Of a stretch of 64,000 nucleotides of DNA, positions 1-64,000 are shown piece by piece. The notes under the pieces are model-generated. The model searched no databases. It was given only the letters and a program-made list of their open reading frames with translations, and had not been told where the DNA came from. The DNA is taken from contig NZ_CP063849.1 in NCBI RefSeq assembly GCF_015277775.1, positions 3,534,001 to 3,598,000 on the forward strand. The letters are read 5' to 3'. The position numbers were made by a program, and so were the translations under genes. The DNA is from Paludibaculum fermentans. Its GTDB lineage: Bacteria > Acidobacteriota > Terriglobia > Bryobacterales > Bryobacteraceae. The stretch's first letter is position 1, and the number at the start of each line of letters is the position of its first letter.

Positions 1-117
1 CACGGGCATCTGAACAGAGACGCCTTTCCGCAGTGCGGGCTGCCGGGCTTCCTGGGCGCCCGCCACGCAGGTCAACAGGGAACCCGCTACAAACATTTCG
101 ATCCACAGTTTCATCAT
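1..117 (-). CDS. Exported protein, N-terminal fragment (truncated by window edge)
   Basis: The first 39 codons of a minus-strand gene that runs off the left edge. Translation begins MMKLWIEMFVAGSLLTCVAG and continues into AQEARQPALRKGV, a short Sec signal peptide (charged N-terminus, hydrophobic core, likely cleavage after Ala-Gly-Ala). An AGGAG-type ribosome site lies about 12 bases upstream. The mature part is too short to name a family. Function unknown. Confidence 0.6.
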   Translation of the reverse strand, partial: MMKLWIEMFVAGSLLTCVAGAQEARQPALRKGVSVQMPV

Positions 118-286
118 GCCGAGTCCTTTCTCCTATGCTCTCTTCGTAAGTCGATGCCGCGCTGACAATTTAGCACTCTCGCCTCTGAATAGGTGAGGGC
201 CGCCGCCCGAATCGCCGTTCGAACCCCACAGGCCCGCCAGCATCCAACCCGAAAACGCTATGCTTTGAAGAGCAAAAGGCCCCAGC

Positions 287-637
287 ATGGACAACGCCAG
301 AGTCTACAGAATGTCGTTCGCGAGCGTGTACCCGCACTACGTCGCCAAAGTCGAGCGAAAAGGCCACACGAAGCAGGAACTCCACACCATCATCCACTGG
401 CTCACGGGCTACGACGAAAAGGCCCTGCAGCAGGTGATCGAAAAGAAGGTCGATTTCGAGACCTTCTTCGCCCAGGCGCCGCAAATGAATCCCAACGTCT
501 CCAAGATCACCGGCCTCATCTGCGGCTACCGCGTCGAGGAGATTGAGGACAAGCTCATGCAGAAGGTCCGTTACCTCGACAAACTGGTGGATGAACTGGC
601 CAAGGGCAGGGCCATGGACAAGATCCTGAGGAAGTAG
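287..637 (+). CDS. DUF2200 family protein
   Basis: A 116-residue protein that matches the DUF2200 family over its full length. It has the conserved opening (Y[11 protein letters not shown]), a middle W-L-T-G-Y block, F-E-T-F-F, and the C-terminal block with [16 protein letters not shown]. No signal peptide or membrane segment, so cytoplasmic. The biochemical role of the family is not known to me. The ATG is preceded by AAAAGG at a good distance, which supports this start. It stands alone, with more than 300 bases of apparently empty DNA after it. Confidence 0.85.
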
Positions 638-987
638 CTTCGAGCGCGCCGGCCACGGCATAACGGCCCATCACAAAGCTGTTGATTCGATCCGCCAATA
701 AGCTCGCATCGCCCTGCACTCCCCTCGGATCGTCTGGGCCCCAACACCGTCACGGGTGCCGGGAGCCTCCTGTGAAGGAATGGATCCCCGTTCGACCATC
801 GGCCAACCGACGAACTGCCCTCATCGTCCGGCTGCCGCGCCCTCCACGCAGCATTGGGTGTAACAAGATGAGCCGGCAGGACTGACCACGGAACCCAAAC
901 TGCCAATTCCACGTAGCAGCTAGAAACGATCACTGCCATTCCCCCACAGATGGGAAACGGCTGGGGATTCGCGAGGAGGCGCCATTC
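638..987. other. Intergenic stretch without supported gene
   Basis: About 350 bases between the DUF2200 gene and the serine hydrolase. I see no ORF with plausible composition on either strand and no strong hairpin. The last bases carry the GAGGAGG ribosome site of the next gene. Confidence 0.5.
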
Positions 988-2106
988 ATGAGAGATTTCT
1001 GCGAGGTGAGCAGGCTGCTTGTAGCAGGGGCAGTCACTCTTGGGGTAATAGGAGCCCCGAGGCTACAGGCACAAACGCCCTCACCGCGGTCGACGCAGGA
1101 TGTGATCTCGCGGCTAAAAAGCGAGGCACCAGGCTTGATGCAACAGGGCGGAGTTCCTGGACTGTCAATCGCCCTGATCCGAGGAGGGAAGACGGTCTGG
1201 CTGCACGGCTTCGGGGTGAAGGACAAGAAGACAGGAGCACCAGTCAGAACGAACACGGTCTTTGAAGCCGCCTCCCTGAGCAAACCCGTGTTCGCGTACG
1301 GCGTGCTGAAGCTGGTCGACCAAGGGAAACTCGATCTCGATACCCCGCTGAGCTCCTACCTGGCAAAGCCCTACATTCCGGATGAACGCATAGGCAGCAT
1401 CACCGCTCGCTTGGTATTGAGTCATCGAACCGGCTTCCCGAATTGGCGGGGTGACGACGGCTCGCTGCCCATTTACTTCCCCCCCGGCGAACGTTTCAGC
1501 TACTCAGGTGAGGGCTACATCTATCTGCAGCGCGTCGTCGAGCAGATAACCGGGAAACCGCTGGAAATTTACATGGACCAAGCTGTTTTCAAGCCCCTGG
1601 GGATGACCAACAGCAGCTATGTGTGGAAACCGGGCTTTGATGCCCTGACCGCTACAGGCTATGACTCCAAGGGCGCACCGGGTGAACTGTGGAAGCCCAA
1701 GGAAGCCGGAGCCGCATCCAGCCTGAATACCACAGCCAAAGACTATGCGCTTTTCGTCGACGCGGTCCTGAATGGCAAAGGGCTTTCGTCCTCCGCGCTC
1801 CGTCAGATGGAGACGCCTGAGATCGCGCTCGACCCGGCGTGCAGGATCTGTGTGAAACAACAACCCACGGAGCTGTCGAAGACGCTCTTCTGGGGTTTGG
1901 GATGGGGCATCCAGCGCGAACCGAAGGGCATCCTGCTCTGGCATTGGGGCGACAACGGCGCCTTCAAAGCCTTTGTCATGGCCGACCCGGCAGGAAAGTC
2001 CGGCGTCGTGATCTTCGCAAACGGCCAGGATGCCCTGAACATTGCAAAGCCGATCATCGACATCGCAATGGACGCGGACACCCTGGCCTTCGCCTGGCTG
2101 AAATGA
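988..2106 (+). CDS. Secreted serine hydrolase, class C beta-lactamase / penicillin-binding-like (S12 type)
   Basis: A 372-residue protein with a probable signal peptide (hydrophobic run about residues 9-27). It carries the three active-site elements of the beta-lactamase/DD-peptidase superfamily: S-x-x-K at Ser96-Lys99 (SLSK), a Tyr motif at 172-174 (YSG, the variant common in esterase-like members) and HWG at 319-321 in place of KTG. Members of this group include esterases, D-aminopeptidases and beta-lactamase-like enzymes, so the substrate cannot be named. It is probably periplasmic or exported. The start is supported by GAGGAGG nine bases upstream. No operon partner. Confidence 0.85.
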   Translation: MRDFCEVSRLLVAGAVTLGVIGAPRLQAQTPSPRSTQDVISRLKSEAPGLMQQGGVPGLSIALIRGGKTVWLHGFGVKDKKTGAPVRTNTVFEAASLSKPVFAYGVLKLVDQGKLDLDTPLSSYLAKPYIPDERIGSITARLVLSHRTGFPNWRGDDGSLPIYFPPGERFSYSGEGYIYLQRVVEQITGKPLEIYMDQAVFKPLGMTNSSYVWKPGFDALTATGYDSKGAPGELWKPKEAGAASSLNTTAKDYALFVDAVLNGKGLSSSALRQMETPEIALDPACRICVKQQPTELSKTLFWGLGWGIQREPKGILLWHWGDNGAFKAFVMADPAGKSGVVIFANGQDALNIAKPIIDIAMDADTLAFAWLK

Positions 2107-2115
2107 AGCAGTCCA

Positions 2116-2334
2116 TCAGTAAATCAGGTTCGCTCCGAAGTTGGGCATCTGGTTGGAATCCATCACAGCGGCCCAACTCTTCAGCCGCCCTCGGTCCAGC
2201 CGCCAGAAGAGGCTGCACTCGTCGAAGAACTGCCGCACCGGCTCCTTGTACCCCGCCTCAATCAGCTCCTTGGCCAGCAACATATTGGGCCCGAACGAGT
2301 TCAATTGGGGCGACCCGCTCCAGGCGAGGTCACT
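2116..2334 (-). pseudogene. C-terminal gene remnant of unknown family
   Basis: The last 72 codons of a minus-strand reading frame look like genuine protein (FGPNMLLAKELIEAG, then a W-rich stretch, ending in DFGANL-like NFGANLIY). The frame upstream, across the DUF4256 promoter and gene, does not look like protein and is antisense to DUF4256. I read this as the surviving tail of a hypothetical gene whose front was lost. Its convergent position right after the serine hydrolase fits recombination debris. Family not identified. Confidence 0.4.
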
Positions 2335-2475
2335 ACTCTTAACTTGTGTGGCGCTGCCCAATGAGCATTCCCCATCCAGCGATCGTGGGATACTCTCATG
2401 CATGCATCGGGCGAGGGGCTGCTCCTTCTCCGCCCGGCTTCCCGGCCTGGCCCCCGCCGGAAGAGAGAGGGATCG

Positions 2476-3066
2476 ATGAAAGCAAGAACCCAGGGCACCG
2501 CCCACAGCAACGGCAAGATCCTGTCGCCGGAACAGCGGGAACATCTGCTCGGAGCATGCAAGGCCCGTTTCGAGAAAAACGCGAACCGCCACGCAGCTCT
2601 CGCCTGGGATCATGTACGAGCGAGGCTGGAAGCCAACTCTGAAAAGCTCTGGTCCCTGAGCGAAATGGAGCGGACCGGAGGTGAACCGGACGTTGTGCGT
2701 CACGATGAAACAACTGGCGAGTTCATCTTTTGCGATTGTTCGACGGAAAGCCCAATCGGCCGCAGAAGCCTCTGCTACGACCGCGAAGCGCTGGAGTCCA
2801 GAAAAGAGCACAAGCCAGAGAGCAGTGCGCTCGACAGGGCGGCAGCCATGGGCATCGAGATCCTGACGGAAGACCAGTATCGGGACTTGCAGAAACTCGG
2901 AGCATTCGACACAAAGACCTCGAGCTGGATCAGGACACCTCCGCAAATCCGAAAACTCGGCGGCGCCCTCTTCTGTGATCGCCGTTACAACGCGGTCTTC
3001 GTCTACCACAACGGCGCGGAGTCTTACTATGCCGCCAGGGGCTTCCGCGGCTCGCTCCGGGTCTAG
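2476..3066 (+). CDS. DUF4256 family protein
   Basis: A 196-residue soluble protein that matches DUF4256 throughout. Conserved blocks are the ARFEKN-NRH start, E-K-L-W-S-L-x-E-M-E-R-T-G-G-E-P-D-V, the G-R-R-S-L-C-Y-D-R-E-A-L-E-S-R core, and the ending A-E-S-Y-Y-A-A-R-G-F-R-G-S-L-R-V. The ATG at 2476 was chosen over an upstream ATG because homology begins there and a purine-rich AAGAGAGAGGG site precedes it. Role unknown. The central C-Y-D-R and C-D-R-R motifs are conserved in the family. Confidence 0.85.
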   Translation: MKARTQGTAHSNGKILSPEQREHLLGACKARFEKNANRHAALAWDHVRARLEANSEKLWSLSEMERTGGEPDVVRHDETTGEFIFCDCSTESPIGRRSLCYDREALESRKEHKPESSALDRAAAMGIEILTEDQYRDLQKLGAFDTKTSSWIRTPPQIRKLGGALFCDRRYNAVFVYHNGAESYYAARGFRGSLRV

Positions 3067-4118
3067 CCCGCCCAGGCGGAAGTCCCGCGACATCCGCCAC
3101 GGGCTACCACACTCGAGCGCCGGGGCTTGAACCGGCCTCAACCTCTGGCGCTGGATGGCAGGAGGTTTGGAAAGGTGCCACGGTTGCCCTGCACCTCCTG
3201 TCAACAGCCAACGAGCCGGCAAGGCGCCGAGCTGTGAGCATCCTTGCCAGTTTCGCGGAGTATGCCGGCCAGTGGGAGGCTCCATTGCGAGGTGTGCTGC
3301 ACCGGCCCGATTGCTCAGGGTATGAGTCTGCGCGGATTGGCTTGGCCCTGGCTGCGCAGGGCTATTTCGAGGAAGCAGCATTTTCGGCGGGAGCCGCCGC
3401 CTTCTTCGCGGAGACAAAGCAGCTGGCACAGGAGGCCGTAACGGGCAACCCAAGGGCTTTGCGTACCTGCCTGTCGATACTAACGGAAACAGTCGACAGA
3501 AATCCCGAGGATCTCTCCGACTGGGTGGGATAGACCTGGGTTACCCCCGGCCCTTCCCATAGAACCATCACGTACATGGATTCGTGACGCCCAGCCCCCC
3601 GCTGCGTCATCCCCGCGCCGGGCCGCGAAATCAAAGAAAGCCCCAGTTGCCGGACGTATCCGGTAAGGCGCCCTCTGGTCAACCACCCCGAGGCACGTAG
3701 CCCCTCGCCGGCCGGACATTCATCGGGGTCTTCCATTGCCGTGCGGGCCGCCAAAGCGGAGGAAGCCGCCCCCACATCCCCAGTCCCGGAGCGCAGCGAC
3801 GGGCTACGCGGGCGTCTTCAACGGAATGGTCCCCACCGCGTTGCGAACCGCGACTGGCAAGGCTCGGGCCTCGGCCAGTCGAGCATCTTCGATGGAGCCC
3901 AGCATGGCCCCACAGGCCGCCAAAGCCGAGAAAGCCGCAAATTGAGCCGCGGCCCGTGAGTGAGCGGATAGACACCGCACCCCTCCATGCGGTAGCCCCT
4001 TCCTCTCCCAGCCCGTCTTCAATTGAACGGTCTCCGCAGCCCGATCCCCTAAGCCGCCACCGGGCAGCCCCAAGCGGCACCACAAGGTCTGCAGTAAGCT
4101 CATCATGGTGTTTGCAGA
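3067..4118. other. Gene-poor stretch with one doubtful ORF
   Basis: About 1 kb of GC-rich sequence. Apart from the doubtful 99-codon ORF at 3234-3533, translations on both strands are proline/arginine/serine-rich and look non-coding. No transposase remnant, tRNA or tandem repeat recognised. Confidence 0.45.
3234..3533 (+). CDS. Doubtful small hypothetical protein
   Basis: A GTG-initiated frame of 99 codons. Its composition is protein-like (alanine/leucine-rich helix around residues 37-70, acidic C-terminus ending EDLSDWVG), unlike the surrounding frames. No family recognised and no clear ribosome site. It may be the tail of a decayed gene. Low confidence. Confidence 0.25.
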   Translation: MSILASFAEYAGQWEAPLRGVLHRPDCSGYESARIGLALAAQGYFEEAAFSAGAAAFFAETKQLAQEAVTGNPRALRTCLSILTETVDRNPEDLSDWVG

Positions 4119-4514
4119 GTGGCACGAGTCATCCGCTTCTTCACAGCCTCCTTCGACGTGACAAAGGAGCGGCCGAACCCGATCAATCCGATCTTCGGGG
4201 AATCACTCCTTCTTTGGCTCATTGGGAAGGTGCAAGGCACACTTGAGATTTCCGCACCCGAGGCCGAAGACTGGGGCTGGTACAGCTATGCCCACTGGAA
4301 AGGCCGAAAATACCTTTTGGGCGCAGCAGCGTGCGCCACAGAGAAGGCTGGTCTTCGCGAGTGGGTTCTCCAAATCGACAAGCTCAGGTCGACAAAGGAG
4401 AAACTCCTGAAGCACGGCCACATGAGCCACGACGACGAGTGCGCCCAGTTCTTCCAGAACATCCTCGAGCACGAAGCAACCTTTCGAGATGTTTCCGTGG
4501 ATCCGGAACTCTAA
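4119..4514 (+). CDS. Conserved-looking hypothetical protein
   Basis: A 131-residue soluble protein starting at GTG; an in-frame stop at 4095 limits any extension. Notable segments are the opening R-F-F-T-A-S-F-D-V-T-K-E-x-x-N-P-I-N-P-I, the E-D-W-G-W-Y-S-Y motif near residue 50 and a charged C-terminal half. The even composition and aromatic-rich motif argue for a real gene. I cannot assign a family or function. It lies 250 bases before the marR operator and on the same strand, but is not obviously part of that operon. Confidence 0.6.
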   Translation: MARVIRFFTASFDVTKERPNPINPIFGESLLLWLIGKVQGTLEISAPEAEDWGWYSYAHWKGRKYLLGAAACATEKAGLREWVLQIDKLRSTKEKLLKHGHMSHDDECAQFFQNILEHEATFRDVSVDPEL

Positions 4515-4715
4515 GCGGGGCAGATCGGCGGCTACCTCGACCACCACTCAACTCGACGAAGTCACGGCGACAGGAGTGGGTCCCCAGCAGAGACGGACAA
4601 ACGAACAGTCCGCCGACTCTCCGCCCTCCGGCCCGCCGCAGGCTGCCGCATCCACCATGCCTGGCGTCCCAGCCCGGCCATCCATCCGAGATCGCCACTC
4701 AGGCCTCACCTGATC

Positions 4716-4753
4716 ATGTATACAGGTAAACTTCACAGCTTACCTGTATACAT
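4716..4753. promoter_or_regulatory. Perfect inverted repeat, probable MarR operator
   Basis: Two 14-bp arms, ATGTATACAGGTAA and its exact reverse complement, separated by 10 bp. Each arm contains the self-complementary core TGTATACA. The right arm ends 15 bp before the GTG start of marR, so protein bound here would cover the promoter or initiation region. Autorepression through such palindromes is typical of MarR proteins; the assignment is inferred from position and symmetry. Confidence 0.75.
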
Positions 4754-4767
4754 GCGATACTGAAGCA

Positions 4768-5220
4768 GTGAGCAATCGAAAGCCCGCCAACCCCGCCCCG
4801 CTCGCTTCCACCCTGGCCTCAGACATCCGCACAGTCTTCGGCAAACTCAAGCGGCGGTTGCGTCAGCACGGACACCACCACGACCTGCCGCCATCCCAGG
4901 TCTCGGTTCTCCTTCGGCTGGAAACAGAGGGTTCGGCCACGGTATCTCATCTGGCGCGAGCGGAAGGCATGCGGCCCCAGTCCATGAGTTCAGTAGTGGC
5001 CCCATTGCAGCAGGCCGGCTGGGTCAAGGGCGCGCCCGACCCGGACGACCGGCGCCAAACACTCATGTCGCTGACGCCCAAATGCCTCAAAATGCTCCAG
5101 GAAGGCAGGGCCGCGCGGCAGGACTGGCTCACCGCCCGGGTCTCGCAGAAACTCTCTGTCCAGGAGCAGCAGCAGCTTCAGGCCGCGCTCGCCCTCCTGA
5201 CGCGTCTCGTAGAAGATTGA
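4768..5220 (+). CDS. MarR-family transcriptional regulator
   Basis: A 150-residue winged-helix regulator. The recognition region (about residues 40-95) has the family pattern: L-P-P-S-Q-V-S-V-L, S-H-L-A-R-A-E-G-M-R-P-Q-S-M-S at the recognition helix, and the wing with D-P-D-D-R-R-Q-T, the conserved DxRR salt-bridge motif. Helices for dimerisation lie at both ends. It starts at GTG directly behind a perfect 14-bp palindrome and is followed on the same strand by an isochorismatase-like hydrolase, a membrane protein and an MFS exporter. I infer that it represses this operon and is released by a small ligand that the exporter removes. Confidence 0.9.
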   Translation: MSNRKPANPAPLASTLASDIRTVFGKLKRRLRQHGHHHDLPPSQVSVLLRLETEGSATVSHLARAEGMRPQSMSSVVAPLQQAGWVKGAPDPDDRRQTLMSLTPKCLKMLQEGRAARQDWLTARVSQKLSVQEQQQLQAALALLTRLVED

Positions 5221-5275
5221 TCCTGGCGTGACCGGCTGTTTGCCCCTGTGAGTCTGTGCTCGAGGAGAACAATCC

Positions 5276-5866
5276 ATGCCGTTGACCACACTCGACCCCA
5301 ACACCGCCTTGCTCGTCATTGACCTGCAGCAAGGCCTCGTCACCGGAAACTTCATTCATCCCATAGCCGAGGTCATCAACCGGACCCGCGCCCTGATCGA
5401 CGTCTTCCGGGTGAAACACCTTCCGGTCGCCCTGGTCAATGTAGCGGGACGCCCACCGGGCCGGACGGAACAAGGCCCGCGCGTCAGTGCACCCTTTTCC
5501 GCCGGCTGGACAGACCTTCTGCCACAGCTCGATCAGCAGCCGGACGACCTCCTCGTCACGAAGAGGAGCTGGGGCGCATTCGCCACAACGGATCTGGAAC
5601 GCCGGCTCAAGGCACAAGGCGTCACCCAGGTAGTTGTGACGGGGATAGTAACCTCCGGCGGCGTGGAGGCGACCGCACGCCAGGCCTACGAGCAGGGGTT
5701 CCACGTCACCCTGGCACTCGACGCCATCACCGATATCCGCAAGGAAGCGCACGAGTACAGCATCAGCAACGTCTTCCCTCGCCTCGGCGAGACAGGCTCT
5801 TCACAGGAAATCATCTCGCTGCTGGAAGGCCGGGAAGGACCAACCGGCCTGAAAGAGCCGGCTTGA
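5276..5866 (+). CDS. Isochorismatase-like hydrolase lacking the catalytic cysteine
   Basis: A 196-residue alpha/beta protein of the isochorismatase/cysteine-hydrolase superfamily. The family Asp (Asp16 in VIDLQQ) and Lys (Lys96 in TKRSWGAF) are present. At the nucleophile position, in the usual T-x-x-C-V-x-x-T-A-R motif, the sequence reads TSGGVEATAR, so the Cys is replaced by Gly129. Cys-less relatives such as PhzD hydrolyse vinyl ethers by acid catalysis, whereas amidase members need the Cys. Nicotinamidase-type chemistry is therefore unlikely. Second gene of the marR operon, 55 bases after marR, with a GAGGAG ribosome site. Substrate unknown. Confidence 0.85.
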   Translation: MPLTTLDPNTALLVIDLQQGLVTGNFIHPIAEVINRTRALIDVFRVKHLPVALVNVAGRPPGRTEQGPRVSAPFSAGWTDLLPQLDQQPDDLLVTKRSWGAFATTDLERRLKAQGVTQVVVTGIVTSGGVEATARQAYEQGFHVTLALDAITDIRKEAHEYSISNVFPRLGETGSSQEIISLLEGREGPTGLKEPA

Positions 5867-5885
5867 AAGAAAGGACCTCTGCATC

Positions 5886-6224
5886 ATGACTTGGCTCTAC
5901 CTGGTGTCCTACTTCATCGGCGGCCTCTTTGCGGCCAACGCGATCCCCCACCTCGTCTCCGGCACGCTGGGACGCTCCTTTCAGACCCCCTTTGCCAAAC
6001 CGTCCGGCCAGGGACTCTCCTCTTCCACAATCAACGTGGTTTGGGGATTCGCTAACGCCGCGGTCAGCTACCTGCTCCTCCTGCACGTCGGCTCGTTCCA
6101 ACCACGGGCGGCCAGCCACATCCTGGCGTTCTCACTGGGCGCGCTACTCGTCAGTATCTTCTCCGCCCGTCACTTCGGCCAGTTCCATGGAGGCAACACG
6201 CCGCCGCCCATAGGACGGACCTAG
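5886..6224 (+). CDS. Small integral membrane protein in MarR operon
   Basis: 112 residues with three or four hydrophobic segments (about 3-20, 48-68, 78-95). Conserved-looking stretch: A-N-A-I-P-H-L-V-S-G-T-L-G-R-x-F-Q-T-P-F-A. Lies 19 bases after the hydrolase gene behind AAAGGA. Its stop codon overlaps the GTG of the MFS gene by one base (TAGTG), so translation is probably coupled. No function can be assigned; a role beside the exporter is inferred from context. Confidence 0.75.
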   Translation: MTWLYLVSYFIGGLFAANAIPHLVSGTLGRSFQTPFAKPSGQGLSSSTINVVWGFANAAVSYLLLLHVGSFQPRAASHILAFSLGALLVSIFSARHFGQFHGGNTPPPIGRT

Positions 6225-7453
6225 TGTCCGGTACCTTCCGCTCCCTGCGCAGCCGCAACTTCCGCCTCTGGATGGCCGGCAGCCTCGTCTCCAACATCGG
6301 CACCTGGATCCAGCGCGTCGCCCAGGACTGGCTGGTGCTGACGCAACTCACCCATCGGGACGCCACCGCGCTGGGCATTGTGATGGGCCTGCAGTTCGCG
6401 CCGCAGCTTCTGTTCCTGCCCTGGACGGGATCGGCCGCGGACCGCCTCAACCAGCGCAAACTCCTGATGCTCACCCAGGCCACCATGGGCCTGCTCGCGC
6501 TCATCCTGGGCGTGCTCACCATCACCGGAGTCGTCCAGCTCTGGCACGTATATGTCTTCGCCTTCCTGTCCGGCTCCGGCGCCGCGCTCGATGCGCCGGT
6601 TCGGCAGACCTTCGTGGCGGAGATGGTCGGCGACGAAGACCTCTCCAATGCCGTGGCCTTGAACTCAACCTCCTTCAATGCGGCACGGATGTTTGGCCCC
6701 GCCGTGGCCGGCCTGCTGATCGCCCAGGTGGGCATCGGCTGGGCTTTTCTTCTGAATGGCCTCTCGTTCGGAGCGGTGCTGCTCTCGATGTCGTTCTTCC
6801 GTCTCTCGGAACTGCGGGAAAGACCAAGGGCGCATCCCACCACCTCCGGATTCCTGGAGGGATTTCGCTGCGTGTGGAGAACACCCGACCTCCGCGCGAT
6901 TCTGGTCATGCTGTTCCTGATCGGCACCTTCGGGCTGAACTTTCCCATCTACATCTCAACCATGGCCGTGAATGTCTTCCACTCCGGAGCCGGTGCGTTC
7001 GGCCTGCTCTCCTCCATCATGGCCGTGGGCTCGCTCTCGGGAGCCTTGTTTGCTGCCGGCCGCAGGAAGCCAAACCTCGCCTCCCTCGCCACCGGAGCCG
7101 GCATCTTCGGACTGGGCTGCACCCTGGCCGCCCTCGCCCCGGGCTACTGGTGGTTCGCCGCGGCGCTCGCCATCACAGGAGCGGCGGCCCTTACCCTGAC
7201 CAACGGCACCAACAGCATCATGCAGCTCTCCGCGGAACCCTCCATGCGAGGCAGGGTGATGGCCCTCCGGGTCGCCGTGGCCTTGGGTGGAACCACCCTC
7301 GGAGCGCCCATCGCCGGCTGGGTAGCCAACCACTTCGGCCCGCGTTGGTCCCTCGGCATCGGCGCGGCAGCGGGCTTCGCCGCCGCCCTCGTCGCAGTCA
7401 CTGTTCTGTGCGGTCGAAAAGCACCACCACACGTGGAGCCGCCCGGCCTGTAA
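6224..7453 (+). CDS. MFS transporter, EntS/MFS_3-like exporter
   Basis: 409 residues with about twelve membrane segments. The N-terminus (R-S-x-N-F-R-L-W, then S-N-I-G-T-W-I-Q-R-V-A-Q-D-W-L-V-L) is typical of the MFS_3 group, which includes the enterobactin exporter EntS and drug-efflux relatives. The cytoplasmic loop after TM2 carries the A-D-R-x-x-x-R-x-L motif, and D-A-P-V-R-Q-T-F lies after TM4. Starts at GTG overlapping the previous stop. It is the last gene of a four-gene MarR-controlled unit, so regulated efflux of a small organic compound is likely. The compound is unknown. Confidence 0.88.
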   Translation: MSGTFRSLRSRNFRLWMAGSLVSNIGTWIQRVAQDWLVLTQLTHRDATALGIVMGLQFAPQLLFLPWTGSAADRLNQRKLLMLTQATMGLLALILGVLTITGVVQLWHVYVFAFLSGSGAALDAPVRQTFVAEMVGDEDLSNAVALNSTSFNAARMFGPAVAGLLIAQVGIGWAFLLNGLSFGAVLLSMSFFRLSELRERPRAHPTTSGFLEGFRCVWRTPDLRAILVMLFLIGTFGLNFPIYISTMAVNVFHSGAGAFGLLSSIMAVGSLSGALFAAGRRKPNLASLATGAGIFGLGCTLAALAPGYWWFAAALAITGAAALTLTNGTNSIMQLSAEPSMRGRVMALRVAVALGGTTLGAPIAGWVANHFGPRWSLGIGAAAGFAAALVAVTVLCGRKAPPHVEPPGL

Positions 7454-7761
7454 AGTCTGCTGACACAACCTCGGCAATCGCGTCACCAAACACCACCGCT
7501 CCGCCTTCGCAATGCTGATCTGTGAACGATCCGAATACGTCGTTTCTCCCGAGCTCGCGACCTCAAGACCAGCCGGTCGAGAAAAGGAACGCCTTCGCCC
7601 GGAAACCAGCGAAAGCTTCCCAGCAGCCCTTTCGGCGAACGCTCAGCCCAGCGCCCTTCCATGCTCGTACCGCGGAACTGGTGCAACATCGGATACTCCG
7701 GCTCAGCATCGCTTTCGGGAACCTGGTCCACGGACGTTTGAGCAAGGTACTAACCTAAGTT
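7454..7761. other. Intergenic stretch without supported gene
   Basis: Just over 300 bases between the exporter and the SMI1/KNR4 gene. Small frames occur but have non-protein composition. The base composition starts to be less GC-rich here, marking entry into the accessory region. Confidence 0.45.
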
Positions 7762-8406
7762 ATGGTGACCGATCCTACTGCAATCGAGCTTGGGACGTGG
7801 TTGAATAGCCTGCGTCGCCATGACCCCTTCCTTCGTCAGTTCGGCGCCGCAATTCATCGATACGAGATGAATCCTTGCATACAGAGCGATGAGCTTGAGC
7901 TGGCGGAGGCGGTACTAGGAACCAGAATTCCCGAAGACTATCGTCAGTTCTTGTTGACCTGCGGAAATGGTGGGGCGGGACCCGGCTACGGGATCCTTTC
8001 ACTCGCAGCATCAATCCGTGAGTTCGGCAACGACCCGCCAAGTTCGGCGGGCATAGTCTTCGAGCCAACTCTCTCTGCGGAGTTAAAACAAGTGAACCGT
8101 GCCTATCCTGATAATGGCATTCTCCCAATTGCAAATGTGGGATGTGGACACATGTGGGTTCTGATCACCAGCGGACCAGAACGTGGTTCGATTTGGGGCT
8201 ACGAAGCTGGAGGAGACTACGAACCTGAGAGCGCCAGTCACCCCGACTACTCGCTCGCAGTGACGGTGGAAGACCGGCTTCGCGCCAATGATCGATTGCT
8301 CGACACCTTGCTCGCGGACCCGGCTACGCGCCTCACATTCTGGAAATGGTATCAGGCATGGGTCCATCGCACCCTCTTGCAAGAGCCTCCACCACGGACC
8401 CGCTGA
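7762..8406 (+). CDS. SMI1/KNR4 (SUKH) family protein
   Basis: 214-residue soluble protein with the SUKH pattern. It has E-L-x-x-A-E-x-x-L-G-x-x-I-P-E-D-Y-R-Q-F-L-L-x-x-G-N-G-G near residues 45-75 and G-P-G-Y-G-I-L-S-L just after. A G-C-G-H-M-W-V-L-I core and a W-G-Y strand follow. SUKH proteins are often immunity proteins for contact-dependent or polymorphic toxins, but also have other roles. No intact toxin gene is adjacent, so it may be an orphan immunity gene. Less GC-rich than the flanking core genes, which suggests transfer. Confidence 0.8.
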   Translation: MVTDPTAIELGTWLNSLRRHDPFLRQFGAAIHRYEMNPCIQSDELELAEAVLGTRIPEDYRQFLLTCGNGGAGPGYGILSLAASIREFGNDPPSSAGIVFEPTLSAELKQVNRAYPDNGILPIANVGCGHMWVLITSGPERGSIWGYEAGGDYEPESASHPDYSLAVTVEDRLRANDRLLDTLLADPATRLTFWKWYQAWVHRTLLQEPPPRTR

Positions 8407-8641
8407 GAATCCATGCAGCAAGCGACGATCAGCGATCTGATTCGACTGGCTCTCGGCTAGCTCTCCCCGTTGGAAGTCCAGAAATCCCTGGTGCGGTCGG
8501 CGCCCCATTCAAGAATCGGCAACGATAACTCGGCTTCTCGCCAGGAAGGCACAGGGAGTTCCTCTCTAGCAACCTGCCACGCGGCTCCTGGTCTGTGACC
8601 CACAACCACGATTGCATCAGCCGACGGAATTCGTGCAGCTT
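8407..8641. other. Intergenic stretch
   Basis: No supported gene between the SMI1/KNR4 gene and the decayed frame that follows. Confidence 0.4.
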
Positions 8642-9085
8642 TCATCGTTTTCTTCGCAGCAGGGCATCCCGGCACAGGGATGCACTCTGTGCGCATTGCT
8701 CCCGGGCAAAGCGGGCCAGGCCGGAATCGAGTCCAGATTTGTCGAGATGGCCTTGGGCGGCTTCCAGGTGCTGCAGGGCATCCTCGAAGCCGCCTTCGGC
8801 GATGGCGATCTCTGCATCGACTGCATCGTCTGAATCGAGCGCGCGTGGTTTCCTGTGCGCGGTCCTCCGCTTCCTCCATTCCCCAGCCTATTCGTGGTTC
8901 TTTCGAATGCTCGAACTGGGGCAGGCGGACTCAATGTAGATGGCATGCCGATACGGCCCCGCATTACGCCGCACGCCGAGAGTGTGATCTCGAGATGCTG
9001 CAAGGCGGCTGACTCCTCTCCTTGGTCGATGAGGGGATAGATGGCCCGAAGGCGCTGCAGAAAAACTCGGGCTCCGAGGGCAGCA
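8642..9085 (-). pseudogene. Possible degraded helical-repeat (TPR-like) gene
   Basis: Two protein-like fragments lie on the minus strand in different frames. One (about 9078 down to 8935) reads ARVFLQRLRAIYPLIDQGEE then SAALQHLEITLSACG. The other (about 8850 down to 8642) reads DDAVDAEIAIAEGGFEDALQ then HLEAAQGHLDKSGLDSGLAR and ends in RRKR-stop. Both resemble helix-turn-helix repeats with the A-L-Q-H-L-E pattern typical of tetratricopeptide-like repeats. No single frame joins them. I infer a frameshifted, decaying gene. The exact left boundary is unsure. Confidence 0.32.
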
Positions 9086-9402
9086 TCGGCAGCACCTCCT
9101 CAATAGGTCCGCGGCTCCAAGAACAGCGCAGAATTCCCGCGACGTCCTCCCGACTGCCCCGCCAGGATCGCGATCCCGGAACGTGCCGGCCGAGGGTGCA
9201 GAGGATGAGAGCGTTGACAGTAAAGAGATGGCGCTCCTCGCTTCCAGTTGGCCAGAGCGGTGGCGTTCTGTGCAGTGTTGGACATCCGAGCGACGATGCC
9301 GAAGATTCAGGAATTCCACGGCAGCTCCAGTTTGAGTTGCCCTCACCCCAAGTGCAACGGTTCTGCCTCAGCCTCGCAGCCCAGTGTGCGACCCTAGAGA
9401 AT
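9086..9402. other. Intergenic stretch before HNH gene
   Basis: An open frame continues upstream of the HNH gene here, but its translation is not protein-like. I treat this as non-coding, possibly more of the decayed gene on the minus strand. Confidence 0.35.
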
Positions 9403-10491
9403 GTGCGCTCAGTTTGTCCTTACTGCGCGGCCCAGATCATTGAGATCTCCCGTGACCACATCTTCCCGGATTTCCTAGGTGGCACTCGAAAGATACCGGC
9501 ATGCGCGACGTGTAACAACAAAATCTTCGGTGCGCGTTTTGAGTCTAAGGCGGCGCGGCAATTGCTTTCGTTTCAGCTTATGTTGTCGTCGCTGGGACTG
9601 TCGCAAATCCCGCTCAAACAAGGAGTCAGATGGGAACGCGCATATGAACATCACGGCGAACTTTATGATTTGGAGCACCGCGATGGCGGACCAGTTCTGA
9701 TTCGCACAAAGCCGAAGGTGATCCGCGACGAGCATGGTCGGGTGATTTCGGTTGAAGCCAGGAGCATGAAAGAAGTCAAGGCACTCGCCGTCAGTCGCAC
9801 CAGAGAAGGACTTCCTGTGGAGATTCAGGAGGTCAGCTACCGTGTTCCGTTTGAGAAGCGCCACTTCGATTTTGAGTTTGGTCCCGACTTTGGTCGCCTG
9901 GCGATGAAGATGTCTGCAGCACTCTCAAGCCTACTGCCTCACTTCGATGCCGCCGACATCCAACCGGCGATGAGGGTCCTAAGAGGAGACGAAACGCGTG
10001 TTGACGAGGCCAGAAGGGACTTCAGACCCTTCCCGTCAGTCGACAACGAACTGCCGCTGCTTTCGCATGCCATCTATGTAGAACGCGGCTTAACGGGCTT
10101 GCACGGTTTGGTCGTTCTCTTCGGCACCATTCGAATGTACTGTAAGCTGGCATCCAGGACCACGAACCGTGAGCCTTGTGCCGCCGTAGGAATACTGGAT
10201 ATCTCAACAAATCAGGAACGATTTACCCCAATCAATCCGCAAGGCTTGACCGAAGCGCCGCTCGTGATTCGCACCGCGGACCACGACCGAGGGTGCGATA
10301 TCTGGGCGAACGAACTTAAGCGTCAGATTTCGGAAGCTGGTGCAGAAGGGTGGTTAGTTCGCGGTCGAATGCCTTGCCGACCCGCCTCGGTACTTTGGCA
10401 ATCGTCGACGTCCGATCGCATGCTTCAATCATGGAGCAGCAACACACTTGGACAGCAACGACCCCGACGCCCCAAACCGAAGATAGATTAA
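9403..10491 (+). CDS. HNH endonuclease-like protein (HNH_5 type)
   Basis: 362 residues from a GTG at 9403. The N-terminus carries a compact zinc/HNH module: Cys5-x-x-Cys8, Asp18-His19 in RDHIFP, then Cys34-x-x-Cys37-Asn38. This is the arrangement of HNH_5-type nucleases with structural Cys pairs around the catalytic His. The remaining 300 residues are of unknown fold and contain the segment FEFGPDFGRLAMKMSAALSS. The start was placed just before the first Cys pair because the open frame upstream looks non-coding; an earlier start cannot be excluded. The moderate GC content and orphan position suggest horizontal acquisition. Target unknown. Confidence 0.75.
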   Translation: MRSVCPYCAAQIIEISRDHIFPDFLGGTRKIPACATCNNKIFGARFESKAARQLLSFQLMLSSLGLSQIPLKQGVRWERAYEHHGELYDLEHRDGGPVLIRTKPKVIRDEHGRVISVEARSMKEVKALAVSRTREGLPVEIQEVSYRVPFEKRHFDFEFGPDFGRLAMKMSAALSSLLPHFDAADIQPAMRVLRGDETRVDEARRDFRPFPSVDNELPLLSHAIYVERGLTGLHGLVVLFGTIRMYCKLASRTTNREPCAAVGILDISTNQERFTPINPQGLTEAPLVIRTADHDRGCDIWANELKRQISEAGAEGWLVRGRMPCRPASVLWQSSTSDRMLQSWSSNTLGQQRPRRPKPKID

Positions 10492-11347
10492 CGCCCTGAT
10501 ACTTGGAAGTCGCCGTCCCGGCGCGACCGGTGCTGAAAACGCACCACTCCGTGCGAATCGCCTGTAGCAGTATGCCATTACCCTACCTGAGATTGAAGTC
10601 GCCCAAGCTGAAAACCGCCGATGGCGGATTTGCACCGAAAAGTCGGCCAGTAACCCTGAATTGCAGGCACCCGGCCGAAACCCGCCTGCCCCGTCGCCCC
10701 CCCCGAACCGACCACCCTGTTCCCGCAACTGCCGCCGGCACCCTGGAATCTGCAGGCCGCGCCCCCCGGATATCACCGACATCCGCAAGCCCCAAACCGC
10801 AACCTCTTAAACCAATCACTCTCGACCCTCAAATTCAAACCCTCAGCCGCATCGCCGACCTTCTAACACTCCAGCTCCCCGCTCACGCTGTTCTGCCATA
10901 ACATTCCTCTACTAATTTGGGCTAAATACTAGGCTCTGGCCGCAAACCGCTCAGTTAGTCTATCTGGAACCTTCGCCCATCCGAATCCTGCAATCCAGAT
11001 GCCCCCCGACTGTTCTTCGAACGACACTACAGGCGGGAGCGGTCCCGCTCATCAGAGCCCTTGCCCATGAGTGGTTCGCTAGCCCACCCGTCACGTTTCG
11101 TCGAAAGACACCGCCCCCAAGCTGAGCCGCCTCCCACAGACACGCGTGCGATCCTGCCGAACCCGTGCCAACCACTGGCCCGGCGACTTCGCTGCTGGCC
11201 GGGTGCCGAAAGCCACAGCGTAACTCGCGATTGATCCAACTTCTTGAGAGGACGACACCCGAAAAGACGCCACCCGGCCAGCGCCAGCGACCGTGAAGGG
11301 CCAGCACGCGCGCCGGCGCTGATTGGCAGTCGGTCAGTAGGACCGGC
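10492..11347. other. Gene-poor stretch
   Basis: About 850 bases with no supported gene. Bases 10600-10900 are strikingly C-rich on the plus strand with little G, so open frames there are proline-rich and unconvincing. No hairpins or tandem repeats found by eye. Confidence 0.45.
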
Positions 11348-11893
11348 TCATCGAGGAAGGCGAGCACGGAGCCATCGGATCTGGCCGGCGTGGCTGATTT
11401 CATCTTCTGCCACGTGGAACCACGCCCAGTGGGCATTCCTCTCGGGCATCGCGACGAGCGGTCTCTCGAGCCAGTCGTCATCCATCTGGCGCAGGGCAGA
11501 CAACGTTGCTTCGCGAGCCCGGTCGAGCGCCTCCAGATAGGATTCGGTGTCTCGGCCTCGAATCTGCGCCCGCGCAGCCGCTCCCAAATCGAGCGCGGCC
11601 AACCAGGGCGCCTCCTCGCTCGCCGACGGCACGTGCGCCCCGAACGTGAGCACCTGATGCCACCATTCGACGGCCGCCGCATGCGCCAACAGGGCGCCGA
11701 TCGAATTACTCGCCGCATCGTGAAGATGATCCAACTGATCGCCAGAGAGGCCGTCAACGGCCGCCGTGAGCGCCCGTCGCGAGTGCGTCAGGATGCAAAC
11801 CAAACGGCCAATCGTAGGCGCAAAACCGGCGATCGGCTCAATGCGAAGCGGCAACCGTGCATGGCGGCCAGCCAACGGAAATTCCACGTCCAA
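11348..11893 (-). CDS. DinB/DUF664-family protein
   Basis: 181 residues forming the four-helix DinB fold. It has the early block I-G-R-L-V-x-x-L, then S-N-S-I-G-A-L-L-A-H-A-A-A-V-E-W-W-H and the C-terminal W-F-H-V-A-E-D-E-I-S-H-A-G-Q-I-R-W-L. The His of A-L-L-A-H and the two His of the last helix are the metal-binding triad of the superfamily. Members are metal-dependent enzymes, many acting with bacillithiol or mycothiol; the substrate here is unknown. No in-frame ATG near the start, so TTG at 11893 or GTG at 11887 must initiate. Confidence 0.8.
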   Translation of the reverse strand: MDVEFPLAGRHARLPLRIEPIAGFAPTIGRLVCILTHSRRALTAAVDGLSGDQLDHLHDAASNSIGALLAHAAAVEWWHQVLTFGAHVPSASEEAPWLAALDLGAAARAQIRGRDTESYLEALDRAREATLSALRQMDDDWLERPLVAMPERNAHWAWFHVAEDEISHAGQIRWLRARLPR

Positions 11894-12297
11894 GTATACA
11901 AACCGGGCAAAGCGCGCGAATTACCCTGAACCCTCGCTCGATGCAGCCCGCAAACTCGCGCCGTATCGAGCTTGTCCCGCCAGCACTTCCTCAATGCCCG
12001 ATCACCCGCAAACAGGAAGCAACCAGTTCCAACGCCTCTCCCCCTACCCGATCCAGCTCAAGTTCCCGAGTGCCGACCATCCATCCGAAGGTGCCGACAG
12101 AGCCAAGGGCGTCCCCGGGAAGCAATCCGACAAGAGCGCCGGACGCGAGCCGCATCAGCGGCTTGGGCGTTTTACGTCAACTTGACTTGAGTGGATTCTG
12201 CAACGGCCCAGCGGGGCTTGCCGAACACCGTTTCGGGCTAGTTTACGACAAGCCAGTATCTCGTCCACAACCTCCAACGCAACGCCCGTTGCCGATA
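11894..12297. other. Intergenic stretch without supported gene
   Basis: About 400 bases between two divergent or tandem minus-strand genes. A short minus-strand stretch (VISATGVALEVVDEILA) looks protein-like but lies in no clear gene. Nothing else seen. Confidence 0.35.
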
Positions 12298-12609
12298 TTA
12301 CGTCCAGTTTCCGTGGGCATCGCGATGCGGATGGAATTCGATAAGGCGATACACGAAGTCGTTGAGTAGTCCTCCGCAGTCGGGACAAATGACAGAGCCG
12401 TCATTCGCGATCATTGGCGCGTTGCAGCCGGGACAATACCAGTCGCAATTGGTGTTGAATGACAGCCGTCGCTGAGAGCTGCGGGTCTTGCGAATGAAGA
12501 CCTCAATTAGGCCCGCCTTCATGTCATCGCTGAGCGGCATGTCGCCTCGCACACACGTCAACGCGCCTCTGACAACTGCCAACTCGTCGCCACATCTAGG
12601 ACAGAACAT
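12298..12609 (-). CDS. Small zinc-ribbon protein
   Basis: 103 residues with three Cys pairs or half-pairs: C-P-R-C-G at the N-terminus (with a further Cys at about 19), C-P-G-C near 59 and C-P-D-C-G near 74. The layout indicates two zinc ribbons flanking a short helical linker. The tail E-F-H-P-H-R-D-A-H-G-N-W is His-rich. No catalytic domain. Such proteins bind nucleic acid or protein partners. Function unknown; it lies among other accessory genes. Confidence 0.65.
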   Translation of the reverse strand: MFCPRCGDELAVVRGALTCVRGDMPLSDDMKAGLIEVFIRKTRSSQRRLSFNTNCDWYCPGCNAPMIANDGSVICPDCGGLLNDFVYRLIEFHPHRDAHGNWT

Positions 12610-12719
12610 AGGTTTCTTCGTCAGGCAGGGTAGTCCGGGGGCTCGGTCAAGCGGTCAAAGTCCGATATCCCCGCCTCTTGGCCGTTTTTTGGGGGATATG
12701 CTTGCCTTTCGGCTGGCGC

Positions 12720-13058
12720 TTACACGTGCAGATTCAGAACCCATAATATCCGCCATATGATTGTCGCGGTGAAAATGAACGCACAGAACAGAAAAGTCGC
12801 GCCAAGGCCACGCACGATCCTTGGGTACCATGATCGCTCCGCCTGGAGGTTGGCTGAAGTTGCAGGGTATATTCGCGCAATTTGGAGTGCCTGTCGAAGC
12901 ACCCAACCCGTGTGTCTGATGGCGACGAACCCGAGCGTCCAACAGACCGCCGCATACATCGAGGCTTCGGCCAAGCTGCCGTGCTCCCATACGAACTCGT
13001 CTATCAGTTGAAGCGAACACGCGAACAAGGGCAGAACGGCGCTAGTCACTATAGCCAT
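12720..13058 (-). CDS. Small membrane protein, start uncertain
   Basis: 112 residues from the first ATG, with hydrophobic segments at about 1-15, 32-48 and 90-108. The frame stays open upstream to about 13155 and still looks protein-like (SPAWEQFFPPKCQNILQ just before the ATG). There is no ATG, GTG or TTG there, so the true start may have been lost or shifted by a frameshift from the ATG near 13148. Family unknown. Confidence 0.5.
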   Translation of the reverse strand: MAIVTSAVLPLFACSLQLIDEFVWEHGSLAEASMYAAVCWTLGFVAIRHTGWVLRQALQIARIYPATSANLQAERSWYPRIVRGLGATFLFCAFIFTATIIWRILWVLNLHV

Positions 13059-13281
13059 CTGCAGAATATTCTGACACTTAGGCGGGAAGAACTGTTCCCA
13101 GGCTGGACTCGTGGGCGATATGTTGGCTTGTCTGCCATTGGGCGGCTATGGCGGTCCAGTCGGCGCAATGGAACGAAGGCAGAGCGAGCTCACTGGAAGC
13201 ACCAGTCACTGGGGCGGTTCTCTGTCTGCGCTATGCTAAACCACGGTGAGAAGCACCAGCCTCAACCCTGATACCGATAAT

Positions 13282-13728
13282 ATGTCCAGATCGGCTCGAG
13301 ATCGATTTTCATTGATGGTCGTCTTGGCGATTGCCGTGTTCTGCGGTGCTGCCTACGCCGCCTCCTTTTTTGAGGTAATCATTGTCCAAAGCCGTGCCGT
13401 CCAAACCTGGTTCACGCGAATCTTGTTTGCCGTGCTGCTGGTGGTGCTGATACATGATCACCAAGGAGCGCTGCAGAGGATTCCGCGACTCTGGGGTGTG
13501 GTCCTATGGATCGCATGGCTGAACTTCTTCATGTACCTGCTAGTGCTACCAATGTTCGGGCCGGGACAAAGGGCGCTGTGGCAAGCAATGGCGAATTCGC
13601 TCAGGCTCACCACCTCTGAGCAACTGCTCGACGCCAGAGCGTCCACGGCCAATCAGTTGGCCATTGCGGTTACCCTGCTCCTCATTGGGTGGTTCCAAAC
13701 GAGGAAGGCTGCGTCAGAATCGGGCTAG
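13282..13728 (+). CDS. Hypothetical membrane protein
   Basis: 148 residues with about four hydrophobic helices (about 9-30, 38-55, 65-88, 120-140) separated by short polar loops (QSRAVQTWFTR, HDHQGALQR). No family recognised. The ATG at 13282 was chosen because the hydrophobic domain begins shortly after it; an upstream GTG at 13246 would add a polar dozen residues. Sits opposite in direction to the other small membrane protein. Confidence 0.55.
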   Translation: MSRSARDRFSLMVVLAIAVFCGAAYAASFFEVIIVQSRAVQTWFTRILFAVLLVVLIHDHQGALQRIPRLWGVVLWIAWLNFFMYLLVLPMFGPGQRALWQAMANSLRLTTSEQLLDARASTANQLAIAVTLLLIGWFQTRKAASESG

Positions 13729-13937
13729 TTGCGCCGGGGTGGGACGGTCAGCAACTAGTTCCTGATATGTCGGCTTGTATCCGCCCAACTGCCTGGTTGT
13801 GTGGTCCAGACAAAGCAGTCGGCACAGGCAAGAAGCATCGGGAAACGCGGGGCCACCGGGAAGGTCTGGTTGCACTGTTCCGGCAACGTCTTCTAAAGAG
13901 CGAATGCGGAGTTGCCGGCAGAGTCCTCCATCTGGTT

Positions 13938-14123
13938 GAGAGAGTCATGCGGGACCCATTCGGAGGGGGAACTGGAAAGCCTGGACCGCTGAAACAAGTC
14001 CTTGCCCTCTGTTGGTCGCGGCGCGTCACGCAGGAACACCGGCTCGTGTACCCCGTAGCCGACGAGTCGGCCGGTTTCCGTCAGGCCCGAATCACTATTG
14101 AATGGGATGACAAAAAACGATGA
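13938..14123 (+). pseudogene. YoeB/Txe-type toxin remnant
   Basis: The frame reads VMRDPFGGGTGKPGPLKQVL, then A-L-C-W-S-R-R-V-T-Q-E-H-R-L-V-Y-P-V. This matches the C-terminal half of YoeB/Txe ribosome-dependent mRNA interferases, whose signature is D-P-F-x-G-x-G-K-P-E-P-L-K...W-S-R-R-I-x-x-E-H-R-L-V-Y. The N-terminal half and the final R-Y-H-Y with its catalytic His/Tyr are missing; the tail (FRQARITIEWDDKKR) is unrelated. No antitoxin is visible upstream. I read it as a decayed toxin gene. The stop overlaps the ATG at 14120 of the next short frame. Confidence 0.6.
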
Positions 14124-14267
14124 GTGGGGTTGACAAGGATCGGCTCGCTATAGGGGATTGCGCCCCGCAAGCCGGCATCGCAACTGAAACCGGCCGTCGC
14201 TTGCCGGCGCTTCCGCGGTTTGCGGATACGGCAAGGTGGCGGATCGAACGCTGGACGGCGGCATTTC

Positions 14268-14282
14268 ACGAACTGCTATTGG
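14268..14282 (+). repeat. 15-bp direct repeat flanking IS (left copy)
   Basis: ACGAACTGCTATTGG, identical to 15654-15668. The copies sit exactly at the two ends of the IS3-family element. This is much longer than the 3-5 bp target duplication usual for IS3. Confidence 0.85.
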
Positions 14283-14322
14283 TGTTGCGCGCGCGATTTC
14301 TTGGACAGTAAATTCACCATAA

Positions 14323-15231
14323 TCATGCGGCATGCTGGAGCGCAAGGAGGCGCTCGCGAGCCTGTCGCGGAGACTGAAAGCTGAGACGTTCGATCAGCCA
14401 CTCGCGGTTGTAGCGATCGCGGAACTCGCGCAGTGCGGCCTGCAATTCTTCGAGGTCCTGGAAGTGCCGCACCCAGAGAAGCTGCTCTTTGAGAGTGCGG
14501 AAGAAACGCTCAATGCAGCCATTGCATTCGGGTTCACGGACAAAGGCAGGCGAGGAATCCATGCCGAGAAAGCGGAGCTCGTTTTGAAAGTGGTCGCTCA
14601 TGTATTGCGAGCCGTGGTCGTGGCGGATCTGCAAGCCGGCGGCGGCTTTGGGGCCGAAGGCGCCGAAGTGCTCACGCACGCCCTGTCGCAATGGTTCCAG
14701 TGCCTCAAAGCGGGTGGCGCGCTTGACGGCGTGAATGCCCACGCACTCGGCGGTGCAGTGGTCGATGGCGGCGAAGACAGTGACCTGGCCATCGGCGAGG
14801 GTAACGGTAGCGGTGGCATCGGTGCCCCACATCTGGTTGGGCTGGCTGGTCACGATGGAACCGTCATGCAACTTCTCCTCCACCGGCACGAGCTGCCGTT
14901 GCGGCGCCAGCAGTTCGTTCTCTCGCGTCAGGCGCAGGACGCGTGGCTTGGAGGTGCGGACCGCTTGGGCTCGCAGTCTCGCCCAGATCTTGCGATGCCC
15001 CTCGCCATGGAAGGGCGAAGCCGCCAGGACGGCGCGGATCTGCTCCAACAACTCGGCATCTGTGTACTTCGTCTTCGGACCGCGCCGCTGCAAAGCCGCG
15101 GGTTGGCGTGCTCTCTGCTGCCTGGCATAGAACGTCGAGCGCGGCTGGCCCCACACGGTCAGAACACGAGCCCGCCCGTACTTGCGGCCAGTGGAGGGCG
15201 ACTGGGCTTGGCTCATCGCTTCGACCTCCAC
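14323..15231 (-). CDS. IS3-family transposase OrfB (DDE integrase domain)
   Basis: 302 residues. The N-terminal helical region has H-G-E-G-H-R-K-I-W-A-R-L-R, the IS3 HTH_21-type block. The rve integrase core has catalytic Asp138 (MWGTDATA), Asp205 (IRHDHGSQY) and Glu241 (CNGCIERFFRTLK), a DD(35)E spacing. The C-terminus has Y-N-R-E-W-L-I-E-R-L-x-F-Q-S-P. It overlaps orfA by 19 bp and has its own ATG, so it may be made separately or by frameshifting. Complete and apparently functional. Confidence 0.92.
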   Translation of the reverse strand: MEVEAMSQAQSPSTGRKYGRARVLTVWGQPRSTFYARQQRARQPAALQRRGPKTKYTDAELLEQIRAVLAASPFHGEGHRKIWARLRAQAVRTSKPRVLRLTRENELLAPQRQLVPVEEKLHDGSIVTSQPNQMWGTDATATVTLADGQVTVFAAIDHCTAECVGIHAVKRATRFEALEPLRQGVREHFGAFGPKAAAGLQIRHDHGSQYMSDHFQNELRFLGMDSSPAFVREPECNGCIERFFRTLKEQLLWVRHFQDLEELQAALREFRDRYNREWLIERLSFQSPRQARERLLALQHAA

Positions 15232-15602
15232 TTCAGAGAAGGGTTGGCGTTCTCCAGTTGCTGGATGCGCTCGCGTTGCAGTTCGACGGTCATGGCGAGT
15301 TCGGCGATGACGGACTTCATGCGCCGGCCCTGCTCATCGACCAGATCGTCTTCGCGGATCTTCAGGCCAGCCTCGCCGCTGGCGAGAAACGCGTCCCGCC
15401 AATCGGACAGCGTGGCGGCGGTGACCGCGTATTTGCGGCTCAAGCTCTCCAGATCCTCGCCTCGGAGGAACTCAAGAACGACCGCCATCTTGCGCTTGGC
15501 CGACCAGCGGCCCTTGCCTCGGCGGCCGGTCCCGGGGGCCTCGGAGGTCGCCCTTCGGGCTCCCTCCGAGGCCCCCGGGACCGATTGCTTGTTGCTGGAC
15601 AT
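15213..15602 (-). CDS. IS3-family transposase OrfA (helix-turn-helix)
   Basis: 129 residues. After a low-complexity N-terminus, the HTH_Tnp domain reads GRWSAKRKMAVVLEFLRGED then L-E-S-L-S-R-K-Y-A-V-T-A-A-T-L-S-D-W-R-D-A-F-L, with a coiled-coil (about 95-120: V-I-A-E-L-A-M-T-V-E-L-Q-R-E-R-I-Q-Q-L-E) for multimerisation. It recognises the element ends. A long perfect inverted stretch within codons 5-30 (GCCCCCGGGACCG-type sequence near 15530-15585) could fold and affect expression. Confidence 0.9.
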   Translation of the reverse strand: MSSNKQSVPGASEGARRATSEAPGTGRRGKGRWSAKRKMAVVLEFLRGEDLESLSRKYAVTAATLSDWRDAFLASGEAGLKIREDDLVDEQGRRMKSVIAELAMTVELQRERIQQLENANPSLKWRSKR

Positions 15603-15653
15603 GCTGACTCTCCTTTCTTCAAATCAGTGTCCAAGAAAATCGCGGGGCGGGAG

Positions 15654-15668
15654 ACGAACTGCTATTGG
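15654..15668 (+). repeat. 15-bp direct repeat flanking IS (right copy)
   Basis: Exact copy of 14268-14282. See the left copy. Confidence 0.85.
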
Positions 15669-15725
15669 ACGACAAAGCACGTGCAACCACTTAGCGATTG
15701 CTGTAGTTGTTGATATCTTGAACCA

Positions 15726-16124
15726 ATGCACATTGGAAGTGATGAAGGCGCCATACGCGAGGTACATTCTTCCTGGATTGATGCGGTCAATGCGGGCGAT
15801 CTTGCGCGGTTGCTCGCCTTGATGACGGACGATGTCGTGTTTCTGAATCCAGGCAGAGAGCCAATTGGTCAGCGTGAATTCCCCAACGGCTTTTTAATCG
15901 GTCACCAACGCTCTTGGATTCATTGCGTGAGCGAGATTGAGGAGGTCGCCGTCTTCGGGGAGGTCGCCTACACACGATGCCGGGATTCGTTATGCGTGAA
16001 ACCGCGCGCCGGAGGAGAAGCAACCGAGTTGGCCGGCCATCGGCTCACCATCTACCGTAAACAGCCCGACGGCCACTGGCTGTTGGCCCGTGATGCCCAT
16101 ACGCTGTCTCCCGTTTCGAGGTGA
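15726..16124 (+). CDS. SnoaL-like / DUF4440 family protein (NTF2 fold)
   Basis: 132-residue cone-shaped alpha/beta-barrel protein. The N-terminal helix pattern I-R-E-V-H-S-S-W-I-D-A-V-N-A-G-D-L-A-R-L-L-A-L-M-T-D-D-V-V-F-L-N-P-G is characteristic of DUF4440/SnoaL-like proteins, and the C-terminus H-R-L-T-I-Y-R-K-Q-P-D-G-H-W-L-L-A-R-D-A matches the last strands. These are small ligand-binding or isomerase-like proteins. The substrate is unknown. Single gene, just outside the IS. Confidence 0.85.
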   Translation: MHIGSDEGAIREVHSSWIDAVNAGDLARLLALMTDDVVFLNPGREPIGQREFPNGFLIGHQRSWIHCVSEIEEVAVFGEVAYTRCRDSLCVKPRAGGEATELAGHRLTIYRKQPDGHWLLARDAHTLSPVSR

Positions 16125-16619
16125 AATGAGGATGTCCAGATGCTGTTCCCGTGAGAGGGACTGAGCTGCCGTAGATTCGATTCTGGCGTATCACCTGGGC
16201 GTAAACGCCCTTGACGCAGGGCGCTCGACCGAAGCACGTCCGGCCCGTTCAATCGTCTGGCCGATTCTCAGAACGGCGGTCGGGCGATCTGGAAGTTGCA
16301 CGCCATACGTCCGGGCTCATCCCGCTCCGGCCCAATTCTCTGCCGCCCGCAGCATGAACCTTTCCTCATTCACCGCCGAATCGGACTTATTTCTCTTTTC
16401 CTTGCACCCACTTGGCGCAAACAATCCCAGATCCCGCCTCCGCGTCGTGCATCATGGAACCGGCGGAGCAAGCGATCCACCCGCATGCGCCGCTGGATCT
16501 TTGAATCGAAAACCGCCGCCCCCCTGCGGCCGCCCTCATCGGCGACCGCCCCAGGTTGGGAGACCAACGCCAACAAACAAGACAATAAGGATAGCCGCCG
16601 CCCGCAATCCCTCATTCTT
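16125..16619. other. Intergenic stretch leading into repeat array
   Basis: About 500 bases with no supported gene. It becomes C- and A-rich on the plus strand before the array. Confidence 0.45.
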
Positions 16620-17248
16620 GAGCGATCAAACCCATCTCTTCGCCCTCAGGCGAAAGTCCAGTCAACTCTCTTTATGAGTGATCAAACCCACTTCTTCGCC
16701 CAAAGGCGAAAGTACCCATTTCGCTCTCCGTGAGCGATCAAACCCATTTCTTCGCCCCAAGGCGAAAGTCTTCTGCACTGCCGCATCAACCAACGCAGCC
16801 GCCCCCAGCATTCCCCCCGGCATTGCCGGGGGCCCATCCCAACAACAACGACACTCCCCCATCCCCCAACCAATCCCAAAGGACTTGAGCGATCAAACCC
16901 ATATCTTCCCCCCAAGGCGAAAGTCTTCTCCACCGCCGCATCAACCAACGCAGCCTCCCCCAGCATTCCCCCCCGGCATTGCCGGGGGCCCATCCCAACA
17001 TCAACGACACCCGCCCCATCCACCGACCAATCCCAAGGGATCTGAGCGATCAAACCCATCTCTTCGCTCCAAGGCGAAAGTCCCCTCCACCGCCGCAACA
17101 GCCCCCACCGCCCCCCCCAACATTCCCCCCGGCATTGCCGGGGGCCCATCCCAACATCAACGACGCCCGCTCCATCCACCACCCAACCCCAACCAATCCA
17201 AAGGGATCTGAGCGATCAAACCCATCTCTTCGCCCCCAGGCGAAAGTC
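16620..17248. repeat. Tandem array of six 39-bp hairpin motifs, three within ~155-166-bp units
   Basis: Six copies of a 39-bp motif beginning GAGCGATCAAACCCATCTCT and ending GGCGAAAGTC start at 16620, 16676, 16732, 16887, 17044 and 17210. Each contains TTCGCC-NNNN-GGCGAA, a six-pair hairpin with a four-base loop. Copy 5 keeps it with a wobble pair; copy 4 (TTCCCC) breaks one pair. Intervals are 56, 56, 155, 157 and 166 bp. After copies 3, 4 and 5 there is a second conserved hairpin, CCCCCGGC-ATT-GCCGGGGG, at 16814-16832, 16970-16988 and 17126-17144. Conserved CCCATCCCAACAxCAACGAC follows. No interval is a multiple of three, so the long open frames across it on both strands are by-products. 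It resembles no repeat class I can name. Confidence 0.85.
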
Positions 17249-17348
17249 TTCTCCACCGCCGCAACAGCCCCCACCGCCCCCCTTGACTCCGGCCACCCAC
17301 CGGCGTAACCCATTACCAGCCATCTATCCTTAAATGAAAGGCTGCGCC

Positions 17349-17789
17349 ATGGTATCCGCCAAGCTGATCCATCAGGTGGAAGATCATTGGGAAGCCATCA
17401 GCGGCCGGTTCCTGCGGCTCCTCCGCTCCAGCCACGGACTCTCCCACATCAGTCAACTCCCCGAATCCGAGATCACCGAAACCTGCCGGCGCCTCCTCCA
17501 CAACCTCGGCAACTACCTCGTCTCCGCCCACCACGAAGACGAACTCGCCCTGCATTATGAGAAGGTAGGCCGCGACCGCTACCTCGCCGGAGTCCCCCTC
17601 AGCCAGGCCCTCCGCACTGTACAATTGATGAAGGATGCCACCCTCGACTTCATAAGAGACGAGATGGTCGTCCAGTCCGGCGTGGATCTCTACGCCGAAG
17701 AGGAGCTCGAACACCGGCTCGGCCGGTTCTTCGATCTGCTCGTCTACCATCTCGCACGCGGATACGAAGAAGCGTGCGGCCGGAAGTAG
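17349..17789 (+). CDS. RsbRD-N-like sensory domain protein (probable)
   Basis: 146 residues, all-helical. The core H-E-D-E-L-A-L-H-Y-E-K-V-G-R-D-R-Y-L-A-G-V-P-L-S-Q-A-L-R-T-V-Q-L-M-K-D-A-T-L-D-F-I resembles the globin-like RsbRD N-terminal domain of stressosome-type proteins and sensor kinases, here with no output domain attached. The start at 17349 was chosen because GAAAGG lies eight bases upstream; an ATG at 17334 would add five residues. First gene after the repeat array, 68 bases before rpsO. Likely an adaptor or stand-alone sensor; the partner is unknown. Confidence 0.55.
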   Translation: MVSAKLIHQVEDHWEAISGRFLRLLRSSHGLSHISQLPESEITETCRRLLHNLGNYLVSAHHEDELALHYEKVGRDRYLAGVPLSQALRTVQLMKDATLDFIRDEMVVQSGVDLYAEEELEHRLGRFFDLLVYHLARGYEEACGRK

Positions 17790-17857
17790 TCACTCAATCT
17801 GTGCTACTCTGAAATGGTACAGAAAACGAACGTAAGATGAGGAGTGTGTTTTAAATA

Positions 17858-18127
17858 ATGGCACTGGCGGCTGAAGCCAAAACAAATACGATTACCAAGT
17901 ATCGCGTCCACAAGACGGATACTGGGTCGCCGGAAGTGCAGATCGCTCTTCTGAGCCAGAACATTCTGTTGCTTACTGAGCACTTTAAGACCCACAAGAA
18001 GGACCACCACAGCCGCCGCGGCCTGCTCATCATGGTTGCCCGCCGCCGCCGGTTGTTGGACTATCTGAAGAGCCGGAACCCCGAGCGCTACAAGTCTCTG
18101 ATTCTCAGCCTCGGCATCCGCCGCTAA
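17858..18127 (+). CDS. rpsO: 30S ribosomal protein S15
   Basis: 89 residues, standard length, with the S15 signature [13 protein letters not shown], the loop H[15 protein letters not shown] and the C-terminal L-L-D-Y-L-K-S-x-x-x-x-R-Y. S15 binds 16S rRNA helix 22 early in assembly of the 30S platform. A GATGAGGAG site precedes the ATG. Followed by pnp, the classical rpsO-pnp order. The bases between the two hold a large hairpin. Confidence 0.97.
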
Positions 18128-18200
18128 CTTCAGGCTCCTTCTGCGGTCTACCCCGCCTTTCCGGTGGGGCTCCGCACTGCGGACCTTCCCGACATGGCAC

Positions 18201-18251
18201 GAGCCTTTCGGTTGGACGTCTCACCACGGGAGACGTTCGTCCGAAAGGCTC
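18201..18251 (+). promoter_or_regulatory. Long stem-loop in pnp leader (RNase III-type site)
   Basis: The arms GAGCCTTTCGG...ACGTCTC and GAGACGT...CCGAAAGGCTC pair as 11 bp plus 7 bp, separated by a four-base internal bulge, with a loop of ACCACGG. It sits between rpsO and pnp with no U-tract, so it is not a terminator. In E. coli the same interval holds an RNase III-cut hairpin through which PNPase represses its own mRNA. A like role here is inferred from position and shape. Confidence 0.7.
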
Positions 18252-18366
18252 TGCGCATTCGCCCGGTCTGCCCCGCGATGATGCCCCGCCCCTTCTCAAG
18301 TTCCTACCACATCAAAAATCGAATGGCTCGCCGGCCTGAGATGCCGGCAGCCCTGGGAGAATTGTA

Positions 18367-20604
<2,238 letters not shown>

Positions 20605-20631
20605 CTCGCTAAACTACAACTGACTTGAGGA

Positions 20632-20661
20632 ATAAGGCCCGGCCTCCAAGCCGGGCCTTAT
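20632..20661 (+). terminator. Rho-independent-type terminator after pnp
   Basis: Perfect 12-bp stem ATAAGGCCCGGC / GCCGGGCCTTAT with loop CTCCAA, 28 bases after the pnp stop and just before the sialidase start. The T-run after it is short (TTATCAT), so efficiency is uncertain. Confidence 0.75.
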
Positions 20662-20668
20662 CATATCC

Positions 20669-21766
20669 ATGCCAACTTCACCCAAGCTCACCCGACGCTC
20701 CTGCCTCACCGGCCTTCTCTCCGCGCCCGCGCTCGCCGCCGCACCCGATCCCCTCGCCAAAACCACGGTCTTCCAGGCAGGCGACGATGGCTATAAGTCG
20801 TTCCGCATCCCCGCCCTGCTCGCCACCCGCAAAGGGACCCTGCTGGCATTCGCGGAAGGCCGCAAAGGCGGCCAGTCCGATAGCGGCGACATCGACATCG
20901 TCCTCAAGCGCAGCACCGACCAGGGCCGCACCTGGTCCGGCATCGAGATCATCGCCGATCGCGGCCCCGATACCGTCGGCAACCCCTGCCCCGTCCAGGA
21001 CGCCAAAACCGGCCGCATCTTCCTGCCCCTCACCGTCAATCCCGGCAACGTCACCGAACGCCAGATCATCGATCGCACCGTGCCCGACCGCCGCACCGTC
21101 TTCATGACCACCAGCGACGACGACGGCCTCACCTGGACCATCCTGAACGAGATCACCAGCTTCACCCGCAAGGACAATTGGACGTGGTACGCCACCGGAC
21201 CCGGAGTCGGCATCCAGACCCGCACCGGCCGCCTCGTCATCCCCTGCGACCATGCCGTCGAAGGCACCCGCGCCACCCTCTCCCACGTCATCTATAGTGA
21301 CGACCATGGCCGCACCTGGCAGATCGGCGGCTCCTCCGAGCCCGGCACCAACGAGTGCCAGGTCGTCGAGCTCCGCAGCGGCGCCCTCCTGCTCAACATG
21401 CGGAACTACCACCGCCAGAACCGCCGCGCCATCGCCATCAGCCACGATGCCGGCGCCACCTGGGATCCCATCACCCACGACCAGGCCCTGATCGAATCCG
21501 TCTGCCAGGCCAGCCTCATCGCCCGCGACGGCGTCCTCTACTTCGCCAACCCCGCCTCCACCAAGCGGGAGAAACTCACCGTCCGCGCCTCCCGCGACGA
21601 AGGCAAGACCTGGTCCGCCGGCCAGGTGCTCCACGCCGGCTACTCCGCCTACTCCTGCCTCGCCCCGCTCAAGCGCGACCGCATCGGCTGCCTCTACGAA
21701 TGCGGCGAGTACTCGCCCTACGACCGCATCGCCTTCGCCAGCGTTTCTCAATCTTCACTTATTTAG
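20669..21766 (+). CDS. Exported sialidase / BNR-repeat neuraminidase-like enzyme
   Basis: 365 residues with a twin-arginine leader (Arg9-Arg10, hydrophobic 13-25). The six-bladed sialidase fold is shown by F-R-I-P at 45-48, whose Arg46 is the first of the carboxylate-binding Arg triad, and five Asp-boxes S-x-D-x-G-x-T-W (STDQGRTW, SDDDGLTW, SDDHGRTW, SHDAGATW, SRDEGKTW). A second triad Arg lies in N-M-R-N-Y and the nucleophile Tyr region is H-A-G-Y-S-A-Y-S-C. It probably releases terminal sialic acid or a related sugar in the periplasm or outside. No sialic-acid catabolic genes are nearby, so scavenging by a neighbour or another sugar is possible. Confidence 0.88.
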   Translation: MPTSPKLTRRSCLTGLLSAPALAAAPDPLAKTTVFQAGDDGYKSFRIPALLATRKGTLLAFAEGRKGGQSDSGDIDIVLKRSTDQGRTWSGIEIIADRGPDTVGNPCPVQDAKTGRIFLPLTVNPGNVTERQIIDRTVPDRRTVFMTTSDDDGLTWTILNEITSFTRKDNWTWYATGPGVGIQTRTGRLVIPCDHAVEGTRATLSHVIYSDDHGRTWQIGGSSEPGTNECQVVELRSGALLLNMRNYHRQNRRAIAISHDAGATWDPITHDQALIESVCQASLIARDGVLYFANPASTKREKLTVRASRDEGKTWSAGQVLHAGYSAYSCLAPLKRDRIGCLYECGEYSPYDRIAFASVSQSSLI

Positions 21767-21905
21767 TAATAAGGTTAAGTACTGACGAAAACCTGACGAA
21801 CTCACCTGAGAAGCATCAGTTTCCTGACGCCCCGGCGTCACTAACCCCCATTTGGACCCACCTCCGGGGTTTGGCATCAAATGTGCTTCCGCTGTCATAC
21901 ACGTT

Positions 21906-23069
21906 ATGTTTACGACGTTGTTGATCAGCTCCAGCCCGGCCAGATGCGAGTCACTGAACAAGCTCGCCGTGGAATGCGGCAAGCTTGCGATCGCCCGCCA
22001 AACCACCGGCTACCCCGCAATACAGTGGCTCGGCAGCGCTTGCCGCCAGTTCGAGCCGGATCTGGTCCTGCTGGACCTGGACGACTCGGTCTCCGCGCTG
22101 GCCTGCCTGCGCGAGATCCAGGCTCGCTGCCCCCTCACCCCGGTCATCGGCTCGGGTGGCACCGCGTCGCAGTTGGAGTTGTTCCGGTCCAACGGCATCC
22201 AGTTCTTCGTCGCCTACCCGCCCCAGCGCGACGCGCTGGAATCCGCCATCGTCAGCGCCATCCGCGGCCGCGATCACCAGACCATCGCCAATCTCTTCTG
22301 CTTCGTGCCGGCCAAAGCCGGCTCGGGCGCCAGCACTCTTGCCCTGGGAACAGCTACCGTTCTCGCCTCCGCCCCTTCCCAGCGGGTCCTCTGCCTGGAA
22401 GCCGATCTCCGCTCAGGCATGCTCGGCGAAATGGCCGGTGTCCCCAGCCGCGGCAGTACGCAAAGCGCCCTCGCATTCGCCTCGGAACTCGATCCCCTGC
22501 GCTGGCACAACTATGTTTCGCGCCGCCACGGGGTCGACTTCCTGCTGGCCTCCGCCGAAATACACCCCAAGCTGCCGCAGTGGACCCACTACTACCTCCT
22601 GCTGCGCTTCCTCCAGACCCGCTACGACTGCATCGTCGTCGATCTGCCGGAACTCGTGAACGACGCCACCGAGGAGGTCCTGCGCCGCGCACAGGCCGTC
22701 TTCGTCGTCACCACGCAGGAGCCTTGCGCCCTGCAGCTCGCCAAGCGCCGCTCCCTGGAAATGGCCCGCCGCGGCGTCGCCTCCGAGAAGATCAAAACCA
22801 TCGTCAACTCGTGGAACCGCAACGACCTCAGCCTGGAGGACATCAAGCAGTACCTGGGCACCGGCGTCGTCGCCAATATTCCCGAGGATCATCGAGCCAT
22901 CCGCGCGGCCATGGTCGACTACAAGTTCCCCTTCCCTGCCTCAATGGCGGCAGGACGTGCCATACGGCACTTTGCCGAACGCCTGGCGTCGGGCAATCCT
23001 GATCACGCGGCCAATATGGAAGCGCCACGTTGGTCCGGACTGCGCCGCCTCCTGGCGCACGGTGCCTAA
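21906..23069 (+). CDS. CpaE/TadZ-like ATPase (orphan)
   Basis: 387 residues. The N-terminal receiver-like domain (about 1-120, with DLVLLDLDD) lacks a full phosphorylation set. A ParA/MinD-type P-loop domain follows with the deviant Walker A K-A-G-S-G-A-S-T-L-A, where the usual GKS/T lysine is Ala, as in many TadZ/CpaE proteins. Walker A' is C-L-E-A-D-L-R-S-G and Walker B I-V-V-D-L-P-E. CpaE-type proteins place Flp/Tad pilus machinery at the pole. No tad, flp or cpa genes lie in this window, so its partners are elsewhere. The start at 21906 was chosen over an upstream ATG because the domain begins there. Confidence 0.82.
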   Translation: MFTTLLISSSPARCESLNKLAVECGKLAIARQTTGYPAIQWLGSACRQFEPDLVLLDLDDSVSALACLREIQARCPLTPVIGSGGTASQLELFRSNGIQFFVAYPPQRDALESAIVSAIRGRDHQTIANLFCFVPAKAGSGASTLALGTATVLASAPSQRVLCLEADLRSGMLGEMAGVPSRGSTQSALAFASELDPLRWHNYVSRRHGVDFLLASAEIHPKLPQWTHYYLLLRFLQTRYDCIVVDLPELVNDATEEVLRRAQAVFVVTTQEPCALQLAKRRSLEMARRGVASEKIKTIVNSWNRNDLSLEDIKQYLGTGVVANIPEDHRAIRAAMVDYKFPFPASMAAGRAIRHFAERLASGNPDHAANMEAPRWSGLRRLLAHGA

Positions 23070-23071
23070 AA

Positions 23072-23103
23072 AAGAGGCTTGGCGCGCCCACGCCAAGCCT
23101 CTT
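23072..23103. terminator. Bidirectional terminator between convergent genes
   Basis: Perfect 13-bp stem AAGAGGCTTGGCG / CGCCAAGCCTCTT with loop CGCCCA. It is flanked by A-rich sequence on the left and T-rich on the right, so it can work for both the CpaE-like gene and the convergent DinB gene. Confidence 0.85.
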
Positions 23104-23128
23104 ATTCTCTAACGAACTACCGTTTCCG

Positions 23129-23674
23129 CTACTTCTGCGCCGCCTGGATCTCAGCGACACGAGCCTGGAAGTGCCGCGTCAGATGCGGCACAATGCCGAT
23201 CATCCGCTGCATCAGCATCAGTTGGCCCCGGTGGTGCATCTCGTGCTCCTTGGTGCTCAGCAGCATCTCAAACCGCGTCTTGAATGCCGGCTCCATGCCG
23301 GGCGGATACGTGATCGTCTCCGCCAGCGTTTCGTCGCTGACGCCATCCAGCAACTGCGCGAAGCGCTCGCCGTTCACCGTCAGCATCTCAATGATCTCGG
23401 CCTTCGTCCGCGCCACCTTCTCCGCGGCGTAATGGGCGCCCATCACACCGAAGAAGTCAAATCCCACGAACGTATCGATCTTGTCGTTGAAGTGGATCCG
23501 CTCACCAAAGGTGGGGATCACTGCCATGTGAATGAGGGTCTCGGCCACGCTGCGCGTGTCAGGAGTCGCCCGGAAACCATACTGTTCCTCCGGAATCTCC
23601 TGGGCCGTGATGATCGTGTTCTTGCGAACCGTACGAAAGCTTCTTGCCAGCTCGCTGGCTCCGTAAATCGACAT
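23129..23674 (-). CDS. DinB-family protein
   Basis: 181-residue four-helix bundle of the DinB_2 type. The metal triad is His in E-T-L-I-H-M-A (first), then E-H-E-M-H-H-R-G-Q-L-M-L-M near the C-terminus (second and third). The ATG at 23674 was chosen because a perfect GGAGG lies upstream; the longer frame starts in unlikely sequence. Likely a metal-dependent thiol-related or unknown hydrolase. A second, distant DinB protein lies in the accessory region. Confidence 0.88.
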   Translation of the reverse strand: MSIYGASELARSFRTVRKNTIITAQEIPEEQYGFRATPDTRSVAETLIHMAVIPTFGERIHFNDKIDTFVGFDFFGVMGAHYAAEKVARTKAEIIEMLTVNGERFAQLLDGVSDETLAETITYPPGMEPAFKTRFEMLLSTKEHEMHHRGQLMLMQRMIGIVPHLTRHFQARVAEIQAAQK

Positions 23675-23778
23675 AGTAGAACCTCCTCTGTTGGTGCCTC
23701 CCAGTGTAGCGGGCCGCGCGCCGCAACGTCCGGGTTTCCCAGCAAAAGTGATGTTTGTCGCGGTCGCGGCCACCGCCC

Positions 23779-24879
23779 CTATTTCTGGGACGTTATCTTT
23801 CGGATGAAGTCCGTCTCGTCCTTCTTATAGGGACTCCCGTCGGTCTTGAAGACCTCGTGGAACCAGATCGCCGGCTCGCGATCGACATACGGCTTCTGCC
23901 ACGAATCCCACGGCAGGAAGGTCTGAGACTTGCCGGCCACCAGGCCCCAGTTGATCGCCGCCACCTTGTACTTCTTCGCCACCGGCAGCGTGCCCTGGAA
24001 CGTACTGCCGTTGCCGCGCGCCATGTACTCCGTGCACAGGATGGGCCGGTTCAGCGGCTTCAGCCACTGGATCCTCTTCTCGAACTCCGCCGGACCGTCA
24101 TAGTTGTGGAACGAGATCACGTCGGACAGTTCCAGTTGAGCCTTGGCCATGGGCGAAAGCTTGGCGGCACTCGACCAGTCGCCCTGCCACACTCCGGCGG
24201 TAAGCGGCTGCTTCGGATTCGCGGAACGCGCCCACGCGAACGACTGCTTCATCAGCGGCAGCACCAGCTCCACCTTATTGGCCGGTTCCAGCTTGCCGTA
24301 GCTCGACCCGTTCGTGTTGTCCGGCTCGTTCCAGATGTCCCAGGCCAGCACGCGGTCGTCGTTCGCAAACGCGCCCACCACGCCCTTCACATAGGCTTCC
24401 AGGCGCGCCTGCTGCTTGGGATCCTGCAGCGCCGCCGCACCCGGGCTCTGCACCCAGCCCGAGTTGTGGACACCCGGCTTCGGCGCCCGCTGCTTGCCCA
24501 GCTTCGGAGCCGGATCCCAGCATGAGTCGAACAGCACAAACATGGGGCGAATGTTGTGCTTCGCGGCAATCGTCAGGAACTGGCCGATCCGCTGTTTGTA
24601 CCCGGTGGGATCCTGCTGCCACGGCAGGTCGTGCAGGAAGACGCGCATCGTGTTCATGCCGATGCCCTGCGCCCACCCCAGTTCGAGATCGATGCGGGCC
24701 GCATCGAAGCTCTCCTTCTGCCACATCTCCAGCTCGTTGATGGCGGTGGCGGGATTGTAGTTCGCACCCACCAGCCAGGGCTGCTTCGCATACCAGTCGT
24801 TGGCCTGCTTCTCGCTCCAGCGAGCGGGCTGGGCGAAAGCGGCGGCGGCCATCAGGGAGGCAAGGAGGATTCGTTTCAT
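23779..24879 (-). CDS. Exported GH5-like glycoside hydrolase
   Basis: 366 residues with a signal peptide ending at A-A-A-A-F-A-Q. The TIM-barrel of clan GH-A is indicated by the acid/base Glu185 in W-D-I-W-N-E-P and the likely nucleophile Glu284 in I-L-C-T-E-Y-M-A-R-G. H-N-Y-D and N-W-G-L provide other active-site positions. Such enzymes act as endo-glucanases, mannanases or related beta-glycosidases; specificity cannot be read. It is exported and suits a polysaccharide-degrading acidobacterial lifestyle. Its 3' end almost abuts the DinB promoter region. Confidence 0.85.
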   Translation of the reverse strand: MKRILLASLMAAAAFAQPARWSEKQANDWYAKQPWLVGANYNPATAINELEMWQKESFDAARIDLELGWAQGIGMNTMRVFLHDLPWQQDPTGYKQRIGQFLTIAAKHNIRPMFVLFDSCWDPAPKLGKQRAPKPGVHNSGWVQSPGAAALQDPKQQARLEAYVKGVVGAFANDDRVLAWDIWNEPDNTNGSSYGKLEPANKVELVLPLMKQSFAWARSANPKQPLTAGVWQGDWSSAAKLSPMAKAQLELSDVISFHNYDGPAEFEKRIQWLKPLNRPILCTEYMARGNGSTFQGTLPVAKKYKVAAINWGLVAGKSQTFLPWDSWQKPYVDREPAIWFHEVFKTDGSPYKKDETDFIRKITSQK

Positions 24880-24926
24880 GGAAGCGACCATCCTATCCGA
24901 CCCGCGGCCACCGCCGCCAGCCTGGG

Positions 24927-26432
24927 TCAGGCCACGACTTTGCCGGCCATCTCCGCGCTCTTGGAGGTCGCGCTGTTGACGACCACCACCTTGAGTTCGT
25001 CGTCCACCTTGAGCGTCGCTTTGTCCAGCGCAGCCGACAACTCCGTCGCGCTGGTGAAGGTCGTCACCTGGGCAGTTCCATTGACGTGCACCTTCGATCC
25101 GGCTACGAAGTTCTGCCCCTTCACGATCACCTTCCCGCTCGCCAGCGATGCGGTGATCGACTTGATCACCGGAGCCGGAGGCGCCGCCGCAGCCGTGTCT
25201 TCTCCGTCGTGCTTCATCTTGTCCGTGCGCGGCTCCGACATCTGCAGGAACCGGTCCACGAAGTCCTTCAGCTTGCCCAGGACGTCATCCGCGAACAGGC
25301 CCACGATGCCGCCGATGAAAGCAGCGTTGGCCGGGTCCATCGGATTGCTGCCCGCCGGGGCATTGAACGCACCCATCCGGTACCCGAAGTGAACCAGCAG
25401 AGCGAGGCCGGCTCCGAAGATGGGCCGCGACAAATAGAAGACGCCCCAGCTCGCCACGAATTTGCGGTTACCCACGAACCCGACAAACGACCGCAGCCCG
25501 CCCAAGGCGGCGCCCAACCCACCCATCAGGAAGGCGATCCACATTCCTGCCACGTTCCGGTCTTCCGTGCAGGAGTTCACCAGGCAGCCTCCGCGCAGCA
25601 CCACCACCGCGCTGGCTTTCCGCAAGGGGTTCTTCGGATCGAGGGCCGTCACCACCGCGCGCCCCGACCACGACTTCTCGGGCATCGTGAGCACTCCGTT
25701 CTTGGAGTCGATCGTGCCATCCGTGGTCATCCACGAGAGTCCCTCACCCGGCTTCTCAGAGTTGCCGCGCGCCTCCAACTGCAGCTTGGAGCCGGGCGCC
25801 ATCTGCGTGGCCACGATCACCGACTTCGTCATCACCAACTGTTCCGCCGCCCCGATCACCTGGGCCACCGCGGACTGTTTCGTGTCCGCGGCCCGCGAAG
25901 CGGAAACGGTAATGGCCGCCCCCACCTTCAGATCGGTGGGCGCCGTGAAGAGGCCCGTGGGCGTAATGCTGCCGGCTGAGGACGTCCAGTTCACCGTCTG
26001 ATCCGGCGCGCCCGAAACCCGGGCTTCGAACTGCAACGCCGTGCCCGGCGAGAGGGTCACGGCCGGAGGAAACACCTCCACCGCGATGGGAGCCGGAGGC
26101 GCCGGCCAGATCCGGAATAGCATCCAGATCGCGAGACTGAAGATCGCCAACCAGAAGAGGCTCAGGGTCACCAGCCAGTTCGGGGTGCCGGACAAGGTAA
26201 TCGTCGCCTCGCCGCCGGCCGCCTCGTCGTCCTTCACCTTGGCTGTGACTCTTACATCGACACTGCTCCAAGTGAACAACGGCGCGTGGTAGACGGCCTT
26301 TCCCGGATGAGCATGCGATTTGCTGATACGTCCTAAAGAAGGTTCCAGGGACCATTCCACCTGGCCTTGGGTTTCCACCTCAAATTCCTGCGTTCCGCGA
26401 GGCAACACAATTGCTGATTCAGGCTTGACCAT
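24927..26432 (-). CDS. Membrane protein with Ig-like and IPT-like domains
   Basis: 501 residues. The N-terminal part resembles a beta-sandwich (E-F-E-V-E-T-Q-G-Q-V-E-W-S-L). A membrane helix (about 88-113, LVTLSLFWLAIFSLAIWMLF) is followed by a BIG_2-like domain (V-T-L-S-P-G-T-A-L-Q-F-E-A-R...V-N-W-T-S-S-A-G-S-I). Three further hydrophobic segments (about 295-395) include G-G-L-G-A-A-L-G-G-L-R-S-F-V-G. The C-terminal 80 residues look like an IPT/TIG domain. The ATG at 26432 was chosen for its upstream AAGGAGAG. Function unknown; the mix of surface-type domains and a multi-pass block is unusual. Confidence 0.6.
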   Translation of the reverse strand: MVKPESAIVLPRGTQEFEVETQGQVEWSLEPSLGRISKSHAHPGKAVYHAPLFTWSSVDVRVTAKVKDDEAAGGEATITLSGTPNWLVTLSLFWLAIFSLAIWMLFRIWPAPPAPIAVEVFPPAVTLSPGTALQFEARVSGAPDQTVNWTSSAGSITPTGLFTAPTDLKVGAAITVSASRAADTKQSAVAQVIGAAEQLVMTKSVIVATQMAPGSKLQLEARGNSEKPGEGLSWMTTDGTIDSKNGVLTMPEKSWSGRAVVTALDPKNPLRKASAVVVLRGGCLVNSCTEDRNVAGMWIAFLMGGLGAALGGLRSFVGFVGNRKFVASWGVFYLSRPIFGAGLALLVHFGYRMGAFNAPAGSNPMDPANAAFIGGIVGLFADDVLGKLKDFVDRFLQMSEPRTDKMKHDGEDTAAAAPPAPVIKSITASLASGKVIVKGQNFVAGSKVHVNGTAQVTTFTSATELSAALDKATLKVDDELKVVVVNSATSKSAEMAGKVVA

Positions 26433-26488
26433 GGGCTCTCCTTCCACTCACGGCTGTCGATAGGGGACAGCGTACATTCCTCCTAGCG

Positions 26489-26526
26489 AAATCGGCTGCA
26501 TCCGGAGGACATTCTCCGGCCGATTT
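26489..26526. promoter_or_regulatory. Two-part stem-loop between divergent genes
   Basis: Outer stem AAATCGG/CCGATTT (7 bp) and inner stem CCGGAG/CTCCGG (6 bp) with loop GACATT and a one-sided bulge CTGCAT. It lies in the divergent intergenic region between the Ig/IPT membrane protein and pirin. It could be an mRNA leader structure or operator. No regulator is assigned. Confidence 0.5.
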
Positions 26527-26625
26527 GGTTCATTAAGCCGGCGCCGCAACGCCGCCCTAGATGTTGGCACTTTCTACGGCCAATGCAAGGCCATTTAGGC
26601 CACAATATTCCTGAGGTGAGGCGCC

Positions 26626-27567
26626 ATGAGTAATCTGCAGCCAACGGAATCAACGGCCCAGGAGTGCGCCGCCGCGGACTCGGCCCGCGTGCTGGAGACT
26701 TACCCGGCGCACGAGACCGATCTCGGCCACATGCGCATCCGCCGCATCCTGCCTGTTCGCCAGCGCCGCATGATCGGACCCTGGTGCTTCCTCGACCGCT
26801 ACGGCCCTCTCAGCTTCACCCACGAGAAGCCCATGGATGTCGCCCCGCATCCGCACATCGGCCTGCAGACCGTGTCCTGGCTGCTCTCCGGCGAGATCAT
26901 CCATCACGACAGCCTTGGCACGGAAGCCCTGCTGCGGCCCGGCCAACTGGGCGTGATGACCGCCGGCCGCGGCATCGCGCACACTGAGGAGACGCCCGTC
27001 GAGAACACCGGCCGCCTCAACGGAGTCCAACTCTGGGTCGCGCTGCCCGACGCCCATCGCAACGGACCGCCGGCGTTTGGCCACCATCCCACGCCGCCTG
27101 TGCTGGAGGAGCCCGGCGTGCTGGTGCACGTCATCCTGGGCGACTGGATGGGCCGTCATTCAGACGGGGCGGCCTACTCGCCCATGGTGGGGGCTGAACT
27201 CACCGTGCACCCGGGCCTGAGCACCGCCTTGCCGCTGCGCCCGGAGTACGAGCACGCCCTGGTCGTCCTCTCAGGCGATGCCGCCTTCGAAGGGCAATCT
27301 CTTCAGCCCGACACGCTCTACTATCTCGGAGCCCATCGCGGTGAGATGCAGCTCAGCACCCGCGCCGGCGCCCAGGTGCTGCTCATCGGCGGAGCGCCCT
27401 TCGGCGAAACCATCCTGATGTGGTGGAACTTTGTCGCCCGCAGCCAGGAGGAGATCGCCGCCGCCCGCGCCGACTGGGAGCAGCACGTGCGCTTCGAGGA
27501 CGTCCGCGCCTACCACGGTGCGCGCCTGCGGGCGCCGCAACTCATCGGCCGGCCCATCACCCGTTGA
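26626..27567 (+). CDS. Pirin-family protein (bicupin)
   Basis: 313 residues. The N-terminal cupin has the pirin metal site: H-P-H-P-H-I-G-L-Q-T (two His) with a third His in I-I-H-H-D-S and Glu/His in G-R-G-I-A-H-T-E-E. The C-terminal cupin lacks metal ligands, as in other pirins. Known relatives are iron-binding quercetinase-like or redox-related proteins; the substrate is not predictable. A GAGGTGAGG site precedes the ATG. Followed 31 bases later by a VOC-type gene. Confidence 0.92.
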   Translation: MSNLQPTESTAQECAAADSARVLETYPAHETDLGHMRIRRILPVRQRRMIGPWCFLDRYGPLSFTHEKPMDVAPHPHIGLQTVSWLLSGEIIHHDSLGTEALLRPGQLGVMTAGRGIAHTEETPVENTGRLNGVQLWVALPDAHRNGPPAFGHHPTPPVLEEPGVLVHVILGDWMGRHSDGAAYSPMVGAELTVHPGLSTALPLRPEYEHALVVLSGDAAFEGQSLQPDTLYYLGAHRGEMQLSTRAGAQVLLIGGAPFGETILMWWNFVARSQEEIAAARADWEQHVRFEDVRAYHGARLRAPQLIGRPITR

Positions 27568-27598
27568 ACCTTTGGGCCGCCGCACCCATCTAACAGGT

Positions 27599-28451
27599 GT
27601 GACCACAGCCCATAGCCCCATCGCGGCCGCGACGACGGTCGGAGCGGTCTCGTTGACAGTCGCTTCGCTCAGCCGGTCGGTCGATTTCTATACCACCCGG
27701 CTCGGCCTTCAACTGCTGAAGCAACAGGGGGACACGGCTCATCTCGGCGTGGGCGCGGAGGAACTGCTGGTGCTCCACGAAATTCCGGGCGCCCAGCGTG
27801 TGCCCCGCACCGCCGGCCTCTATCATTTCGCCATCCTGGTGCCTTCGCGCCGCGCCCTGGGTGCGGCCTTGAAGCATCTGGTCGACACCGGAGTCCCGCT
27901 GCAGGGCGCGGCCGACCATCTGGTGAGCGAGGCCATCTACCTGGCCGATCCCGAAGGCAACGGCATCGAGATCTATCGCGATCGCGACCGGGCCGAATGG
28001 ACCATTCAAGGCTCCGAGATCCAGATGGCGACCGACCCGCTGGATGCGCAAGGCGTGCTGGCCGCGGCCATCGGCGCGCCCACGGATCATGGCCTGGCGG
28101 AAGGCACACGCATGGGGCCACGTCCATCTGCATGTCGCCGACATCGCCGCCGCTGAGGCTTTCTACCGCGGGGTGCTCGGCTTCGACATCACCCTGCGCT
28201 ATGGCCATTCGGCCACCTTCCTGTCGGCCGGCGGCTACCATCACCACATCGCCGTGAACACCTGGGCCGGCGCCGGGGCGAAGCCGAATCCCGATGGGGC
28301 GCTGGGGCTGAAGGAATTCACCGTAGTGGTGCCCGATGCGTCCGAACTACGCAGAATCGCCGCCATCACCTCGCCGGTCGAGGACAATGGCGGCGACATC
28401 CTGGTGCGCGACCCGTCGGGCAACGCGCTGCGGATCAGGGCCGGCGCGTAA
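27599..28451 (+). pseudogene. VOC/glyoxalase-family dioxygenase-like gene, single-base frameshift
   Basis: Together the two frames form one CatE-like protein with two VOC modules. Frame 1 from GTG 27599 reads V-G-A-V-S-L-T-V-A-S-L-x-R-S-V-D-F-Y through A-E-G-T-R-M-G. The sequence then continues in the next frame as H-V-H-L-H-V-A-D-I-A-A-A-E-A-F-Y-R-G-V-L-G-F to I-R-A-G-A. The break is in TGGGGCCAC (28113-28121), where one G or C too many turns M-G-H-V-H-L-H into M-G-P-R-P-S. Metal ligands are in H-V-H-L-H and G-G-Y-H-H-H. It is either a real recent pseudogene or a sequencing error; both halves are otherwise well preserved. Confidence 0.85.
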
Positions 28452-28457
28452 GCGAAA

Positions 28458-29390
28458 TTACAGACCGCGCCACGGCTTGCTGTAGTGCGTGTTCCAGTCC
28501 ACGAGGTCGATATTCAGCAGGCGATGGCTCTGCTTCTTCGTGTCGGCCTCGACAATCAGGTAGGCATTCGGATCGTAGCGCGTGGCCGCGATCACCTGGT
28601 GCAGCGGCCCGTACGACCGGCCGAACTCGAACCAGCGGTGCCAGTGGCCCGACACCACCAGTTGCACCGTGTCCTTGTGCTTCTTCAGCAGCGGGTGCAG
28701 GCCGAAGTCGGCCTTCTCTCTGGGCGCCACAATCGATAGCGGGAAGTGGATGAACACAAACGTGGGCTTGCGGGCATCCAGCTTCGCTTCCAGCCAGGTC
28801 AACTGCTCTTCCCCCAGGCTGCCCACTTTCTTATCGTACTTGGCATGGCCCGGCTGCCAGGTCTCACCCAGGAAGTTGTTCAGGTGGATGAACTGGAAGC
28901 CCTTGTGGTCCACCGAGTAGTAGGGCTGCAGGCCCAGCTTGCGGCGGAACAGCTCGTGCGACACCGCGTGGGACACCTTCGGCACCCCGTAGTCGTGATT
29001 GCCGTAGCCCACGTGCACGGGCATCGTGAAGCCGTCGGTGATCGACTTCGCCACGTCAATGCGCGTCCTGTTCTGGAAATAGAAATCGACGTCCGGCGAG
29101 GGGTAGTTGTGGAAGTAGTCGCCCACCAGGAACGTCAGGTCCAGCTTGGGCTGCAGCTTGTTCAGGTAGTCGCGCGTCTGGGTGAGGCGCTCGGTTGTTT
29201 TGAAGATGGACTCGGTGTCTTCGGGGCTGCCTTCGGGGCCTTTGTAGAAGTCGTCAATGATGTGGGAGTCGGCGATGATGGCGAAATAGAACTTGCCGGA
29301 CCCCGGATCGGCGTCGAGCAGGCGGGGCGCGGCGAGGGACAGAAGTCCCCCGCCGGCTGCCTGCAGGAATTGCTTCCTGTGCATGGTCAT
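28458..29390 (-). CDS. Exported calcineurin-like metallophosphoesterase
   Basis: 310 residues with a Tat-like or Sec leader (R-K-Q-F-L-Q-A-A-G-G-G-L-L-S-L-A-A). All dinuclear-metal motifs are present: D-S-H (ADSHI), G-D (LVGDYF), G-N-H-D (YGNHDYG), H in F-I-H-F-P and G-H-W-H (SGHWHRW). It probably acts on a phosphoester in the periplasm; the substrate is unknown. It lies 11 bases from the end of the Oar-like receptor gene upstream on the same strand, so it may be co-transcribed and help use the imported substrate. Confidence 0.88.
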   Translation of the reverse strand: MTMHRKQFLQAAGGGLLSLAAPRLLDADPGSGKFYFAIIADSHIIDDFYKGPEGSPEDTESIFKTTERLTQTRDYLNKLQPKLDLTFLVGDYFHNYPSPDVDFYFQNRTRIDVAKSITDGFTMPVHVGYGNHDYGVPKVSHAVSHELFRRKLGLQPYYSVDHKGFQFIHLNNFLGETWQPGHAKYDKKVGSLGEEQLTWLEAKLDARKPTFVFIHFPLSIVAPREKADFGLHPLLKKHKDTVQLVVSGHWHRWFEFGRSYGPLHQVIAATRYDPNAYLIVEADTKKQSHRLLNIDLVDWNTHYSKPWRGL

Positions 29391-29401
29391 CGTGCGGGTC
29401 T

Positions 29402-32698
<3,297 letters not shown>

Positions 32699-32957
32699 GA
32701 TCAACAGAGAAAAGCCGGACTGCATGGTCATCGGAATTGAACGCGCGAAGCACACTTCGCACCCCGGACGACCTGAAGCCGCAACCAGGAATAGCAGCTC
32801 TTAGTGAATATTCGATGAATCCCCAGTCACATTCAGGTCGCGATTATGGAATCGTACCTCAGTTCCTGCACGGGGACCTAGAGGAAAGTTGCTATCCGGA
32901 GAGGCCGGCGGAAGATTCTACGGCCGTAACATTTACCCCTGGCGGGCGCCCTGAAGC

Positions 32958-34166
32958 TTACAGCAGCCGCCCGGATTTCGGGCCGGAGGCCTTCTTCGCC
33001 AACCGCGTGGCCCGCTTCTGAAGAGCCTCGCTATCTTCGATGACCTGCGCGGCGAGGGTCATCTCAAACGCCATGGCGAGGTTCTTTTCACGCCGTTCGT
33101 AGTGGATCGCCAGCCGCTCTAACGCCTTGGCCTGCCAGGGGTTGCGGATGGTGGAAAGCTCCGTCCAAACGGCCACGGCGGCATCGTGACGTTCCAGTTT
33201 GCGCTCCATGTCGGCGACATGCCAGAGCGTTTCGTAGAGCAGCGGCTCCTGCAGGGTCCGCTTCAGCGCCTGGCGCATGAGCATGAGGGCATCTTCGGCC
33301 CGCCCCTCATTGCGGAACCAGCGGGCCAGGGCGACCATCTCCGCGCCGGATGTCAGGCGCTGCGGCTCGCGGAACGCTACCGGCACGATGGCCGTGAGGC
33401 AGGCCAGCGAGAGGATGTCGACCGCGTTGTGCGAGATGACCGGCCGCAGCGGCGCGAAGTTGCCCGTCCGCAGATACTCGAAGTACAGATTCGGGATGAA
33501 CTGCCCATCGACGTCGCCGTGCCGCTCGACGCCCAGGATGCGCTGCTCCAGCTCCTGCAGGCGGCAGCTTTCCAGCGCCAGACGCCACAGCCGGCGGGCG
33601 GAGTAGAGCAGGTCGACGTGCTTCAGCCGGAGGAACGGCTCGCGAATCCGCAGCAGGCGGTAACGGGTCTCCAGCAGCGGCTGGTCAAACGAGCGGCCGT
33701 TGTAAGTGACCAGCAGGTCGAACTGGTCGAGGTATGCGGAGAGCGCCTTCAGCATCGACGGCTCCTCGCCGTGGTCGCGCATGAAGAACTGCTTCAAAAC
33801 AAAGCCGTTGGCGGTGATGCCGCCGACGCCCACCAGGAACGCGAACGCGCCGGAGCCGCCGGAGAGGCCACTGGTTTCCGTATCGAGAAAGGCCCAGCGC
33901 TCGGGCGGCACGGTGACGCCCTCTTCGTTCACCAGCGCGGCCAGCAGGTCCTGTGGCAGTTCGCTGAGCGCCCCGACGTCGGCCGTGCCGTGGCGATGGT
34001 GGGCCGGCCAGTGGCGGTCGATCTCCCAGTGCGTGCCGTCCTCGGTCCGGACTTCCACGCCGTCGGGCAGGGCGCGGGTCTCCGGCAGCGGCTCCGTCTG
34101 GTACCGCGCGTCGATCTTCTGGAGCCGGGCTCGCAGAATCTCGAGTTGGGCCTTCAGGGGATCCAT
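32958..34166 (-). CDS. YprB-type RNase H-like exonuclease with TPR-like tail
   Basis: 402 residues. The RNase_H_2 domain (about 85-255) has the DEDD exonuclease set: Asp95 and Glu97 in F-L-D-T-E-T-S-G, T-Y-N-G-R-S-F-D-Q-P-L-L-E-T-R in the middle, and H-N-A-V-D-I-L-S-L later. The C-terminal 130 residues are helical repeats (alternating A-L-x-x-L-A and L-W-H-V-A-D). Members are putative nucleases near DNA-repair helicases; substrate unproven. It ends eight bases from the polA stop, on the same strand, so a repair role is plausible. Confidence 0.85.
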   Translation of the reverse strand: MDPLKAQLEILRARLQKIDARYQTEPLPETRALPDGVEVRTEDGTHWEIDRHWPAHHRHGTADVGALSELPQDLLAALVNEEGVTVPPERWAFLDTETSGLSGGSGAFAFLVGVGGITANGFVLKQFFMRDHGEEPSMLKALSAYLDQFDLLVTYNGRSFDQPLLETRYRLLRIREPFLRLKHVDLLYSARRLWRLALESCRLQELEQRILGVERHGDVDGQFIPNLYFEYLRTGNFAPLRPVISHNAVDILSLACLTAIVPVAFREPQRLTSGAEMVALARWFRNEGRAEDALMLMRQALKRTLQEPLLYETLWHVADMERKLERHDAAVAVWTELSTIRNPWQAKALERLAIHYERREKNLAMAFEMTLAAQVIEDSEALQKRATRLAKKASGPKSGRLL

Positions 34167-34173
34167 GCGGACC

Positions 34174-36540
34174 TTACTTCGCGTCCCTCCAGTTGGAACC
34201 GTGGCCGGTCTCGACCAGCAGCGGAACCTTCAGCTTCACCACCGACTCCATGGTGGACTTCACCAGCCTGGTGGCCTCTTCGAGCTCGGACGGCGGGCAT
34301 TCCAGCACCAGTTCGTCGTGTACCTGCAGCAACATACGGGTCTGCAGCTTGCGCTTGGTGATCTCCGCATCGACGCGGATCATGGCCAGCTTGATCAGGT
34401 CGGCGGCCGTGCCCTGGAGGGGGGTGTTGACGGCGGTGCGTTCGGCAAACGAGCGGGCGTTGGGATTCTTGGCGGCAATATCCGGAATGGGGCGGCGCCG
34501 GCCGTCGAGCGTGAGAGTGTAGCCTCTTTGACGCACTTCGGCGATGGTCGCCTCGATCCACTTCTTCACTCCGGCATACATGTCGAAGTAGTTGCGAATG
34601 TAGCGATCGGCCTCGTCGCGTCCGATGCCCAGTTGTGCGGCCAGGCCGAAAGCAGTTTGCCCGTAGACGATGCCGAAGTTGACGGCCTTGGCGTTGCGGC
34701 GCATCTCGGGCGTGACCATCAGTTGGGGTACGCCAAAGACTTCCGAGGCCGTGCGGGTATGGATGTCTTCGTTGCGGCGGAAGGAGTCCACCAGCAGCGT
34801 ATCGCCCGAGTAGTGGGCCAGCAGGCGCAGCTCGATCTGGGAGTAGTCCGCGACCAGCATGGTCCAGCCGGGATCGGGCACGAAGGCGGCGCGGATCTCG
34901 CGGCCTAACTCCGTGCGAACAGGGATGTTCTGTAGGTTCGGATTGGACGAGGACAGGCGTCCGGTGGCGGCGCCGGCCGGGTTGAAAGTCGTGTGGAGGC
35001 GGTGGTCAGCGGGCGACAGCAGCATGGGGAGGGCGTCGACGTAGGTCCCCTTGAGCTTGGCCAACTGCCGGTATTCCAGGATCTTCTGGGCGATGGGGTG
35101 CTCCAGCGCCAGGGTTTCTAGGACATCGGCGGCGGTGGAGTAGGCCTTGGTCTTGCCGGTCTTGCCCTGCGTGGGCAGCTTCAGATCCTCGAACAGGATT
35201 TCGCCTAACTGCTTGGGCGAGTTGAGGTTGAATGGCTTGCCTGCGAGGCCGAAGATGTCGTCGGTGAGTTTGCCGATCTCGGCTTCCATGCGGTTGGACA
35301 GGGCCGAGAGCTGATCGGTCGCGACCAGGATGCCGGTGCGCTCCATGCGTGCCAGCACGGGTGCCAGCGGCAGGTCGAGTTCGTCGTAGAGCTTCCTCAG
35401 CTCAGGAGTGATCTGGGGCCGGAGCTTGGCGGCCAGCAGCTTGAGGGTCTCTTCCTGGGTGGCGCCGGGCCGCTCCAGGTAGCGCATCACCAGCGGCTCC
35501 AACTGGCAGGCGGACGGGTCTGCCAGGACGAGGAACGAGTATAAAAGGATGTCCTCGATGGGCGGATCGAGCGGCGGATTGCCGGCCGAGAGGTGCGCCT
35601 TGTAGTCGAAAACGACCGTGGAATCAAAGGCTTCGGCGGGCGTCTCCTCCACGGCGGGCGGCGCGTCGACGTTCAATTCCTTCAGGAAGCTGTAGAACTC
35701 GTACTCGCGGTAGAACTCGGCCAGCGTGGGCACGTCGGGCCCCTGGATGGCGAGGTCGTCCAGGTGGAACTCGAAGGGGGCTTCGGTCTCGATCGTGGCC
35801 AGCTTACGGCTGAAGAGGATCTGGTCACGGTTGTTGAGAAGGCTCTCGCGATAGGCCTTGCGGGTGACTTCGGGGGCCTTGTCGAGCAGGGATTGGAGCG
35901 AGCCGAACTGTTCCAGCAGCTGGACGGCGCCCTTGTCGCCGATGCCCGGCGCGCCCGGGATGTTGTCGACCGTGTCGCCCACCAGCGCCAGCAGGTCAGG
36001 GATCTGTTCCGGCGTCACGCCCTTGAATTCCTTGACCTTAGCCGGGTCGTACAGCGTGTCGTTCTTCATCGCGTCCAGCATCCGGACATGGTCGTTCACC
36101 AGTTGGAGCATGTCCTTGTCGGACGAGATGACCCAGACCTCCAGGTCCGGCGAGGCGGTCTTCCAGGCGACAGTGCCGATGATGTCGTCGGCTTCGTAGC
36201 CCTTCAATTTGAGGACCGGGATCCGCATGGCGCCCAGCATGCGTTCGATGGCGGGCAGTTGCTCGATGAGTTCCGGCGGAGTCTCGGTGCGGGTGGCTTT
36301 GTAGGCGGCGAAGGCCTCGTCGCGGAAGGTGGGGCCCTCAGACTCGTAGACGGCGGCCAGGTAGTCCGGCTGGTACTGCTTCACCAGTCGCCGCAGCATG
36401 TTGTGAAAGATATAGATGGCTTCAGTGGATGAGCCGCGCGAGTTGCGCATGGGCGGGGCGTTCATGCGCTGGCGGGCATGGAAGGCCCGGAAGATGAAGT
36501 TGAAGGAGTCGACGAGGAACAGCCGGGGCATGAGTTTCAT
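34174..36540 (-). CDS. polA: DNA polymerase I, with reduced proofreading domain
   Basis: 788 residues, shorter than E. coli Pol I (928). The N-terminal 5'-3' exonuclease (about 1-290) has D-S-F-N-F-I-F-R-A-F, G-Y-E-A-D-D-I-I-G-T and G-D-T-V-D-N-I-P-G-A. The polymerase domain has motif A (D-Y-S-Q-I-E-L-R-L-L-A-H), motif B (R-R-N-A-K-A-V-N-F-G-I-V-Y-G) and motif C (V-H-D-E-L-V). The 3'-5' exonuclease region between them is short (about 110 residues) and lacks the D-x-E and later Asp motifs, so it probably does not proofread. Start placed at M-K-L-M-P-R because GGGAG precedes it; an ATG three codons later is possible. Divergent from lpxC. Confidence 0.95.
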   Translation of the reverse strand: MKLMPRLFLVDSFNFIFRAFHARQRMNAPPMRNSRGSSTEAIYIFHNMLRRLVKQYQPDYLAAVYESEGPTFRDEAFAAYKATRTETPPELIEQLPAIERMLGAMRIPVLKLKGYEADDIIGTVAWKTASPDLEVWVISSDKDMLQLVNDHVRMLDAMKNDTLYDPAKVKEFKGVTPEQIPDLLALVGDTVDNIPGAPGIGDKGAVQLLEQFGSLQSLLDKAPEVTRKAYRESLLNNRDQILFSRKLATIETEAPFEFHLDDLAIQGPDVPTLAEFYREYEFYSFLKELNVDAPPAVEETPAEAFDSTVVFDYKAHLSAGNPPLDPPIEDILLYSFLVLADPSACQLEPLVMRYLERPGATQEETLKLLAAKLRPQITPELRKLYDELDLPLAPVLARMERTGILVATDQLSALSNRMEAEIGKLTDDIFGLAGKPFNLNSPKQLGEILFEDLKLPTQGKTGKTKAYSTAADVLETLALEHPIAQKILEYRQLAKLKGTYVDALPMLLSPADHRLHTTFNPAGAATGRLSSSNPNLQNIPVRTELGREIRAAFVPDPGWTMLVADYSQIELRLLAHYSGDTLLVDSFRRNEDIHTRTASEVFGVPQLMVTPEMRRNAKAVNFGIVYGQTAFGLAAQLGIGRDEADRYIRNYFDMYAGVKKWIEATIAEVRQRGYTLTLDGRRRPIPDIAAKNPNARSFAERTAVNTPLQGTAADLIKLAMIRVDAEITKRKLQTRMLLQVHDELVLECPPSELEEATRLVKSTMESVVKLKVPLLVETGHGSNWRDAK

Positions 36541-36604
36541 GATACTCCCAGGGGTGGGAATCCTAACCCAATCGTGGCATCCAGGCAACAGGAAAGAGGC
36601 CGAT

Positions 36605-36622
36605 TGTGGTCATATTACCACA
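36605..36622. promoter_or_regulatory. Palindrome in divergent polA/lpxC promoter region
   Basis: TGTGGT-CATATT-ACCACA is a perfect 6+6 inverted repeat with a 6-base spacer. It lies 65 bases after the polA start on one side and 62 before the lpxC ATG on the other. The surrounding sequence is AT-rich compared with the genome and fits a promoter region. The regulator is unknown. Confidence 0.5.
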
Positions 36623-36683
36623 TTCCAAAATTTGTAAATCGTGAGAGACAAAGTACTTACTGGCCGGTTTTAACTCTGTTAGG

Positions 36684-37592
36684 ATGAGACTGGAGTCGCA
36701 TTTGAAATTTGAGACCACTATCCAGCGCCCGGTGGCAGCTTCGGGCGTAGGGTTGCACAGCGGAGTTCCGGTGAACATCCGCATCGTGCCGGCATCGCCT
36801 GGAACGGGCATTGTCTTCCGCCGCACGGACCTGGACAACTTTGAGATTCCCGCCAGTTGGAAGTACGTTCAGCGGGTGAGCTACGCCACGAGCCTGATGC
36901 GGCAGGGCGTCCTGATCTCCACGACCGAGCATCTGCTCAGCACGCTGTACAGCATGGGCATCGACAACGCCTATGTGGAGATCGACAACCTGGAAGTACC
37001 CATCCTGGATGGCAGCGGGCTGCCGTTTGTGGAACTGCTGCGCGAGGCGGGCATCAAGCATTCCCGGCGGCGGCGGCGGTTCCTCAGCGTATTGCGGCCG
37101 GTGAGCCTGGAAGGCCCGGGCAAGCGCATCTCGATCCTGCCGGCCGACACATTCCAGCTGACCTGCCATGTCTACTTCAAGCATCCGATGGTGAGCGGGC
37201 AGTCGCTGGAGATGGAAGTGACCCCGGAGAACTACGCCCGGGAACTGGCTCCGGCCCGCACGTTCGGGTTCGCGCCCGAGCTCGACCAGATGCGGAACAT
37301 GGGCCTGATCCGCGGCGCCACGCTCGACAGCGCGGTGTGCTTTACGGATAACGACGTGATGAATCCGGGCGGACTGCGTTTCCCCGACGAGCCCTGCCGC
37401 CACAAGGCTCTGGATCTGATCGGCGACCTGGCCCTGATTGGGCGCTCGCTGCGCGGTCACGTCATCGCGGAGCGCGCAGGCCACGCCATGCACGTGGCGC
37501 TGGTGGCAAAGATTATGTCCGATCCGTCCCTGTATGAAATCGTCACCGGCGACGAGAATTCGATGAGCCTGGTGCACGCGTCGTCGTTCTGA
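36684..37592 (+). CDS. lpxC: UDP-3-O-acyl-N-acetylglucosamine deacetylase
   Basis: 302 residues, standard length. It catalyses the first committed, zinc-dependent step of lipid A synthesis in the cytoplasm. Zinc ligands and catalytic residues align: His83 in T-T-E-H-L-L-S, His240 and Asp244 in R-H-K-A-L-D-L-I-G-D, and His267 in E-R-A-G-H. Its presence confirms an LPS-making Gram-negative envelope. Single-base overlap with the next gene (TGATG). First gene of an envelope cluster with a phosphatidyltransferase, two membrane proteins and an MsbA-like flippase. Confidence 0.97.
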   Translation: MRLESHLKFETTIQRPVAASGVGLHSGVPVNIRIVPASPGTGIVFRRTDLDNFEIPASWKYVQRVSYATSLMRQGVLISTTEHLLSTLYSMGIDNAYVEIDNLEVPILDGSGLPFVELLREAGIKHSRRRRRFLSVLRPVSLEGPGKRISILPADTFQLTCHVYFKHPMVSGQSLEMEVTPENYARELAPARTFGFAPELDQMRNMGLIRGATLDSAVCFTDNDVMNPGGLRFPDEPCRHKALDLIGDLALIGRSLRGHVIAERAGHAMHVALVAKIMSDPSLYEIVTGDENSMSLVHASSF

Positions 37593-38131
37593 TGCGCTAT
37601 CTACCCAACACCATCACCATCCTTCGAATCCTGTTTACTCCTTTGATTGGCGTCTTTCTGGCGCGCCACGACGCCCGCGGCGCGTTTCCCCTGATGTTCG
37701 TGGCCGGCTTCTCGGACATGCTGGACGGCTATCTGGCGCGGCGCTTCCAGTGGCAGTCGAAGCTGGGTGGCATGCTGGATCCCATCGCCGACAAGGTGCT
37801 GGCGATTACGGTGTACCTGGGCCTGGCGTTCGGCGGGTCGATGCCCTGGTGGCTGGTGTGGCTGGTGCTGGGCCGCGACGCCCTGATCCTGCTGTTTTCG
37901 GCCGGCGCCCTACTTTTTACAAAGATCCGCGCACTGCCGCCCAGCATTTGGGGCAAGTTCAGCACTTTCTTCCAGTTAGGACTGGCGGGCTGGATCATCA
38001 TGGACTTGGCCTGGCCCGGTTATCCGCCACATTGGGTGATTACGTCGTTTCTTTGGCTCTCCGCGGCGGCCACAGTGGTGAGCGGGCTGCACTATATGTA
38101 CACCGGAGTCCGGTTGCTGCGCGAAGCTTAA
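37592..38131 (+). CDS. CDP-alcohol phosphatidyltransferase, PgsA-like
   Basis: 179 residues, multi-pass. The CDP-alcohol signature is intact: Asp42-x-x-Asp45-Gly46-x-x-Ala49-Arg50, Gly59, Asp63 and Asp67 (SDMLDGYLARRF...GGMLDPIADK), so the metal and CDP sites are complete. Size and sequence fit phosphatidylglycerophosphate synthase, which joins CDP-diacylglycerol and glycerol-3-phosphate. Overlaps lpxC by one base, hence coupled translation. A cardiolipin synthase of the same family is the main alternative. Confidence 0.85.
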   Translation: MRYLPNTITILRILFTPLIGVFLARHDARGAFPLMFVAGFSDMLDGYLARRFQWQSKLGGMLDPIADKVLAITVYLGLAFGGSMPWWLVWLVLGRDALILLFSAGALLFTKIRALPPSIWGKFSTFFQLGLAGWIIMDLAWPGYPPHWVITSFLWLSAAATVVSGLHYMYTGVRLLREA

Positions 38132-38179
38132 ATTGACGGCTCCGTCGCTGGGGTTTACGCTGGAAGTGTGGGGCAAGGC

Positions 38180-38731
38180 ATGATTCGGTTTACTCCGGCG
38201 CGTACCTACCTGACCGCGGCGGCAGTGGCTCTCGGGCTGGCTGCTTTCTCCGGTTGGTGCGCCCTCTCCTGGCTGCCGGCTGCTATCCCGGCGGTGCTAC
38301 TTCTGGCTAGCGCGCTTTTCGTGCTCTGGCTGGGCCTGCACCCGACGGTTGAGGTCACCGATACTCATCTCAAGTCCGGCAAGAAGCTCATCCCCTGGGC
38401 TTCGGTCCGGCGCATCGACCAGACCGGCTGGGTGGCCCCCATGGTGGTGGACCTCACGCTGGCCGATTCCGCCAAGATCCGGCTGATCTACCCTGGCGAG
38501 ACGGACAATGCGAACCAGTTGCTGCGGCTCATCCAGCAGCGCTCCACGCAGTCCCTGATCAATGGGGTGCCGCATAGCCAGATTTTCGGCGAAGCCGCCA
38601 AACCGCAGGCGCAGATGAAGGAGGCCATCCCTTCTCCGCATTATCCACTGCTGACTCCTGAAGACGAGGCGGAAGTGGAGCGCCTCTACCACAAGCTCCG
38701 GACGGCGGGCCGGCTCGATCCTGAAAAGTAA
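38180..38731 (+). CDS. Membrane protein of unknown function
   Basis: 183 residues from ATG 38180. Two hydrophobic helices (about 10-28 and 35-53) are followed by a soluble domain containing W-A-S-V-R-R-I-D-Q-T-G-W-V-A-P-M-V-V-D-L-T-L, a PH-like strand pattern. The C-terminal part is charged (E-A-E-V-E-R-L-Y-H-K-L-R). The GTG at 38168 would add four residues. Lies in a co-directional run from lpxC to the ABC transporter. Function unknown. Confidence 0.7.
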   Translation: MIRFTPARTYLTAAAVALGLAAFSGWCALSWLPAAIPAVLLLASALFVLWLGLHPTVEVTDTHLKSGKKLIPWASVRRIDQTGWVAPMVVDLTLADSAKIRLIYPGETDNANQLLRLIQQRSTQSLINGVPHSQIFGEAAKPQAQMKEAIPSPHYPLLTPEDEAEVERLYHKLRTAGRLDPEK

Positions 38732-38737
38732 GCGGGC

Positions 38738-39355
38738 ATGTTCTACCCGCATGGCCGCCGCCGTGGATTCGCCTATCTCCCCCTGCTTGCCTTTCTGGCC
38801 ATCTGCGGCCTGATCTGGTGGCAGCGTGCGGCGATTCTCGGCTCCCTGGCCTCCTTCCTGGACGTGGGCGAACCACCCCAGAAGGCCGAGGCCGCTGTGG
38901 TGCTGGCGGGCGGCTGGCATGGCGAGCGGGTGCTGCGCGCCGGGCAACTGGTGAAAGAGGGCTTCGTGCCGCTGATACTGCTGAGCGGGCCCATCTCTTC
39001 CTTTGGCGAGAACGAATGCGGACCGGCCACCCACTTCGCGGTGAAACAGGGCTTCAACGAGGCCTGGTTCCAGTGCATCCCCAACACCAGTACGTCGACC
39101 AGGGAAGAAGCCCAGGCCGTGCTGAGTGATGTGGCCCGCCGCGGCCTGAAGAAGATCCTGATCGTCAGCGTGGCCAGCCATCTGAGACGGGCTCGCGGCA
39201 TCTACCGCCAGCAGGCTCCGCAGGGGCTGGAGATGATCTTCGTGGCGGCCGATCCGCCCGGCTACCGGCTGCGCGAGTGGTACCTGTCGCGCGAGGGACG
39301 GAAAGAGATCTTCCTGGAGTGGACGAAGGTAGTCACGTCCCCCTTCGGTATCTAA
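38738..39355 (+). CDS. YdcF/ElyC-like DUF218 protein
   Basis: 205 residues with one N-terminal helix (about 13-28). The DUF218 fold has A-A-V-V-L-A-G-G-W-H-G-E-R-V-L-R-A-G-Q-L, P-L-I-L-L-S-G, the central E-E-A-Q-A-V (STREEAQA) and V-S-V-A-S-H-L-R-R-A. ElyC, a relative, affects lipid carrier use in envelope synthesis; the enzyme activity is undefined. Six bases after the preceding gene and five before the ABC transporter, so clearly one operon with them. Confidence 0.85.
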   Translation: MFYPHGRRRGFAYLPLLAFLAICGLIWWQRAAILGSLASFLDVGEPPQKAEAAVVLAGGWHGERVLRAGQLVKEGFVPLILLSGPISSFGENECGPATHFAVKQGFNEAWFQCIPNTSTSTREEAQAVLSDVARRGLKKILIVSVASHLRRARGIYRQQAPQGLEMIFVAADPPGYRLREWYLSREGRKEIFLEWTKVVTSPFGI

Positions 39356-39359
39356 GCGG

Positions 39360-41096
39360 ATGACCAAAGCCTTCAAATCGGCCTGGCCCTACCTCAGGAA
39401 GTACAAGCGCGGCGTGCTGCTGGGCCTGGGCGCGCTCATCCTGAAAGACATCGCCGGCGCGGGCATTCCGCTGCTGGTGCGCTCCGGCATCGACGCGGTG
39501 ACCAACAAACAGCCGCTGAGCACCCTCTACTGGTTCTGCCTGGGGCTGGTGGGCGTCTCGCTCTTCAAAGGCCTGTTCCAGTATTGGATGCGCGTGATCC
39601 TGGTCGGCATCTCGCGCGATGTCGAGTATGACATGCGGAACGACATCTTCCGCAACCTCGTCCGGCTGAACCACGATTTCTACTCGCGCTACCGCACGGG
39701 CGACGTGATGGCGCGCGCCACCAACGACCTGAACGCGGTGCGCATGATGCTGGGTCCGGCGGTGATGTACTGGGCCGAGACCTCGCTCACGTTCATCCTG
39801 GCGCTGAGCATCATGTTCACGGTGGACTGGCAACTGACGCTGTGGGCGCTGACGCCCGCTCCGGTCGTGTCCGTGGTCGTCATGGTGTTCGGCAAACGGA
39901 TCCACGACCGCTTCGAGGCCATTCAGGAGCTCTTCTCCGACATCAGCAGCCGCGTGCAGGAGAACCTGGCCGGCGTGCGCGTGATCCGCGCCTATGTCCA
40001 GGAAGACGCCGAGATCGCTCGATTCGAGGAGCTGAACAAGCGCTTCATCGCCCAGAACCTGAAGCTGGCCACGCTCTCGGGCCTGTTCATGCCGCTGCTG
40101 CAGGCCCTGATCGGCCTGACCTTCATGTTGGTGCTGGGCGTGGGCGGGCTGCGGTTGATGCAGGGCAAGATCTCGCTGGGCAGCTTCGTCATGTTCAACA
40201 CCTTCATGGGCATGCTGGTATGGCCCATGATCGCCTTCGGCTGGGTGGTGAACCTGATGCAGCGCGGCAAAGCGTCGATGAGCCGCATCCAGGAATATCT
40301 GCAGCAGGAACCTTCGATCACGGCTCCGGCGCACCCCAAGGCCATGCCGGAGACGGCGGACATCGAGTTCCAGGCGGCCGGCCTCAGCTTTGAAGGACGC
40401 GCGGTCCTGGACGGTCTCGCGCTTCAGATCCCGGCCGGGCAGACCATCGCGATTGTCGGCCGGACGGGCAGCGGCAAGAGTTCATTGGTGCAACTGATCC
40501 CGCGGATCTACGACGTCACCTCGGGCGCCGTGCTGATCGGCGGCGTGGATGTGCGCGAACTGGATCCGGCGGACCTGCGCCGGCAGATCGGGTTCGTCCC
40601 GCAGGAGACATTCCTGTTCAGTTCCACCATCGCGGAGAATATCGCGTTCGGCGTCGAGTCGGCGACCGATGAGGAAGTGCGCGAGGCGGCCGCCATCGCC
40701 GGGCTGGCGCATGACATCGAGGAGTTCCCGGACGGGTTCCAAACCAAGGTGGGCGAGCGCGGCATCACGCTCTCGGGCGGCCAGAAGCAGCGCACCGCCA
40801 TTGCGCGTGCCCTGCTGCGAAAGCCGAAGATCCTGATCCTCGACGATGCGCTGTCCGCCGTCGACACGATCACGGAAGAGCGGATCCTGCACGGCCTGCG
40901 CAACCAGAGCGGCAGCCGCACGACGATTCTCATCTCGCACCGTGTCTCCACCGTGCGCGATGCCGACTGCATCTACGTGCTGGACGAAGGACGCGTTGTC
41001 GAACGCGGCACTCACGCGGAGCTCATTGCGACCGGCGGCTACTACGCCGAACTGCACCAGAAGCAGTTGCTGGAAGAAGAGCTCGAGCAGATCTGA
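39360..41096 (+). CDS. ABC exporter, MsbA-like (lipid A flippase type)
   Basis: 578 residues, one half-transporter: a six-helix ABC membrane domain (about 1-320) and a nucleotide-binding domain. Walker A is G-R-T-G-S-G-K-S-S-L at 367, the signature L-S-G-G-Q-K-Q-R at about 471, and Walker B I-L-I-L-D-D-A-L-S at about 491. H-loop I-S-H-R-V-S-T. It dimerises and exports lipids or drugs. The lpxC cluster makes the lipid A-core flippase role likely, but MsbA cannot be distinguished from a multidrug exporter by sequence alone. Confidence 0.9.
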   Translation: MTKAFKSAWPYLRKYKRGVLLGLGALILKDIAGAGIPLLVRSGIDAVTNKQPLSTLYWFCLGLVGVSLFKGLFQYWMRVILVGISRDVEYDMRNDIFRNLVRLNHDFYSRYRTGDVMARATNDLNAVRMMLGPAVMYWAETSLTFILALSIMFTVDWQLTLWALTPAPVVSVVVMVFGKRIHDRFEAIQELFSDISSRVQENLAGVRVIRAYVQEDAEIARFEELNKRFIAQNLKLATLSGLFMPLLQALIGLTFMLVLGVGGLRLMQGKISLGSFVMFNTFMGMLVWPMIAFGWVVNLMQRGKASMSRIQEYLQQEPSITAPAHPKAMPETADIEFQAAGLSFEGRAVLDGLALQIPAGQTIAIVGRTGSGKSSLVQLIPRIYDVTSGAVLIGGVDVRELDPADLRRQIGFVPQETFLFSSTIAENIAFGVESATDEEVREAAAIAGLAHDIEEFPDGFQTKVGERGITLSGGQKQRTAIARALLRKPKILILDDALSAVDTITEERILHGLRNQSGSRTTILISHRVSTVRDADCIYVLDEGRVVERGTHAELIATGGYYAELHQKQLLEEELEQI

Positions 41097-41168
41097 CGCG
41101 CGGCACGCCATTCGAATTCTGTGTCGACCGGCAATACCGGACTTCCTTAACTGATATATCATCGGAGC

Positions 41169-42014
41169 ATGTTCTCCGAATCCAGCCGTCGATCTTTTCT
41201 TCAGGGAGTTCCTGCCGCCATGGCCGCGGCTTCCGCAGTCCCCGTCTTGAATGCCGCCGTTGACCCCGTCCCCGGCGATGTCCGACTTGGTGTGGCCAGC
41301 TACTCCTTCCGTGAATTCAGCCGCTCCCTCGCGATCAAGGGCACGAAGGCGCTGAATACGCCCTACCTCTGCATCAAGGAGTTTCACGCGCTCTACCGCT
41401 CCACCCCCGAGGAACTGGACAAGGCCAAGGCCGACTTCCAGAAGGCTGGCCTGACGCTCACCGGCGGCGGCACGGTCTACATGCTGAAGGACGACATGGC
41501 CGACATCAAGACGTACTTCGAGTACGCCAAGCGGCTGGGCATGCCCATGATGAACATCGGCGCCACGGCCAAGTCGCTGCCGATGATTGAGAAGACCCTG
41601 AAGGATTACGACATCCAGATCGCGGTCCACAACCATGGTCCGGAGGACAAGCACTTCCCCGCCCCGTCCGACGCGCTGAAGCTGATGAAGGACATGGATC
41701 CGCGCATGGGCGTCTGCATCGACGTGGGCCACACCACCCGCACGGGCAAGAATGTCATTGAAGAGATCCAGGCCGCCGGACCGCGCCTGCTGGACATGCA
41801 CATCAAGGATCTGCGCGACCTGATGAACCGCGACAGCCAGGTGGATGTAGGCGACGGCCAGATGCCGATCGTCGGCATTTTCAAACAACTGAAGAAGATG
41901 AACTACAAGGGCATCGTGCATCTCGAGTACGAGATCAATGCCGACAACCCGCTGCCCGGCATGCAGAAGAGCTTCGCCTACATGCGCGGCGTCAACGCAG
42001 CCCTGCGGGCGTAG
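41169..42014 (+). CDS. Tat-exported sugar phosphate isomerase/epimerase-like protein
   Basis: 281 residues. A Tat leader (S-S-R-R-S-F-L-Q-G-V, hydrophobic to A-A-A-S-A) is followed by an AP-endonuclease-2/xylose-isomerase-like TIM barrel: L-G-V-A-S-Y-S-F-R, E-D-K-H-F-P-A-P-S-D, G-V-C-I-D-V-G-H-T with metal-binding Asp-His, D-M-H-I-K-D-L, and H-L-E-Y-E-I. It is probably an isomerase or epimerase of unusual sugars. Not in the lpxC operon by spacing (72 bases). Followed by a terminator. Confidence 0.85.
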   Translation: MFSESSRRSFLQGVPAAMAAASAVPVLNAAVDPVPGDVRLGVASYSFREFSRSLAIKGTKALNTPYLCIKEFHALYRSTPEELDKAKADFQKAGLTLTGGGTVYMLKDDMADIKTYFEYAKRLGMPMMNIGATAKSLPMIEKTLKDYDIQIAVHNHGPEDKHFPAPSDALKLMKDMDPRMGVCIDVGHTTRTGKNVIEEIQAAGPRLLDMHIKDLRDLMNRDSQVDVGDGQMPIVGIFKQLKKMNYKGIVHLEYEINADNPLPGMQKSFAYMRGVNAALRA

Positions 42015-42031
42015 CCGGAGCGTTCCCAATC

Positions 42032-42063
42032 AAGACCGGAGCCATCGCCGTAGCTCCGGTCTT
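42032..42063. terminator. Terminator between convergent genes
   Basis: 11-bp stem AAGACCGGAGC / GCTCCGGTCTT with a ten-base loop and a TT tail (CTTTTG). Lies 18 bases after the isomerase stop, facing the convergent hypothetical gene. Confidence 0.8.
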
Positions 42064-42082
42064 TTGCTGTCCGGACCCGCCG

Positions 42083-43624
42083 CTACTTCTTCTTCGGCCG
42101 GCTGGACGGCGCGAACCAGCCCGTCGACGGGGCACCGATCCACGCGGCGGCCATCTCCACCCTGGCGATGATCTGGATCTCCGTGTCGGGCACCTTCTCC
42201 AGCAGCGGCTCGGCCGCCAGGCCCAGTGAGCGCGCGGCGCGGTGGAACAGCAGTTTGAAGAGCTGGGTCGAGGTCCAGACCGCCTTCGTATAGGGGTTAG
42301 GGTCGTCCGGATTCGCCTCCTGCTTGTAGACCACACGCGCGTCCGCAATGCCCTTCTCCAGCGCCTTCAACGCCAACTCCGGATCCTGGATCTTCGCGGC
42401 CGACACCGCCACCGCGCCCCAGCCATTCGCCCGCCAGTCCGGCGTCTTGATCGCTTCGAGCGTCTCCACGCACTTGCCCAGCAGGCTGTGCGCTTCGGCC
42501 GGATCCTTGGAGCCCGCCATCATGGCCACCATCTCGATCACCCGCGCCTGCAGTTGCGGTGAAGGCAGTTGCGCGGCCGCCTCCAGGGTCCTCGCCGGAT
42601 CCTTATTGATGGAGCGCATGGCTTCGGTCATCTTCTGCGTCTCGAAGGCCAGTACCCCGGCGCGCTGTTCGATCTCCGCCTGCGACTGGCCGGGCCGGAT
42701 GGTGCCGCGCGTCGTCACCGTCTCCCCCTGCCCGGCTTCGATGGACGCCTTGCCGCGCGGATAGCGTTCCAACACGGCCTGCAAGCCTGGCCGCCGCGCA
42801 ATCTCCTTGGCCCAGGCGGGATCGACGTCCGCGATGAGATCCAGCGCATTGAAGATCTCGACGTCCTTCGGATCTGTGAGCGTCACCGTACCGCTGGGGG
42901 CCACCATGGTCTGGCTGTGGGGTTCCGGCAGCCCTTTGCCATCGAGCACCGCCTTGCCCAGCAGCCGCACGGCCTGCTGAAAGGTCTGCTCCGGCATCTC
43001 CTTCCGGAAAGTGCGGATGAAGCGCTCGAACGGCTCAGTCTGCGGACGCTGCTGGAAGCCGACCAGCGCCTGGGAGAACAGCAACTGGCGGCGGTCGTCG
43101 CCCGGCGGTTGGGCCTGGACCACGAGTGCGATGGCGTCGAAGGGATACGCTCCGCCCACTACCATCTGGTCGAGGAACTCAGCGGCCCGTTCGAGACGCT
43201 TCTTCGCCAGCAACTGGCGTGTGATCTCGATGAGCGCGCCGGAACGCGGATCCACCTCGCCGGCAGCCGGAGGTGTCATGGCGGTGATGAGCTGGATGGC
43301 GCGCTCCACCTCCACCTTGGCGACGTGTCCGGCCAGCATCGACTGGAACTCTTCGCGTAGACGATATCCGGACTGCGTGGGCAGCAGCGCGCTGGCCGCA
43401 AACGCCTGCTCATAGAATTCGAGCGCCTTTTTCGGGTCATTTCTCGAGGTGACGATGCCCAATTGCAGCAGCGCCCCGGCCTGGAAATCGGGCGGCGCGG
43501 CGGCAATCATGCCGGCGGCGGTTTCGAGGTAGAGCCTGGCCTTCGAGGAGAGTTCAGAGGGCTCCGGCGGACCAGCCCAGGCAGCGGAACAGACGGCCGC
43601 GGCGAGACAGAGGCATAGCTTCAT
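42083..43624 (-). CDS. Exported hypothetical, helical repeats
   Basis: 513 residues from the ATG at 43624, chosen because it opens a clear signal peptide (MKLCLCLAAAVCSAAWA). The mature part is almost wholly helical with A-L-x-x-A/L repeats, many matching TPR-like spacing (D-P-K-K-A-L-E-F-Y-E-Q-A-F-A-A). No catalytic motif. Acidobacterial genomes have many such secreted helical proteins; role unknown. The C-terminus is very basic (S-S-R-P-K-K-K). Confidence 0.65.
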   Translation of the reverse strand: MKLCLCLAAAVCSAAWAGPPEPSELSSKARLYLETAAGMIAAAPPDFQAGALLQLGIVTSRNDPKKALEFYEQAFAASALLPTQSGYRLREEFQSMLAGHVAKVEVERAIQLITAMTPPAAGEVDPRSGALIEITRQLLAKKRLERAAEFLDQMVVGGAYPFDAIALVVQAQPPGDDRRQLLFSQALVGFQQRPQTEPFERFIRTFRKEMPEQTFQQAVRLLGKAVLDGKGLPEPHSQTMVAPSGTVTLTDPKDVEIFNALDLIADVDPAWAKEIARRPGLQAVLERYPRGKASIEAGQGETVTTRGTIRPGQSQAEIEQRAGVLAFETQKMTEAMRSINKDPARTLEAAAQLPSPQLQARVIEMVAMMAGSKDPAEAHSLLGKCVETLEAIKTPDWRANGWGAVAVSAAKIQDPELALKALEKGIADARVVYKQEANPDDPNPYTKAVWTSTQLFKLLFHRAARSLGLAAEPLLEKVPDTEIQIIARVEMAAAWIGAPSTGWFAPSSRPKKK

Positions 43625-43820
43625 GGCTACTCCAATCACCTGCTGACAGGACCCGGATCGGCCCCGTGAGCGGAAAGGAGTGGCACACGAGCTGCCGCGC
43701 GCAAACGCCCCGGCGGGACATTGCACGGCCAGCACCAAACCCGAATCCTCCGCTCAGCTCTCTAAGACGGAGTTTCAGACCAGATTGTTCCTGTTGTAGC
43801 GGAAGAATGAAGGAGGGCCG

Positions 43821-44195
43821 TCAACTCATTGCACTGAAGGGACCTGCTTTGGAGCGCGGAGTCGTCTTCTTTGACAAGGAACGTGGATCCAGAAGGTGCA
43901 GGGGCTTGAAGCTGTTCCTCGACCACTTGCAGCCGGCTTCGAACTGGATGCCGACGAAGTAGCCGATTTCGCGGAACTGGCAGTAGCGAACCAGGCCGGC
44001 AAACTCACCCTTGGGATAGGAGATGCGAACCAATGTTCCGATAGGGATCTGCATGTCCAACTGGATACAGGCTCCCGACAGGGAGATGTCCTCCAGGTTG
44101 GCCACCGCCCGCCTGCTGCGGTTGGCTCTGTCCCTCCACCGGACATCCACCAGGTCCGCACACAGCATTCTCGGTTCTGCGCGCCGCTCAATCAT
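43821..44195 (-). CDS. PilZ-domain protein
   Basis: 124 residues. The c-di-GMP-binding elements are present: R-R-A-E-P-R at the N-terminus (RxxxR) and D-I-S-L-S-G-A at 37-43 (the D/N-x-S-x-x-G motif) at the start of the beta-barrel. A single stand-alone PilZ domain is an adaptor that binds c-di-GMP and then a partner. It lies before a variant deformylase on the same strand, with 148 bases between. The target is unknown; the NfrB-like protein 8 kb away also has a potential c-di-GMP module. Confidence 0.82.
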   Translation of the reverse strand: MIERRAEPRMLCADLVDVRWRDRANRSRRAVANLEDISLSGACIQLDMQIPIGTLVRISYPKGEFAGLVRYCQFREIGYFVGIQFEAGCKWSRNSFKPLHLLDPRSLSKKTTPRSKAGPFSAMS

Positions 44196-44343
44196 ACAGT
44201 TAATTGATCGGCATCCCCCGGCATTTGATGCATGCGGAATGCCTGTACAATTTCGCCCTAATTGGGTCTAGGTAAAGGAGCTAAGGTAGTGCCCATACAA
44301 CCCCAACCAGCTCCATAGTAATCCCAAGGTACTGCATTTGGTA

Positions 44344-44865
44344 CTACAAAATCGATCCGGACCCGTACCCCTGGTACTGCCTCGCCCATTCCTCGCGCGT
44401 GGCCAGCGGATGCGGCCCCTCCGCCCGGTCCACCGCCAGGATTCCATCCAGGTGATCCATCTCATGTTGGATGAGCTCAGAGAGCGCGCCCTCCGCCTCC
44501 AGTTCGACCCACGCGCCGGCTGCATCCTGATACCGGATGCGGATCCGCTGATGCCGCCGCAAATGCACCATCAGGTCAGGAAACGAGAAGCAGTCGTCCC
44601 ACAGCGGGAACCTCTCCGGGCTCTGCCAGGAGTACTCGGGATTGATCAGTTCGTACCGTACGCCCTCCACCTTAAGGAAGATGAGACGGAGGGCGGAACC
44701 GATCTGAATCGCGCTGATGCCCCGTCCAAAACCGTGGGTGCGCCGGAACTCGGCCAGCGTGTCTTCCAGATCCAGCAGCACCTCCTGGGACTGGGCGGGC
44801 TCGGCTGGAGTGGAGATCGTACGCAGAAGGGGATCGCCCAACTGCAGAATGCGGCGAACTGGCAT
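44344..44865 (-). CDS. Peptide deformylase, variant motifs
   Basis: 173 residues, the usual deformylase size. Motif I reads G-R-G-I-S-A-I-Q (47-54; normal G-x-G-x-A-A-x-Q), motif II D-D-C-F-S (90-94; normal E-G-C-L-S) and motif III H134-E-M-D-H138 (intact). Metal ligands Cys92, His134, His138 and catalytic Glu135 and Gln54 are therefore kept, but motif II is altered. It probably removes N-formyl groups or a related acyl group; as a second-type paralogue its substrate may differ. The C-terminus is longer and Trp-containing (E-E-W-A-R-Q-Y-Q-G-Y-G). Confidence 0.85.
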   Translation of the reverse strand: MPVRRILQLGDPLLRTISTPAEPAQSQEVLLDLEDTLAEFRRTHGFGRGISAIQIGSALRLIFLKVEGVRYELINPEYSWQSPERFPLWDDCFSFPDLMVHLRRHQRIRIRYQDAAGAWVELEAEGALSELIQHEMDHLDGILAVDRAEGPHPLATREEWARQYQGYGSGSIL

Positions 44866-44915
44866 ATTACTTATGGTAGTGCTGCCGGAGCAGGGGATCG
44901 GCTAAGCTAGACCTG

Positions 44916-45935
44916 ATGCAAGTCTTCGCAAAATCACCCTGCCGTGTGGATCTGGCCGGTGGCACCCTCGACATTTGGCCGCTGTACCTGTACCACCCGA
45001 ATGCCGTCACCCTGAATTTCGCGGTGAGCGTGTACACCAGTTGCCGGATCATGCCGCATGAGGGGAACGCGATCACGTTGCGCTCGCAGGACCAGAACAT
45101 GGAAGAGACGTTTGACTCGCTCTCCACGCTTCTGGCCGCGCCCAAAGTCCGGAACGTCCTCGCCGCCAACGTGGTGAAGCACTTCAAACCCGCCGGCGGC
45201 CTGGTGGTGGAGACGAACTCGGAGTCGCCCCAGGGCGCCGGGATCTCCGGCTCCTCCGCGCTGCTCATCTCGACGGTAAGCGCCTTCAACAAGTTCTGCG
45301 GCACCCGGCACAACATCGAACGGGTTCGCGAGATCGCCCAAAACATCGAGGCCCAGGTGGTCAACGTCCCCACCGGCTGCCAGGATTATTACCCTGCGAT
45401 GTACGGTGGCGTCAGCGCGATCGACCTGACGGTGGCCGGCATCCAGCGCAGTTCGATGCCCGTGGATCTGGCCGAGTTGAACAGCCGGTTTGTGCTGGCC
45501 TACACCGGCAAGCCGCGCAACTCAGGCATCAACAACTGGGAAGTGATGAAGCTCCACATCGACGGCGATAAGAAAGTGCTCAAGAACTTCGAGCGCATCG
45601 CCGAGATTGCCCACGGGATGCGCGGCGCCCTGCACAGTAAGGATTGGAACGAAACGGCGCGCCTGCTGCGCGAAGAGTGGTCGCACCGCAAGAAGAACGC
45701 CCCCTCCATCTCGACGCCCCTGATCGACCACCTGATCGCCTCGACGAAGAAGGCCGGCGCCAAGGCGGCCAAGGTGTGCGGCGCGGGCGGCGGCGGCTGC
45801 GTGGTGTTCCTGTGTGAACCGGATGCCCGCGAGCGCGTGGCCCAAGCCATCGAGACCGAAGGCGCCGGCCAGGGCGTGAAGGTGCTGCCGGTGGAGGTGG
45901 CGCCGAAAGGCGTCGTCGTAAAGACCCTGTCCTAA
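44916..45935 (+). CDS. GHMP kinase (heptose- or mevalonate-type sugar kinase)
   Basis: 339 residues. The GHMP signature is P-Q-G-A-G-I-S-G-S-S-A-L near 110 and the C-terminal glycine loop K-V-C-G-A-G-G-G-G-C-V at about 285. An N-terminal P-C-R-V-D-L-A-G-G-T-L-D-I matches the galactokinase/heptokinase opening. D-glycero-D-manno-heptose 7-phosphate kinase, with GDP-heptose or LPS precursor use, is the nearest match in architecture; other sugar kinases are possible. Divergent from the deformylase with a short shared promoter region (50 bases). Confidence 0.82.
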   Translation: MQVFAKSPCRVDLAGGTLDIWPLYLYHPNAVTLNFAVSVYTSCRIMPHEGNAITLRSQDQNMEETFDSLSTLLAAPKVRNVLAANVVKHFKPAGGLVVETNSESPQGAGISGSSALLISTVSAFNKFCGTRHNIERVREIAQNIEAQVVNVPTGCQDYYPAMYGGVSAIDLTVAGIQRSSMPVDLAELNSRFVLAYTGKPRNSGINNWEVMKLHIDGDKKVLKNFERIAEIAHGMRGALHSKDWNETARLLREEWSHRKKNAPSISTPLIDHLIASTKKAGAKAAKVCGAGGGGCVVFLCEPDARERVAQAIETEGAGQGVKVLPVEVAPKGVVVKTLS

Positions 45936-45951
45936 GCGGACAAAGGCGCGG

Positions 45952-46845
45952 ATGCCGGACGCAACTCCTTATTCCAAGCCGGGGCTGTTCGGACTGCTGC
46001 TGCGCGGCGGCCTGTTTCTGCTGTTCATCCGCTATGCCGGCGGACTGATCGGCTGGCTGCTGAGCGGCTCCAGCATCCTGGTGGCCGCGGCCATGAGCCT
46101 GTTCATCGCCGCTACGCTCGCCAGCCTGTTCGTCGTCCGCACCTTCGAGCGCGGCCGACTGGAAGACATCGGCATGGCCTGGAGCCCGTCCAGCCTGCGC
46201 CACCTCTGGCTCGGCGTGGGCGGCGGCATCGTGGCGGCCCTGGTCACACTCGTTGTGCCGGTCGGGATCCGCATGGCGTCCATCGAACCGTCCACCGATC
46301 CCGCCAACGCTTTCACTCCGGGGAAACTTCTTCTCGTCTCGGTCGTCCTACTGTTCGGGGCCGTCGGAGAAGAGATGATGTTCCGCGGATACGCCTTCCA
46401 GATTCTGCTGCGCGCTTACGGCCCGTGGTGGGTGATTCCGCCCTTCGGCGTCCTCTTTGCGTTGGCGCACCTCGAAAACATGGGGACCAACCCGCTGGGC
46501 ATCCTCAACACCGGACTGTGGGGCATCCTCTTCGGCTATGCCTTCTACCGCAGCGGCGACCTCTGGCTGCCCATCGGCCTGCACTTCGGCTGGAACTGGA
46601 CGCTGCCCCTGTTCGGCGTGAACCTGAGCGGGTTTACCATGGGACTGTCGGGCTACACTCTGCGCTGGAAGGCCGGACCGCTCTGGAGCGGCGGCGACTA
46701 CGGCGCCGAAGGCAGCATCCTGGCAACGATCAGCGTCCTGCTGCTGGGCGTCTGGCTGTGGCGGGCTTCCCTGGAGCGGCAGACGGCTCCGCTGGTGGAC
46801 GCAGTGCCGCCAGAGCCGGAATCCGGCCCGGGAAAGGAGTTGTGA
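45952..46845 (+). CDS. CPBP-family intramembrane metalloprotease
   Basis: 297 residues with about eight helices. The Abi/CPBP motifs are Glu140-Glu141-x-x-x-Arg145 (GEEMMFRGYAFQ), His173 in F-A-L-A-H and His211/Asn215 in H-F-G-W-N. These place the active site in the membrane as for Rce1-type proteases. Prenylated-protein or peptide-processing substrates are unknown here. Sixteen bases after the GHMP kinase and four before the next gene, so an operon of three. Confidence 0.88.
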   Translation: MPDATPYSKPGLFGLLLRGGLFLLFIRYAGGLIGWLLSGSSILVAAAMSLFIAATLASLFVVRTFERGRLEDIGMAWSPSSLRHLWLGVGGGIVAALVTLVVPVGIRMASIEPSTDPANAFTPGKLLLVSVVLLFGAVGEEMMFRGYAFQILLRAYGPWWVIPPFGVLFALAHLENMGTNPLGILNTGLWGILFGYAFYRSGDLWLPIGLHFGWNWTLPLFGVNLSGFTMGLSGYTLRWKAGPLWSGGDYGAEGSILATISVLLLGVWLWRASLERQTAPLVDAVPPEPESGPGKEL

Positions 46846-46849
46846 GGAC

Positions 46850-47665
46850 ATGAAGCGCTTCCCGCTCCTGATGGTGCTGCTGGGCATCAGTTCCTGTCTT
46901 GCGCCCGCGCAGACCGGCAAGGCGGACCCGATCCGCAAGCTCACCGACGAGGAGAAGGTGGAGCTGATCCGCGGCCTCACCGCCGAGTACGCCACCGTCA
47001 AAGCCTACCTGCCCCGGTCCAAGAAGGCGGTACCCTTCCCCAGCGACGGCAAGTACGACAAAAAGGAATGGCTGGCCATCGGGGACGAGTATGGGCCCGT
47101 GGCGCGCGTCGGCGAACTGGTGCAGGTCACGAAAATCGACTTCGACGACAACAAGCTGATTCTCCAGATCAACAACGGCCTGAACGTGAAAGGCAAGTGG
47201 TACGAGCGCATCGAGGGTGGCGTGGGCGGCGGGCAATCGACCGTACCCATGAGCCGCAACCAGTCGCGCAGCGCCGGCACCACCATTGCGGTGGTCTTTC
47301 CCGGCCGCATGCCGGCCGTGAAGCCGGCCGAAATCAAGACCATGCTCGCGCCGGTGCTGGATTTCGAGAAGCGCAGCGCCACGGAGAACTACTTCGAAAC
47401 CCTGCCGCCGGAGATCCAGGAGGCGATCAAGGCCAAGCGGGCCGAGATCGGCATGAACCGGGATCAGGTGAAGATGGCCATGGGACAGCCGCGCGACCGC
47501 ATCCGCGAGAGCAAGGACGGCCTGGAGTCAGAGGACTGGATCTATGGCTACCCGCCCGGCAAGATCACCTTTGTGACCTTCGCCAACGGCAAGGTGACCA
47601 AGGTAAAGGACAGCTACGCCGGCTTGGGCGGAGCCACGGCGCCGCAACCGAAACCGCAGCAGTAG
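46850..47665 (+). CDS. Exported hypothetical with SmpA/OmlA-like C-terminus
   Basis: 271 residues with a signal peptide (MKRFPLLMVLLGISSCLAPA); the Cys at 16 could make it a lipoprotein, though the lipobox (I-S-S-C) is weak. The C-terminal 60 residues, with V-K-M-A-M-G-Q-P-R-D-R-I and V-T-F-A-N-G-K-V-T-K, follow the SmpA/OmlA pattern. A P-Q-P-K-P-Q-Q tail ends the protein. Ends the GHMP-kinase/CPBP operon. Function unknown. Confidence 0.65.
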   Translation: MKRFPLLMVLLGISSCLAPAQTGKADPIRKLTDEEKVELIRGLTAEYATVKAYLPRSKKAVPFPSDGKYDKKEWLAIGDEYGPVARVGELVQVTKIDFDDNKLILQINNGLNVKGKWYERIEGGVGGGQSTVPMSRNQSRSAGTTIAVVFPGRMPAVKPAEIKTMLAPVLDFEKRSATENYFETLPPEIQEAIKAKRAEIGMNRDQVKMAMGQPRDRIRESKDGLESEDWIYGYPPGKITFVTFANGKVTKVKDSYAGLGGATAPQPKPQQ

Positions 47666-47703
47666 AGCCGCGAGCGTGAGCGCGCCCCCATCCGCCGGCA
47701 GCT

Positions 47704-47925
47704 TCAGCTCTGCAGCGCCACAAACTCGAAGTTGAGGGGATCCAGGCCTCTGGATTTGAGCTGCTTCACGCACTCGACAACATTGCGGCCCGCCGCCTCA
47801 ATCCGCTTCAGCGGCAAAGTCTCGGGCGTGTATAGTTCAAGCGCGATCCAAAGTCCGGCAAAATTGCGGCGCTCGACCAGCGACAACCGGTCGGGCGAAC
47901 GGCCAATCAACCCAGATATATCCAT
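47704..47925 (-). CDS. Small hypothetical protein
   Basis: 73 residues, soluble, with a two-helix pattern (V-E-R-R-N-F-A-G-L-W-I-A-L-E-L-Y and R-N-V-V-E-C-V-K-Q-L-K-S-R-G-L-D-P). Protein-like composition and isolated position support a real gene. No family recognised. Confidence 0.55.
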   Translation of the reverse strand: MDISGLIGRSPDRLSLVERRNFAGLWIALELYTPETLPLKRIEAAGRNVVECVKQLKSRGLDPLNFEFVALQS

Positions 47926-47960
47926 CTGCTAGAAGCTTAGCGCAATGAGCGAAGTGAAGA

Positions 47961-49079
47961 TTAGCGCAGCGACCGCAGTTGCTGAACCACGGCATCCAGG
48001 CCCTTGCGGCGGTAGAGTTCCGCCAGGCGGCGCTCTTCTCCGGAAGCAGGCAGCGCGGCCGCCAGTCTGGGATCCTTCAGCGCGGCGTAGGAGGGCACCC
48101 ACAGGTCGCCATCCGAGAACTCCACCGCGGTTGGGAAGGCCGTCAGGCTGTTCACCGGTTTCGCGAAGCGGAGCGTATTCTCTTTGCGGATGGTCGAGTG
48201 CTGCCCAGGCGGCAGGTTCAGGTCGGCCGGCAGCGTCCCGGCCATGAATTCCCTGCCCTGTTCGTCCTTGGCCAGCCAGCCGAGCTCGACGAAGCGGATG
48301 GCCCGCTTGGCCTTGCTTTGCAGTTCGATGCGCGGAGCGCGCGCCTCGGTCCCGGTCATGCGGACGTCTCCCGACAGCAGTTCCACCGGCGAGTCAGGGA
48401 ATTGCAGGAACGCGAACTCGACACTGCGGCCCGCTTCCACATTGGTGGAGGGCATGGCGCGGGCCACCTGCATCCCCATGACGAGGTTGTCGGAGGGCCG
48501 GGCCAGCACGGACAGCAGTTGCTTGCGCAGATTCTCGGGACCGCCCTGGTTCAGGGCCGCCAGCATCGCCTTGCGGTCGCGCCGGGCGCTGAGTTCCCAC
48601 GAGAGCATGTCGCGCCGCGCGTTCAGCCGGTTGGGTCCATAGAACGTCAGGTCTTCGAACAGAACTCCGTCCAGGCCCACCTGGACCAGGACGCCCGTGC
48701 CTGTGTTGAGAGGCCGCATTAGGCGCAAATCCACACGGATCGGGAAACTTTCGCCGGGCTGGACATCCAGGCTCGGCACCGTCACGGACGCCTTGCCGCC
48801 CGGAGTGACCTCCTGGGCCAGCACCAGCAGCGAGACGCCGCGGATGGCGCGGGACGAGGAGTTCTTGAACACCAGCGTCGAATGGAGATCCACCAGCATG
48901 GCGCCGCCGCGGGCCGTCGCTCTTGTCCGGCCCCAATCGGCCGAAACCCACGACAGCGGTCCGTCGCCCGGCAGGTTCACCTGGAACGAGTTGCTGGGGT
49001 CAACGGGCACCTCCGGCCCCTGCGCGTAAAGCGCGGCCGCCATGCCCAGAACGAGCAGGATACTATTGCGCGGAGACAT
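47961..49079 (-). CDS. Secreted hypothetical, last gene of ECF operon
   Basis: 372 residues with a signal peptide (MSPRNSILLVLGMAAALYAQG). A beta-rich middle and long helices follow, without known motifs. It overlaps the anti-sigma gene by 17 bases and is therefore co-transcribed with sigma and anti-sigma. I infer a secreted effector or sensor tied to that signalling unit. Family unknown. Confidence 0.65.
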   Translation of the reverse strand: MSPRNSILLVLGMAAALYAQGPEVPVDPSNSFQVNLPGDGPLSWVSADWGRTRATARGGAMLVDLHSTLVFKNSSSRAIRGVSLLVLAQEVTPGGKASVTVPSLDVQPGESFPIRVDLRLMRPLNTGTGVLVQVGLDGVLFEDLTFYGPNRLNARRDMLSWELSARRDRKAMLAALNQGGPENLRKQLLSVLARPSDNLVMGMQVARAMPSTNVEAGRSVEFAFLQFPDSPVELLSGDVRMTGTEARAPRIELQSKAKRAIRFVELGWLAKDEQGREFMAGTLPADLNLPPGQHSTIRKENTLRFAKPVNSLTAFPTAVEFSDGDLWVPSYAALKDPRLAAALPASGEERRLAELYRRKGLDAVVQQLRSLR

Positions 49080-49647
49080 GGTGGATGGTCACCTGACCGG
49101 TTTCAGAGTCGACAAAGCTGGCCCGCGCGCCGCCGTCCCAACTGACGGTGGTCACGGCAGGCTGTTTCGAATGATTCAGTAAAGTCAGCGCGGCGCCATG
49201 GTTCTGCAGCGCCAGCCCGTCCGGGCGGGCTTCGGAGAGCACGGCGGCAGCGGGATCCGCGATGGGCCGCAGATTGGCGGGATTCCTCAGCCACCAGCCG
49301 GCTGCCGCCACAAACGAGAGGGAGGCAAGAACAACCGCCAGGCGCCAACCGGCCGCTTCGGGCACCGGCGCGGGTTCCAGCACAACGGGACGGCCGACAA
49401 TCGCGCCGGCCGAGAGGCCCAGGCGGATATTCGCGCTCATCTCCGCTTCCAGGAGGCTCCAATCGAGGTCTTCCGGCAGCTCATCGGCCCGGTCATGCAA
49501 TTCCTGTCGCGCCGACCGCAGGACGGCTACCTCGGAGGCACACTGCGCACATCCATATAGATGGATACGCACTTGCAGCGCCGGCCAGAAGTTCAGATCG
49601 TTTCCGGCGAAAAGCGCGAGTTGTTCCGGCCCAGGATGGCTCTTCAT
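49063..49647 (-). CDS. Anti-sigma factor, zinc-finger type
   Basis: 194 residues. The N-terminal ZAS-like motif H29-x-x-x-Cys33-x-x-Cys36 binds zinc and the sigma factor. One membrane helix lies at about 103-121 (WRLAVVLASLSFVAAAGWWL). A periplasmic C-terminal part with beta strands (V-T-T-V-S-W-D-G-G-A-R-A-S) follows, probably the sensor. Overlaps the sigma gene by four bases (ATGA). It holds the ECF sigma inactive until a membrane signal releases it. Confidence 0.85.
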   Translation of the reverse strand: MKSHPGPEQLALFAGNDLNFWPALQVRIHLYGCAQCASEVAVLRSARQELHDRADELPEDLDWSLLEAEMSANIRLGLSAGAIVGRPVVLEPAPVPEAAGWRLAVVLASLSFVAAAGWWLRNPANLRPIADPAAAVLSEARPDGLALQNHGAALTLLNHSKQPAVTTVSWDGGARASFVDSETGQVTIHHVSAQ

Positions 49648-50246
49648 GGGCGTTTCAACTCCTGTCGATTCCGCTCCAGATACTTCCGGAGCTTGGTTCG
49701 GGCATTGGCAATGTGGGACCGCACGGTCGCCTTGCCGCAGTTCAACCGCCGGGCCACTTCCTCGGCCGGCAAGTCCTCGACGTCGCGCAGGATAATGGCG
49801 GCCCGCTCCCGCGCCGTGAGGCGGCTCAGGCCCTCTGCCAGGTAGTCCTGATGCTCCGTGCGCAGGACCAGCGATTCCGGGCTGCGTTCCGGAGCCGTCG
49901 TGATCGGATCGGCGATTTCATCGATCTCGGTGAAGCTCGCCCGCCCCTGGCGGCGCAGGAAGTCGATGGCCGTGTTCGAGGCGATGCGCGACAGCCAGTG
50001 GGCCGCTTTCTCCAGGTCCTTCAACTGGTCCTGGCGCTGCAGAGCCTTGATAAACGCTTCCTGTGTAAGGTCTTGCGCGTCGGCCACGTTGCCGACGATG
50101 CGGTAGATGATCAGGAAAACGCGGCGCATGTTGGCCTGAACGAACTGGTCCTGCTTTTCCCGCCATTCCGGGGAAACCGCCGGACACAAAGGCAGTTCTC
50201 GTGGCTCGTTCATTGCCAGACCAAGACTGAGGGCCGGTATCTGCAT
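49644..50246 (-). CDS. ECF sigma factor (sigma-70 family)
   Basis: 200 residues from an ATG at 50246; starts at 50336 or 50213 are also possible. Sigma2 has D-L-T-Q-E-A-F-I-K-A-L and W-L-S-R-I-A-S-N-T-A-I-D-F-L-R-R; sigma4 has L-P-A-E-E-V-A-R-R-L-N-C-G-K-A-T-V-R-S-H-I-A-N-A-R-T-K-L-R. The linker is rich in charged residues. First gene of the operon with its anti-sigma and a secreted protein. Probably positively autoregulated, though no promoter was identified. Confidence 0.9.
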   Translation of the reverse strand: MQIPALSLGLAMNEPRELPLCPAVSPEWREKQDQFVQANMRRVFLIIYRIVGNVADAQDLTQEAFIKALQRQDQLKDLEKAAHWLSRIASNTAIDFLRRQGRASFTEIDEIADPITTAPERSPESLVLRTEHQDYLAEGLSRLTARERAAIILRDVEDLPAEEVARRLNCGKATVRSHIANARTKLRKYLERNRQELKRP

Positions 50247-50444
50247 GGGCTCCGCTGAAATGTCTGACGCTGGGAGCCCGCCGGCCGTGCAAGTCTTTCT
50301 ATCGGCGCTATTCTGTGATTGTATGAGACCGGCCACGCCGAGGGAAGCGCCCAGTTTGACGCGCCTCGATCCGCCGGGTCCGGATTCTATCTATACTTTT
50401 TCGCTTCTCCGGCCCCCGTCCGGCCGGACAAGAAAGGCGCCTTC

Positions 50445-51608
50445 ATGAAGTTAGCAGCAAGCATGACGCGGATCGGCATCGAAACCGCGTTCGAAGTACT
50501 TGTGCGCGCCCGGGGCCTCGAAGCCCAGGGCAAACACATCATCCATCTGGAAATAGGGGAGCCTGATTTCGCCACCCCCAGCCACATCGTCGAAGCGGCC
50601 AAACAGGCGCTGGACGAGGGGTGGACCCACTACGGCCCCACGCAGGGCCAGCCCGAATTGCGCACCGCCATCGCCAGCTATGTTTCCCGTACCCGCGGGA
50701 TCGAGGTCGGCCCCGAACGCGTCTGCGTCGTGCCCGGCGGAAAGCCGATTATCTTCTTTCCAATGATGGCTTTAATCGACCCGGGCGACGAGGTGATCTA
50801 CCCCAACCCCTCGTTCCCCATCTACGAGTCGATGATCAACTACCTGGGCGGCGTCGCCGTGCCGATGCCCCTCGTCGAAAGCCGCGGCTTCAGCTTCAAC
50901 CTGGACCTCTTCCGGGAGAAACTGTCCGATCGCACGAAAATGGTGATCCTGAATTCGCCCGCCAACCCGACCGGCGGTGTGATCCCCAAGGAAGACATCG
51001 CCGCCATCGCCGAAATGCTGCGCGACCGGGACGTCATCGTGCTCTCGGACGAGATCTATAGCCGCATGAGCTACGGGCGGGAAGTTGTCTCCATCTCGAC
51101 GTTCCCCGGCATGCTGGAGAAGACCATCATCCTCGACGGTTTCTCCAAGACCTACGCCATGACCGGTTGGCGCATGGGGTATGGGGTGATGCCGCCGATG
51201 CTGGTCGACGCCGTGAACAAACTCATGGTGAACTCCAATTCCTGTACCGCCAGCTTCACCCAGCGCGCCGGCATCGCCGCCTTGAACGGACCCCAGGAAC
51301 CCGCCGAGGAGATGATCGCCGAGTTCCGCCGCCGCCGCGACGTCTTCGTCCAGGAGCTGAATACGATCCCCGGTTTCCGCTGTCCGATGCCGGAAGGAGC
51401 CTTCTACGCCTTCCCCAACATCGAGGGCACCGGCTGGAAATCCAAGCCGCTGGCCGACGCCCTGCTCGAACAAGAGGGGGTCGCCTGCCTGAGCGGAACG
51501 GCCTTTGGGGCCTTCGGGGAGGGTTACATCCGGTTCAGCTACGCCAACTCAATGGATAACCTCAGAGAGGCTGCGGATAAAATTCGCCGTTTCTTTGCCT
51601 CCACTTAG
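50445..51608 (+). CDS. Class I/II aminotransferase
   Basis: 387 residues. PLP-binding Lys235 lies in G-F-S-K-T-Y-A-M-T-G-W-R-M-G. Other fold-type I elements are N-P-S-F-P-I-Y-E-S, N-P-A-N-P-T-G-G-V-I and S-D-E-I-Y-S. Closest to aspartate aminotransferase-like enzymes; amino-acid specificity unknown. The ATG at 50445 was chosen because AAGAAAGG lies just upstream and the preceding frame overlaps the divergent promoter. Divergent from the ECF sigma operon. Confidence 0.92.
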   Translation: MKLAASMTRIGIETAFEVLVRARGLEAQGKHIIHLEIGEPDFATPSHIVEAAKQALDEGWTHYGPTQGQPELRTAIASYVSRTRGIEVGPERVCVVPGGKPIIFFPMMALIDPGDEVIYPNPSFPIYESMINYLGGVAVPMPLVESRGFSFNLDLFREKLSDRTKMVILNSPANPTGGVIPKEDIAAIAEMLRDRDVIVLSDEIYSRMSYGREVVSISTFPGMLEKTIILDGFSKTYAMTGWRMGYGVMPPMLVDAVNKLMVNSNSCTASFTQRAGIAALNGPQEPAEEMIAEFRRRRDVFVQELNTIPGFRCPMPEGAFYAFPNIEGTGWKSKPLADALLEQEGVACLSGTAFGAFGEGYIRFSYANSMDNLREAADKIRRFFAST

Positions 51609-51626
51609 GCGAAGATACGCGAATTC

Positions 51627-51641
51627 ACATGTTAAACATGT
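51627..51641. promoter_or_regulatory. Palindrome upstream of LuxR-type gene
   Basis: ACATGTT-A-AACATGT, perfect 7+7 inverted repeat. Located 34 bases before the GTG of the HTH gene and 18 after the aminotransferase stop. Could be an autoregulatory site. Confidence 0.45.
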
Positions 51642-51674
51642 CCCAAACCGAGACATTTCTGCGCTAATACATGC

Positions 51675-52178
51675 GTGGAACTCCTCGGATTGGTCCTCAT
51701 CGGCCTTGACGGTCAAATTTCGGCTATGAATTCGCTGGCGCGGGACCTGCTTGCCACGCCGGACGGGATTTACATCGAAAGAAGAATTCTCAGCTTGCCT
51801 GACTCGGAAGATCGGGCGGGCGGTTTGGTGCAGATCGAACGGTCCGCCGGCCAGGCTCCGTTACTGGCGTGGGCGACACCATTGGTCAATGGTTCGCCTA
51901 CGCCTACCTATCGGGCCGTGGCCATCGTCGATCCTGCCCGGCGGCAGCTCACTGCGTCCGCCGCGCTGGAAGCCACCTTCCGCTTCACGAAAGCGGAGAT
52001 GCGGTTGGCTGAGCAGATGATGAATGGCAAGTCGCCCGCGGAAGCAGCGCAGGCGCTTGGCATCACCATTCATACTGTGCGCACTTATCTGAAGCGCCTC
52101 TATCATAAGGCGGGCGTGCGGACACAGGCGACGCTGGTGCGGAGACTCCTGCAGGCGGCTCAAGCCCTGCCCTCCTAA
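51675..52178 (+). CDS. LuxR-type helix-turn-helix regulator, short
   Basis: 167 residues starting at GTG. The C-terminal 65 residues are a LuxR-type HTH (F-T-K-A-E-M-R-L-A-E-Q-M-M-N-G-K-S-P-A-E-A-A-Q-A-L-G-I-T-I-H-T-V-R-T-Y-L-K-R-L-Y). The N-terminal part resembles only the end of a PAS-like sensor (L-V-L-I-G-L-D-G-Q-I-S-A-M-N). Related regulators are usually near 370 residues, so the N-terminal sensor half appears missing; an in-frame stop at 51633 excludes extension. Either a truncated gene or a minimal regulator. Confidence 0.7.
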   Translation: MELLGLVLIGLDGQISAMNSLARDLLATPDGIYIERRILSLPDSEDRAGGLVQIERSAGQAPLLAWATPLVNGSPTPTYRAVAIVDPARRQLTASAALEATFRFTKAEMRLAEQMMNGKSPAEAAQALGITIHTVRTYLKRLYHKAGVRTQATLVRRLLQAAQALPS

Positions 52179-52241
52179 CCGGCGCGGTCCCATATCCTTC
52201 TCCACCCGGTAAGGTATCGGCGCGCCCCCGTCAGGCCGTGC

Positions 52242-54074
52242 CTACAGGAACTCCTTGTGCAGCGTCTTGAGCGCCGTCGGGGTGACCAGGTGAAACCGGA
52301 TCTGCAGACGCGTAAAGCGCTGTAGCGACACATGCATTTCGTCATTCGGAATGCGCGGGGAAGCGACGTCCAGGGCACCGTCCTGAATCCGGAAAGGCAG
52401 TACGCCCCAGTCCCGCATCACCTTCTGCGGCAGCGACCGGGCGACCCGGGGTGTGAGCGTGGGGGCGTGGATCTCCGCCAGCGGCAGGCATTGTTGAATG
52501 CCCAGCACCTGGTACAGCCGGGCCTCCGTCAGTAACCCGAGTTCCACCAGGTAGTTACCCAGCAGCGTGCCAGACGGGCGCGTGGTCAGGGCCATGTTGA
52601 TATCCGCCTGCGAACAATCGCCCATGCTCACCAGCAGCTCCCCCAGCCGCCGCTTGTGCGGCATCAGCGCCTCCCTGCTGGGGTAGAAGTGCTCCGTCTT
52701 CAGCCAGCGCAGCGGCTCGCTCGTCCAGTAGTGCCGCACCCACAACCTCAGCGCCGACACCGTCGCGCCCGTATTAATCCAGTTGCCCCACAGCATCCTG
52801 GCCGGCACGCCCAGCGCGAATCCGAAGCCATAAATGCGCGCGACGGCCGCCATGCGGACCGTCAACCGGGCCACCAGCAGCGACGCGTTCACCATCAACA
52901 GGCCCAGCATGCCCGGCGTGGAATGCACCAGCAGCCGCAAGGGCCACGCCCGATGGGCCAGCGTGTTGCCGCACCACGAGGCGACACCGTAGGCCAGCAG
53001 CAGATTGCACAGCAGGCTCAACGGGTTACCCCAGATTCCCTTGCGATCGCGCCACAGAAACCAGCGTTGCGTCCACTTGCCGGGCAGGTCCCTTCCCCAC
53101 CCGAAGCGCTCCCACGATTGCAGCGCGTTGCCGGTCACCCAGCGGCAGCGCTGGCGCATCGCCTGGGCCGAGCTGCGGGGGAAGTACTCCCTGGTGGCTA
53201 GGAGAGTACCACTGGCCTGCTCCAGGGGCAGCATGACCTGCCTGCAACCCAACCGGAACATGCGTAGCCCGTTGTCGTAATCCTCCGTCAGGGAAGTGGG
53301 GTTGAAGATGCAGTTCTGGCTCGCCTCCGCCAGTTTGTCCAGCGCCTCCCGCCGGAAAGCGGTTCCCACGCCACATCCGGGCAGGAATCCGCCCAACATG
53401 ACGCGCGTCTCCAGATCTTTCCCCTGGCTTTCAGCGAAATCGTCGCAGTAGACGCCGTGCGTCCACTCAAGCACTCCGGTGGGCAGCGCCAGCACCGGCA
53501 CCTGGATCATGTCGTATGTGGCGGAGTACTGGCCGATGCGGCGGAACGACTGGGGATGAATGAGATCCTCGGCGTCGTGCATCACCACCAGGTCGAACCG
53601 GCAGTCCTGCTGATCCTCGTGCAGCAGCATTCGCTGCCGGATCCAGTTGAGGCAATCCGCCTTGGAAGTCGGACCGTCGTGCGGGACCTCGGCCAGGTGA
53701 ACCCGATGGTGCCGCGCGGCGAGGGCCAGGACGGCCGCGCGTGTGGCGGCGTCGTTCCTGTACACCCCGACAAACACCTCGTAGTTCCGGTAGTCGATCG
53801 CCGACAGGTTGTGGTCCAGCATCGGACCAATCACTTCGGCTTCCTGCCACAGGGGAATGTAAACGGCGATGGACGGATCAGCGGGAACAGGGGGGACCAG
53901 CGGGGCGGAGCGCAGCAACTTGCGCCACAGCCAGCAGGCATCCAGGACGAGATCGTCCAGCCCACTGGCGAGCAGATACAGGCCAAGCGGAAGCAGAGTG
54001 GCGGCGGCGAGACGGGCCAGACCCTGGTCTACAGAGCTAAGCCACACGTTCAGAATCTCAGGCACTTCTCCCAA
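52242..54074 (-). CDS. NfrB-like glycosyltransferase with C-terminal MshEN-type domain
   Basis: 610 residues. Membrane helices surround a family-2 glycosyltransferase: V-M-H-D167-A-E-D170, T-E-D-Y-D near 264-267 and the processive motif Q308-R-C-R-W312 are all present. From about 473 the C-terminus has two R-L-G-x-x-L-V-x-x-G / L-G-N-Y-L-V-E-L-G repeats, the MshEN (GspE N-terminal) fold. E. coli NfrB has the same layout, and its MshEN domain binds c-di-GMP to control an exopolysaccharide. I infer a c-di-GMP-regulated polysaccharide synthase. No nfrA-like exporter is in view. Confidence 0.85.
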   Translation of the reverse strand: MGEVPEILNVWLSSVDQGLARLAAATLLPLGLYLLASGLDDLVLDACWLWRKLLRSAPLVPPVPADPSIAVYIPLWQEAEVIGPMLDHNLSAIDYRNYEVFVGVYRNDAATRAAVLALAARHHRVHLAEVPHDGPTSKADCLNWIRQRMLLHEDQQDCRFDLVVMHDAEDLIHPQSFRRIGQYSATYDMIQVPVLALPTGVLEWTHGVYCDDFAESQGKDLETRVMLGGFLPGCGVGTAFRREALDKLAEASQNCIFNPTSLTEDYDNGLRMFRLGCRQVMLPLEQASGTLLATREYFPRSSAQAMRQRCRWVTGNALQSWERFGWGRDLPGKWTQRWFLWRDRKGIWGNPLSLLCNLLLAYGVASWCGNTLAHRAWPLRLLVHSTPGMLGLLMVNASLLVARLTVRMAAVARIYGFGFALGVPARMLWGNWINTGATVSALRLWVRHYWTSEPLRWLKTEHFYPSREALMPHKRRLGELLVSMGDCSQADINMALTTRPSGTLLGNYLVELGLLTEARLYQVLGIQQCLPLAEIHAPTLTPRVARSLPQKVMRDWGVLPFRIQDGALDVASPRIPNDEMHVSLQRFTRLQIRFHLVTPTALKTLHKEFL

Positions 54075-54134
54075 CTAGTGCCGGAAGGGCCCGAAATCTC
54101 TTACCTATTTCGCAACCGCCACTTCGAAAAAGAG

Positions 54135-54362
54135 CTACTTGGCGGCCGGGGCGCCTTCCAAGGTCTTCTTCTCGTGATAGTACTTGCCTACTTCTGTCAG
54201 GGCGGGAGCGTCCTTGGTGGGCTTCGCACCCTTCTCATGACAGGTTGCGCAGGGCTTCTTTTCCTTCTTTTGGTAAACCGGAGTAGCGGAAGAGACGCCC
54301 ATGGTGGCAAAGATGGCGGCCACAAGCGTGGCAGCCGGCAGAATCAGACGGAGTGCTTTCAT
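54135..54362 (-). CDS. Mini c-type cytochrome (copy 1)
   Basis: 75 residues with a signal peptide (A-T-L-V-A-A-I-F-A-T, cleavage near Ser-Ala-Thr). The haem-binding C38-A-T-C41-H42 is in a K-K-E-K-K-P-C context. No second haem and no Met ligand close by, so the sixth ligand is unknown. About 98 bases from a near-duplicate gene. Probably a periplasmic single-haem electron carrier or a protein fragment-like haem binder. Confidence 0.8.
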   Translation of the reverse strand: MKALRLILPAATLVAAIFATMGVSSATPVYQKKEKKPCATCHEKGAKPTKDAPALTEVGKYYHEKKTLEGAPAAK

Positions 54363-54460
54363 TTCAATCTCCTAAGTATGGCCGCGGCAAGCGGTCCACG
54401 CGGATTTTAACATTTCGCCCAAGGCCGATCCAGCCGGCCTCACACACCAGACCAGGCCCG

Positions 54461-54685
54461 TTACTTCTTCGGTGCACCCTCGAGGGTCTTCTTTTCCTTG
54501 TAGAATTTTCCAACTTCGTTCAGAAGCGGCGCTTCCTTCGTCGGAGCCTTGCCCTTCTCGTGGCACGTAACGCAGGGCTTCTTTTCCTTGCCGGCCATCT
54601 CCTTCGTCGCGAAAGAAATGCCACTGGTGGCGAGGAACGCGGCCACAAGCGTGGCGGCGGGTAGAATCAACCGAATAGCCTTCAT
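54461..54685 (-). CDS. Mini c-type cytochrome (copy 2)
   Basis: 74 residues, very similar to the adjacent copy: same signal peptide start (MKA-I/L-RLILPAATLVAA), C38-V-T-C41-H42, same ending K-K-T-L-E-G-A-P. A clear tandem duplication that has diverged. The start at 54685 was chosen over an upstream ATG because both copies share the M-K-A-x-R-L-I-L-P opening. Confidence 0.82.
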   Translation of the reverse strand: MKAIRLILPAATLVAAFLATSGISFATKEMAGKEKKPCVTCHEKGKAPTKEAPLLNEVGKFYKEKKTLEGAPKK

Positions 54686-54841
54686 AGACCTGAATCTCCT
54701 TAATAGTGCCGCTGGTCGCAGCACCCCCAATATATCACCGCTTTACAAGACGCGAACCGGGGTCAACCGGTTCCTAATGTGGATTGGGGGCGCTGGGCAT
54801 CCCTTGAATTCGGTATGAATGATTTCTCTACAGTTGGCCAC

Positions 54842-55501
54842 CTACAGCCGCGGCGGGGTCGTCACCACGATCGCCGTAGCCGGCGCCGTGCCCAGCGCCC
54901 GGTATCCATGCGGCTGCGACCCGTCGAAGTAGGCACTGTCGCCCTGCTTCATCTGGATCTCTTCCTCCGCATACGTGATCGCCAAGGAGCCATTCAGCAC
55001 GTACAGGAACTCCGCCCCGTCGTGCACATGGTCGATGACATGCTCCCGCTCGCGCGGTTCAATCGTCGCCAGATAGGCCTGCAGGCTCTTCTCCTGCGTT
55101 GAGAAGGCAAGGCACTCGAAGAACCACGCCGGCGAGGGAGCATCCGCCCGGTCAGGGAACCGCATCCGCTCACCAGCCCGGATCACCGAGCACAGCGACC
55201 GCTTCGTCCGATTCGTAAAAAAATGGTCCAGCCCCACATCGAAGACCATGGCAATGCGCGCCAGGGTCGGCAGCGTCGGCACCAGCTTGCCGTTCTCCAA
55301 CTGCGAAAGCATGGAGGCCGACAAGCCCGTATGCTTGCCCAGATCCACGAGACCGATCTTCTTCCTCAGGCGCAGGTGCCGCAGCTTGCGGCCCAGATCG
55401 TAAGAGGAGAGCACCCGTTGAACCGTTTCGGGCCCCGTCTCAGTGGATGCTGAATCTTGTTTTATCGGAACTGAATCCTCGACCACTCTGTTTATTTCCA
55501 C
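54842..55501 (-). CDS. XRE-family regulator with cupin sensor
   Basis: 219 residues. HTH_3 domain at about 36-90 (L-G-R-K-L-R-H-L-R-L-R-K-K-I-G-L-V-D-L-G-K-H-T-G-L-S-A-S-M-L-S-Q-L-E-N). C-terminal cupin at about 150-215 (H-D-G-A-E-F-L-Y-V-L-N-G-S-L-A-I...G-D-S-A-Y-F-D-G-S-Q-P-H-G-Y). Such regulators sense small metabolites. Divergent from the ECF sigma factor. Between them lies CAACTCC-TGTTAGCTT-GGAGTTG (55537-55559), a possible shared operator. Confidence 0.9.
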   Translation of the reverse strand: MEINRVVEDSVPIKQDSASTETGPETVQRVLSSYDLGRKLRHLRLRKKIGLVDLGKHTGLSASMLSQLENGKLVPTLPTLARIAMVFDVGLDHFFTNRTKRSLCSVIRAGERMRFPDRADAPSPAWFFECLAFSTQEKSLQAYLATIEPREREHVIDHVHDGAEFLYVLNGSLAITYAEEEIQMKQGDSAYFDGSQPHGYRALGTAPATAIVVTTPPRL

Positions 55502-55607
55502 TGAAGTTCATTTTAGCGATACACACAATCACACCGCAACTCCTGTTAGCTTGGAGTTGGTGGCCGGGCCGCAGTCCAGCTCGAACCCACCAGATTGAGG
55601 GCCCAGC

Positions 55608-56231
55608 TTGGATCGAATCTACAATCCCGTCTTTGCCGGCGTTCCTGACAGCACACTGGTCGCTCTCGCCCAGCGCGGCGACAACCAGGCCTTCACCGAA
55701 CTAATTGAGAGGCACACCCCCCTTGCCAAGCGCATGGCGTTCTCGGTCCTGCGCGACGAAACGAATGCCGAGGACGAGGTCCAGAACGCGTTCTGGAAGG
55801 CCTACGAACATATCGGGCAGTTTCAGCAGGATGCGAAGTTTTCCACGTGGCTTTCGCGCATCGTGGTGAACGAATGCCTGATGCGCCTGCGCAAGGAACG
55901 CCGCATGCGGGTAATGTACCTGGACGACGGGCTCGACGGCGAGGAGACGGTGACCCTCGATTTGCCCGACCAAGCCCTGACGCCGGAGTCGGCGCTGGCC
56001 AAAACCGAGATCGGCGCGGTCCTGCGCGAGGAAATCCGCAAAATCCCCACGCTCCTGCGGGATGTCTTTATCCTGCGGGAAGTGCAGGAGTTATCCATGG
56101 ATGAAGTAGCCGGGAAACTGGGCATCACGGTCGCCGCGGCCAAGAGCCGGCTGCTGCGCGCCCGGCAGGAACTGCGCGTCCGCCTCCACCGCCACTGCGG
56201 CCGCCAGGGCGCCGCCACTCTGACGGCTTAG
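55608..56231 (+). CDS. ECF sigma factor
   Basis: 207 residues, starting at TTG with GAGG nine bases upstream; no ATG fits. Sigma2 has D-E-V-Q-N-A-F-W-K-A-Y and F-S-T-W-L-S-R-I-V-V-N-E-C-L-M-R-L-R; sigma4 has R-D-V-F-I-L-R-E-V-Q-E-L-S-M-D-E-V-A-G-K-L-G-I-T-V-A-A-A-K-S-R-L. No anti-sigma gene follows. The cytoplasmic linker is acidic. Target genes unknown. Confidence 0.9.
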   Translation: MDRIYNPVFAGVPDSTLVALAQRGDNQAFTELIERHTPLAKRMAFSVLRDETNAEDEVQNAFWKAYEHIGQFQQDAKFSTWLSRIVVNECLMRLRKERRMRVMYLDDGLDGEETVTLDLPDQALTPESALAKTEIGAVLREEIRKIPTLLRDVFILREVQELSMDEVAGKLGITVAAAKSRLLRARQELRVRLHRHCGRQGAATLTA

Positions 56232-56366
56232 CCGCCTGGAAGTAACTGATAATTCACCATCCGGCGGAGTTTCCTGCCCGCACAGTCATTCCTTGAATTA
56301 CTGGATAGTGCTATATTGGGGCAGAATGCCAGTCCGGGCCTTGCGCGGAAGCTTCCGCATCCTTCG

Positions 56367-57386
56367 ATGAAAGCCCGCGTCCCCCTCATCCGCGGCCTCG
56401 AGTCCTTCTTCGGTACCCGAGACGAGAACATTCGTCTGCTGGAGTCGGGCCTCTCCGTCACCACGCGCCTCACCCACGATGCGTTCGAGATCGATGGCGA
56501 CGACGCGCAGGTGGCCCGCGCCGAGCAGATCATCAAAGAGTACGTCGCCCTGATGGAGGGCGGCACCAAACTCTCGGGCGAGGACGTCAACAGCTTCCTC
56601 AAGATCCTGGTCTCCGACTCGACGGCCAGCCTCAAAATGCTGTCCGACAGCGGCAAGTCCCGCAATTTCGGCAAGAAGCGCATCAACCCCAAGACCCCCA
56701 ACCAGCGCGCCTATCTGGACATGATCGAACGCAATGACCTTGTGTTCGGCATCGGTCCGGCGGGCACCGGCAAGACCTACCTTGCCGTGGCGATGGCGGT
56801 CTCGGCCCTGCTCAACAAACAGGTGACGCGCATCATACTCACTCGTCCGGCGGTGGAAGCAGGCGAACGCCTGGGCTTTCTGCCCGGCACCCTCCAGGAA
56901 AAGATAGACCCCTATCTTCGCCCGCTGTACGATGCCCTCTTCGACATGCTGGACACGGAACGCGTGGAGAAGTCGCTGGAGCGCAACGTGATTGAAGTTG
57001 CTCCGCTGGCCTTCATGCGCGGCCGTACCCTAAACGACAGTTTCATCATTCTCGACGAAGCCCAGAACTGCACCGCGGAACAGATGAAGATGTTTCTGAC
57101 GCGGCAGGGTTTCAATTCCAAGATGGTTGTGACCGGTGACTTGACGCAAATCGACCTTCCCCCGGGACGCCGCTGCGGGCTGAGCGAGGCCCTGGAAGTG
57201 CTCCGCGGCCTGGAAGGCGCCGGTTTCCTGTATTTCGACGAGCGCGACGTGGTGCGGAACCCCTTGGTGCAGCGCATCGTAAAAGCTTACGAAAAATTCG
57301 GTGAACAGAATGGCACGGGCCGTCAATTGTCCCTGAAGCTGGCTGACGGTCAGGTGCCGCCCGAAGAGCCGAAGCCCGGCGCATGA
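56367..57386 (+). CDS. PhoH-like ATPase
   Basis: 339 residues. PhoH domain with Walker A G-P-A-G-T-G-K-T at about 131 and I-I-L-D-E-A-Q-N as Walker B. L-T-R-P-A-V-E-A-G-E-R-L-G-F-L-P-G and T-G-D-L-T-Q-I-D-L-P complete the fold. Acts with YbeY in RNA metabolism; unclear in vivo. The start is uncertain: M-K-A-R-V-P at 56367 fits homology, while a TTG at 56316 is possible. Overlaps ybeY by ATGA. Ordered before ybeY, corC and era as in many bacteria. Confidence 0.9.
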   Translation: MKARVPLIRGLESFFGTRDENIRLLESGLSVTTRLTHDAFEIDGDDAQVARAEQIIKEYVALMEGGTKLSGEDVNSFLKILVSDSTASLKMLSDSGKSRNFGKKRINPKTPNQRAYLDMIERNDLVFGIGPAGTGKTYLAVAMAVSALLNKQVTRIILTRPAVEAGERLGFLPGTLQEKIDPYLRPLYDALFDMLDTERVEKSLERNVIEVAPLAFMRGRTLNDSFIILDEAQNCTAEQMKMFLTRQGFNSKMVVTGDLTQIDLPPGRRCGLSEALEVLRGLEGAGFLYFDERDVVRNPLVQRIVKAYEKFGEQNGTGRQLSLKLADGQVPPEEPKPGA

Positions 57387-57841
57387 GCCCTGAGCCTTTA
57401 TTGATCTTCGAGACGCGGGCGCGCGGCCTCCAACGCCGTGCACTCCAGAAGTACGCTTGGGAACTGCTGGAGAATCTCGCTCCCGGCCGCTCGTATTGCG
57501 CCCTGGTCACCGGCGACGAGGAACTGCGGCGGCTCAACCACGAGTTTCGCGGCCAGGATTACGCCACCGACGTCCTCTCCTTCCCTTCCGACAGTCCGGC
57601 CGGGCCGCTGGGCGACATCGCCATCTCCGCCGATCGCGCCGCCGCCCAGGCCGCCGAACACGGCCACGACACGCCCACCGAGATCCGCATCCTGCTGCTG
57701 CACGGCCTGCTCCACCTGCTGGGCCACGACCATGAGACCGACAAAGGCCAGATGCGCCGCCTCGAAGCCAAGTGGCGGCAAAAGCTCGGTCTGCCCACGG
57801 GCCTGATCGAACGCGCCAGCCGCCAGAGGGCAAAGCAGTGA
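57383..57841 (+). CDS. ybeY: Endoribonuclease YbeY (rRNA maturation)
   Basis: 152 residues. Zinc motif H107-x-x-x-H111-x-x-x-x-x-H117 (HGLLHLLGHDH) is intact; R-G-Q-D-Y-A-T-D-V-L-S-F-P matches the conserved N-terminal strand. YbeY is needed for 16S rRNA 3' processing and ribosome quality control. Overlaps phoH by four bases and corC by four (GTGA). Confidence 0.96.
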   Translation: MSPEPLLIFETRARGLQRRALQKYAWELLENLAPGRSYCALVTGDEELRRLNHEFRGQDYATDVLSFPSDSPAGPLGDIAISADRAAAQAAEHGHDTPTEIRILLLHGLLHLLGHDHETDKGQMRRLEAKWRQKLGLPTGLIERASRQRAKQ

Positions 57842-59100
57842 TCTTCCTGCTGGCGTTCATCCTCTCCTGCGCGCTCTGCCTGGTGAGCTTCATCCAGGTG
57901 CTCTACCTGGAATCGCTCCGCCTGCGTACTCGCGAATTTGAGTCGCTGGGCTACTTCAAAGAGACGTTGCAGGCGAAACTCGGCTACGAGACCGAGCAGG
58001 GCGCTTTCGTCTACTCTCTGATCAAGCACAGCCTGCTGGTCTTCTCCGGTTCGGCCTTCGTAGCCGCCGCCGCCACACGCGGCGAGGACTGGAAAGGCCT
58101 GCTGGAAGGCTTTGTGGTCGGCTGGCTGGTGATGATGATCGCCAGCTACATCATTCCGCAGGCGCTTTACCGCCGCTCCTCCGGCCACTGGGCCCTGCCG
58201 CTGGTGCCGCTGCTGTTGTTCCTGGCCCTGCTGTTCAAACCGCTGACGGCGTTCCTGGGGTTCCTGCAGTCCGTCTTCGAGTTGAGCGAGCCCGACTCCA
58301 ACGAAGAGAAGCAGGACCCGTCCGAAGAGATTGAGGCGCTCATCTCCGCCGGCGAAGAAGAAGGCATCATCGAGAAGGAAGACTCCCGCCTCATCCAGAA
58401 TGTCGTCGCGTTCGGCGACAAGCGGGTGTTGGAAGTGATGACGCCGCGCCGCGAGATTGTCGCCATCGAGGCGTCGGAACCCCTGCAGGCCCTCCGCAAA
58501 CTGGTCAAGGAACAGCAGTTCTCGCGCATCCCGGTCTTCGAAGGCGACATCGACCACATCATCGGCTTCGTGCACGTGCGCGACCTGTATGAGCTGGACG
58601 ACGAGCAGCGCAAGACGAAGACCCTGCGCGATCTCATCCGCGAGCTCCAACCCGTGCCCGAGATGAAGCCGGTGCCCAAACTGCTGCGCGAGATGCAGGA
58701 GCGCGGCATCCACATCGTCTATGTCGTGGACGAGTACGGCAGCGTCGCCGGCCTGGCCACCATGGAAGACCTCGTCGAAGAGGTCTTCGGCGAGATCCGC
58801 GACGAGCACGAACCGCAACACGACGTGGAGCGCGGCAACGATGGCTCCATCACCGTCTCCGGCTCGTTCGACGTCGATCACCTGCAGGAATACTTCGGCT
58901 ACCGCCCCGGCGAGGGCATCCAGTCGACCACCGTGGGCGGCCTGGCCAGCGAATGGTACGGAGCCGTACCCGCGGTCGGCACTATAGTGGAACAGGACGG
59001 TCTGAAGATCGAAATCCTGGCCGCGGACGATTTCCGGGTCGACAAAGTCAGGATCCGGGCCGCTGATCCGGTGACGGATCCCGAAGTGGAAACCGCCTGA
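57838..59100 (+). CDS. HlyC/CorC-family transporter (CNNM-CBS)
   Basis: 420 residues. A DUF21/CNNM membrane domain (about 1-150) is followed by two CBS domains (about 195-320, with [25 protein letters not shown] and [19 protein letters not shown]) and a C-terminal CorC_HlyC domain. These proteins support Mg2+/Co2+ efflux. The GTG overlaps the ybeY stop. Often next to ybeY. Confidence 0.9.
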
Positions 59101-59131
59101 AACAGCCTCCCGTGCGCGAGGCAGAGATTGC

Positions 59132-60100
59132 ATGAGTAAGAACAGAAGTAAGAGCAAACAGAAACACCGTTCCGGCTTCGTGTCGATCCTGGGCCGGCCG
59201 AATGCCGGCAAGTCGACGCTGCTGAATGCCCTGCTGGGCACAAAACTTTCGATTGTCGCCGACAAGCCGCAGACCACCCGCACCACGGTGCAGGGGGTGA
59301 TGACGCTGCCCGAGGCGCAGATCGTCTTCGTCGACACTCCGGGCATTCACGAGGCGGACACCATCTTCAACCGCCGCATGATGGAATCCATCAAAGAGGC
59401 GCTGGAAGAGCGCGACCTGCTGCTGTACCTCATCGACGGTACGCGGCGCCCGGGCCCCGAAGACGAGAAGTCGCTGGAACTGATCAAGGACACCAACACC
59501 AAGGTGTTCGCCCTGTTCAACAAGATCGACCTGATCGAAAAGAAGAACGACCTGCTGCCGGTGATCGAGGCCTACAGCAAGCTGCGCGAGTTCACCGAAT
59601 ACTTCCCCATCTCCGCCGAGACCGGCGAGGGGCTGGAAGCGCTGCAGGCCGCCATTCTCGAGCAGATGCCCGTCGGCCCGGCCTACTATCCGGAAGACTA
59701 CATCACCGATCAGCCGGAGCGCTTCATGGCCTCCGAGATCATTCGCGAGAAGATCCTGCTCACCACCCGGCAGGAGGTGCCTCACTCCGTCGCGGTGCTG
59801 GTGGACGAGTGGAAGGAAGAGGGCCGACTGACCCGCATCTCCGCCACCATCCACGTGGAACGGCCCGGGCAGAAGGCCATCATCCTGGGCGCGCGCGGAG
59901 CGCTCATGAAGGAGATCGCCACCGAAGCGCGTCTCGAGATTGAGAAACTGCTCGAGAAAAAGGTCTTCCTCACGCTGTTCGTCAAAGTGAATCCGAAGTG
60001 GCGCGAAAACGAATCGTTCCTGAAGGAGCTCGACTGGCGCGCAATGATCGGAGGAGAGGCCTCCACCTCTCCGGTTTCAGAGGATAATGAGGGGGAGTAG
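59132..60100 (+). CDS. era: GTPase Era
   Basis: 322 residues. GTPase motifs: G-R-P-N-A-G-K-S-T, T-T-R-T-T-V, D-T-P-G, N-K-I-D. The C-terminal KH domain contains G-A-R-G-A-L-M-K-E-I-A-T-E-A-R, and the extreme C-terminus is extended by a Ser/Thr/Glu-rich tail. Era binds the 3' end of 16S rRNA to time 30S assembly. Ends the phoH-ybeY-corC-era block. Confidence 0.97.
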   Translation: MSKNRSKSKQKHRSGFVSILGRPNAGKSTLLNALLGTKLSIVADKPQTTRTTVQGVMTLPEAQIVFVDTPGIHEADTIFNRRMMESIKEALEERDLLLYLIDGTRRPGPEDEKSLELIKDTNTKVFALFNKIDLIEKKNDLLPVIEAYSKLREFTEYFPISAETGEGLEALQAAILEQMPVGPAYYPEDYITDQPERFMASEIIREKILLTTRQEVPHSVAVLVDEWKEEGRLTRISATIHVERPGQKAIILGARGALMKEIATEARLEIEKLLEKKVFLTLFVKVNPKWRENESFLKELDWRAMIGGEASTSPVSEDNEGE

Positions 60101-60104
60101 CGAC

Positions 60105-60398
60105 ATGCGAATCCTATCCCTGTTTCTCGTCTTTTTCTTCCTCTTCCAGTCGGTCGCCGTCTTTGCTGACGACAAGGTCAACGACGACACCATCTACAAT
60201 GCAGTCCTTCGCAAACTGGCGAACGATCCTGATGTGAAGGGCGGCACGCTGACTGTGGAAGTGAAGCAAGGGACTGTGACCATCAAAGGCTCAGTGGAGA
60301 ACGACAAGCTAAAGGCCAAGGCCGAGCGCATCACCAAAAAGGTAAAGGGTGTCAAAGGCGTGGTCAACGAGCTGGTCATCAAACCCCGCGGAGCTTAG
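60105..60398 (+). CDS. Exported BON-domain protein
   Basis: 97 residues: signal peptide (M-R-I-L-S-L-F-L-V-F-F-F-L-F-Q-S-V-A-V-F-A) then one BON domain with V-K-Q-G-T-V-T-I-K-G-S-V-E-N and G-V-V-N-E-L-V-I. BON proteins bind phospholipids or link envelope parts under stress. GGGGGAG precedes the ATG at 60105. Five bases after era. Confidence 0.88.
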   Translation: MRILSLFLVFFFLFQSVAVFADDKVNDDTIYNAVLRKLANDPDVKGGTLTVEVKQGTVTIKGSVENDKLKAKAERITKKVKGVKGVVNELVIKPRGA

Positions 60399-60399
60399 C

Positions 60400-61197
60400 G
60401 TGAGTGCTGAGTTCGCCGTCCGCCCCGTGGGCTATGTCCGGTCTGAAGTCCTGGACAGGAAAGCCATGCCCACCTGGGGCGCCTCGGCCGCCGTCGAAAT
60501 CCTGCCGGAATACGCCGATGCCCTGCTGAAGATCGAGAAGCACTCGCATCTCTGGATCTTCGGCTGGCTGGGCCAGGGCCGGGAGGAACGGCACGTCCTG
60601 CAGGTGATCCCGCGCGGCTGCCTCGATCGCAGCCCCAGCGGCCTGCACGGCGTCTTTGCCGTGCGCTCGCCCGCGCGGCCCAATCCCATCGGCCTGACCG
60701 CCGCCCGCGTGATCGCCATCGATGGCCTGACGCTCCGGCTCGACCGGCTCGACTTCATGGATGGCACGCCGGTGCTGGACATCAAGCCTTATCTCGCCAC
60801 GCGCGACCTCATCTTCTCGGCCAACTACGGCCAGTTGGGCCAGGCCCGCACCCGCGCAGACCTGCGCGATTCCCTGATGACCCAGGCCGTCCAGTTTCAC
60901 GGGCAGCGCAAAGGCGACCTGGCGCTGGCGGTGCGGATCATCGAACACTACCGGGCGACCCGCTTCGAATTGAGCGATCCGGGCCAGTATCCCGTCACCG
61001 CACCCATCGACCGGCCTGTCCTCCTGGACGGACTCATGGGCATCACCCGCTCGACGCCCGGCCGCGGCAGCCTGCAGTTTGGACCCTCGGGTTCGGTCCA
61101 GGTGGGCGGTGTCTCCTACCGTCTGATCGTCCCGGAGACAGCCGACGCGGACACGGTGCTGAATGCGCCCGAGGAAACGCTGTTCGCCGCTTCATGA
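60400..61197 (+). CDS. TrmO/TsaA-like protein fused to FmdE-like domain lacking Cys
   Basis: 265 residues from a GTG just after the BON stop. Residues 1-155 are the TsaA/YaeB beta-barrel of TrmO-type tRNA t6A37 methyltransferases (V-R-S-P-A-R-P-N-P-I-G-L-T at about 88-100, S-P-S-G-L-H-G-V-F). Residues 160-245 resemble an FmdE-type domain: F-H-G at 166-168 and D-R-P-V-L-L-D-G-L-M-G-I-T-R-S-T-P-G-R-G-S-L-Q-F, echoing the FmdE block D-x-C-x-x-D-x-x-x-x-x-T-x-C-T-x-G-x-G-N-L. The usual cysteines are absent (FmdE H-G-H-x-C-P-G is here H-G-Q-R-K-G-D). Fusion assignment is inferred. Confidence 0.78.
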   Translation: MSAEFAVRPVGYVRSEVLDRKAMPTWGASAAVEILPEYADALLKIEKHSHLWIFGWLGQGREERHVLQVIPRGCLDRSPSGLHGVFAVRSPARPNPIGLTAARVIAIDGLTLRLDRLDFMDGTPVLDIKPYLATRDLIFSANYGQLGQARTRADLRDSLMTQAVQFHGQRKGDLALAVRIIEHYRATRFELSDPGQYPVTAPIDRPVLLDGLMGITRSTPGRGSLQFGPSGSVQVGGVSYRLIVPETADADTVLNAPEETLFAAS

Positions 61198-61224
61198 CCC
61201 GATTTTCCAGTTAATATTCAGTTG

Positions 61225-62007
61225 ATGCGCTACGAAGAGCACCGGCCCAGCCCGGCTCTGTCTGCCGCCGTGGACTGCTACTGGAGCCTGGAAGGATCCG
61301 GCGACGGGTCCGTGCAACCCATCCTGCCCGACGGGCATTGCGAAGCCGTCTTTCATCTCGCCGACCCTCCGCAGCGTCTCCTGAGCGGTGGAACGGCCGC
61401 CCGGCAACCCCGCGGACTCTGGATCGGCCAGATGGAATCGAGCGTCCTGTTACAACCCGGTCCGCGCCTGAGGGTCTTCGGCATCCGCTTCCGGCCGGCC
61501 GGAGCCTGGATGCTCACCGGCTGGCATCAGGCCGAAACTACAGGCCACATCCTGCCGCTCGACGATGTCTGGGGGGCTCAACTCGGCGAGCTACTCGGCA
61601 ATGCGCGCGGCACGGCGGAACGGATCGCGGTCGCGGATCGTTTCCTGCCGGCTCGCCTGCGCAAACCGGTCCCGGCGATGGTGGAGGCGGCGCTGCGGCA
61701 ACCGCGTCTGCGTGTGGAGGAGATCGCCCGGCAGGCCGGCTGCAGCCGCAGGCAGTTGGAACGGCTCTTCCAGGCTCAAGTCGGACTGTCGCCGAAGAGC
61801 TGGACCCGGATCCGCCGGATGCAGCACAGCCTGCACCTGCGGCGGCTGCATCCGGGGTGGAACTGGGCGCGCATCGCAGCCGAAGCGGGTTACTTCGACC
61901 AGGCCCACATGAACAGCGATTATCTGTCCCTGGCGGGCGCGCCTCCTGCCCGGCTGGTAGAGAGCCTCCCCGGTATGGGAGAACATCTCGCGCGGCCGGA
62001 CCGCTGA
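61225..62007 (+). CDS. AraC-family regulator
   Basis: 260 residues. N-terminal sensor of the DUF6597 type (Y-E-E-H-R-P-S-P...C-Y-W-S-L-E-G), and a C-terminal HTH_18 (V-E-E-I-A-R-Q-A-G-C-S-R-R-Q-L-E-R-L-F-Q-A-Q-V-G-L-S-P-K-S-W, then W-A-R-I-A-A-E-A-G-Y-F-D-Q-A-H-M). The start could be TTG three bases earlier. No linked target gene is certain; DUF6265 follows. Confidence 0.9.
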   Translation: MRYEEHRPSPALSAAVDCYWSLEGSGDGSVQPILPDGHCEAVFHLADPPQRLLSGGTAARQPRGLWIGQMESSVLLQPGPRLRVFGIRFRPAGAWMLTGWHQAETTGHILPLDDVWGAQLGELLGNARGTAERIAVADRFLPARLRKPVPAMVEAALRQPRLRVEEIARQAGCSRRQLERLFQAQVGLSPKSWTRIRRMQHSLHLRRLHPGWNWARIAAEAGYFDQAHMNSDYLSLAGAPPARLVESLPGMGEHLARPDR

Positions 62008-62013
62008 AAATGT

Positions 62014-62047
62014 CGCATTTTTCCAATGCGGCCCACGCGCGGGCCGC
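62014..62047. terminator. Two overlapping alternative hairpins after araC-type gene
   Basis: CGCATT-TTTCC-AATGCG (62014-62030) and GCGGCCC-ACGCGC-GGGCCGC (62028-62047) share GCG, so only one can form fully. Lies between the regulator and DUF6265 in the spacer. May be a terminator or attenuator-like switch; low certainty. Confidence 0.3.
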
Positions 62048-62060
62048 TAGACTACTGCTT

Positions 62061-62513
62061 ATGCGAAAACTGCTGCTGCTTCTGCTGCCCGCCGCGCTCT
62101 TCGGAGCGGACGCGAATCAACTCGACTGGATGGCCGGCTGCTGGAGTTCGCAGGGCGGCCCTGTCCGGGTCGACGAGCAATGGACCCTGCCCGTGGGCGG
62201 CATGATGTTGGGGTTATCGCGAACCGTGAAGCAGGACAAGACCGTGTTTCACGAGTTTATGCGGATCGAAACCAAACAGGGTGCGGTCACTTATACGCCG
62301 CGCATCGGCTCTGCCCAGGCGCCGGTGGCGTTTACACTGATCAAACAATCCGGGGATGAAGTGGTGTTTGAAAACCTGGCCCACGATTTCCCCCAGCGGA
62401 TCCTCTACCGCCGGACCCCCGATGGCCTGTTTGCCCGGATCGAAGGCGCCCGCAACGGCAAACAACAGGCCGTCGACTTCCCCATGCAGCGCACGCGCTG
62501 CGAAGCCCGTTAG
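62061..62513 (+). CDS. Exported DUF6265-family protein
   Basis: 150 residues with a signal peptide (MRKLLLLLLPAALFG). The core W-M-A-G-C-W ... E-Q-W-T-L-P-V-G-G-M-M-L-G-L-S-R-T and F-E-N-L-A-H-D-F-P-Q-R-I-L-Y-R fits DUF6265, a lipocalin-like fold. Periplasmic, unknown ligand. Its last four bases overlap the end of a convergent 33-codon gene. Confidence 0.85.
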   Translation: MRKLLLLLLPAALFGADANQLDWMAGCWSSQGGPVRVDEQWTLPVGGMMLGLSRTVKQDKTVFHEFMRIETKQGAVTYTPRIGSAQAPVAFTLIKQSGDEVVFENLAHDFPQRILYRRTPDGLFARIEGARNGKQQAVDFPMQRTRCEAR

Positions 62514-62611
62514 CCCAGCCCCAGAACCCTGGAGATGACCCAGCCACTCAGCAATCCGCCGATGGCCGAGACAATCACGAGGTCCCGAATCATCTCTTTC
62601 ATGGTGCTCAT
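62510..62611 (-). CDS. 33-residue single-helix membrane microprotein
   Basis: A frame of 33 codons (MSTMKEMIRDLVIVSAIGGL ending SGWVISRVLGLG). It has a short charged N-terminus, then one membrane helix with small-residue motifs (A-x-x-G, G-x-x-x-G). GAGGGAG lies about 7 bases upstream of the ATG, which is strong support for translation. It converges on DUF6265 and overlaps its stop by four bases. Too small for usual gene callers; function unknown, but tail-to-tail overlap suggests antisense control is possible. Confidence 0.65.
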   Translation of the reverse strand: MSTMKEMIRDLVIVSAIGGLLSGWVISRVLGLG

Positions 62612-62738
62612 TTCCTTACTCCCTCTTGACGCTCACTTAGATATGCGCGTTCCAAAAGAGAAACAGATCAGGGCTCATGAAAAAATATTTACAGGCGCGA
62701 ACTGACTAGCGCTTGCAGCGGAATCGGGCGCCGGAAGG

Positions 62739-64000
62739 CTATGCCAACATCTTCTTGACCACCTCGCCCTCCACGTCCGTGAGCCGGAAATCGCGGCCCA
62801 TGTGTCGGTAGGTGAGCTTGGTGTGGTCAAAGCCCAGGCGGTTCATGATCGTCGCTTGCAGATCGTGGACGTGGACCTTGTCCTCCACGATATTGAAGCC
62901 GATGTCGTCGGTCTTGCCGATCACCTGCCCGCCCTTGATGCCGCCTCCGGCCATGAACATCGAGTAGGCCAGCGGATGGTGGTCACGTCCGGCGTTCTCC
63001 GGATCCTGGGTATTGCGGATCTCCACCATTGGCGTGCGTCCGAATTCCCCGCCCCACACGATCAGCGTCGAGTCCAGCAACCCGCGCTGCTTCAGGTCCT
63101 TGATGAGCGCCGCCGTGGGCTTGTCCGAGATGTCGCAGTTCTTCTTGAGGTCGCGGTTCAGGTAGGTGTGCTGATCCCACGATGCGTGCATCATCAGCAC
63201 GAAGCGCACGCCGCGCTCCACCAGGCGCCGCGCCATCAGGCAGTTGGTGCCGAACTGCTTGGTCTTGGGATCGTCGATGCCGTACATCTCGCGGATGTGG
63301 GCCGGCTCCTGGGAAAGGTCAGCCATCTCCGGAGCCGCGCTCTGCATGCGGTAGCCCAGCTCATAGCTGGCGATGCGCGAGGCGATCTCCGGATCGCCCG
63401 TCTCTTCCATGTGCTCCTGGTTCAGGTCGCGGATGGCGTCCAGTGTGGCCCGTTGCGTCTGGGCCGCCACGCCCTCCGGATTCGACAGGTACAGCACCGG
63501 ATCGCCTGAGTTGCGCAGCACGGTGCCCTGGTAGTGCGAGGGCAGGAAGCCGCTGGAGAAGTTCGACGCGCCGCCGCTGGTTCCGACACCCGAGGTGAGC
63601 ACCACGAAACCCGGCAGGTTCTTCGACTCGCTGCCCAGGCCGTAGAGCGACCACGCCCCAATGGTGGGCCGGCCGATCTGGATGGAGCCCGTGAACAGCA
63701 GCAACTGGCCCGGATGATGGTTGAACGCGTCGGTGTACATCGACCGCACCAGGCAGATGTCGTCGGCGCAGGAAGCGATGTTCGGGATGTAGTCGGAGTA
63801 CTCGATGCCCGACTGGCCGTAGGGCTTGAACGTGCGCGGGCTCGCCAGCACCTTGGCGTCTTTCTTGATGAACGCCAGGCGGAGCTGCGAGGTGAGCGAC
63901 TCCGGCAGCGTCTGGCCGCTGATCTTCTGCAGGCCCGGTTTGGGATCGAACAGATCCATCTGGCTGGGCGCGCCTTCCATGAACATGAAGATGACGTTCT
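62739..64000 (-). CDS. DUF1501 family protein (N-terminus cut by window end)
   Basis: The reading frame is open to the right edge; the last codons read N-V-I-F-M-F-M-E-G-A-P-S-Q-M-D-L-F-D-P-K-P, the expected DUF1501 opening after the Tat leader. The alkaline-phosphatase-like fold is seen in D-I-C-L-V-R-S-M-Y-T-D-A-F-N-H-H, W-S-L-Y-G-L-G, G-E-F-G-R-T-P and G-R-D-H-H-P-L-A. Such proteins are Tat-exported and common in Acidobacteriota and Planctomycetota, often with DUF1549/DUF1553 partners. The first 30-50 residues lie outside the window. Confidence 0.93.
   Translation of the reverse strand, partial: NVIFMFMEGAPSQMDLFDPKPGLQKISGQTLPESLTSQLRLAFIKKDAKVLASPRTFKPYGQSGIEYSDYIPNIASCADDICLVRSMYTDAFNHHPGQLLLFTGSIQIGRPTIGAWSLYGLGSESKNLPGFVVLTSGVGTSGGASNFSSGFLPSHYQGTVLRNSGDPVLYLSNPEGVAAQTQRATLDAIRDLNQEHMEETGDPEIASRIASYELGYRMQSAAPEMADLSQEPAHIREMYGIDDPKTKQFGTNCLMARRLVERGVRFVLMMHASWDQHTYLNRDLKKNCDISDKPTAALIKDLKQRGLLDSTLIVWGGEFGRTPMVEIRNTQDPENAGRDHHPLAYSMFMAGGGIKGGQVIGKTDDIGFNIVEDKVHVHDLQATIMNRLGFDHTKLTYRHMGRDFRLTDVEGEVVKKMLA

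Follow-up and report, generated by a model that had tools for sequence, protein, structure and literature searches.

Sequence comparisons suggest that marR and the three genes behind it in the window, a stretch of 64,000 nucleotides from Paludibaculum fermentans, likely form a self-contained operon inducible by a ligand, in which a MarR-family protein would repress its own transcription from an operator centred on the -35 box, the marR mRNA would be leaderless, and a hydrolase and an exporter would deal with a toxic compound (Table 1). The unit is an ordinary, known kind of regulatory system with two notable features, namely the -35-centred operator with its apparently leaderless start, and an unnamed membrane protein.

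Table 1. Coordinates of the features of the marR locus in the window
Feature	Position	Strand	Remarks
Candidate MarR operator, inverted repeat	4715-4754		18-bp arms 4715-4732 / 4737-4754; present at 41/47 orthologous loci
Conserved operator core, ACAG-N5-CTTTACAG-N5-CTGT	4722-4747		In the window ACAGGTAAACTTCACAGCTTACCTGT; seven columns invariant throughout the 37-sequence alignment
-35 hexamer TTCACA (candidate)	4732-4737	+	Centre of operator; TTTACA in many orthologues
-10 hexamer GATACT (candidate)	4756-4761	+	18-bp spacer; 6 nt before start codon
marR	4768-5220	+	GTG start; MarR-family repressor, nearest Rv0880 / PDB 4YIF
Isochorismatase-fold hydrolase, YecD type	5276-5866	+	Asp16, Lys96, and Gly129, the last replacing the catalytic Cys
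112-aa membrane protein	5886-6224	+	No Pfam/NCBIfam match; three helices predicted
MFS_3-type exporter (drug / siderophore exporter group)	6224-7453	+	

All four genes are read in one direction; 55 bp separate marR from the hydrolase gene and 19 bp separate the latter from the membrane protein gene, whose stop codon overlaps the MFS start in the sequence TAGTG; the gene coordinates thus bear out the order, tight spacing, and overlap given in the preliminary description. Pfam assigns the products to MarR, Isochorismatase, and MFS_3/MFS_1, with no match for the third protein. A contig scan with the hydrolase yielded 48 loci, mainly from Acidobacteriota and Alphaproteobacteria, with one from Solimonas (Gammaproteobacteria) and one from a Verrucomicrobiales bin. 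At 31 of these 48 loci marR, hydrolase, membrane protein, and MFS genes occur in this order (at L072 with the hydrolase in two pieces), and the proposed self-contained unit is accordingly a conserved cassette rather than a chance neighbourhood.

The inverted repeat in front of marR spans 40 bp and consists of two arms that are complementary at 17 of 18 positions (94%) and separated by 4 nt. It had been described as a perfect 14-bp repeat ending 15 bp before marR; the repeat is real, but its perfect outer part comprises 15 bp (CATGTATACAGGTAA / TTACCTGTATACATG), and 13 nt separate its end from the GTG. The exact paired motif occurs once in the 9.53-Mb host genome. Each arm had also been said to contain a palindrome of its own. 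Such TGTATACA-like palindromes (GTATAC) are indeed present in the window, but among the 42 aligned rows introduced below this copy is the only one with GTATAC in both arms, so that they appear incidental, and the double palindrome was rejected as a functional element.

The absence of the palindrome from orthologous loci had been named as evidence that would count against this reading; the repeat was found at 41 of the 47 loci examined, three of them weakly (L073, where the hydrolase start is missing, was not scored). A 21-bp core, scored over the 800 bp that precede the hydrolase gene, reached 13-19 matches at the 41 kept loci vs 10-13 in reversed sequence. These loci and the window make up the 42 rows of the alignment. 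Left out were L044, whose contig starts 58 bases before the hydrolase gene, four loci in which tblastn found no marR (L054, L068, L070, and L074, the last with a core score of 15 vs 12 in the control), and L055, which has a marR and whose best core (13 vs 12 in the reversed control) lies at another place. L036, L050, and L066, although weak (13/21 vs 11-12 in reversed controls), were kept for their position, as was L059, where the site lies 162 nt further upstream. Across the 42 rows, the dinucleotides AG, CT, AG, and CT are nearly invariant at fixed spacing around a centre that mostly reads TTTACA, and the core might be understood as two adjacent 13-bp dyads, ACAG-N5-CTTT and ACAG-N5-CTGT. 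In the acidobacterial rows the outer arms carry ACAG/CTGT or something close to it; proteobacterial rows often have GAAG/CTTC. The conservation of the operator, which includes relatives in another phylum, is real. With the true centre, 489 of 756 cells of the two arms are complementary, compared with no more than 219 when the centre is slid to eight other places; covariation beyond the column make-up is slight (489 vs a mean of 466.5, sd 8.3, maximum 492, in 2000 shuffles) and may reflect the relatedness of the rows. Residue 74 of MarR, which presumably belongs to the recognition helix, is Gly at each of the ten loci with A..T outer arms and Ser at 19 of the 26 with C..G outer arms, a possible sign of co-evolution between operator and regulator for which the supported branches offer a single independent pair.

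A profile derived from sequence alone, with 37 of the 42 rows (L043, L050, L066, L071, and L072, being near copies, weak, or off register, were omitted), retrieved one site from the host genome, that of the window, among the 150 of 362 first-look candidates that were scored. Therefore, the operator is probably a local switch; a wider regulon was considered and rejected on the result of the same search. In 396 genomes of the phylum, with 15 candidates scored per genome, the profile matched in 19 at E <= 0.01. In each of the ten best (E <= 1.3e-5) the site lies immediately before a marR orthologue; six of them are on contigs outside the profile, and four are not independent, three because they lie on profile contigs (G446, G355, and G163) and one, G000, as the window itself. 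Weak matches in G121 and G147 likewise precede a marR, and seven genomes have matches (E 6.7e-5 to 0.009) without any adjoining cassette gene. Conversely, MarR orthologues at E <= 1e-25 were found in 12 of the 396 genomes, namely these ten, G147, and G261. Among 26 chosen loci outside the profile rows, some of them close relatives of profile rows, the site was present at nine of the 11 with marR (among them, with weaker scores, the remote G022 and G261; L055 and L066 gave no profile match) and at none of the 15 without it; the membrane-protein loci L153-L159, L161, and L163 were left out of this comparison.

This tie to marR also bears on the idea that the palindrome is not an operator but marks where a mobile element ends, or forms an RNA hairpin that terminates or attenuates transcription. 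A long inverted repeat adjoining a patchily distributed cassette would suit such an origin, but here the repeat accompanies marR and was detected at no marR-less locus of the set just mentioned, no T-run follows it and no terminator is predicted there, its position upstream of the -10 hexamer would leave it untranscribed from that promoter, and the conserved core has a fixed, non-pairing centre, as expected for protein binding and a -35 box. We regard a hairpin or element end as hardly credible, and the candidate operator as the better reading.

The arrangement TTCACA-18-GATACT (4732-4761) is the only promoter-like site between positions 4000 and 8500. Shuffled sequence contains a mean of 0.6 such sites (sd 0.9) and one is not above chance; therefore, only its place and its conservation carry weight. 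With regard to place, the -35 box coincides with the centre of the repeat. With regard to conservation, the distance from core to marR start, with start codons chosen by homology and independently of this distance, is constant within 1 nt in 38 of the 42 rows. With the -10 place set at one common offset throughout, the start codon follows it after 6 nt in all 20 acidobacterial rows and after 5-7 nt in 18 of the 22 proteobacterial rows, in which the -10 place is less clear. Two of the exceptions (L060 and L064) possess an in-frame ATG at exactly 6 nt, and the other two (L059 and L066) remain at odds with this spacing. Of four annotated plasmid loci, two (L164 and L167, both outside the profile) have the annotated marR start exactly where it is expected, and two (L165 and L166) have it elsewhere.

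Shine-Dalgarno matches of at least 4 precede marR in four of 42 cases, the hydrolase gene in 38 of 41, the membrane protein gene in 31 of 39, and the MFS gene in six of 33. In the window, the MFS start and the preceding stop overlap. According to one study, leaderless bacterial genes carry -10-like signals about 12 bp upstream of the start codon (PMC3160421). In the window, the first base of the -10 hexamer stands 12 bp upstream of the GTG and marR has no Shine-Dalgarno sequence, the pattern of a leaderless gene; compared with the TANNNT signal of that study, GATACT is without the initial T. Because of the near-constant start distance, the missing Shine-Dalgarno sequence, and this placement of the -10 hexamer, a leaderless marR mRNA, of which the GTG probably forms the first nucleotides, is the best reading. 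Neither the -35 box inside the operator nor the probably leaderless marR had been noticed in the preliminary description.

The cassette is patchily distributed. In the window's own genus, a close hydrolase was found in none of eight other genomes (best partial match 43%), and among the genomes of the family that were searched only G022 has one (49%); a quick tree places the window inside an acidobacterial group of 20 rows (SH-aLRT 100). Betaproteobacteria and further rhizobia come in through plasmid records, of which 15 contain the membrane protein and 12 the hydrolase at E <= 1e-40. The gene set is modular. A full MFS gene is missing from L047, L052, L053, L058, L061, and L071 although the locus continues, with MFS fragments kept at L071 and at the plasmid loci L164 and L166; L055 and L066 are without the membrane protein, G239 and G121 have marR and the membrane protein without the hydrolase, and some other loci end too early for their gene content to be judged. 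Six of the 31 phylum genomes with the membrane protein (G396, G215, G223, G154, G292, and G388) contain hydrolase, membrane protein, and MFS sequence in that order, in G292 with only a short MFS piece matched, and no marR within flanks of about 1.5 kb. In four of these six there is a divergent TetR-like frame, which Pfam identified as TetR in both cases tested; the effector set is thus kept beside TetR in place of MarR, with the regulator exchanged.

The membrane protein matched nothing in Pfam at E 10 or in NCBIfam at E 0.001, and its model consists of three helices (mean pLDDT 87). It could itself be the main effector, for instance as the subunit of an exporter resembling small-multidrug-resistance (SMR) proteins, with hydrolase and MFS as add-ons. 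Consistent with this, it occurs in 31 of the 396 genomes at E <= 1e-5 compared with 12 for marR at its stricter threshold, figures that are not strictly comparable, it is the sole cassette partner of operator and marR in G239 and G121, and 20 columns are invariant among 24 sequences. The six best PDB matches of the model, which has three helices where the SMR fold has four, are all SMR proteins (Z 7.7-8.8, the best being Gdx-Clo), but for helical bundles a Z of 13 is advised and the Foldseek E-value is 0.73; the resemblance is a hint only. Furthermore, the protein was not found at the marR-hydrolase-MFS loci L055, L066, G147, L165, and L167. We consider so central a role for it unlikely.

The second protein has the isochorismatase fold (PF00857, 129.1 bits vs a cut-off of 27), but instead of the Asp-Lys-Cys triad of cysteine hydrolases it carries Gly129 at the place of the catalytic Cys. 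In the 49 aligned hydrolase sequences (48 loci and the window), Asp16, Lys96, and Gly129 are each kept in 48, with a gap in the remaining one, which agrees with the Cys-less hydrolase of the preliminary description. Its closest solved relatives are 3TXY and YecD (1J2R), with solved isochorismatases more remote. It shares with the YecD type (PRK11440; PDB 1J2R, 3TXY) the Asp and Lys, the Gly for Cys, and a conserved W-G-A-F motif, but scores 120.8 bits against the equivalog cut-off of 195 and sits in a MarR/MFS cassette. YecD and EntB are both reported to have Gly in place of Cys, and wild-type E. coli YecD to show no gamma-lactamase activity and leave several amides unhydrolysed (PMC12553813). 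Amide hydrolysis by the cassette enzyme is therefore not expected; it may instead carry out a different hydrolysis or serve in binding.

The Isochorismatase match and the Gly shared with EntB, together with a match of the MFS protein to EntS, would also suit a chorismate or siderophore operon, in which a true isochorismatase makes 2,3-dihydro-2,3-dihydroxybenzoate and an EntS-like protein exports a siderophore. The EntS score, however, is 93 bits vs a cut-off of 324, among NCBIfam models the hydrolase fits that of YecD best, with no model of a true isochorismatase among the matches listed, no other siderophore gene is present among the cassette genes or at four annotated plasmid loci, and some loci lack the MFS and two the hydrolase. 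A siderophore operon is therefore quite improbable. The exporter matches MFS_3 (PF05977, 165 bits) over residues 3-393 of 409. Detoxification by hydrolysis and export of one compound, as envisaged in the preliminary description, is plausible; the MFS gene is missing at several loci and the hydrolase gene at two, so a strict coupling of the two activities is not universal. A Variovorax plasmid locus that follows the meta-cleavage genes dmpE/G/H was considered as a clue to the substrate and rejected, as this neighbourhood is not repeated at three other annotated cassette loci.

For the inducible operon proposed here, the following course of events could be envisaged. MarR dimers would bind the operator centred on the -35 box and thereby block access of RNA polymerase to marR and the three genes behind it. 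Entry of a small toxic molecule, perhaps aromatic or phenolic, would release MarR; transcription would then start at the GTG or 1-2 bases away from it, and the leaderless marR message so produced would run on into the genes for hydrolase, membrane protein, and exporter. The hydrolase, which has no cysteine nucleophile, might alter the compound, and parent compound or product might be exported by the MFS protein, possibly aided by the small membrane protein. More tentatively, the cassette could be viewed as a portable detoxification module, ranging from Acidobacteriota to alpha- and betaproteobacteria, that combines the 112-aa Pfam-less, possibly SMR-like three-helix protein, the MFS exporter, and the cysteine-free hydrolase with a control unit of about 60 bp fusing two MarR dyads, the -35 and -10 boxes, and a leaderless start at fixed spacing.

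No description of a cassette of MarR, isochorismatase-fold hydrolase, and exporter was found in the titles and opening parts of abstracts of the papers listed. The analysis supplies a precise candidate operator and promoter for this uncharacterised cassette, whose hosts are soil and plant-associated bacteria, points to a candidate sensor for a compound that such bacteria may meet, and ties an unnamed membrane-protein family to an exporter. Moreover, the fixed spacing between operator and start offers a natural test of leaderless repressor translation in Acidobacteriota and Proteobacteria.

The regulator belongs to the MarR family (PF01047, 46.3 bits vs a cut-off of 24.6). Its best-matching named family is that of Rv0880 (NF052438; PDB 4YIF, E 1.2e-17), but its 86.2 bits are far below the NCBIfam equivalog cut-off of 220. 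Similarly, the exporter resembles the drug and siderophore exporters of the MFS_3 group (EntS, Tap, Mef) over nearly its full length, but stays under the cut-off of every NCBIfam model listed. In operons of the marRAB, emrRAB, mexR, and OhrR type, a MarR-family protein represses its own transcription through a palindrome at the promoter, and an efflux protein is encoded within the operon or close by. The window locus shares with them the MarR-family regulator, a candidate palindromic operator at the promoter, and the efflux partner, but differs in its long two-dyad repeat with the -35 box in the exact centre, in the apparently leaderless repressor mRNA, and in the isochorismatase-fold partner.

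Where the genes for the hydrolase, the membrane protein and the MFS exporter stand beside a TetR gene instead of marR, the cassette has its own short palindrome, TGAGG-N4-CCTCA. This was found in all three such versions examined (the loci L147, L149, and L152 of other genomes), in each case in the intergenic region between the hydrolase gene and the divergent TetR gene. The sequence upstream of marR at a further locus, L027, includes a fragment of an additional MFS copy, possibly left by recombination at the cassette. In the window, the cassette is followed by a gene for a protein of the SUKH family (SMI1/KNR4), among whose members immunity proteins are frequent.

Elsewhere in the window, segments of one region are found again at many sites in this genome, and also in two related genomes of the genus; they form a dispersed, modular repeat family. 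A tandem repeat array has periods of 56 and 157 bp. Moreover, a stretch of 1372 bases is identical to a second copy in this genome (G000:C1:1560338-1561709) and shares 90% identity with one place in another searched genome, G007. By eye only, two frames inside it look like an IS3-type transposase.

Coordinates of the features described
Feature	Sequence	Position
Recurring segments	window	3725-3977
SUKH-family gene	window	7762-8406
Duplicated stretch	window	14283-15654
Tandem repeat array	window	16619-17263
MFS fragment	L027	1602-1871

Follow-up and report, generated by a model that had tools for sequence, protein, structure and literature searches.

A boxA-preceded array of strand-specific repeats beside rpsO in Paludibaculum fermentans as a candidate noncoding RNA gene

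What kind of element is the 630-bp repeat array that lies beside rpsO in the genome of Paludibaculum fermentans, and at which level has it been kept? The array, which comprises six copies of a motif (A) and three copies of a hairpin (B), was analyzed within a window of 64,000 nucleotides (G000:C1:3534001-3598000, where G000 denotes the 9.53-Mb host genome). An initial annotation, made from the letters of the window alone, had described it as a novel array conserved as nucleic acid, and had proposed clustered structured small RNAs, a REP-like element or a recombinase-binding array. Comparison across genomes leads us to favour, with a probability of about 60%, a stand-alone noncoding RNA gene protected by antitermination, in which the A motifs would be linear RNA-protein sites and an unnamed protein family, here called STGP, would be the suspected partner.

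With regard to its layout, all six motif copies were present, each starting one base before the annotated position (Table 1), and the intervals between them (56, 56, 155, 157 and 166 nt) were as given. When a 38-mer of the motif was searched with up to three mismatches, five matches were obtained in the window versus none in 100 shuffles. The second hairpin, CCCCCGGCATTGCCGGGGG, was likewise recovered, approximately 82 nt after copies 3, 4 and 5, and the units of 150 nt starting at these three copies aligned with one another at 70–82%. The TTCGCC/GGCGAA stem ascribed to every copy was perfect in four of the six. What had been missed was the 5′ head of the array, namely a boxA-like site, GATCTTTGA, with the first A copy following 123 nt later; boxA-like sites of the general form GNTCTTTGAnnnnnnnACC were found upstream of many arrays. 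An IS3-family transposase pair (rve plus HTH; window positions 14323-15602, minus strand) lies just 5′ of the array.

Table 1. Features of the array and its surroundings (window positions) and of three further loci in the host genome
Feature	Coordinates	Strand	Remarks
Array leader	16371-16495	+	L199 (orthologous locus in G002) and L007 (G000) have homologous leaders
Promoter-like block TTATTTCTCTTTTCC	16387-16401	+	Predicted from sequence
Promoter-like block CACTTG	16409-16414	+	Predicted from sequence
Promoter-like block TGCATCAT	16448-16455	+	Predicted from sequence
boxA-like Nus antitermination site GATCTTTGA	16496-16504	+	Enrichment and conservation
ACC after boxA	16512-16514	+	
Motif A copy 1, core TGAGCGATCAAACCCA	16619-16658	+	With TTCGCC/GGCGAA stem
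Motif A copy 2, core TGAGTGATCAAACCCA	16675-16714	+	
Motif A copy 3	16731-16770	+	
Hairpin B copy 1, flanks CCCAGCATT and CCCATCCCAA	16814-16832	+	B family covaries
Motif A copy 4	16886-16925	+	One stem mismatch
Hairpin B copy 2	16970-16988	+	
Motif A copy 5	17043-17082	+	One G-U in stem
Hairpin B copy 3	17126-17144	+	
Motif A copy 6	17209-17248	+	
Gene with RsbRD_N domain, then rpsO and pnp	17334-17789	+	Conserved side of locus; Pfam; G002 orthologue
L253, class-2 STGP locus	G000:C1:707400-711400		
L258, class-2 STGP locus	G000:C1:4056500-4063500		
L260, class-2 STGP locus	G000:C1:8402300-8407000		

Motif A is not confined to this locus. A DNA search with the window array returned 84 matches in the host genome, where a second array of the same plan, with a homologous leader, was located at 4679066-4679589. 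The pattern TGRSBSANCAAACCCA gave 82 exact matches in this genome, grouped into about 35 clusters, versus none in the reversed control; 64 and 14 matches were present in two genomes of the same genus (G002 and G006, respectively), and 0–2 in each of 58 other relatives. Only two isolated matches were found in 2.9 million viral contigs. Inside arrays, the core was oriented on one strand in 142 cases and on the other in none. Alignment of the non-coding arrays yielded the consensus AATCC.cc.t.ttTGAGgGAACAAACCCATT, and the part conserved genome-wide was the 16-nt core, TGAGSGAWCAAACCCA, upstream of the stem and not the stem itself, since none of 69 copies from other non-coding clusters had a stem of at least 6 at that place. 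The TTCGCC/GGCGAA stem was restricted to a subfamily formed by the window array, L007 and L199, and was rejected as an RNA structure, no compensatory changes being seen in 13 copies.

As to novelty, a search of the window against Rfam at gathering and relaxed thresholds gave no matches, the best sub-threshold hit being the SAH riboswitch (16 bits of 37 needed, E 3.4), and no description of such arrays in Acidobacteria was found in the open literature. The combination of strand-specific A repeats and boxA matched no described family and is apparently undescribed.

A coding role for the window array was rejected, as its intervals do not keep one reading frame and so do not fit a protein repeat family. 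The annotation had drawn a similar argument from intervals never divisible by three; this held in the window, but 45 of 106 intervals across non-coding arrays were multiples of three, which makes the argument weaker than it looked. Twelve A clusters of the host genome belong to the translated tails of STGP genes and invariably have the orientation of the coding strand. In the STGP genes of the three genomes pooled, 22 of 23 A intervals were multiples of three, compared to the 45 of 106 in non-coding arrays. STGP paralogues did not all read A in the same frame: relative to the STGP codons it occupied phase 2 in some and phase 1 in others, with peptides like FEGSNPP and WPTKPI as the products, which indicates that the shared item is a DNA or RNA word and not a peptide. 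In the STGP tails of L125 and L148, A and B repeats are translated into proline-rich peptides, e.g., FEGSNPP and APRHRRGPIPTTTTPEPNP.

Arrays outside these genes carried boxA in most cases. The sequence GNTCTTTGANNNNNNNACC occurred at 35 sites in the host genome versus 5 in the reversed control; around 16 of them were at A arrays (two at L007), 12 followed STGP genes, one was at a variant A array (L168), and the remainder was close to the control number. When the non-coding arrays of three genomes with enough upstream sequence were considered, the boxA 9-mer was present within 500 nt upstream in 27 of 44 and absent from 17, whereas the chance bound, derived from the frequency of TCTTTGA there (45 occurrences in 580 kb of these loci), was at most about 1.7 of 44. 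None of 19 arrays inside STGP genes had boxA upstream. In two arrays (L138 and L214), boxA was 3′ of the A copies. A stricter pattern with an ACC tail matched 23, 25 and 15 times in the three array-bearing genomes (controls: 0, 0 and 2, respectively) and 0–2 times in other genomes. Untranslated arrays and STGP gene 3′ ends are thus the two settings in which boxA recurs, and the pattern is most simply put as a rule by which a translated tail can do without boxA, which most untranslated ones possess.

TCTTTGA forms of boxA are known in other phyla. The array sites resemble boxA when set against the gamma-proteobacterial consensus GYTCTTTAANA (PMC5725501). The host's own consensus, which its rRNA leader would show, is provisional, as no 16S gene was detected either by model or by the 1492R site. 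In the window, the boxA sequence expected of a Nus-controlled unit was found in the presumed leader. Leaders anchored at boxA formed several subfamilies, most of them common to at least two loci, and several had a TATAAT-, TACAAT- or TGCAnnAT-like block approximately 40–50 nt 5′ of boxA, which gives them the appearance of a promoter with an rrn-type leader behind it. As in rrn leaders, a promoter-like -10 element, some 40–50 nt, boxA and a long untranslated RNA would succeed one another; unlike there, no rRNA follows and the RNA would be a C-rich repeat array (C/(C+G) of 0.72 on the RNA strand of the window array). C-rich untranslated RNA is the kind on which Rho loads.

Arrays of this kind change fast, yet they retain A and boxA. 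Over eight pairs of orthologous arrays, 435 of 480 core positions (90.6%) were identical, core positions being defined in one genome and scored in the other, with aligners that favour repeat matches and may inflate this value. boxA was identical at 32 of 32 aligned positions, versus 1906 of 2801 (68.0%) for the remaining array, i.e., the spacers; the corresponding figures were 982 of 1765 for the leader and 2752 of 3141 (87.6%) for the 400 nt downstream. These values bear out the claim that the array is conserved as nucleic acid. Copy number differed between the window (six A and three B) and its G002 orthologue (four A and one B). Fast copy-number change of this kind is also what would be seen if the arrays were STGP gene debris, that is, tails left after loss of the coding part whose repeats expand by slippage or duplication without function, and the same A and B repeats do occur in STGP gene tails, while at L265 a truncated 93-aa STGP gene is located upstream of a boxA array. 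Decay of this sort would, however, hardly leave the A core at 91% and boxA at 100% while spacers drift to 68%, and stand-alone arrays own related boxA leaders, which STGP-tail arrays lack upstream; we consider debris unlikely.

The position of the window array at the edge of an accessory region, pointed out in the initial annotation, turned out to be a general feature, since 9 of 11 orthologous non-coding arrays shared only the downstream flank, with homology ending at or near the leader. At the window, identity to the G002 orthologue was 95% across 2.9 kb starting at the last A copy, and leader homology with L199 begins about 248 nt upstream of the first A copy. One-sided synteny breaks, at which the core flank downstream is kept and the flank upstream is replaced, were observed at L124, L127, L132, L135, L138, L139, L152, L157 and the window, and IS3, IS66-like, YD-repeat and other accessory genes were found upstream of arrays in several cases.

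With the downstream side being the conserved one and RsbRD_N, rpsO and pnp co-directional with the array at the window locus, it could be argued that these genes are regulated through the array as their 5′ leader, with boxA controlling read-through, the more so as the boxA in the suhB 5′ UTR is a known Nus target (PMC5725501). Downstream genes of arrays, however, point either way, and the conserved gene is convergent at several of them (L127, L139, L157 and L143), which shows that a 5′ leader is not the common role; at the window itself, a TTGACT promoter-like site follows the array at about 17282. We regard a leader function as very improbable.

Hairpin B differed from the stem of motif A in that it covaried, so that only this part of the structural expectation was borne out. 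Both sides had changed at four of eight pairs of its stem, with 20 cells versus a shuffled mean of 6.6, and 94.6% of cells were paired compared to 30–55% when the sides were slid, in a set of 23 distinct elements selected by their left flank, hand-picked from 70 for one geometry and including some imperfect copies. Of 38 B hairpins, 36 shared the strand of A. The window array folded better than shuffles on both strands (z -6.3 and -4.8), and folding energy therefore does not decide the strand. The proposal of clustered structured small RNAs therefore found partial support: strand specificity, boxA and the covarying hairpin B point to RNA, and the 39-bp stem showed no compensatory change.

As a short, dispersed palindrome with compensated stem changes, clusters and occasional intragenic copies, B resembles REP/BIME elements. 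REP superfamilies GTAG and CGTC carry their tag at one end of the palindrome (PMC3733652); here B was flanked by CCCAGCATT and a CCC(A/G)YC-type sequence, A was untagged, and a GTAG/CGTC REP was thus rejected. No alternating orientation was seen, no dedicated transposase was apparent among the Y1 genes examined, and a conserved linear motif, A, is present. At L158 (3127-4002, minus strand), a Y1 (IS200-like) transposase gene carries a B-hairpin array as an in-frame N-terminal fusion. This is the only one of nine Y1 genes known to lie beside B, none of the six others examined having a B array. That the family is a mobile or DNA-level repeat of the REP/BIME type, or a recombinase-binding array at an integration hot spot, would account for the many dispersed clusters, for the accessory-DNA border marked by the 9 of 11 arrays, for the IS3, IS66-like or YD-repeat genes upstream and for the Y1 fusion. 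It would not account for the missing tags, the lack of inverted dimers (142 versus 0 cores), the six Y1 genes without B or the presence of boxA, which would be pointless in a DNA-only role. Although the arrays mark one-sided synteny breaks, recombinase binding found no direct support, and DNA-level readings of either type appear to us quite unlikely.

In its expression mode, the noncoding RNA gene that we favour would have its closest analogue in a boxA-led CRISPR array (PMC7862264). Long noncoding RNAs and CRISPR arrays with an upstream boxA are known, and expression of a synthetic CRISPR array increased around 10-fold with boxA (PMC7862264); CRISPR arrays with boxA leaders are those of Stringer et al., as cited there. 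Common to both are untranslated tandem repeats, a leader and a boxA expected to raise processivity. Unlike in CRISPR arrays, the spacers here are related to one another, the repeats are not constant, intervals span 42 to 237 nt, and the same motif also occurs in frame in protein genes. A CRISPR array proper, with near-identical repeats and unrelated uniform spacers, was rejected for the window (intervals of 56–166 nt; units aligning at 70–82%), and no cas genes were seen among the neighbours read (SnoaL, IS3, RsbRD_N, rpsO and pnp).

The STGP family, whose proteins start with ANxANAxxSTGPxTxxGK, has 50, 28 and 34 members in G000, G002 and G006, respectively. Its sequence had no significant match in Pfam, NCBIfam or PHROGs. 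The AlphaFold model was all-helical (mean pLDDT of 68, with a confident helical core at 47-145), and neither a significant Foldseek match in PDB or BFVD nor a known RNA-binding fold was found for it. The conserved N-terminal segment is basic, and this, together with the link to the motif, is why we guess that STGP may bind RNA.

In a second STGP class (MATAAQITANQANAKQSTGPV...), 17 of the 18 genes read were followed by boxA 70–180 nt past the stop codon, a count biased because it was boxA that led to most of these loci, and CGAAACGAAGCC repeats often came after it. In an unbiased set from other assemblies, 17 of 59 loci, several of them from other genera, carried a boxA no more than 300 nt past the STGP stop codon (0.021 expected per locus). 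The array-bearing class-1 genes L125, L148 and L211 had boxA 42–70 nt after the stop. Many of the boxA-bearing STGP genes of the host genome are paralogues with similar flanks and are therefore not independent. At L253, L258 and L260, class-2 STGP genes were followed by boxA and by a different repeat, CGAAACGAAGCC, with CCGGTCCCC/GGACGCCC hairpins, so that this protein class goes together with a putative motif family of its own. In other Bryobacterales (L313, L320, L323, L324, L298, L299 and L311), an apparently convergent gene often lay close after the boxA at the STGP stop, such that read-through would make antisense RNA.

In the mechanism that we propose, a promoter-like leader would precede boxA and a C-rich untranslated RNA in which single-stranded A motifs follow one another in tandem, some units having a B hairpin as well. 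The role proposed for boxA is to load the NusB/NusE complex, so that polymerase may read through the long untranslated RNA, in which A would act as a repeated linear binding site. STGP is the suspected binding partner because the same motif is kept in STGP gene tails, and the resulting RNP may, as a first guess, serve as a sponge or scaffold for the protein. In phage lambda, the nut boxA is paired with a second RNA element, and the N protein, with a short basic N-terminus, is encoded adjacent. The arrays likewise combine boxA, a second RNA element and a neighbouring gene for a protein with a short basic N-terminus; unlike in lambda, A is linear and repeated, and no similarity of STGP to N was detected, so antitermination by STGP is only a guess by analogy.

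Taken further, these observations may describe an undescribed RNA-protein system of Bryobacterales, in which a multicopy helical STGP family and dozens of boxA-antiterminated arrays would be joined by one linear RNA motif, kept in frame where translated and accompanied by boxA elsewhere, with STGP classes having their own cognate motifs (TGAGSGAWCAAACCCA versus CGAAACGAAGCC); we put this wider reading forward tentatively, at somewhat less than even odds. boxA antitermination has been little described beyond rRNA, a few mRNA leaders and CRISPR arrays, and in the present genome, whose approximately 35 arrays look like dedicated noncoding RNA genes, dozens of noncoding loci bear its sequence signature. 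If true, this would add a class of long bacterial noncoding RNAs for annotation, provide a directly testable rule, namely that an RNA is either translated or antiterminated, and give a genetic handle on an uncharacterised acidobacterial family with up to around 50 copies per genome.
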